This document shows, piece by piece, positions 1-27,800 of a stretch of 27,800 nucleotides of DNA; the stretch's first letter is position 1; each line of letters starts with the position of its first letter. The notes below the pieces were generated by a model. It was not told where the DNA came from and did not search any database. It worked only from the letters and a program-made list of their open reading frames with translations. Source of the DNA: a virus. Location: positions 1 to 27,800 of IMG/VR virus record IMGVR_UViG_3300032265_000983. One strand, given 5' to 3'. The translations under genes were made by a program, and so were the position numbers.

Positions 1-28
1 TATTGAATAATGGAAAGAGGAGAATCTC

Positions 29-1144
29 GTGGCTAAATCGCTTCTAGCAGTCAAAAGCACCAAGACTCGTAGGAAGTCTCTCTCAGAGACCTACCTAATC
101 AACAGGAAATATATGGGAGATGAACCAGAAGGTCCTGTCTCTAGCGATTCTGACTTTGGAAAGCGCCTGAACTGGTACCACTACATGTGTGACAAAGAGG
201 ACGCACGCCAGTACCTCAAGGACTGGTTGATTGCACAGAAAATGACTGGAGTTCTTTTCAAGAAGATTGATTCTATCCCTGACGCTTGGATTCCTTTTGG
301 TTCTGCTTGGAGGGCTCGTATTGCTTCTCATGGCACTCAGCTAACACTTGAGCAGAACAATAAGATTCTTGCTGATATCAAGTATGGTATCGCTAAGGGT
401 GCTAAAGAACCGGTCTCAGACAAGGCAGAAGGTCCTTCTATACAAGATCGAGTCAAAGAACGGGTCTCAGCGATCATTGCAGACATTGAGGAAATGATTG
501 ATTCTGATGTTACAATCATCAACCTCTATGAGTGGTTGCAGAAGAATTCTATTCCTGCTGCTCATGTTCCCAAGATCATTGCCTACTACAAACCCCTAGA
601 GACCGAGTACGAGGCGGCGCTAGGCGGTGACAAGGAGGTTCTAGAGGGGTATGCTCGGTACACCAAGGCTCAGCTCAAAGTCAAGCACAACCGCGTCAAG
701 AAGATGATTGAGGACGCAGAGAAGTACGCTGGAGTCACCAAGAAGCTCCGCAAGCCTCGAGTGACGAAGGCTCCCAGCACTGCTAAGATCCTGCAGCACT
801 TCAAGTTCCAGAAGGAGTCCAACGAGCACAAGATCGCTTCGGTCTCTGCTTCGTCAATCCTAGGAGCTCAGGAGCTGTGGACCTTCAACTCAAAGTACAA
901 GATTCTTTCGGTATTTGTCGCTAAGGATCGAGGAGGGCTCGGCGTCAACCGTCAAGCAATCACCAACTTTGATGAGAAGGCTTCGAAGTCAATGCGGATC
1001 GGTCGAAAGACCGATGAGCAACTCAAGAAAGTCGTGTCTGGTGGAAAGATCATTCTTCGCAAGCTAGCAACAGAGATGGATCTCCCTATCACTGCACGAC
1101 TCAATGAAGCAACGGTACTGTTGAAAGCAACCAAGGCTTTTTAG
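29..1144 (+). CDS. Conserved T4-like phage protein of unknown function
   Basis: This is a 371-residue basic protein with no motif I can assign to an enzyme. It begins at a GTG codon supported by a strong ribosome binding site, GAGGAG at 17-22, six bases upstream. The C-terminal half contains the run WTFNSKYKILSVF followed by AKDRGGLGV. From memory this resembles a conserved hypothetical family in marine T4-like phages, which is weak evidence. The middle (about residues 130-250) is charged and looks helical. The gene is visibly richer in G and C than everything downstream, with codons such as CTC, CGC and AAG preferred, so its history or expression level may differ from its neighbours. Its stop codon lies inside a strong terminator hairpin, so it ends a transcription unit. 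I do not assign a function. Confidence 0.85.
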   Translation: MAKSLLAVKSTKTRRKSLSETYLINRKYMGDEPEGPVSSDSDFGKRLNWYHYMCDKEDARQYLKDWLIAQKMTGVLFKKIDSIPDAWIPFGSAWRARIASHGTQLTLEQNNKILADIKYGIAKGAKEPVSDKAEGPSIQDRVKERVSAIIADIEEMIDSDVTIINLYEWLQKNSIPAAHVPKIIAYYKPLETEYEAALGGDKEVLEGYARYTKAQLKVKHNRVKKMIEDAEKYAGVTKKLRKPRVTKAPSTAKILQHFKFQKESNEHKIASVSASSILGAQELWTFNSKYKILSVFVAKDRGGLGVNRQAITNFDEKASKSMRIGRKTDEQLKKVVSGGKIILRKLATEMDLPITARLNEATVLLKATKAF

Positions 1145-1160
1145 CCTTGGTTGTGTTTTT
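1129..1160 (+). terminator. Rho-independent terminator overlapping the stop codon of the first gene
   Basis: A perfect 10-bp stem (AACCAAGGCT at 1129-1138 with AGCCTTGGTT at 1143-1152) closes a TTTT loop and is followed by GTGTTTTT. The TAG stop codon at 1142-1144 sits at the loop and the start of the 3' arm, so the last codons of the gene also form the 5' arm. Confidence 0.9.
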
Positions 1161-1168
1161 CATAAATA
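1161..1168 (+). promoter_or_regulatory. T4-type late promoter box CATAAATA
   Basis: CATAAATA follows the terminator directly. It is a common variant of the T4 late -10 element TATAAATA recognised by gp55 with gp33. By T4 spacing the start would be near 1174, leaving about 27 bases of leader before the ATG at 1201. Confidence 0.6.
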
Positions 1169-1200
1169 ATTGTATCCGTTAATATCATAGAAAGAAAAAT

Positions 1201-1557
1201 ATGACAGAAAACGTAGTACAATTTCCCAACATGACAGAAGAAACTTTTCCTTCGACACAAGAAGAAGCGCAGGAAAGATTAGAAGAAATTAGAACAGAAT
1301 ATTGTGATGCCGTAGCAGAAGATGCTTTTGATGTTGTTATGCAAGTGCTATACTCCTACAACATGTACCCAAAAACTGATGAAGCCAAAATCAAAGATGT
1401 AGTTTTTCTAGAAGAAGCAATTAAGTCTGTTGTCTATAGGTACAAAAACTTATTTCATTCTTTTCAAGAAATATCAGAAAATACAATTTCGATTACTCCT
1501 GAAGCACAGCAAGAACTAGATAGCATGAAGAAAAAAGAAAAAATAACGGTTGATTGA
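1201..1557 (+). CDS. Small acidic hypothetical protein
   Basis: This is a 118-residue acidic protein with an N-terminus containing VVQFP, a glutamate-rich stretch at about residues 14-30 and a predicted helical body. No catalytic motif, signal peptide or membrane segment is visible. The upstream stretch AGAAAGAAAA is a weak ribosome binding site. The gene sits alone between a terminator with a late promoter upstream and an AT-rich palindrome downstream, so it is probably transcribed as its own unit or reads through into rnh. I do not recognise a function. Confidence 0.75.
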   Translation: MTENVVQFPNMTEETFPSTQEEAQERLEEIRTEYCDAVAEDAFDVVMQVLYSYNMYPKTDEAKIKDVVFLEEAIKSVVYRYKNLFHSFQEISENTISITPEAQQELDSMKKKEKITVD

Positions 1558-1569
1558 TTATGAATAACT

Positions 1570-1588
1570 CTATATATTGAATATATAG
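1570..1588. repeat. AT-rich palindrome between the hypothetical gene and rnh
   Basis: CTATATAT and ATATATAG form a perfect 8-bp inverted repeat around a TGA loop in the 52-base gap before rnh. There is no U-tract, so it is a poor intrinsic terminator. It may be an mRNA hairpin or part of a promoter. Confidence 0.5.
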
Positions 1589-1609
1589 ATTAACTGTGGA
1601 ACTGTAAAC

Positions 1610-2449
1610 ATGATTATCGTAGACTTCAACCAAGTGATGATATCCAATCTAATGGCACAACTTGGTAACCATACAAACATACCTTTAGACGAAGGCCTAT
1701 TCAGGCATATGGTCATCAATTCTATCAGGAACTACAAGTTGAAGTTCTCTGAAGAATATGGTGAAATTGTAATTGCTTGTGATGATAGGAACTATTGGCG
1801 CAAGCAGATCTATCCTTACTACAAGGCAAACCGAAAGAAAACTCGTGACAAGTCAGAGCTTGACTGGACATTGATCTTCGAATCTTTCAATAAGATTCGT
1901 TCTGAACTGCGAGAATATTTTCCCTATAGGGTTATTCAGATTGAATCTGCAGAAGCAGATGATATCATTGCGACTTTGGTTCATGATATTATCCCTAAAG
2001 AAAATAATTTTTTAATTTTATCAGGTGATAAAGATTTCATTCAGTTGCATAAGTATGACAACGTGAAACAGTATGATCCTGTACGTAAGAAATGGATCAC
2101 TCATGACAATCCTGAGCATTATCTCTTTGAGCATATCATGAGAGGCGATTCCGGTGACGGCATTCCTAATGTTCTTTCTGATGATGATGTCTTTGTTGTT
2201 GATGGCAAACGTCAGAAACCTCTCACTCAAAAGAAAATTGACGCTGATTGGATTTCTAAAGAAATGTTATGCACAAGAAATTTCTTGAGAAACCAACAGA
2301 TCATTGATCTATCCTTCATACCTATTAATATTCAAGAAGCAATTATTGATAAATATAATGCAGAAGCAGGTAAAGATAGATCTAAGTTGTTTAACTACTT
2401 TATCGAATATAAACTAAAACACATGATGGAAAATATAGGTGATTTCTAA
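1610..2449 (+). CDS. rnh: T4 RNase H family 5'-3' exonuclease/flap nuclease
   Basis: At 279 residues this is close to the usual size of T4 RNase H, a FEN-1-family 5' nuclease that removes RNA primers from lagging-strand fragments. Metal-binding signatures appear in order: the N-terminal D in MIIVDFN (D5), CDDR near residues 57-60, YYKANR at 70-75, AEADDIIA at about 114-121, SGDKDF at 138-143, and RGDSGDGIPNV near 168-178, which marks the helix-hairpin-helix region. In T4, rnh lies close to genes 33 and 32. Here gp33 and gp32 lie about 3 kb downstream, separated by small genes, phoH, a nuclease and the tmRNA. The stop overlaps the next start in TAATG, suggesting translational coupling. Confidence 0.93.
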   Translation: MIIVDFNQVMISNLMAQLGNHTNIPLDEGLFRHMVINSIRNYKLKFSEEYGEIVIACDDRNYWRKQIYPYYKANRKKTRDKSELDWTLIFESFNKIRSELREYFPYRVIQIESAEADDIIATLVHDIIPKENNFLILSGDKDFIQLHKYDNVKQYDPVRKKWITHDNPEHYLFEHIMRGDSGDGIPNVLSDDDVFVVDGKRQKPLTQKKIDADWISKEMLCTRNFLRNQQIIDLSFIPINIQEAIIDKYNAEAGKDRSKLFNYFIEYKLKHMMENIGDF

Positions 2450-2871
2450 TGGCTAAAATGGCAATGAGTGAACTTCTTAAGCGTTGTTCTGAGTTTGAAA
2501 AGAAAAAAGAAAAAGTATTTGCACTTCAAGAAAACTGTGATGAAGCTACAAAAAAGGTTCTGCAGTTAATGTTCCACCCAGAAGTAAAGTTTGCGCTTCC
2601 TGAAGGAAAGCCTCCTTTTAAGTATTCTCAGTTTAATGAGCACAACATGCTCTATTCTGAAGTACGCCGTCTTTATCTTTTCATGGAAGGTGCTCCTGGC
2701 ACAGAAAATTTGACTCCCCTTAAGAGAGAAAGCATGTTCATTGGGTTGCTAGAAACAGTAACACCTGATGATGCTGATTTGCTTCTTGCAATGAAAGAAA
2801 AAATTAGTCCTTATCCTGGGTTGACCAAAGAAGTCGTTGTTGCAGCGTTTCCGGAGTTATTTCCTGCATGA
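2449..2871 (+). CDS. Conserved small phage protein of unknown function
   Basis: This 140-residue protein starts in a TAATG overlap with rnh and ends in an ATGA overlap with the next gene. The N-terminus is lysine-rich and helical (about residues 5-35). The central and C-terminal part reads SEVRRLYLF, SMFIGLLETVTPDDADLL and GLTKEVVVAAFPELFP, a pattern I recall from conserved hypothetical proteins of marine T4-like phages. That recollection is not verifiable here. No enzyme motif, cysteine pairs or membrane segment are seen. Its tight coupling to rnh suggests a replication-period role, which is inference only. Confidence 0.8.
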   Translation: MAKMAMSELLKRCSEFEKKKEKVFALQENCDEATKKVLQLMFHPEVKFALPEGKPPFKYSQFNEHNMLYSEVRRLYLFMEGAPGTENLTPLKRESMFIGLLETVTPDDADLLLAMKEKISPYPGLTKEVVVAAFPELFPA

Positions 2872-3062
2872 CTAAAGGTACTAAATCCCAAAATCTTGTT
2901 TTTAATAGCAAAAATAAAGTTTCTAGGAATTATCAATATGAAGAAGAGGAAATCTCTTTTAAAGAAGTAAAAAGAGAAAAAAACCAAAAAAAGTATAAGA
3001 ATTATCAAAATGTCTTGAGAGCAAAGAATATAGATGCTCTCCTTGACTATGAGGAAGAATAA
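2868..3062 (+). CDS. Small highly charged hypothetical protein
   Basis: This 64-residue protein is very rich in lysine, glutamate and asparagine. It starts in an ATGA overlap with the preceding gene and ends in a TAATG overlap with the next. Coding potential rests mainly on this unbroken chain of overlapping stops and starts. A basic middle is followed by an acidic tail (DYEEE). No recognisable fold or function. Confidence 0.65.
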   Translation: MTKGTKSQNLVFNSKNKVSRNYQYEEEEISFKEVKREKNQKKYKNYQNVLRAKNIDALLDYEEE

Positions 3063-3259
3063 TGATCGTTATTACAAACGATGTAATTTGGTTTGCTATT
3101 TGCTATACTTCTCTGATCGCTGCTATAGCGTTATTCTATAATTACACTGGATATCGTAGCGGAATAGCTGATTGTATAGAAACACTAAAAAAATATGAAC
3201 CTGAAGCAATCGAAAGAGCTTCAAACAAGATCAAACTAAAGGCACAGGAAAATGACTGA
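3062..3259 (+). CDS. Small single-pass membrane protein
   Basis: This 65-residue protein has one hydrophobic segment at about residues 4-27 (VIWFAICYTSLIAAIALFY), followed by a soluble, partly basic helix with YRSGIADCIETLKKYEPEA. It looks like an N-terminally anchored protein, with the short N-terminus on one side of the inner membrane and the rest on the other. It begins in a TAATG overlap and overlaps the next gene by 8 bases. Function unknown. Small membrane proteins in phages often act on lysis timing or superinfection, but nothing here proves that. Confidence 0.7.
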   Translation: MIVITNDVIWFAICYTSLIAAIALFYNYTGYRSGIADCIETLKKYEPEAIERASNKIKLKAQEND

Positions 3260-3449
3260 TACAGAAGAAAAAAAAATGCTATGGTATGCTAATGCCATAG
3301 GCAATACCTTGGATGAATATTTTAGCCCTAAACATACTAATCCTGCATTGGAAACTATTGTAGAACAAGATATGCGTGCCATGGGCTATGATCCTACTAG
3401 TTCGCAAGATGTAAAAGAATATTGGAAATCAAAGGGCATCAATGCCTAA
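3252..3449 (+). CDS. Small hypothetical protein
   Basis: This 65-residue acidic protein overlaps the previous gene by 8 bases and the next also by 8. It has a tyrosine- and aspartate-rich sequence with DEYFSPKHTNPALETI in the middle and ends KSKGINA. AGGAAA at 3246-3251 directly upstream of the ATG is a weak ribosome binding site at very short spacing, so coupling to the upstream gene is likely. No function recognised. Confidence 0.7.
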   Translation: MTDTEEKKMLWYANAIGNTLDEYFSPKHTNPALETIVEQDMRAMGYDPTSSQDVKEYWKSKGINA

Positions 3450-3678
3450 TTATACCTTTTACAATAAGGAATTAGAAGAAGAGACAATTATCTCTATGCC
3501 AATGGCAGAACTTGATTCTTTTCTTCTAAATAATTCCCACTTGCAACAAGTGATGACTGCAACTGCGCTTGCAGACCCTACTCGTCTAGGCATGAAAAAG
3601 CCTGACAATGGATTTAGAGATGTTTTAAAAAGAGTAAAGAAAGCAAGTGGGAGAAATAATACCGTAAATACTTGGTAA
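3442..3678 (+). CDS. Small conserved phage protein, possibly FmdB-like without cysteines
   Basis: This is a 78-residue protein. The start MPNYTFYNKELEEE, the middle QQVMTATALADPTRLGM and the end DNGFRDVLKRVKKAS resemble a small conserved protein of marine T4-like phages. The opening MPxYxF resembles the start of FmdB-type zinc-ribbon proteins, but no cysteine is present, so no zinc ribbon can form; the resemblance may be accidental. It closes the overlapping cluster that began at rnh and is followed by 25 bases before phoH. Confidence 0.75.
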   Translation: MPNYTFYNKELEEETIISMPMAELDSFLLNNSHLQQVMTATALADPTRLGMKKPDNGFRDVLKRVKKASGRNNTVNTW

Positions 3679-3703
3679 AATCTCACACAAACAAGGATAA
3701 AAA

Positions 3704-4525
3704 ATGGAACGAGTCTCACGCGCCGAGAAAAGAAAAAAGAAACACCAACAGCGTAATGGAGAAACCCAATATAATCAAGAACAACCAAAACAAAGATTTA
3801 TCCTGAAAGACATAGAACCTATAACAAAAAACCAAGAGATAGTTTTTAGAGATTTTAGCATTGGCAAGAATTTACTTATTCACGGATTGCCTGGCACAGG
3901 TAAATCATTTATTTCTCTTTACCTAGCACTATCAGAAATTGAAAATTACCAAACCTATAAAAACATCACTATAATTAGATCAGTAGTTCCTTCTAGAGAT
4001 ATGGGATTCCTTCCTGGTTCTATTATTGAAAAATCAAAAATATACGAACTTCCATATATGGCAATTTGCAATGAACTATATGGTCGTGGTGATTCATATG
4101 ATATACTCAAAAACAAAAAAATTATTGATTTTCAAACATCTTCCTTCCTCAGGGGGTTGACATTAGATCACAGTATCATTATAATAGATGAGTGTCAAAA
4201 CATGACATTTCAAGAATTGTCAACAATCATTACTCGTACAGGTAGCAGTTCAAGAGTTATCTTCTGTGGTGATTATAGACAAACAGATTTGAAATATAGC
4301 GATGAGAAATCAGGTATCTTTCACTTCATGGATATCTTGAATAACATGACTAAGTATTTTTCATGCGTTGAATTCGAAACAGAAGATATTGTAAGATCAG
4401 GACTTGTGAAAGATTTCATTATTAAGAAAATGTATCTTGAAAACAAAAAATATGAAAAGATGAATGTAGTAAATGTTTCCGATAGCAGTAATAAAACAAC
4501 CAAAGATCTTCAACCATCTTACTAG
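3704..4525 (+). CDS. phoH: PhoH-like P-loop ATPase
   Basis: This 273-residue protein has a Walker A motif GLPGTGKS at residues 61-68, a Walker B stretch IIIIDE at about 158-163, and the helicase-like pattern FCGDYRQTD near residues 187-195. Together these mark the PhoH family of ATPases, widespread in marine phages and named after a phosphate-starvation gene. The biochemical role in phages is unsettled; RNA-related helicase activity has been proposed for the family. The first 30 residues are strongly basic and may bind nucleic acid. The last 53 bases overlap the following nuclease gene, an unusually long overlap that suggests coupled translation. Confidence 0.9.
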   Translation: MERVSRAEKRKKKHQQRNGETQYNQEQPKQRFILKDIEPITKNQEIVFRDFSIGKNLLIHGLPGTGKSFISLYLALSEIENYQTYKNITIIRSVVPSRDMGFLPGSIIEKSKIYELPYMAICNELYGRGDSYDILKNKKIIDFQTSSFLRGLTLDHSIIIIDECQNMTFQELSTIITRTGSSSRVIFCGDYRQTDLKYSDEKSGIFHFMDILNNMTKYFSCVEFETEDIVRSGLVKDFIIKKMYLENKKYEKMNVVNVSDSSNKTTKDLQPSY

Positions 4526-5177
4526 AGATTTTATATTTGAAGAACTAGAACAAATCAACTCTGACACCGGCAGAACATATAAAACTCCTGCCGGTGTTAT
4601 TTACCCTTCAGTCACTACAGTTATTGGCGATGAGTCAAAGCAAAGCATTTCTGAATGGCGTAAGCGAATTGGTGACGAGGAAGCAGATCGAATCTCAAAG
4701 AAAGCAACGACTCGTGGAACTCGTATCCATGAAATGTGTGAATATTACGTAGATAACAAACCGCTTATCAAGAAAGATTTTTCTTATTCTGATATTGAAA
4801 TGTTCACTCAGATAAAGAATACGCTTGATGAGCATGTAGACAATATTCATATGCAAGAGGAACGTCTTTATTCTAAATTCCTTGAACTTGCAGGAACAGT
4901 TGATCTTGTTGCAGAATACGATGGTAAACTCTCTATCATTGACTTCAAGACATCTACTAAGATAAAAGATGTGAAGTATATCAAGGGTTACTTGATGCAA
5001 GCATCTGCTTACGCTATCATGTACGAAGAGCTTACAGAAATTCCCGTGAGTCAAACTGTTATCATTATTGCAGTTGATGATGAACTTGCACCACAAATCT
5101 TTATTCAAAAAAGAGATGATTGGGTAGGTCCTTTGCTTGATACTAGACAAAAATATAAGGCAAAATACGGGATATAA
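4473..5177 (+). CDS. PD-(D/E)XK-family exonuclease (RecB/Cas4-like)
   Basis: This 234-residue protein carries the nuclease pattern GTRIHEMCE at about residues 87-95, then LAGTVDLVAEYDGKLSIIDFKTS at about 138-160. The D of GTVD and the D-x-K of IDFKT are the expected metal-binding and catalytic residues, followed by a helix with the QASAY motif typical of RecB-type nucleases. Such genes are common in T4-like phages and are probably used in DNA degradation or recombination. The ATG at 4473 lies inside phoH and lacks a clear ribosome binding site, but it is the only ATG before the conserved region, and IFNHL after it looks like the usual N-terminus of such proteins. The exact start is therefore uncertain by up to about 15 residues. 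Confidence 0.85.
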   Translation: MFPIAVIKQPKIFNHLTRDFIFEELEQINSDTGRTYKTPAGVIYPSVTTVIGDESKQSISEWRKRIGDEEADRISKKATTRGTRIHEMCEYYVDNKPLIKKDFSYSDIEMFTQIKNTLDEHVDNIHMQEERLYSKFLELAGTVDLVAEYDGKLSIIDFKTSTKIKDVKYIKGYLMQASAYAIMYEELTEIPVSQTVIIIAVDDELAPQIFIQKRDDWVGPLLDTRQKYKAKYGI

Positions 5178-5197
5178 CGGTTGACATTTAAACCGTT
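5176..5197. repeat. Inverted repeat overlapping the tmRNA promoter
   Basis: AACGGTT (5176-5182) and AACCGTT (5191-5197) form a perfect 7-bp inverted repeat with an 8-base loop, starting at the stop codon of the nuclease gene. The left arm overlaps the first bases of the TTGACA -35 box and the right arm lies in the spacer. It could be a weak terminator for the nuclease gene, an operator, or both. Confidence 0.6.
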
Positions 5198-5211
5198 TAT
5201 TGTTATAAATA
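5181..5211 (+). promoter_or_regulatory. Overlapping sigma70-type and T4 late promoters for the tmRNA gene
   Basis: TTGACA at 5181-5186 is a perfect -35 box. Seventeen bases later TATAAA (5204-5209) serves as a -10 box. The same bases extended by two give TATAAATA (5204-5211), the exact T4 late promoter consensus. Both would start transcription near 5216-5217, directly before the acceptor piece of the tmRNA. This predicts expression by host polymerase early and by gp55/gp33-modified polymerase late. Confidence 0.75.
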
Positions 5212-5282
5212 ATATGCTTAGGTTGTTGAGGCGTAAAGAATAGATGATTTGGACTCGGGGGCAGTACCCGACGCCTCCACCA

Positions 5283-5374
5283 TAAGCACAAGCGTCCTGC
5301 GAGAGAGTTGCTTTAGGGTAGGACGACAGGGAATAGAACAGCAACTAATACCTGTTTTCACTTGTGCTTATGAT
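5283..5374 (+). other. Intervening segment of the permuted tmRNA precursor
   Basis: This segment joins the encoded CCA to the mature 5' end and should be removed in processing. Its ends, TAAGCACAAG (5283-5292) and CTTGTGCTTA (5361-5370), are perfect complements and extend the acceptor stem into a duplex of 21 positions with one G-U pair and one mismatch (C5280/A5373). The loop holds three further stems: CGTCCT/AGGACG (5293-5298, 5320-5325), AGTTGCT/AGCAACT (5306-5312, 5340-5346) and ACAGG/CCTGT (5326-5330, 5351-5355). The second crosses both others, so it would form chained pseudoknots. Confidence 0.8.
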
Positions 5375-5438
5375 GGGGGCGATATAGGTTCGACAGATCG
5401 TGGTAAAGGTACGAAGAGACCAAAAGCAAACGTTAGAT

Positions 5439-5480
5439 GCAAACGATAATGCACTCATTGAGACTCGCCTAGCGGCTTAA
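5439..5480 (+). other. tmRNA tag-peptide reading frame
   Basis: Thirteen codons (GCA at 5439 to GCT at 5477) followed by TAA at 5478-5480 encode ANDNALIETRLAA. The bases CGTTAGAT before the resume codon resemble the conserved context upstream of tmRNA resume codons. The terminal LAA matches the ClpXP-recognised end of known tags. Alanine carried by the tmRNA itself would precede this peptide. Confidence 0.9.
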
Positions 5481-5492
5481 GTTTCACGGGTA

Positions 5493-5530
5493 TGAGCTCC
5501 ACCTCGGAACAGAAAGGGCTCACTAATTTT
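5493..5530 (+). terminator. Possible terminator or 3' hairpin of the tmRNA coding piece
   Basis: TGAGC (5493-5497) pairs with GCTCA (5518-5522), and inner TCC (5498-5500) can pair with GGA (5506-5508), followed by CTAATTTTCTT. The U-tract is short and interrupted. The element may instead be the final helix of the tmRNA coding piece, so I hold both readings open. Confidence 0.4.
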
Positions 5531-5547
5531 CTTACTAGGATCATGAT

Positions 5548-5787
5548 ATGAAAATTAATAATATGAAATCTTCTACTGAATTTATTATGGAAATAGAATC
5601 ACTAGTCAAAGAAAAAAACATTGAGTATATTGAAGCAATCATTCTTTATTGCGAAAAAAACAATATCGAAGTAGAAACTGTTGCTTCTATCATCAAACAA
5701 AATCAAGCAATAAAATTTAAAGTACAGAATGAAGCAGAAACTCTTAAGATGGTAAAATTTAATCCATCGGCGAGATTACCTATATAA
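5548..5787 (+). CDS. 33: Late transcription coactivator gp33-like
   Basis: This 79-residue acidic helical protein is shorter than T4 gp33 but close to the short gp33 forms of marine T4-like phages. The features I match are EFIMEIESLVKEKNIEYIEAI, ILYCEKNNIEVETVASIIK at the centre, and a C-terminal hydrophobic patch ending SARLPI. gp33 bridges RNA polymerase and the sliding clamp so that gp55-directed late transcription is activated. In T4, gene 33 lies in the rnh-dsbA-33-59-32 cluster. Here gp33 is directly followed by gp32, with no gp59 between, which supports the call. AGGA at 5537-5540, seven bases before the ATG, favours this start over the internal ATG at 5563. Its final codons contain a late promoter. 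Confidence 0.75.
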   Translation: MKINNMKSSTEFIMEIESLVKEKNIEYIEAIILYCEKNNIEVETVASIIKQNQAIKFKVQNEAETLKMVKFNPSARLPI

Positions 5788-5790
5788 ATA
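5783..5790 (+). promoter_or_regulatory. T4-type late promoter box TATAAATA
   Basis: This is an exact match to the T4 late -10 consensus, overlapping the last codons of gp33 and upstream of gp32. The predicted start is near 5796, leaving about 80 bases of leader before the gp32 start. Confidence 0.7.
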
Positions 5791-5807
5791 ACATGTCAAA
5801 GTAATGC

Positions 5808-5836
5808 TTGACAAATAAAACAACATACGCTAATAT
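5808..5836 (+). promoter_or_regulatory. Sigma70-type promoter for gp32
   Basis: TTGACA at 5808-5813, a 17-base spacer and TAATAT at 5831-5836 give a near-consensus host-type promoter. Transcription would start near 5843, about 34 bases before the gp32 start. Together with the late box at 5783 this predicts expression in both early and late infection. Confidence 0.75.
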
Positions 5837-5876
5837 AAAACATAACATACATCGTTATACAACATGGAGAAATATA

Positions 5877-6782
5877 ATGGCTACATCTTTTGATTCCCTT
5901 AAGGAAATGCGTAAGTCCTCATTCGACAAGCTCAATGCAGAACTCGCAAAGTTAAATCAATCAACAAACAACAATTCTGATAATGAAGACAACTTCTGGA
6001 AGCCAGATGTTGATAAGGCAGGCAATGGCTATGCAGTCATTCGTTTCCTTCCTGCACCTTCAGGTGAAGATGTTCCTTTTGTTCGTATCTGGGATCATGG
6101 ATTTCAGGGACCTGGTGGTTGGTATATTGAAAAGTCACTTACGACTTTTGGTCAGCCCGATCCTGTTTCTGAATACAATTCTAAGCTCTGGGCAACAGGC
6201 ATGGAATCAAACAAGGATTTGGTTCGCAAGCAGAAGCGTCGTCTTTCATACTTCTCGAACATCTTGGTCGTAAAGGATCCTACTCGTCCTGATAACGAAG
6301 GCAAGGTATTCCTGTATAAGTATGGCAAGAAGATCTTTGACAAGTTGAATGAGTCGATGAATCCTCAGTTCTCTGATGAGAAGGCAATCAACCCATTTGA
6401 TTTCTGGGAAGGTGCAAACTTCAAGTTGAAGATTCGTCAGGTTGAAGGTTATCGTAACTATGATAAGTCAGAGTTTGATAGTCAGTCGCCTGTAAGCAAT
6501 CTTGATGAGGATCTTGAGCGCATTTGGAAGATGGAACATTCATTGCAGGAATTGCTCGACAAGAAGCACTTCAAGTCCTACGAGGATCTTAAGAAGCGTC
6601 TTGAGAAAGCAATTGGTGTTGCTAGTTCAGCGCCTGTAATGAGCAATCCTGTTACTGCTCCTGAGGCAGCGCCTGAGCCTACATTTAAGCAAACAGCGGC
6701 GCCTACTGCAACTACAGCAGCAGCACCGTGGGATGATGAGGACGAGGATCTTTCATTCTTCAAGAAACTCGCTAAGGATTAA
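5877..6782 (+). CDS. 32: Single-stranded DNA-binding protein gp32
   Basis: This 301-residue protein matches T4 gp32 in size and order of parts. The N-terminus has the basic LAST-like RKSS (about residues 12-15) and LNAELAKLN. The OB-fold core has AGNGYAVIRFLP at about 48-59, GGWYIEKS at about 80-87, RLSYFSNILVVKDP at about 122-135, EGKVFLYKYGKKIFDKL, and FWEGANFKLKIRQVEGYRNYD. The acidic C-terminal tail DDEDEDLSFF is the part that recruits partner proteins in T4. The start at 5877 is chosen because GGAGA (5866-5870) lies six bases upstream and the homologous N-terminus starts there; a longer frame back to 5808 is possible but would begin inside the promoter. The protein contains no cysteine, so the zinc site of T4 gp32 is absent. 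It ends convergent with the minus-strand operon. Confidence 0.95.
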   Translation: MATSFDSLKEMRKSSFDKLNAELAKLNQSTNNNSDNEDNFWKPDVDKAGNGYAVIRFLPAPSGEDVPFVRIWDHGFQGPGGWYIEKSLTTFGQPDPVSEYNSKLWATGMESNKDLVRKQKRRLSYFSNILVVKDPTRPDNEGKVFLYKYGKKIFDKLNESMNPQFSDEKAINPFDFWEGANFKLKIRQVEGYRNYDKSEFDSQSPVSNLDEDLERIWKMEHSLQELLDKKHFKSYEDLKKRLEKAIGVASSAPVMSNPVTAPEAAPEPTFKQTAAPTATTAAAPWDDEDEDLSFFKKLAKD

Positions 6783-9631
6783 TTGTGGGCTCCCCAAACA
6801 TTGGGGAACATAATTCGATCAAATGGACTAGCAATTCGACTTGGACTACCTGCACCTCCTCCGGAACCCCCTGAGGAGGTGTTATTGTTTGTCACAACAT
6901 TGTTTACTGTGTCCCCGCCATTGAGAACAATAGGTGCTTGATTTTGTGCTTGTCCACTTTGTTCTAATTTAGAAAGTTTTTCACCATTAGGTCCTGTAGA
7001 TTCAATGTTCTTGGCGTTCATAGCAGCTTTTATGCCTTCTGGAGTATCAACACCAGCTTTACCTGCAGCAATATCTGCTTTTACGTCAATATTCGGATGA
7101 TTCATCCCAAATTCTAGATCATCAGGATCTACTCTGTGTTTAGCAGCAAGATCTTGTATCCATTTAGAAGCCCTAGAAGCTTTTGGTACATCTTTAGCAT
7201 CATCTTCATTTATAGCTAATTGTTTTGCTTTTTCTTCAACAGAAATTTTTGGACGAGTTTGTTCTGCTTTTATTTCTTTTTTTCTTTCAATACGTGATGC
7301 TGAATCCCCATTATCATTTGGTTTAGATTCAACGCTTGGTATAGGAGTTTCATTAGTTGGTGTAGGAAAATCATCTTCTGTTCTATTCATAGCAACATTC
7401 ATTGCTGATTTATAATCACCTTGTTTAACAGCTTCATTCATTTGTTCTTGTTGAGCTTTAAATATAGGTGATGCTTCTATATCTTTTTTATTTTTCTTAT
7501 TCAATTCATTAAATAGCGCCATTGCTCTTTCTGGATCGCCATCAGCAACATATTGTTGCATTCTCATATATTCTGATTTGCTAACTTTTAATGAATCATT
7601 ACCATAATGAACATCATATTCATCAGTACCAAATATTCCACCTGATTTTCTTATACCAAGTATATGTGCAATATCCATAGATTTTTCATCTTCTACGCCT
7701 TCTACATTCGTACCCTGTTTTTCTTTCATAGTATTACCCATGAAGGATCCAGTTTGTAATCCTTGTTTAGATAAAAGGCCTCCTAAAAATTCACTACCAA
7801 AAGATGATTTATTTGATACAATACCTTCAGATGATTTTCGTTCTATTCTTTTTCCTGCTTTTTCATACTCAGTTTTAATATCAGGTCCAGAATAATTTCC
7901 CATTGCATCATAAGTTGGTGTTTCAACAGCTGATGAATAATCTTCATCCCTATTAGTAGATTTCAATTCCATATTTGATTTAGCACTAATTGCATTAGTT
8001 GCCATCATAAAGGCATTTGGATCTTTGCTTTCAACTTCACCACGTAGTATTTTATTAGCTTCGTTATAACTGATGCCTTTTTCTTTCATCAGTTTCATAA
8101 CGTTTTCAGGCAAGTTTTGAGCTTCTAATGATCCGCTAGTCCCACGATTAAATTCTGGAACAGCTTCATCAAACTTTTGTTTAGCATAATTTACAGCACC
8201 AATTGAAAAAGTATCTTGAGGTTCATTCATTCTCTTTTCAATAGCTTCTTTACTTGAACCTTTTGAAAATGTATCTTGAGGTTCATTCATTTTCTTTTCA
8301 AGAGCTTCTTTGTCTGATAAAACTGGTTCAGGTGCAGGTTGCGGTTCTACTTTGCCTTTAGGAGTTCCGTCTGCATTCCATCCACTAGCATACTTTGAAT
8401 CCCATACTTGTGCTTGCATAGGATTTGATGGGCGAGGTTTTTGATGACCTGCAGGTATTTCATCATATTGTTCGCCATTATCTTGTGCTTTTTGTTGAGC
8501 AATTTTTTTCTGTTCAGCAGCAGTTTTTTCAGCATATTTTTTTTGTTCTTCTTCAGTTTGCATACCAGCAAGACCCGGGACTGCTTCACCTAATGCTCTT
8601 CCGCCATATGCACCCAATAACCCGCCACCAATACCTCCTACAACACCACCAATAGCAGTTCCTATAACAGGAACAACAGATCCCAATGCTGCACCTGCCA
8701 TTGCACCTGTTGATGCTCCAGCTAAAGCACCACTGGCACCTCCTATTCCACCTGTTACTGCTTTTGTTTTTAAAACATCGGCATCATTTTTAGTTATTTC
8801 ACCTTTTTTTAATTTTTCATCTACTTCATTATACTGTTGATATGATTGATATCCTTCAGCAGCTACAGTTAAAGGAGTTGCAACCTTACCTAAAATTTTT
8901 CCTGCTGCTCCTGTACCTAGCAATCCACCTGCTACAGCTCCTCCACCTGCCATTATAGAATCAGCATTATCACCTAATAATTCTTTAGCTTTTTCTTGTT
9001 GTTCAGGAGACATCAATCCATAAGCTGCACCGCCTAATAATGCGCCGGCTCCTAAACCACCTGCAACTTTAAGTCCTCTACGTAGCAGAGAAGGTTTTCC
9101 TGCAGAAGTTTTAGCATTAGGTGTTTTGCCATTTTTATCTTTACTAGAAAAATCTGGTAATAGATCAGTTAAATTGAATCCTCCTTCATTATCAGATGAA
9201 GGTGCAGCAGGTCCTACTGATGGCACGGATACATTTGATGGAGCAGTTTGGGATGTTGTTTGTGATTGTTGTCTCTTTTGTTCTTGCAGAGCATCAACAA
9301 TTGCGTTCATAGTTTTTTCTAAACGACCAAACAATTCTGAATTGTCTTCGATAGATTTTTCATTTAATCTTATTAAACTTTTAAGATTTGTATTTTGTTC
9401 TTTAGATTCTTTTAATATTTGTTTTATATTATCAGAATCTCTAGTAGATTCATTCACAGGTCCTTCAGATTTAGCAATAGTAGAAGAAAGCGAACCTTTC
9501 ATTTGAGAAGCAATTTCTGCTTTGCGAGCTTGTTTAGCCTCATCTAATCCTGCTTGAGCTTGTTCTATAGCTTTAGGATTTTTTGAGTTCTTAAGAATTT
9601 CCTTAAGAATATCTGATTGGTCTTTAGCCAT
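6779..9631 (-). CDS. Putative tail tape measure / tail-length determinator (gp29 role)
   Basis: This 950-residue protein fits a tape-measure role. The N-terminal 130 residues are charged and likely coiled coil. Glycine- and alanine-rich hydrophobic stretches follow at about residues 187-208, 226-247 and 291-345, then a long low-complexity polar region, then a glycine-rich end NNTSSGGSGGGAGS before SPFDRIMFPNVWG. It lies immediately downstream of gp26 and its frameshift extension, the place tape measures occupy after frameshifted chaperone genes in many tailed phages. It overlaps the chaperone extension by eight bases (ATGGCTAA). T4 gp29 is about 590 residues, so this protein would specify a longer tail. 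I see no direct sequence match to gp29. The alternative is another internal tail or hub protein. Confidence 0.65.
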   Translation of the reverse strand: MAKDQSDILKEILKNSKNPKAIEQAQAGLDEAKQARKAEIASQMKGSLSSTIAKSEGPVNESTRDSDNIKQILKESKEQNTNLKSLIRLNEKSIEDNSELFGRLEKTMNAIVDALQEQKRQQSQTTSQTAPSNVSVPSVGPAAPSSDNEGGFNLTDLLPDFSSKDKNGKTPNAKTSAGKPSLLRRGLKVAGGLGAGALLGGAAYGLMSPEQQEKAKELLGDNADSIMAGGGAVAGGLLGTGAAGKILGKVATPLTVAAEGYQSYQQYNEVDEKLKKGEITKNDADVLKTKAVTGGIGGASGALAGASTGAMAGAALGSVVPVIGTAIGGVVGGIGGGLLGAYGGRALGEAVPGLAGMQTEEEQKKYAEKTAAEQKKIAQQKAQDNGEQYDEIPAGHQKPRPSNPMQAQVWDSKYASGWNADGTPKGKVEPQPAPEPVLSDKEALEKKMNEPQDTFSKGSSKEAIEKRMNEPQDTFSIGAVNYAKQKFDEAVPEFNRGTSGSLEAQNLPENVMKLMKEKGISYNEANKILRGEVESKDPNAFMMATNAISAKSNMELKSTNRDEDYSSAVETPTYDAMGNYSGPDIKTEYEKAGKRIERKSSEGIVSNKSSFGSEFLGGLLSKQGLQTGSFMGNTMKEKQGTNVEGVEDEKSMDIAHILGIRKSGGIFGTDEYDVHYGNDSLKVSKSEYMRMQQYVADGDPERAMALFNELNKKNKKDIEASPIFKAQQEQMNEAVKQGDYKSAMNVAMNRTEDDFPTPTNETPIPSVESKPNDNGDSASRIERKKEIKAEQTRPKISVEEKAKQLAINEDDAKDVPKASRASKWIQDLAAKHRVDPDDLEFGMNHPNIDVKADIAAGKAGVDTPEGIKAAMNAKNIESTGPNGEKLSKLEQSGQAQNQAPIVLNGGDTVNNVVTNNNTSSGGSGGGAGSPSRIASPFDRIMFPNVWGAHN
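6791..6807. terminator. Hairpin at the junction of convergent operons
   Basis: TCCCCAA (6791-6797) and TTGGGGA (6801-6807) form a perfect GC-rich 7-bp stem with an ACA loop, lying in the last codons of the minus-strand gene just past the end of gp32. Neither side has a U-tract. It may still pause polymerase or protect RNA ends on both strands. Confidence 0.45.
8206..8325 (-). repeat. Two-copy 60-base tandem repeat inside the tape-measure gene
   Basis: Two copies with an exact 60-base period share GTATCTTGAGGTTCATTCAT at 8211 and again at 8271. They encode two 20-residue units built on EALEKKMNEPQDTF and EAIEKRMNEPQDTF. The repeat keeps the reading frame and adds 20 residues to the protein. 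Confidence 0.85.
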
Positions 9632-10480
9632 TATGCTTTGCCTTTAATTCTTCTATATATTGGATGATCATATCAACATAGATATCTCGCTCAAAAGGAT
9701 ACATATTTTCTATCTCAGTCAATGAATATTTATGATGATGCATCAAAGAAAAATTAGTTTTATAGTAGACCGGTATACTAGAATATCCGATCAGAAGATA
9801 AAAAAATCCTTTAACCCACGCAACACAACTTCTTCAGTTGAACCGTCCTTATACTTTACTGTTTGTTTATGTTCTAGAACAGGCATTGTGTCAAAGAAAG
9901 TTTTAATTTTTTCAATACACTCTCTTGGCAATGAAAAGATAAATTCTTCAATTTCTTCTTTAGTAAATTCATCATATACTTTAGTATCATCAAATACTGT
10001 ATCAATAGAATTGATGAAAAGATCAAAAAAATCATTATCTGTATTTGTTTTTTCTAAATTTGTCATGTCTTCAAAAGTAGGATAATTCATTGATACGCCA
10101 ATATTATCATATACAATGAATTTTCTTTCATGCTTAGGATCAAATTTAATTTCTACAGAATTCAAATCAATAACAAAAGGAGTTACTTCTGTTCCTTTTC
10201 TATAATTCAATTCAATAGTAGAATCAACAGATCTTGCTCTTAGTTTAATAAAGATATATTCGATATCAAACAAAGCTAATTTGTTCACATCAACGCCATC
10301 GACACAGCAATTATTGATGATTTGTTTCAATACATCAATTGATTCTGAAAGGTTATCATTGTCTTTCACAAACAAAAGAAGTTTTTCTTCTTTAACTGTG
10401 TATGGTCTAAAGTTTAATGCTTTTTTAGTAGAAGGTATTGTGATCTTGAATACCGGATGCGTTATCTTAGGTAATGCCAT
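9624..10480 (-). CDS. gp26 extended by -1 frameshift: tail assembly chaperone fusion
   Basis: Near the end of gp26 the frame reads GAT TTT TTT ATC TTC TGA. Seven Ts on the coding strand (plus positions 9800-9806) form the slippery heptamer T TTT TTT in the correct phase. A -1 slip continues in an open frame for 58 codons to a TAA at 9624-9626, giving a product of about 285 residues. The extension contains TNFSLMHHHKYSLTEIENM, PFERDIYVDMIIQYIEELK and ends KHNG. It has no start codon with a ribosome binding site, and its frame is closed by a TGA about ten codons before the slip. This G/GT-like arrangement directly upstream of the tape-measure gene is the classic one for tail assembly chaperones; the function is inferred from position and form. 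Confidence 0.8.
9727..9734 (-). promoter_or_regulatory. Possible internal late promoter box CATAAATA
   Basis: On the minus strand CATAAATA occurs within the frameshift extension, about 95 bases upstream of the tape-measure start. It may give extra late transcript of the tape-measure gene. It also encodes part of HHHKYS, so coincidence is possible. Confidence 0.35.
9768..9806 (-). promoter_or_regulatory. Programmed -1 frameshift signal
   Basis: On the minus strand the slippery T TTT TTT (9806 to 9800) is followed, after seven bases, by GATCGG (9792-9787), which can pair with CCGGTC (9773-9768), six pairs including one G-U. An alternative downstream hairpin is TAGTA/TACTA flanking the palindrome ACCGGT. 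The zero-frame stop TGA lies two codons after the slip. Confidence 0.75.
9791..10480 (-). CDS. 26: Baseplate hub/assembly protein gp26 (unshifted product)
   Basis: This 229-residue acidic protein has the pattern of the T4 gp26 baseplate family: an N-terminal ALPKITHPVFKITIPSTKK with FRPYTVKEEKLLL, a central ALFDIEYIFIKLRARSVDS, and a C-terminal helical region FIFSLPRECIEKIKTFFDTMP. In T4, gp26 is needed for hub assembly with gp51. The start is supported by GGAG eight bases upstream of the ATG on the minus strand. The unshifted protein ends at TGA (9791-9793), two codons after a slippery sequence, so both short and long forms are predicted. It follows the tube-type protein gene and precedes the tape measure. 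Confidence 0.75.
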   Translation of the reverse strand: MALPKITHPVFKITIPSTKKALNFRPYTVKEEKLLLFVKDNDNLSESIDVLKQIINNCCVDGVDVNKLALFDIEYIFIKLRARSVDSTIELNYRKGTEVTPFVIDLNSVEIKFDPKHERKFIVYDNIGVSMNYPTFEDMTNLEKTNTDNDFFDLFINSIDTVFDDTKVYDEFTKEEIEEFIFSLPRECIEKIKTFFDTMPVLEHKQTVKYKDGSTEEVVLRGLKDFFIF

Positions 10481-10507
10481 TTCATTGACTCCATATTATA
10501 TAATTGA

Positions 10508-11185
10508 TTAAGGTGTTGGTACTTGCGGTGCAATAGCAGCAAGATTATTTCTAAGTGATGGGAAGATCATTCCTTTAGGAATTTCAGGTGAATTATAAGG
10601 TAAGAAATCAGAATGCCATAAGTTGTAAGCAAACGTCACTGATAGTTTGCTTACTTGATCATTCATTTCCCATGCTAATGAAAGGTCACCTAGATTAGAT
10701 GGCCATGCATGATCTAAAGTATAAACAACAATGTTTCTATTTTCTGCAGTAGGTTTAACAATATAAATTAAAATTTGTCCTTCATATTCTTTAGGCCATG
10801 CAAATTCATAATAATTTAAATTAGTACCATCAGATGATTTTCGAATATCTCTTGAAAAGTTAACAATATTTCCCATCCATTTTTGAAAATATTCTAATAC
10901 TTTACCTTGATTGTCAACAAAGAAATCTAAACGAATAGCACCGGGAACATAATCAGTTGGTCTGTTTTCAGGATTGCCATAACCTAATGGTCTTACTGCA
11001 ACAGAATCTAAATGCATACCAGGAAGCGTAGTTGCATCACACAGCAACTCAATGTCTTTATTATATTCAGCAGAAGATGCTCCCATAAAATTAGGAGGTG
11101 TTATTCTTACGAAAAAATGAGATGGTTTATGGAGTCCATTATACTTGTTAATAGCTCCTAAAATTTCAGTTACATTAAATGACAT
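10508..11185 (-). CDS. Tail-tube fold protein: gp54-like tube initiator (or gp19 paralogue)
   Basis: This 225-residue protein shows the T4 tube-protein pattern: GLHKPSHFFVRITPP near the start, LLCDATTLPGMHL with the following VRPLGYG at about residues 47-71, LDFFVDNQGKVLEYFQKWM in the middle, YEFAWPKEYEGQILIYI, and a C-terminal YTLDHAWPSNLGDLSLAWE followed by LSVTFAYNLWHSD. That fold is shared by the tube subunit gp19 and the initiator gp54. I favour gp54 because the gene sits in a minus-strand cluster with gp26 and the tape measure, and gp48, the tube cap, is nearby. It is shorter than T4 gp54 (about 320 residues) and longer than gp19 (163). The start abuts the upstream stop in TAAATG, with AGGAAG as ribosome binding site. 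Confidence 0.65.
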   Translation of the reverse strand: MSFNVTEILGAINKYNGLHKPSHFFVRITPPNFMGASSAEYNKDIELLCDATTLPGMHLDSVAVRPLGYGNPENRPTDYVPGAIRLDFFVDNQGKVLEYFQKWMGNIVNFSRDIRKSSDGTNLNYYEFAWPKEYEGQILIYIVKPTAENRNIVVYTLDHAWPSNLGDLSLAWEMNDQVSKLSVTFAYNLWHSDFLPYNSPEIPKGMIFPSLRNNLAAIAPQVPTP

Positions 11186-11776
11186 TTATCTTCTTCCTGC
11201 TATGGTGTCCATGCTATCTTTAAATACTTTATTCTTATTAACAGTAAATCTTTCAAGTGGTAAGAATAAAGCGATATCCCATTCTGCAGAAGGAACAAGA
11301 AGAAAACGAGTTTTCATTTGCGACTTCAAATATTTCTTAACACAAGGTTCAAAATATTTATACTTAGCAGAAGAATTTAAAAGATCATATGAAATTCTTA
11401 AGCGTGTTTTCTCATCAAAGTTTTTGTTTGTTGTAATTGAATATAAAGCATCCATTAAACGTGCTCTATATTGAAGTGGCAAGTAGTGAAGATTGATTCC
11501 CATGAAATGGTCTGATGAAACATGAAAAGGAAAGATCAATGGAAAACGGTCATAGTATGGCAACGTGTCTTTATGCTTTGCATCATAAGCAAACAAGTAC
11601 ATGAACCCAGGCAATATTGCTGCTCTTTGCTGTTCAGGATGTTTGTTTATTAAACTAACTGTATTAATGTTTCTTACAGCAGATGCCTTTTCTCTATACC
11701 AATCTCTAGAATCAACGAATCCGGGTCTCATCATCCCAGAACGACCTTTATTAACTAAATCTGTAAATATTGGCAT
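11186..11776 (-). CDS. Conserved T4-like virion assembly protein in the gp2 position
   Basis: This 196-residue protein has the recognisable core PGFMYLFAYDAKHKDTLPYYDRF, then FHVSSDHFMGINLHYLPLQYRARLMDALY and a C-terminal part MKTRFLLVPSAEWDIALFLPLERF. This core is conserved in many T4-like phages of marine bacteria. I recall it being labelled DNA end protector (gp2-like) in some annotations, and its place directly after gp4 fits the adjacent genes 2 and 4 of T4. I cannot confirm that label from sequence alone. It begins one base after the gp4 stop and abuts the tube-protein gene, so the three are probably translated from one late message. Confidence 0.6.
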   Translation of the reverse strand: MPIFTDLVNKGRSGMMRPGFVDSRDWYREKASAVRNINTVSLINKHPEQQRAAILPGFMYLFAYDAKHKDTLPYYDRFPLIFPFHVSSDHFMGINLHYLPLQYRARLMDALYSITTNKNFDEKTRLRISYDLLNSSAKYKYFEPCVKKYLKSQMKTRFLLVPSAEWDIALFLPLERFTVNKNKVFKDSMDTIAGRR

Positions 11777-11777
11777 A

Positions 11778-12212
11778 TTAGACGCCTATTTCTTTTTCAG
11801 TAAAAATTTTGAACTTCCATCCACGATCCGCACAAAACTCTTGTGCCGCTTTCCATTTCGCAAGGTTTATTCCGTAAGTCATAACTTCCTTAAGGTATCT
11901 TCTAGGATGCTTTGGATTGTTAACAGGTTCTTTTGTTTGTACCATGGGCTTGACTTCGATCATCAATATATTTATGTTGCCATTTGCTTCTTTTAACTTA
12001 ACAACAAAATCTGGGAAGTAACGATGGAGTTTTCTATCCTTTGGTGAACGATATGGTATGATGATTTCTTCGGATGACCATTCAAGAACAGCATCTGTAG
12101 AATCAAAATAACGCATAAGCCTAAGTTCCCATGAACTTCTATAAATAATCTTTGTGGGATCACCTTTATATTTCTGTGGGTTTTTTGGTCTAAAAGGACC
12201 TTTGTATGCCAT
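11778..12212 (-). CDS. 4: Head completion protein gp4
   Basis: This 144-residue protein closely follows T4 gp4: MAYKGPFRPKNPQKYKGDP, TKIIYRSSWELRLMRYFD, WSSEEIIIPYRSPKDRKLHRY, and then FPDFVVKL with IEVKP. The D of PDF and E-x-K of IEVK make a restriction-endonuclease-like active site, as noted for gp4 homologues. gp4 is needed for the packaged head to accept tails. I start it at 12212 (MAYKGPF) rather than the in-frame ATG at 12227, because homologues start there and GGTGA (12221-12225 on the minus strand) lies eight bases upstream. It is the first gene of the minus-strand operon, facing gp48 across a 50-base promoter region. Confidence 0.9.
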   Translation of the reverse strand: MAYKGPFRPKNPQKYKGDPTKIIYRSSWELRLMRYFDSTDAVLEWSSEEIIIPYRSPKDRKLHRYFPDFVVKLKEANGNINILMIEVKPMVQTKEPVNNPKHPRRYLKEVMTYGINLAKWKAAQEFCADRGWKFKIFTEKEIGV

Positions 12213-12224
12213 GTTTGATTTCAC

Positions 12225-12232
12225 CATAAATA
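12225..12232 (+). promoter_or_regulatory. T4-type late promoter box CATAAATA for gp48
   Basis: CATAAATA on the plus strand predicts a start near 12238, giving a leader of about 24 bases before the gp48 ATG at 12262, with AGGA (12251-12254) as ribosome binding site. It overlaps the longer possible start of gp4 on the other strand. Confidence 0.65.
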
Positions 12233-12242
12233 GATTACAAGA

Positions 12243-12250
12243 TATTTATT
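12243..12250 (-). promoter_or_regulatory. Possible late promoter box AATAAATA for gp4 operon
   Basis: On the minus strand AATAAATA differs from TATAAATA only at the first base and would start transcription near 12237, giving a leader of about 25 bases before gp4 at 12212. No other candidate lies in the gap. Confidence 0.5.
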
Positions 12251-12261
12251 AGGAAAAAAAT

Positions 12262-13161
12262 ATGGCTCTCGGCGGGTTAGATACCTCAAATATAAATTAT
12301 CTAGAAGATGATGCTGGGTTTAAAACTAGAATAAACATCTATAAGTATCAACGTCCTAGACCTGGCGCAAAATTATTAGTGACGCCACAAGTATATTTGA
12401 CATTGCCTTTTCCTATGCAGATGCCTGAAGATCATTATAGTATGCAGATTGGTCAAGCAAATCTAGGTGAAATCGGAAACTTGACTGGCGGCAATCCTTC
12501 AAGCGAATCTTTATCTCAATTAGAACAAACACTAAAAGAAAGATTAGGAACAAATAGTACTGCAGGAACAGCAGCAGCTGCATTGGGATTGGCTGCTGCA
12601 GGTGCATCTCCTATGATAGCAGATTTAACTGGAGCATTAGCTTTGTTAAAAGGTAAGGGAGGTTCTGCAGTTGCAATTGCTGCACTCCAAGGAGCAATGC
12701 AACAAGCATCTAAAACTGCACAAGCAACTTTAGGTGTAGTAAGAAATCCTCATACTGCACTTTTATTCAATGGTGTTGATCTTAGAACATTTACATTTAC
12801 TTGGAAACTTTCGCCTCGTAGTCAAGATCAATCAAAAAATTTAGATAGAATAATAAACTCAATAAAGCGTGCTATGCATCCAAATATTACACTTGGCGGA
12901 TTTGCTCTTGATTATCCTAATCTTTTTACTGTTGAATTTGAAAATGATAAAGAAGGTATCATAGAATTAGGATATAGTTTTTGTTCTGATTTTAGAATAA
13001 ATCCTACACCTTCAGGACAAGTTTTCTACAAGAACGGATATCCTTCTATTGTTGAAATGTCAATGACTCTTAAAGAATTTCAAATTAAAACTGCAGAAAA
13101 TTTTACCTATAAGTATGGCGGGCAAAATGAAAGTGATGCTAGATTGAATAGAATGGATTAA
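12262..13161 (+). CDS. 48: Baseplate tail-tube cap gp48
   Basis: This 299-residue protein has N-terminal YKYQRPRPGAKLL and LPFPMQMPEDHYSM, an alanine-rich helix at about residues 100-155, and then the diagnostic C-terminal half: NPHTALLFNGVDLRTFTF with WKLSPRSQDQSKNLDRIINSI, and EMSMTLKEFQIKTAENF near the end. gp48 caps the central baseplate hub and primes tube growth together with gp54. It is slightly smaller than T4 gp48 (364 residues). It heads the large plus-strand baseplate operon and is followed after five bases by gp53. The alanine-rich insertion looks variable and may be flexible. Confidence 0.85.
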   Translation: MALGGLDTSNINYLEDDAGFKTRINIYKYQRPRPGAKLLVTPQVYLTLPFPMQMPEDHYSMQIGQANLGEIGNLTGGNPSSESLSQLEQTLKERLGTNSTAGTAAAALGLAAAGASPMIADLTGALALLKGKGGSAVAIAALQGAMQQASKTAQATLGVVRNPHTALLFNGVDLRTFTFTWKLSPRSQDQSKNLDRIINSIKRAMHPNITLGGFALDYPNLFTVEFENDKEGIIELGYSFCSDFRINPTPSGQVFYKNGYPSIVEMSMTLKEFQIKTAENFTYKYGGQNESDARLNRMD

Positions 13162-13166
13162 TAGAA

Positions 13167-13721
13167 ATGGCATTTTTTTATAACTTTCAAACTATCAGTT
13201 ATTTCAATAAAGATGCAAGAAATATAATTGCAAAAGCAGCACTCATTCCTGAAGTGTTTAAACATTTGGAAGCATTCTATCCATATGTTATTAAAGAAAA
13301 TGAAAGACCTGATATTATTGCTTTCAAAGAATATGGGGATGAGTCATTAGATTGGGTCATATATTTTTCTAATAATATAACAGATCCTTTCTTTGATTGG
13401 CCTTTGAATACTGAAGATCTTAAACGTCATTTAGAAAAAAAATATGATAAATCTGTCTATGAGTTACAGAGTCAAATAAGCCATTATAAGTATACTGGCA
13501 TAACAAATGAGACTCAAGAAGACATTGATAGAAAATCATGGTTGATGTCTACGGCAACTCATGCACTTATTGATGATACTTCAGGATGGTCACCAGTATA
13601 TCTTTATGACTATGAGCAAGAACTAAATGATGCTAAACGTTCTATCAAATTATTAAATAGTATATATATTCCTCAATTGAAAAAAGAAATAAAGAAAATA
13701 TTTAATAATGAACAGCTCTAG
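13167..13721 (+). CDS. 53: Baseplate wedge protein gp53
   Basis: This 184-residue protein is close to T4 gp53 in length (196). The start MAFFYNFQTISYF, then YGDESLDWVIYFSNNITDPF with FDWPL, are the family signature; LDWVIxxxNxITDPF is conserved across gp53 proteins. A C-terminal helix of KRSIKLLNSIYIPQLKKEI follows. gp53 joins wedges to each other in the baseplate. The last 14 bases overlap the start of the hub protein gene, which suggests coupled translation. Confidence 0.9.
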   Translation: MAFFYNFQTISYFNKDARNIIAKAALIPEVFKHLEAFYPYVIKENERPDIIAFKEYGDESLDWVIYFSNNITDPFFDWPLNTEDLKRHLEKKYDKSVYELQSQISHYKYTGITNETQEDIDRKSWLMSTATHALIDDTSGWSPVYLYDYEQELNDAKRSIKLLNSIYIPQLKKEIKKIFNNEQL

Positions 13722-15132
13722 TAATCCATTTAATGCAAAATTAGAAGATGTAGTAATTACTAAATTTGATGGTTCTGACAGAATGTCATTGATGCCGCAA
13801 ATTGCAGAATTTACTCTATATCAATCTATATTTTCTCCGTTACTCACAGCAGACATTGTGTTTGTTGATGGCATCGGATTAATGAATAACTATCCATTAT
13901 CAGGTGAAGAAAAAATTGAAGTAGAAATTATTCAATCAGGTGAAGAAGTTGCAGGGACTGGTCAAAAAGATTTTACTAGATTATTGACTTTTGTTATTTT
14001 AGCAATTAAAGAAATATCTGTTGATGATGATGGAAGAAATATGACTTTCATCATGGAACTTATTTCTTATGATGCTTTCATCAATGCTAAAACTCGTGTA
14101 TCTCATGCATATAATGAGAACATAGAAACAATGATAAAGAAAGTATATGATGATTATATCATCAAGAATAGAAATGATCCTAAACCAAAAACATTAAAAA
14201 TATTTGAAGATACACAAAAGGTTCGTAAGTTAGTAATACCTAATATTAAACCTTTCGATGCTATCTCTTGGTTATGTAAATATGCTATTTCGAAAGAACC
14301 TGAAAAGTATTATACTCATATGTTCTATGAGACAATAGAAAATTATACTTTTAAAGCATTGCAGAAATTAACTTTTAGAGATAAAGAAGACAGAGATGCT
14401 ATTGATGCTGCTTCTAAAGAAAAATTTATCTATGTAGGTGATATTTCTTTGGTTAGAAATAATCCTGCTGCATTGAAAGCTTTAGAAGAAAAAGGATATT
14501 CAGATTCTCGTATCATCAATGATCTTAAGATCAATAAAAGATATTCTTCATTTGAAAAGATACTAGGTGGGTATTTTGAAAATGAATTAGTAGAAATTAA
14601 TATGCTTAAGAATGATTATAAGATCACTCGTAAAGAACTGCAATATGCAGATCAAACTTTTAATACTATTAATCCCATGAAGGGTTATAATACTTCAAAG
14701 TATATTGAAGACATTAAAGACGAGTTTACTGAACCTGAAACATCTGCAAGAATACGTTATTTAATTAATAACTATGATGATGAGAATCAACCATCATTTA
14801 GAGATAAGTTTGGTCGTTCTGCTATGTCTTTTCTAGCATATCAACAATTAGATATCTCTATTGCAATTAATACAAATCTTTTAATGCGTGTCGGTGATTT
14901 GTTGTATATTGAATTACCTGAATTTCATGGATTCAATTTGAATGATGCAGACAAATATCTTTCAGGTTATTATGTAGTTTCAGAAATTAAAACTGTAATG
15001 AGACAGGGCGGATTCAGCGCAAGTTACGTAAGAATCAATCGAGATTCATTTACAAATAATTTAGAAAAGAAACATAGTTTTGCATTTTCTGAACCCGAAC
15101 CTAATAAAGCACCTACTGTTGGACAAAACTAA
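13708..15132 (+). CDS. Baseplate hub protein, gp27-like
   Basis: This 474-residue protein has the form of a gp27/gpD-type hub subunit: ISMLPQIAEFTLYQS-like strand pattern at residues 25-45, LTADIVFVDGIGLMNNYPL at about 48-66, EKIEVEIIQSGEE, and a central stretch PFDAISWLCKYA that marks hub domains holding the spike. Near the end are MRVGDLLYIELPE and LSGYYVVSEIKTVM. It is longer than T4 gp27 (391). Position supports the call, since it lies directly before the spike gene and shares a TAATG overlap with it. The assignment rests on pattern and context, not on a strong remembered alignment. Confidence 0.65.
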   Translation: MNSSSNPFNAKLEDVVITKFDGSDRMSLMPQIAEFTLYQSIFSPLLTADIVFVDGIGLMNNYPLSGEEKIEVEIIQSGEEVAGTGQKDFTRLLTFVILAIKEISVDDDGRNMTFIMELISYDAFINAKTRVSHAYNENIETMIKKVYDDYIIKNRNDPKPKTLKIFEDTQKVRKLVIPNIKPFDAISWLCKYAISKEPEKYYTHMFYETIENYTFKALQKLTFRDKEDRDAIDAASKEKFIYVGDISLVRNNPAALKALEEKGYSDSRIINDLKINKRYSSFEKILGGYFENELVEINMLKNDYKITRKELQYADQTFNTINPMKGYNTSKYIEDIKDEFTEPETSARIRYLINNYDDENQPSFRDKFGRSAMSFLAYQQLDISIAINTNLLMRVGDLLYIELPEFHGFNLNDADKYLSGYYVVSEIKTVMRQGGFSASYVRINRDSFTNNLEKKHSFAFSEPEPNKAPTVGQN

Positions 15133-16046
15133 TGCTTTTAGATGATTTATATGGATCACAACAATATAGATGGTTCGTCGGCATCGTAAAAGAAATAGTC
15201 GATAACGATAGAGTAAAAGTTCGTATCTTTGGCATCCATAGAATAGATGACACCACAAACGTTTCTGATGGCGATTTACCTATAGCAATGGTTGTTTATC
15301 CTACAAACAGTTCAGGTGGCAATCATGCGCTTACTCCGGGCAAATGGGTTGTTGGATTCTTTGCAGACGGTGATGATTGTCAACAACCTATAGTTACAGG
15401 TGTTATTAAAGGTGGTGTTGGTGCTAGTGAAAACTCATTAAATAGTAATGGAGCAACTACACCAGGTGCGCCGGGTTCTGCTACTGATACTGGTGCAGAT
15501 GGACAAACTACAGCTGCACCTTCTGACCTCAAAGGAAATAGTAATCTACAAAAAGCATATAACTTCCTATATGAAAAGATTCAAACATCTGGAAAATCAG
15601 GTGGAAGTATTCATATTCAAGCTAGCGCTTTAGTTGCAGCTATCAATGCAGAATCTAGCGGCAATCCTAGAGCAGCACATATGGATTCCAATAATTGGCC
15701 TTCAAAAGGTATTTGTCAATGGAACAAAGAACGTTTATGGAAACTAGAACGTAGACACGGCGAAGCAAGTTCACAACAAGATAAAAATACAAGACCTCTT
15801 AATTGTACTTTAGAACAGCAATTAGCATACCTATGGGATGAATTAAATAGTAATGAAAAATCTGCATATAATAGATTACTTGCAGCTGCAAATCCATCAG
15901 ATGCAACAGATGCAATGGTTGCTTTCGAAAGACCTTATGGTGTATGGAAAAGAGGCGGCGGGGTCGATAGAGGGCATCCGGAATATAGCAATCGTTTAAG
16001 AAAAACTATGGCAGCGATGTCTTCATTTAAATATGAGGGTAGATGA
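15132..16046 (+). CDS. 5: Spike base: gp5 OB-fold fused to a tail lysozyme domain
   Basis: The 304 residues divide into an OB-fold domain (about 1-100), with WFVGIVKEIVDNDRVKVRIFG at 14-34 and KWVVGFFADGDDCQQPIVTGVI near 71-92; a low-complexity linker (about 100-135); and a tail-lysozyme-type domain (about 136-304) with LVAAINAESSGNP, where E174 is the likely catalytic acid, then SKGICQWNKERLWKLE. The OB-fold sits on the hub trimer and the lysozyme cuts peptidoglycan during infection. In T4 these parts and the needle form one gene; here the needle is two genes downstream. The lysozyme type differs from the T4 one, which is a T4 lysozyme relative. Confidence 0.85.
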   Translation: MLLDDLYGSQQYRWFVGIVKEIVDNDRVKVRIFGIHRIDDTTNVSDGDLPIAMVVYPTNSSGGNHALTPGKWVVGFFADGDDCQQPIVTGVIKGGVGASENSLNSNGATTPGAPGSATDTGADGQTTAAPSDLKGNSNLQKAYNFLYEKIQTSGKSGGSIHIQASALVAAINAESSGNPRAAHMDSNNWPSKGICQWNKERLWKLERRHGEASSQQDKNTRPLNCTLEQQLAYLWDELNSNEKSAYNRLLAAANPSDATDAMVAFERPYGVWKRGGGVDRGHPEYSNRLRKTMAAMSSFKYEGR

Positions 16047-16047
16047 T

Positions 16048-16425
16048 ATGAATCAGGCTAGTGCATCAAAAATAGCAAAAGCAAAAAATTTATATTTTAA
16101 AACTACTAATACACCAAGAGGAACAAAATTAAATTTGAGTTCTCTTGGAGGAAATTATGTAATAGATATTGATGGAACTGTATATGAGATATCTGAAGCA
16201 AGCGGTGAATCTGCTGCAATTACTGTAGTTGGCGGAATAGATACGTTTGTTAATGAAAAACAATATAGACCTTATGTTACATATCTTACTCAAAGACAAA
16301 AGATGATAATATATAGTATATTAAAAGAATTAGCACAAAATACAATCAAGGCAGAATTATCTGCAGGTGATAATACTATGTTGGAAAGTTTAATTAAAAG
16401 TGTTTATCGTAATTATTGTGGATAA
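16048..16425 (+). CDS. Small baseplate-operon protein with a degenerate amidase-like domain
   Basis: I start this 125-residue protein at ATG 16048, one base after the preceding stop, because GAGGG (16035-16039) lies eight bases upstream; an in-frame ATG at 16033 is less well placed. The sequence GNYVIDIDGTVYEIS followed by ITVVGGIDTFVNEKQYRPY and LTQRQKMIIYSILKEL matches the order of T7-lysozyme-type amidases (xxVIxxDGTV, VGGID, FTxxQxxxLxxLL). The zinc histidines and the catalytic lysine region are not visible, so I read it as a catalytically dead or divergent amidase-2 domain acting as a structural part of the spike. Both neighbours also carry peptidoglycan-acting domains. Confidence 0.6.
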   Translation: MNQASASKIAKAKNLYFKTTNTPRGTKLNLSSLGGNYVIDIDGTVYEISEASGESAAITVVGGIDTFVNEKQYRPYVTYLTQRQKMIIYSILKELAQNTIKAELSAGDNTMLESLIKSVYRNYCG

Positions 16426-16430
16426 CATAA

Positions 16431-18512
16431 ATGACTGAATTTAATTTAAATAATAAAGAATCAAAAGAAATTACTAATCCTGAAGGCGTAGGTCTTGGTC
16501 CAGGATCTTCTGAAATACAGCATCCAACACCACCCATTCCTACTTTTGAAGTATCAGTAAAAGAAGCAGCAGTACATCAATCAGATGTTCAAAAAACATT
16601 TACCGGACCTTTTGCAGGAACAGGATCTGGATCGGGTCTTACTCCTAGTGCAGAAGATAGTCATGGGTTCAGTACACCTACAGGAAATAAAATTCAAATA
16701 AATGGCACACCCGGTGCAGAAACAATTGAAATAGTACATCATACAGGTTCAGCAATAATGATTGATGCTGATGGTGCTATTTTCTTGATGCCTTCGGGAC
16801 TTAAAGGTTTTGGTTTAAATGCTTCACGCGGAGATGGTATTATAGCAGCAAATCAACGTGTTATAATTAAAGGTAATTCAGGTATTACTGTTGAAACAGA
16901 AGGCAATTTAGAATTCAATGTTGGTGGGCATCTATATATGGATGTTGGCGGAGATTATGTTCTTAATGTTGATGGCGCAACTACATTTTCATCTGATGGC
17001 ACATTAAACTTTGAAGCAACTAAAGATCTTGTTGAAACTGTTGGTGGCATAAAAAGAACAACCATTGCAGGTGATTTAAGAACACAGGTAGCAGGACAAA
17101 ATCGTTTTGATAGCGGCGGCAATTTCGAAGTTAGAACTAATGGTGATTTAAAACTTGATACTCAAAAAGGTGTTGATATTAGAGCAAAAGAATCATCTAC
17201 ATTTGAAGTTGATACTAATAGTTTAAATCTTTTAGCTAAAGAAAATGTAAATCTTTCTGCACAAAAATCAATCTATACAGTATCAAAAGAAGATACTACT
17301 CTTGAATCTGATCAGAATCTTGCTTTTAGAACAAAAGGCAATTCTGTTATGAGTTGCCCTGGCGATTTTTATATGGACGTACAAGGTACTTTAGATATTA
17401 AAGGATCTAGTGCTTCTATTAGCGGCACGAATGATGTAAATGTTTATTCTGCTAATGTCAATTTAAATGCGACTTCAAACTTTAATATTAAAGGTGCGAC
17501 TACAAAATTACAAGGAACGTCAACTGCGTATATTATTTCTCCTTCTATTCATTTAGATGGTTCTACAGAAATTCATACATCTACACCTTTAATTAGAGCA
17601 AAGCCAGGTCAAACATCTACTAATACTGGAGATAGTCCTGCATCTGCTACAGCTCCTACTGGGCCTGCTGCAATTGAAGTAACAGATCCTCGTGCGCCAC
17701 CTTCAATTGTTTCTCCAAAAAAAGCAGAATTTCCTACTGCAAAAGAAGTTCTCGATACTATGACTTCAGAAGTAGAAGCACCTGATTTTCCTTTGAACGC
17801 AAAAAAGATGAATGCTGAAGAAATGTCTCGTTATGAAAACGAAGGAGGATCACCTAATCCTAGAGCAAAGGCAAGAGCTCAACCAAATCAGGGTGCAGGA
17901 TCTCCTACAACTATGGGAGATTCAGCAGGAAGTATTCCTGATTCTTCAAATCAAACTTATGATGGATCAAACAATAATCAAGTTGGTGAAAAAAATCCTT
18001 TTCCTATTCCTTCATCAGTTCAAAACAACAATGATAAACTTTCTCGTCTTGTCACTGTTGGTATGTTGCCTGGGTTGATGAGATGTGGTGCAACAAATAA
18101 TGGATTAAATAGAGCACAAATTTTGCATAATGCTTCACATCTCGCATATAATGTTCTTGATCCTGTTCTCCGTCAATTTGGAGGAAAAATTAGAATTACT
18201 GATTATCTTCGTATTGGTTCTGGCGGATCAAGACATTATTCTGGATTGGCAGTTGATATGGCATCGTCAGCAAGAAACTTTGCAGAAACTGCTGAAATGG
18301 CAAAATGGATAAGAGAAAATGTTGCTTTTGATAGATTATTTTTAGAAGCAAATCATGCAGGAACAGTTCATATACATTGTGAAGCAGCACCAGTAGGACA
18401 ACGAGGTGCAAGAACAGTATGGACATGTTCTGATCCAAAATGTCAATCTAGAACAGATGGATTACAATTAGCATATGCTGTGCAAGGACTCAAAAGAATG
18501 GGGTTAGCGTAA
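16431..18512 (+). CDS. Cell-puncturing needle (gp5 C-terminal beta-helix) with terminal M15 peptidase domain
   Basis: In this 693-residue protein, residues 1-85 are a glycine- and proline-rich lead. Residues about 85-390 carry short repeats alternating hydrophobic and polar residues with G and D at turns (for example VGGHLYMDVGGDYVLNVDG), the form of the VgrG/gp5 triple beta-helix. Residues about 395-560 are low complexity. The last 130 hold an M15-type peptidase: SRHYSGLAVD gives HxxGxAxD with H602 and D609, then FDRLFLE with E639, and TVHIH with H647 or H649. These are the zinc ligands and catalytic residue of D-Ala-D-Ala carboxypeptidase relatives. The needle is therefore separated from the OB-fold gene and gains its own peptidoglycan peptidase. 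Confidence 0.85.
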   Translation: MTEFNLNNKESKEITNPEGVGLGPGSSEIQHPTPPIPTFEVSVKEAAVHQSDVQKTFTGPFAGTGSGSGLTPSAEDSHGFSTPTGNKIQINGTPGAETIEIVHHTGSAIMIDADGAIFLMPSGLKGFGLNASRGDGIIAANQRVIIKGNSGITVETEGNLEFNVGGHLYMDVGGDYVLNVDGATTFSSDGTLNFEATKDLVETVGGIKRTTIAGDLRTQVAGQNRFDSGGNFEVRTNGDLKLDTQKGVDIRAKESSTFEVDTNSLNLLAKENVNLSAQKSIYTVSKEDTTLESDQNLAFRTKGNSVMSCPGDFYMDVQGTLDIKGSSASISGTNDVNVYSANVNLNATSNFNIKGATTKLQGTSTAYIISPSIHLDGSTEIHTSTPLIRAKPGQTSTNTGDSPASATAPTGPAAIEVTDPRAPPSIVSPKKAEFPTAKEVLDTMTSEVEAPDFPLNAKKMNAEEMSRYENEGGSPNPRAKARAQPNQGAGSPTTMGDSAGSIPDSSNQTYDGSNNNQVGEKNPFPIPSSVQNNNDKLSRLVTVGMLPGLMRCGATNNGLNRAQILHNASHLAYNVLDPVLRQFGGKIRITDYLRIGSGGSRHYSGLAVDMASSARNFAETAEMAKWIRENVAFDRLFLEANHAGTVHIHCEAAPVGQRGARTVWTCSDPKCQSRTDGLQLAYAVQGLKRMGLA

Positions 18513-18513
18513 T

Positions 18514-20583
18514 ATGGCAGATTCAACCGTAAATCAAGCAGCAATAGATGCACATAATGTTGAATTAGATTTCACAAAATATCCTGAAACAGGAGTTCCT
18601 ACTGTTGTAGAACCTACACCTGATATAGGACCGGTTGCATCTGAATATCAATATTCAAATGATTTAGGAACAGTTCAAACATTTGATTCTGCAGGAAATG
18701 CAGAACCTAAAAATGTTGATACTGAAGCAGCAGCAAAAAACAATTATGAAAATGCATTTCCTAATGGCGATATACCACAACCTCCTAGAAGACCTGCTGA
18801 GGAATCAAATGGAGGATCTCAAACTGTTTTAGGTCCTGATGATATTGCTAAAAAACAAAAAGGATATCTTCAGGAAAAAGGATTTGCCGGCGATCAATCA
18901 TTAACTAATGAAGATGTTGCATTTAATAAAGCAGTTGATATGGCAGCAGGACTTACAGCCTTAGCAAGAAGTATTGCTGCTATAACTGCAAAACTAAGTC
19001 GTCAAAGATCTAAAGTAAATGATTATTTCTTATATGATCCTGAAAAGGAATTGCTGCAAGCAAAGGCAAGACAGTTTGCTTCACTTGGCATCGTTCCTTA
19101 TGATGTTTTAGAAGATTTTCTTTATATTCTTATTACTGTAGATAATCCTTTAGATATGAATCATATTGCATGTGTAGTCGGTATTAGAGAATTAGAAAAC
19201 CCTAACATTCTTAGAGAACCATTTCAAATTCTCAATTTAAAAAACCTATATAAGATTGGATATCTTGCTAATGCTGTTGCATCAATAAACTTTCAATATA
19301 GTACAAAATATTATGCATTAGCAGCAATGGATCACAATTCTAGTCCATATAGCACACTACAAAATCTCGCACAGGTATCTGGTAATTATAATAATATTCC
19401 TGGTGGTTTAAATAGAGCACTTTCAACAGCAGCAGCTATTAGTGGCGCTGTTAATCTTGCAGGTGCAGCAACTATGGTCGGAGGAAATCTTCTCAATGCA
19501 GCATTAGGACAGTTTCCTGTTGTCAACATAGTAACAAATCAAATAAAAGATATTATAAAAGATATTACAACTACAGTAGGTTTGACTTCATTATTTCCTG
19601 CATTGCCTTCTTTACCAAATACTGCATTAGGTAAAATTGCGTATCAAGCAGCAATAAGTCAATTACCTACGATTGCAGGTAACTTTTCAAACATTACTAC
19701 AAACATCAATAGCACAATATCTGCTATGAGTGTTTCTGGTGTTGCGAGCATGATGCCTATTATGGGACAGCTATCATCACTAACAAGAACAATCCGTGAT
19801 ATTCAAAACATAACTAATAACATTTCAAGTATTGCAAATATTGCTACAACTGCTGCTAAAAAATTCGACGTTTCTAATAGCATGATAAAGATTGCTACAC
19901 AAGGAGCAAGTTTACTTTCCGCAGCAAACGGAATCATGAGTGCGCTTGGTGCATTAAGTAGTCCTGGCAATATTGGATTAGCTGCAGGTATGCAATTAGC
20001 TAAATTAGGTGGCACTGCTCCATCAGGTATCATAACTGAATTAACATTAGGACAAAGAATACCTCCATCTGTTTTATATAAAAACCCACAACTAAATCCT
20101 CCATCATATCAAGGAAAAGCTTTCTTTGGCGAATTTCAAGGTGCTCATGGTGCAATGGATCAATTATTTTGTAAAAGAATAGGTGCATTTCCATCTAATG
20201 CATCTGGATCAGGAACATCTTCATTTGGTTTACAGAACTTTGCTTCTATGGGAGGTGCAACATCATTAGTTAATATGGTATCACGAGTCCTGATTGGTGC
20301 AAATATAGCACCAACATCAGGTCCTCTTGCAGATGCAATAAATCAAAAAACTGCTAATCTTTGTAATATATTGAATGTCCCAACTAATTCTGTATTAGAA
20401 GCAAGACGTTCTGATCATTCTATTCCCTTTATGATTGCCATGGCAAGCGTTATCGTTGATGATACTGTTAGCCCATTTCCAACAAATGTTCATAATGATG
20501 GATGGAAATTAGCAGCATCTGTAGGAAATGAAGTTCAAAGATATAATCCTGCTTATCTTTCTGTTTGTTCTACTTCATTATAA
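18514..20583 (+). CDS. Large conserved baseplate-region protein of unknown function
   Basis: This is a 689-residue protein. The first 130 residues are proline- and polar-rich. Residues about 135-320 have a folded look with KVNDYFLYDPEKELLQAKAR and LEDFLYILITVDNPLDMNH. The middle (about 300-510) is rich in alanine, asparagine, serine and isoleucine with hydrophobic periodicity, possibly an elongated or tape-like helix set. The C-terminus has PSYQGKAFFGEFQGAHGAMD and RRSDHSIPFMIAMASVIVDD. It lies between the spike needle and gp25, where marine T4-like phages often carry a large virion protein, sometimes labelled VrlC-like. I cannot confirm that name here. Probably a baseplate or hub component. 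Confidence 0.75.
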   Translation: MADSTVNQAAIDAHNVELDFTKYPETGVPTVVEPTPDIGPVASEYQYSNDLGTVQTFDSAGNAEPKNVDTEAAAKNNYENAFPNGDIPQPPRRPAEESNGGSQTVLGPDDIAKKQKGYLQEKGFAGDQSLTNEDVAFNKAVDMAAGLTALARSIAAITAKLSRQRSKVNDYFLYDPEKELLQAKARQFASLGIVPYDVLEDFLYILITVDNPLDMNHIACVVGIRELENPNILREPFQILNLKNLYKIGYLANAVASINFQYSTKYYALAAMDHNSSPYSTLQNLAQVSGNYNNIPGGLNRALSTAAAISGAVNLAGAATMVGGNLLNAALGQFPVVNIVTNQIKDIIKDITTTVGLTSLFPALPSLPNTALGKIAYQAAISQLPTIAGNFSNITTNINSTISAMSVSGVASMMPIMGQLSSLTRTIRDIQNITNNISSIANIATTAAKKFDVSNSMIKIATQGASLLSAANGIMSALGALSSPGNIGLAAGMQLAKLGGTAPSGIITELTLGQRIPPSVLYKNPQLNPPSYQGKAFFGEFQGAHGAMDQLFCKRIGAFPSNASGSGTSSFGLQNFASMGGATSLVNMVSRVLIGANIAPTSGPLADAINQKTANLCNILNVPTNSVLEARRSDHSIPFMIAMASVIVDDTVSPFPTNVHNDGWKLAASVGNEVQRYNPAYLSVCSTSL

Positions 20584-20586
20584 ATA
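20579..20586 (+). promoter_or_regulatory. T4-type late promoter box TATAAATA at gp25
   Basis: This exact late consensus overlaps the stop codon of the preceding gene (TAA 20581-20583) and ends six bases before the gp25 ATG at 20592. By T4 spacing the transcript would start at or next to the ATG, giving a leaderless gp25 message as well as transcript for gp6 onward. Confidence 0.6.
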
Positions 20587-20591
20587 CTAGT

Positions 20592-20996
20592 ATGACAATA
20601 AAAACTCTACGCCAAGAAGCAAGATATAAAGATTTTTATGTTAACTTTGACACCCATCCGGTTCGCAAGGATCTCTATGTATTGGAAGATACGGACTCGA
20701 TAAAACAAGCAATTAAAAATATAATATTTACTGATCCCGGTGAGCGTTTTTTTGCACCTTATTTTGGTGGCGGAATAAGAGCATCTCTCTTTGAAAATAT
20801 GGATTTAAATACTGCTTATTATATTAAAAAACAAGTAGAAATATCAATTACAAATTTTGAACCAAGAGCACAGCTAATTCAAGTAGTTGTAACTCCTAAA
20901 GAAGATCAAAATGCTTATGCTATAACGATTGTTTTTTCTACAATAAATAATCCTGAACCAATCATTTTCAATACCATGCTAACTAGAGTAAGATAA
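20592..20996 (+). CDS. 25: Baseplate wedge protein gp25
   Basis: This 134-residue protein is the size of T4 gp25 (132). Features are YVNFDTHPVRKDLYVLEDTDSI, IIFTDPGERFFAPYFGGGI, LFENMD, and the EPR motif at residues 90-92 in TNFEPRAQL, conserved throughout gp25-like proteins of contractile injection systems. gp25 with gp6 and gp53 forms the wedge core bundle that joins baseplate to sheath. The start at 20592 (MTIKTLRQEARYKDFY) is chosen over an upstream in-frame ATG at 20565, inside the preceding gene, because homologues start near here. No ribosome binding site is seen before either start. Confidence 0.92.
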   Translation: MTIKTLRQEARYKDFYVNFDTHPVRKDLYVLEDTDSIKQAIKNIIFTDPGERFFAPYFGGGIRASLFENMDLNTAYYIKKQVEISITNFEPRAQLIQVVVTPKEDQNAYAITIVFSTINNPEPIIFNTMLTRVR

Positions 20997-20999
20997 TAA

Positions 21000-22829
21000 A
21001 TGGCTAGTAATACTGGATTCTTATCAACTACGGAGTTAGATTTTAATTCAATTAAATCTAATTTGATTACTTATCTAAAATCACAAGATAGGTTTTCAGA
21101 TTACAATTTTGAAGCATCTAACTTTCAAGTATTATTAGATGTTCTTTCCTATAATACATATTTAAATTCATTTTACTTGAATATGGTGGGATCAGAAATG
21201 TTTCTTGATACTGCACAACTAAGAGAATCTGCAGTATCACATTCTAAAGAATTGAATTATCTTCCTCGTTCAAAAACTTCTGCAGTTGCTTATATTGATA
21301 TCACAGTAGATCCTGGTAGCAAAACTCCTGCATATATTACTATACCTAAAAATTATACATTTACTACAAGTATAAGCGGAACAACATTATATTATTCTGT
21401 TCCTGATGATATCATCATTAGACCTATTAATGGATCATATATTTCTTCAAATACTGCAATATACGAAGGATCTATAGTAACCGAATATTTCAATGTTGTT
21501 GCAAATAGCAACATATACAATTTGCAATCAGATAATATTGATACTCGTTCAGTTTCTGTATATGTCTATGAATCTTCTACAAGCACCATATCACATACTT
21601 ATGAAGTTGCAGAATCTTTATTTGGATTGACTCCTACATCTAATTCTTATTTCATTCAAGGATATGGCGACAACAAATATCAAATTTATTTTGGTAATGA
21701 TGTTACAGCTAGAAAATTATCTCAAGGAAATATTATTAAAGTTACTTATAGAGATACATTAGGTGAATTAGGAAACGGCGCTTACATTTTCAAAAAAGGA
21801 AGTGCTTTTTATGATGTTGATGCCAATCAGTATACAAATATTTCAGTGGCAACTGTAAAAGCAGCCACTGAAGGTTCTGAAAGAGAAAATATTGATTCTA
21901 TAAAATTTAATGCACCACGTTATTTTCCTACACAAGGTAGAACTATAACATCTCAAGATTATGTTGCTATAGTAAAAGCTAAATTTCCACAACTACAAGC
22001 AGTCAACGCATATGGAGGTGAAGAATTAAATCCACCTCAATATGGAAGAGTGGGTATTGCAGTAAAACCATATGGAACTATAGGTTTGATTTCTGATTCT
22101 TTGAAAGTAAATATTGTAAATTATCTCAAATTAAAAAATCTCACAACCGAACCAATCATCATTGATCCTGAATTTTTTTACATTGACATTAAGTCTACAA
22201 TAAATTATAATTCATCAATAACATCTAAAAGTTCAGCACAATTAAAAGCTTTAGCAGAAAATGCAATATTAAATTATGGAAATTTAAATCTTACTGAATT
22301 TGGATCAGATCTTCGTTATTCAAAATTTGTTTCTAGTATTGATAATTCAGATGATGCTATAGTAAGTAATGAAACTAAACTTCGTCTTATTAAAAGATGG
22401 ATTCCTACTTTTAATATTAAAAGCACTCTTTCATTTTCATTTGATAATGAATTGTTCCATGAAGCAATTTCTTACGCAATACCACAAGGACATGAGCAAG
22501 TAATTGTTTCTGATACTTTTACATATACTAGTAATGATATAGATTATCTATCTTATATAGGGGATGATGGTCAAGGTGCTTTAAATGTTTATACTTATCA
22601 AATTATTAATGGCGTAAGTACTAGAACAGCAATCGCATCTGATATAGGTACTGTTAATTATATTACTGGTGAAATTTTAATTTCTACTACAGTCAAATCA
22701 TATATTGGAAACTATATACAGATATACGCTTTGCCAAAAGGTAAAGATTTATATTCAATTAAAAATAAATTTTTAATAATAGAATCAACAAATATTTCAT
22801 TAACAATGAATGACATAGCAAAAGCATAA
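21000..22829 (+). CDS. 6: Baseplate wedge protein gp6
   Basis: This 609-residue protein is near the length of T4 gp6 (660). The N-terminus STTELDFNSIKSNLITYLKSQ, NFEASNFQVLLDVLSYNTYLN and SFYLNMVGSEMFLDTAQLRESA is the family signature; these helices form the wedge core with gp25 and gp53. The middle has beta-rich domains, and SQDYVAIVKAKFPQLQAVNAYGGEE at about residues 318-342 is the conserved baseplate-J-like region. gp6 dimers make the inner ring of the baseplate. The gene follows gp25 after three bases and ends in a TAATG overlap with the next gene. Confidence 0.93.
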   Translation: MASNTGFLSTTELDFNSIKSNLITYLKSQDRFSDYNFEASNFQVLLDVLSYNTYLNSFYLNMVGSEMFLDTAQLRESAVSHSKELNYLPRSKTSAVAYIDITVDPGSKTPAYITIPKNYTFTTSISGTTLYYSVPDDIIIRPINGSYISSNTAIYEGSIVTEYFNVVANSNIYNLQSDNIDTRSVSVYVYESSTSTISHTYEVAESLFGLTPTSNSYFIQGYGDNKYQIYFGNDVTARKLSQGNIIKVTYRDTLGELGNGAYIFKKGSAFYDVDANQYTNISVATVKAATEGSERENIDSIKFNAPRYFPTQGRTITSQDYVAIVKAKFPQLQAVNAYGGEELNPPQYGRVGIAVKPYGTIGLISDSLKVNIVNYLKLKNLTTEPIIIDPEFFYIDIKSTINYNSSITSKSSAQLKALAENAILNYGNLNLTEFGSDLRYSKFVSSIDNSDDAIVSNETKLRLIKRWIPTFNIKSTLSFSFDNELFHEAISYAIPQGHEQVIVSDTFTYTSNDIDYLSYIGDDGQGALNVYTYQIINGVSTRTAIASDIGTVNYITGEILISTTVKSYIGNYIQIYALPKGKDLYSIKNKFLIIESTNISLTMNDIAKA

Positions 22830-25579
22830 TGTTACCAACACCAGAATATATTTCAACATTTATAGAACAACAGTTTCCTGCTTTCTATCGTGAAGAAGGT
22901 CCTAAATTCATTGAGTTTGTAAAAGCTTATTATGAATGGATGGAATCTGAAGGAAAGCAAACAAATAAAACTAGAAATTTGTTTTCTACTAGAGATATTG
23001 ATTTAACCGCTGATGCTTTTGTAGAAGAGTTTAAGAGAAAATATTTAACTGGCGTTCCTAAAGAAATTGCTGGTGATAAGCGATTTCTACAAAAACATAT
23101 TCTTGATCTTTATAGATCAAAGGGTTCTCTTGATGGATTGAAGCTTCTTTTTAGATTGCTTTACAATGAAGAAATTAATGTTTATATTCCATCATATGAT
23201 ATGCTCAAGCCTTCTCATGGAAACTGGATTGAGAAAAAATATTTAGAAATATCATATACAGATTACAATTATAATTTTAATAATAAATTAATTACCGGCA
23301 GTACTTCAGGTGCAACTGCGTTCGTAGAATCATTTGAAAGAACATTTGGTAATAATAGAATTATTAATATTTTTTATATAAGTCATATTCAAGGTATTTT
23401 TATTGTCGATGAAAAAGTAACTTATGAAGGATTAGAAGCGAGAAACGCACCTAAAATTTTAGGATCTCCTGTATCTATAACAATAACAGCTTCTGTTCCT
23501 GATAATGCAGATGGAGATATATTGATTCCTTCTTCAGGAAATGGTGCTGGAATTGGATTAAAAACTTCTGTATCTAATACAATTAATGCAGGTACTTCTA
23601 ATGCGACTGTTATATTTAAAGTAGTAAATGGTGGATCAGGATATACTACCAACCCAACAATAACAGTTTCTGCAGGATCTAATTCTACTGGAACGGGTGC
23701 TATATTTACAGGTGTAACACTTAAAGATACCACATCGTTTGTATATTCTACATCATTGCTAAATTATGCTGCATACTATCCTATTACAGAAATATGTAAT
23801 TCTAATACCGGTATTAACAATACTTTAGATTTCATCACTACAGCTAATACTAATAATTTTGCGAATAATGATAGAATTCTTTATACTACATCTGCGGGCA
23901 ATACTGCTATTACAGGATTGACTAATAATACTTCTTATTGGATTGTTTCTGCTAATACATTAGGATTTAAATTGTCTGCGACCCGTGGTGGTTCAAATAT
24001 AAACATAACAGCATCAACTACTACAACATCAAATGGACATAATTTTTATAAAGATCAAGTTGTTAGATTTAATGCTTTAACTGATGTTGCAAATACAACT
24101 GAATTTATTTCTATTTCAAACAATTTATTTGCTAATGGCGATCATGTAAGATATCTAGTTGAAGCAGGTAATACTGCTATATCAGGATTAGCAAATAATA
24201 CTATCTATTATGTTGTAAATGCTAATACATCGGGATTTAAAGTTGCTACAGATTATGCAGGAGCAGCTATAAATCTTACTGCAGGTATATCAGAATATGG
24301 ACATACATTTGCTGCAATAAATGTTTCTAGTTATCCATTAAATTCTACATCATACGGTCCCTCATTAAACAATTCATCTCTTTCGACAATCCTCAATCAA
24401 GGAATAACCTTTGTTACTACAACAATAGGAACTATTGATACACTAACAGGAATCAATCCAGGTTTAGGATATGATGGATATGTTAGCGTATCAGTTGTAG
24501 ATCCGTTAATATCTAGTTATGGTACACCTGATGTAAATGGAAATGGCATTTTAGGTATCAATGCTGTTATTAATGGTAATGTTGTTATTGGTACAGGATT
24601 GGTTGATACTGTAAGAATTTTAAATTCAGGTTTAGGCTATTATACTAAAAATGAAAATATTCAGTTATACAATAGTACTCAAGCAAATACAAGTAAACTT
24701 TCAAAAGCAACTATCAATTTAGGTGGCGTAGGATCACAAGAAGGTTTTTGGTCTGATACTCGCGGATTCCTTGATAGCAATAAGTTTATTCAAGATTCAT
24801 ATTACTATCAAGAATATTCATATGATATAAGATCATCAAAAGCATTAGACAAGTATAAAAAAATACTTAAAGATTTATTTCATCCTGCAGGTAATGAATT
24901 ATTTGGACATTCATTACTTCAAGCTATTGATGATACACAACAAAGTAAAATCAATAATAGTGCAACAGTATATAGAATACTAGAATCAGAACTTGCAAGT
25001 TCTGCAAACTTCAATGCTAGATATGGAGTTTCTAATACTGGAGAATATATAACAGTTACAGGTACTAATGAATTTGTTGATGGTGATTATGTTTTATATT
25101 ATCAAGATACAGCTAATGCTGAAAGTTTCAATGCTAATACTGGCGTATCAAATAATATAATAACAACGGCTAATACTAATGGATTAGCTAATGGTGATCG
25201 TCTTCAGTATTTAGTAGATACAGGCAATACAGTATTATCTGGTTTAGCTTATAATGGAAAATATTATGTAATTAATGCTACGTCATCTTCATTACAGTTA
25301 TCAGCTACTGTTAGCGGATCGCCTATAAATATAGCATCAGGATTTACTGAAACCGGTCATAATCTTTATCAATTGTTACCTTCTATTGGCGGATTAGCAA
25401 ACAATTCAAAATATTATGTTATTAATTCTAATACTACAACATTCCAACTTTCAAATTCTCTCGGCGGACCCGCAATAAATATAACATCAGTTTCTATAGA
25501 AACAGGCCATCATTTTGCTACTGCAGTTCCTGCATCTGGGAATACAGTATTCATTCTTAATATTTCGAGGTTAACATAG
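22829..25579 (+). CDS. Baseplate wedge protein, gp7-like, with inserted and terminal repeats
   Basis: In this 916-residue protein, residues 1-130 match the start seen in gp7-type wedge proteins of marine T4-like phages: PEYISTFIEQQFPAFYREEG, FVKAYYEWMES, FLQKHILDLYRSKGSLDG with LLFRLLYNEEI. A second conserved block near residues 650-690 reads YYYQEYSYDIRSS and KILKDLFHPAGNELFGHSLL. Between and after these blocks are surface-type repeats built on FANGDxxxY, GNTAISGLANNTxYYVV and a closing ETGH (residues about 334-494 and 739-910). Homologues I recall end near the HPAG block, so the last 230 residues are probably an addition. The start in a TAATG overlap with gp6 supports its place in the wedge operon. 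Confidence 0.75.
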   Translation: MLPTPEYISTFIEQQFPAFYREEGPKFIEFVKAYYEWMESEGKQTNKTRNLFSTRDIDLTADAFVEEFKRKYLTGVPKEIAGDKRFLQKHILDLYRSKGSLDGLKLLFRLLYNEEINVYIPSYDMLKPSHGNWIEKKYLEISYTDYNYNFNNKLITGSTSGATAFVESFERTFGNNRIINIFYISHIQGIFIVDEKVTYEGLEARNAPKILGSPVSITITASVPDNADGDILIPSSGNGAGIGLKTSVSNTINAGTSNATVIFKVVNGGSGYTTNPTITVSAGSNSTGTGAIFTGVTLKDTTSFVYSTSLLNYAAYYPITEICNSNTGINNTLDFITTANTNNFANNDRILYTTSAGNTAITGLTNNTSYWIVSANTLGFKLSATRGGSNINITASTTTTSNGHNFYKDQVVRFNALTDVANTTEFISISNNLFANGDHVRYLVEAGNTAISGLANNTIYYVVNANTSGFKVATDYAGAAINLTAGISEYGHTFAAINVSSYPLNSTSYGPSLNNSSLSTILNQGITFVTTTIGTIDTLTGINPGLGYDGYVSVSVVDPLISSYGTPDVNGNGILGINAVINGNVVIGTGLVDTVRILNSGLGYYTKNENIQLYNSTQANTSKLSKATINLGGVGSQEGFWSDTRGFLDSNKFIQDSYYYQEYSYDIRSSKALDKYKKILKDLFHPAGNELFGHSLLQAIDDTQQSKINNSATVYRILESELASSANFNARYGVSNTGEYITVTGTNEFVDGDYVLYYQDTANAESFNANTGVSNNIITTANTNGLANGDRLQYLVDTGNTVLSGLAYNGKYYVINATSSSLQLSATVSGSPINIASGFTETGHNLYQLLPSIGGLANNSKYYVINSNTTTFQLSNSLGGPAINITSVSIETGHHFATAVPASGNTVFILNISRLT
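23828..24315 (+). repeat. Two repeat units inserted in the gp7-like protein
   Basis: Residues about 334-408 and 425-494 share the order F-ANxDxxxY, GNTAIxGLxNNT, YWIV or YYVV, NTxGFKxxxTxxGxxIN and GHxF. Units are about 70 residues long and diverged, so they are protein-level repeats. Confidence 0.75.
25043..25560 (+). repeat. C-terminal repeat array of the gp7-like protein
   Basis: Residues about 739-910 carry one short and two longer units of the same kind as the internal ones (NEFVDGDYVLYY, then NGLANGDRLQYLVDTGNT through ETGHNLYQ, then GLANNSKYYVINSNT through ETGHHF). They follow the HPAG block. Confidence 0.75.
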
Positions 25580-25580
25580 C

Positions 25581-27800
25581 ATGTCTTATACCTTTACGTC
25601 AGGACAAATTTTAACAGCAGCAGATTTGACTGCCGTAATTGCCCAAACTGCAACAACAGCAACTAATGCGTCTACGTTATCTACAGGAACTGTTGTAGAA
25701 ACTGTTTTGCCCTATCGTATGAACCAAAATGTTACGACTACAAGTAATGTTACTTTTGCTAATGTCATAATCACAGGTAACTTGACGGTACAGGGTGTCA
25801 CAACATCAATCAATACTGCAAACTTAGATATTACAGATCTAAACATAACTGTTGGTAAAAACGCTGCAAATAGTTTGCAAGCAAATGGCGGCGGATTAAC
25901 TGTTGCTGGAGCAAACGCTCAATTCTATTATAATGATACATCGAATAATATGATACTTAATCTTCCTATCAGCATTGGAAATGCTACAGGAAATGCGACT
26001 CTTTCTAGCACCAATTTAAATATCAATAGTGTTTTCATTGCAAACAATACTGGTGCATATCATACAGGAACTGTTAATGCAGCATCACATACAGTTGGAA
26101 TAACATTTACTGCTAATGCTACATTAGTTAATGCTGCTGCTATTAATATCACAGGTCAAGTAAACACTGCTACATTATATGCAACAACATCTGCTAATAT
26201 AGGCACAGCTGTTATTGCTAATGCTACTGGTGTGTATACCACAGGAACTGTTAATGCTACGTCCCATACAACAACAAATTCTGTTGTAAATAATTCTCAA
26301 ATCTCTATTGGTACTGTTAATGCTACTTCTAATGGTGTAGTTGCAAATACAACAGCGATATTAATTGGAAATAGTACAGTAAATGTAACTATCAATTCAA
26401 CATCTTTTTCTGGTCAAATATCAACTGCAAATAATGCATCATATTTAGGAACGGTTGCTGCTGCTTCATATGTACAGAATACAGATTCAAGAACATTATC
26501 TGGTAACTTAAATTTTACAGGTGCTAATAATACTTTTGGCACTATGTTTACAATAGGTGCAGTTCCTGGTGCTGTTGGTAATAGTGTGAGTGCTAATTCT
26601 ACAACAATATTAATTGGAAACAGTAGTGTAAGTGCGACTCTTAATTCTACAGCATTTTCTGGGCAAATATTAAGTGCAAATAATGCATCATATTTAGGAA
26701 CAGTTGCTGCTGCTTCATATGTTCAGAACACTGATAGCAGAACTCTAAGTGGTAATTTAAACTTCACTGGTGCCAATAATACTTTTGCAGGACTTAATGT
26801 TGGAAACTCTACAGTCAATGTAGCTATAACTGCTGGCAATTTAAATGTTAATGGTGCCTTTATTGCAAACAATTTAGGTGCTTATCATACGGGTACAATA
26901 AATGCTGCATCTCATACAGTCGGAACAACATTTACTGCTAATGCTACACTCGTTAATGCCGCGGCAATAAACATTACTGGGCAAGTAAATACAGCTACCC
27001 TTTATGCAACTACTTCCGCTAATATAGGCACAGCTGTTATTGCTAATGCTACTGGTGTGTATACTACAGGTACTGTTAATGCTGCATCACACACAGTCGG
27101 AACAACATTTACTGCTAATGCTACATTAGTTAATGCTGCTGCTATTAATATTACAGGTCAAGTAAACACTGCTACATTATATGCAACAACATCTGCTAAT
27201 ATTGGTGCTAATGTTCAAGCAAACACGACTGCATTGTTTATTGGCAACTCTACTGTAAACTCAACTATCTCTGCTGGCAATCTAAATGTCAATGGCGCAT
27301 TTATTGCAAACAATTCTGGCGCATATCATTCAGGCACAATTAATGCTGCATCACATACGACAACAAATTCTGTTGTAAACACGTCTCAAATTTCAATTGG
27401 TACTGTTAACACAACAGCAACAGGTTTTGTTGCTAATACTACAGCAATTTTAATGGGTAATAGCACAGTAAATGCAACTGTCAATTCGACAATATTTACT
27501 GGCACATCTTTAACTTCAAATAATGCATCTTATCTTGGAACAGTTGCTGCTGCATCATATGTTCAAAACACTGACAGCAGAACATTAAGTGGCAACTTAA
27601 ACTTTACTGGTGTCAATAATTATTTCACTAATATCTATGTTGGTGCTAACGTAATTGCAAATACTTCAGCATTGCTTATCGGAAATTCTACTGTAAATGC
27701 AACAGTCAATTCAACAGTATTTTCTGGTACATCATTAACAGCAAATAATGCAACTTATCTAGGTGGAACTGTTTCTAGCGGATATCAGACAACAGCAGGA
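25581..27800 (+). CDS. Repetitive fibre-like structural protein, 3' end missing
   Basis: The frame is open for 740 codons from ATG 25581 to the window end without a stop. It opens MSYTFTSGQILTAADLTAVI, a start typical of phage fibre or fibre-attached proteins, followed by NVTFANVIITGNLTVQG with IDTSINTANLDITDLNI-like head-domain strands. The rest is repeats rich in alanine, asparagine, threonine and glycine: SYLGTVAAASYVQNTD with SRTLSGNLNFTG three times, and NATLVNAAAINITGQVNTAT three times. The simple, beta-prone composition fits a trimeric fibre shaft. It begins one base after the stop of the gp7-like gene and probably belongs to the same late operon. The C-terminal receptor-binding part is not in the window. 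Confidence 0.8.
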   Translation, partial: MSYTFTSGQILTAADLTAVIAQTATTATNASTLSTGTVVETVLPYRMNQNVTTTSNVTFANVIITGNLTVQGVTTSINTANLDITDLNITVGKNAANSLQANGGGLTVAGANAQFYYNDTSNNMILNLPISIGNATGNATLSSTNLNINSVFIANNTGAYHTGTVNAASHTVGITFTANATLVNAAAINITGQVNTATLYATTSANIGTAVIANATGVYTTGTVNATSHTTTNSVVNNSQISIGTVNATSNGVVANTTAILIGNSTVNVTINSTSFSGQISTANNASYLGTVAAASYVQNTDSRTLSGNLNFTGANNTFGTMFTIGAVPGAVGNSVSANSTTILIGNSSVSATLNSTAFSGQILSANNASYLGTVAAASYVQNTDSRTLSGNLNFTGANNTFAGLNVGNSTVNVAITAGNLNVNGAFIANNLGAYHTGTINAASHTVGTTFTANATLVNAAAINITGQVNTATLYATTSANIGTAVIANATGVYTTGTVNAASHTVGTTFTANATLVNAAAINITGQVNTATLYATTSANIGANVQANTTALFIGNSTVNSTISAGNLNVNGAFIANNSGAYHSGTINAASHTTTNSVVNTSQISIGTVNTTATGFVANTTAILMGNSTVNATVNSTIFTGTSLTSNNASYLGTVAAASYVQNTDSRTLSGNLNFTGVNNYFTNIYVGANVIANTSALLIGNSTVNATVNSTVFSGTSLTANNATYLGGTVSSGYQTTAG
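26103..27206 (+). repeat. Three copies of a 34-codon repeat in the fibre-like gene
   Basis: Copies at 26103-26204, 26928-27029 and 27105-27206 encode the same 34 residues (TFTANATLVNAAAINITG then QVNTATLYATTSANIG). Copies one and three differ at only about three bases. Copy two differs from copy one at about 16 codons, all synonymous. Confidence 0.85.

Follow-up and report, generated by a model that had tools for sequence, protein, structure and literature searches.

A permuted tmRNA gene in a T4-like phage neighborhood

The window, i.e. the whole stretch of 27,800 nucleotides of viral DNA that was analyzed here, carries a locus which an earlier note, made from the sequence alone, had read as a circularly permuted phage tmRNA gene of the alphaproteobacterial type. 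Covariance-model searches bear out both parts of this reading: the Rfam alpha_tmRNA model matches positions 5177-5524 (+) with 103.9 bits (E 1.2e-27; gathering score 50) and tmRNA_permuted matches 5221-5480 with 93.3 bits (gathering score 47), and ARAGORN likewise calls a permuted tmRNA, with the tag ANDNALIETRLAA. The note had expected hits from the alphaproteobacterial and the cyanobacterial models alike. The former came in above threshold on the plus strand as foreseen; cyano_tmRNA, which is part of the same model library, was either lower-scoring or without a match, given that the output retains only the best of overlapping matches within a clan.

The gene consists of two pieces, both delimited by cmscan and ARAGORN. 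The acceptor (tRNA-like 3') piece spans 5217-5282 (+), with a predicted 5' end, and contains the T arm (5255-5271) and an ACCA (5279-5282) made up of the discriminator A5279 and a CCA encoded at 5280-5282, upstream of the mature 5' end at 5375. The mRNA-like (5') piece, at 5375-5524 (+), begins with the acceptor strand GGGGGCG (5375-5381), which forms seven pairs with 5272-5278, the third of them being G5377·U5276. The CCA-ending strand ahead of the 5' end, the seven acceptor pairs and the G-U third pair are thus as the note had described them, and the tag frame followed by a stop that it had proposed is found intact by ARAGORN at 5439-5480 (+), encoding ANDNALIETRLAA with its LAA tail. Taken together, it is well supported by these sequence features that the locus encodes a circularly permuted, two-piece tmRNA of alphaproteobacterial type belonging to the phage.

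Of the 182 distinct permuted tmRNA genes in viral contigs, all but one (181) have G·U as their third acceptor pair, and all (182/182) have A as the discriminator. In an alignment of 12 genes (A1) three other acceptor pairs have changed on both sides with the G·U constant, and the tag peptide ANDNALIETRLAA recurs in two further contigs (L146 and L088) encoded by DNA differing by synonymous changes. The window tmRNA has all the sequence elements that charging and tagging require, and the gene looks both functional and long resident. SmpB was looked for in 14 related phage contigs (83-223 kb), without a match.

The earlier claim that the gene has its own promoters agrees with the promoter signals present at the locus. 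A T4-type late promoter motif, the octamer TATAAATA, lies at 5204-5211 (+), from which a start near 5217 is predicted, and a TTGACA resembling a sigma-70 -35 hexamer is directly readable at 5181-5186 (+), 17 nt before TATAAATA; our consensus scan had omitted this sigma-70-like signal, since the accompanying TATAAA does not end in the T of the consensus. Of 180 phage permuted-tmRNA genes, 106 have the octamer no more than 65 nt upstream, as against 1.1% of random windows from the same contigs, and in 100 of these 106 the distance from its end to the CCA end is 65-73 nt. The motif suggests late expression of the window tmRNA and bears on the timing of phage trans-translation, in contrast to the early expression that was assumed for the tmRNA of phage Melnitz (PMC9004378).

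Directly upstream of the tmRNA is a gene for a PDDEXK exonuclease (phrog_298; 4473-5177, +), and downstream are genes for a gp33-like late-transcription coactivator (phrog_254; 5548-5787, +) and a gp32-like single-strand DNA-binding protein (phrog_224; 5877-6782, +). PhoH is also among the neighbors, and at a greater distance upstream, at 1610-2449, there is a gene for a 5'-3' exonuclease (phrog_107). Of the rnh-33-32 placement proposed earlier the gp33-like and gp32 genes hold, but the adjoining upstream gene is the PDDEXK exonuclease and not rnh. In the viral contigs a PDDEXK gene lies upstream of the tmRNA at 71 loci, and 101 tmRNA genes have T4-like neighbors; the window has the tmRNA between the PDDEXK nuclease and gp33 of a T4-like phage, which is the Melnitz-type placement. 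The tmRNA looks like an old syntenic resident of T4-like phages, kept at the PDDEXK-gp33 junction across large divergence. At the corresponding position a set of T4-like contigs (L261-L280) has tags of different types (ANDSLFALAA, ANDELFALAA), perhaps belonging to beta-type permuted tmRNAs, and some of the contigs may be host DNA.

The intervening segment and its exchange between phage tmRNA genes

The CCA end and the mature 5' end are separated by an intervening segment of 92 nt (5283-5374, +), which its fold, its covariation, its replacement in close relatives (L123, L203) and its identity in a more distant one (L283) point to as an exchangeable structured cassette. It folds with -33.8 kcal/mol (z -4.7 versus shuffles). 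A closing helix, for which both fold and covariation speak, pairs 5283-5292 with 5361-5370 (both +) and encloses two hairpins. In the first (5293-5325, +; 5293-5298 with 5320-5325) three of six pairs have changed on both sides, with all cells paired, and in the second (5326-5355, +; 5326-5330 with 5351-5355) there is one compensatory pair. Their loops, GUUGC (5307-5311) and GCAAC (5341-5345), are complementary, making a kissing helix between them possible; they are invariant across 12 copies and thus do not covary. Over the 12 distinct copies of the family 393/393 cells are paired and 11 pairs have changed on both sides, with none of 500 shuffles reaching as high a covariation. This shows the predicted two-hairpin RNA with its closing helix to be a covarying structure. 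The loops are nearly identical across two subtypes of the family whose stems differ by compensatory changes.

Two scans recovered this family from 22 viral contigs, with one match per contig and all 22 matches inside a permuted tmRNA. None was found in the bacterial and archaeal genome contigs, sequenced phages or plasmids that were searched, and a covariance model of the cassette added no further certain member, its only such hit (L303) having already been found by the pattern scan. The cassette was also considered as a known RNA, but there is no Rfam match for the window segment or for the other families.

Exchange is indicated by a comparison of the segments with the tmRNA bodies around them. 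Two contigs (L123 and L203) are 91-99% identical to the window over the flanking genes and 97-98% over the tmRNA body, yet their segments, of 62 and 63 nt, are wholly unlike that of the window, the similarity breaking off directly behind the CCA end and resuming directly ahead of the 5' end. Between the window and L123 identity is 0.98 in the body and 0.43 in the segment; the corresponding values are 0.99 and 0.60 for L123 and L203, and 0.995 and 0.52 for L124 and L205. The converse is seen as well: the exact 92-nt segment of the window is identical (1.00) in L283, with the upstream part of the tmRNA at 0.81 and the downstream part at 0.64, and identical segments are also shared by L288 and L289 (95 nt, 1.00; body 0.70) and by L317 and L322 (1.00; body 0.55). 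Across 147 genes segment and body similarity are nearly uncoupled below 95% body identity, and even for bodies more than 95% identical the segments are unrelated in 13 of 36 pairs. At an identity cut of 0.72 a total of 165 segments fall into 111 families. Chimeric metagenomic contigs are unlikely to account for this, since identical combinations turn up in more than one independent sample (e.g. L288 and L292). Hence, it appears well supported by these comparisons that phage tmRNA genes exchange the segment and that the exchanged stretch is bounded by the mature ends.

Pairs of genes sharing a cassette have a T arm identity of 0.75, versus 0.83 in other pairs, and an identity of 0.74 versus 0.85 over the first bases downstream of the acceptor. 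The pairs are not independent, but flanks that are no more alike in same-cassette pairs argue against plain homologous recombination tracts. A homing endonuclease was considered as the mover; among the neighbors listed we noticed, by eye, one isolated GIY-YIG-like protein (L232) and no regular association. In the 193-nt segment of L129 two tandem cassettes are separated by a repeat of the acceptor 5' strand (GGGGGCG), which may reflect how cassettes are inserted.

A second cassette family is present in 25 contigs, nearly always inside tmRNAs, and includes identical segments of 62-64 nt in tmRNAs that are only 55-68% identical. It is retained inside a decayed tmRNA in L306. Outside tmRNAs it caps a long intergenic hairpin in L315 and L316, and in an isolate, the unrelated podovirus Roseobacter phage CRP-143 (L327, about position 1500), an exact 30-base core of it lies at the end of a hairpin that is long and nearly perfect. 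The second family has one copy in each of 8 records in which it occurs, and neither family shows the many copies per genome of a dispersed or MITE-like repeat.

Phage segments have a median length of 84 nt; a closing helix is present in most of them, the interior varies, and many segment families were seen only once. Some have genes as their contents: a tRNA-Val gene lies between the two tmRNA pieces in L087, a DUF6356 protein gene (E 5e-12) occupies the segment of L084, and several other segments have conserved small frames. The segment of L113 has a small protein gene with a weak DUF2061 match. As general features neither small reading frames (24 of 80 long segments versus 13 expected, such that only some are real) nor T-arm-like hairpins (8 of 149 versus 1.6 expected, too few for a rule) held up.

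Interpretation of the locus and its cassettes

In our view the window probably encodes a phage tmRNA that works and is expressed late; the gene would be long established in T4-like phages, and the discarded segment would serve as an exchangeable cargo slot. What is inferred in this explanation is that the gene is expressed and its RNA processed, that the cassette RNA is released, and that the cassette has any function. Under this explanation, transcription would start near 5217 from the T4-type late promoter, and host tRNA-processing enzymes would cleave the precursor at 5282, the CCA end, and at 5375, the 5' end. The host AlaRS would charge the RNA with alanine via G3·U70 and host SmpB would be its partner, so that stalled chains would receive the tag ANDNALIETRLAA at a late stage of infection. 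What is cut out between the pieces would be a tolerated slot for cargo, here a 92-nt structured RNA cassette, and such cassettes would be substituted for one another or transferred among phage tmRNA genes, the joints falling at the mature ends.

The chief alternative, one of appreciable but less than even probability, is that the segment is a neutral spacer in an ordinary phage tmRNA: only its closing helix would be needed, while the interior would drift fast and homologous recombination between co-infecting phages would shuffle it. This would account for the closing helix being kept in most segments with differing insides, and recombination is frequent in T4-like phages. Against it speak loops that stay nearly identical between the two subtypes of the window family despite compensatory stem changes, identical 62-64-nt segments in tmRNAs of 55-68% identity, and flank identity that is not raised in same-cassette pairs (0.75 vs 0.83 in the T arm; 0.74 vs 0.85 downstream), as does the occurrence of one cassette family outside tmRNAs. 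Covariation with fixed loops and the spread to other contexts suggest that cassettes may have a function.

A more specific reading, which we put forward tentatively, is that the cassettes are functional phage RNAs, such as decoys or regulators directed against host defence, for which the slot would provide free high-level expression and release. Their covarying structure and conserved loops would fit such a role, as would the single copy per phage, unlike dispersed repeats, the exact 30-base core of the second family outside a tmRNA in CRP-143, and the DUF6356 and tRNA-Val genes in other slots (L084 and L087); the lack of any Rfam match and the many families seen once only weigh against it. 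With comparable caution the segment could be viewed as a general cargo slot, in which mobile structured RNA modules and mini-genes are traded between phages, to be expressed and set free through tmRNA processing and act on the host or on rival phages. Phage tmRNAs have so far been discussed only for ribosome rescue. If the segment is such a trading post, a whole class of phage RNAs and mini-genes would have gone unseen there, at a site that nobody annotates, and near-identical phages differing mainly in the cassette would be a natural experiment on its role.

The earlier note had derived the gene from an alphaproteobacterial host, and the match to the alphaproteobacterial covariance model would agree with this. 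Nevertheless, a recent capture of a host ssrA is improbable: the tag form ANDNxxxETRLAA, searched with a pattern checked on the collected loci, occurs in 0 genome contigs of an 84,980-species collection, a T4-type late promoter is in place, and the gene has the same syntenic position in divergent phages. With no match in that collection, the tag also could not serve to identify a host. The chance that the gene is a non-functional relic is slighter still, in that decay does occur, as seen in L306, but the identity elements here are intact, acceptor changes are compensatory and tag changes synonymous.

Comparison with known systems

The two-piece tmRNA gene of phages is already known: Melnitz (Methylophilales phage EXVC044M, infecting OM43), described in 2022, has a two-piece ssrA of alphaproteobacterial type ahead of the late-coactivator gene, and 53 two-piece tmRNAs were counted among phage genomes (PMC9004378). 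The exchanged intervening segment, on the other hand, seems to be new to the literature; we found no earlier account of segment exchange in open-access full text, the range covered. Melnitz resembles the window in its permuted alphaproteobacterial-type tmRNA, the order PhoH - PDDEXK - ssrA - gp33, the upstream TATAAATA and a long intervening segment (142 nt in Melnitz). Its tag, ANDNYVPVDYALAA, is different, its segment is unrelated, and its tmRNA is followed by a glutamine riboswitch. Such a riboswitch beside ssrA is common, though not defining, in the Melnitz-type group (PMC9004378), and none is present in the window. In Melnitz (L122) it lies at 3358-3406, between the tmRNA (2933-3350) and the downstream gp33, a position that would seem to suit control of gp33 better than control of ssrA, contrary to the published reading.

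The alphaproteobacterial two-piece tmRNAs (RF01849; RF04321, PMC11915505) share with the window the gene order, the acceptor and T-arm features, and a tag starting with ANDN and ending in LAA. In contrast to the exchanged phage segments with their median of 84 nt, about nine bacterial ssrA genes of the chromosomal type, located on chromids or megaplasmids, have a plain hairpin of 22-35 nt, albeit in a small sample. Extra plasmid-borne ssrA copies of Methylobacterium and Bosea (L338, L339) have segments of phage-like length (83 and 95 nt). The bacterial comparison comprises the nine genes on large replicons and these two longer plasmid copies.

Two further systems place additional sequence within tmRNA genes. 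The Rickettsia palindromic elements (PMC2229807) are, like the cassettes, short mobile palindromic sequences within the gene, but they are dispersed genomic repeats, whereas the phage cassettes occur in one copy per phage, exactly fill the segment, have a conserved internal fold and are replaced by unrelated cassettes. The group I introns of tmRNA genes (PMC11915505) are comparable as cargo that is missing from the mature RNA; they interrupt the T-loop region and self-splice, whereas the cassettes sit between the mature ends and would need only the processing cuts that already exist.
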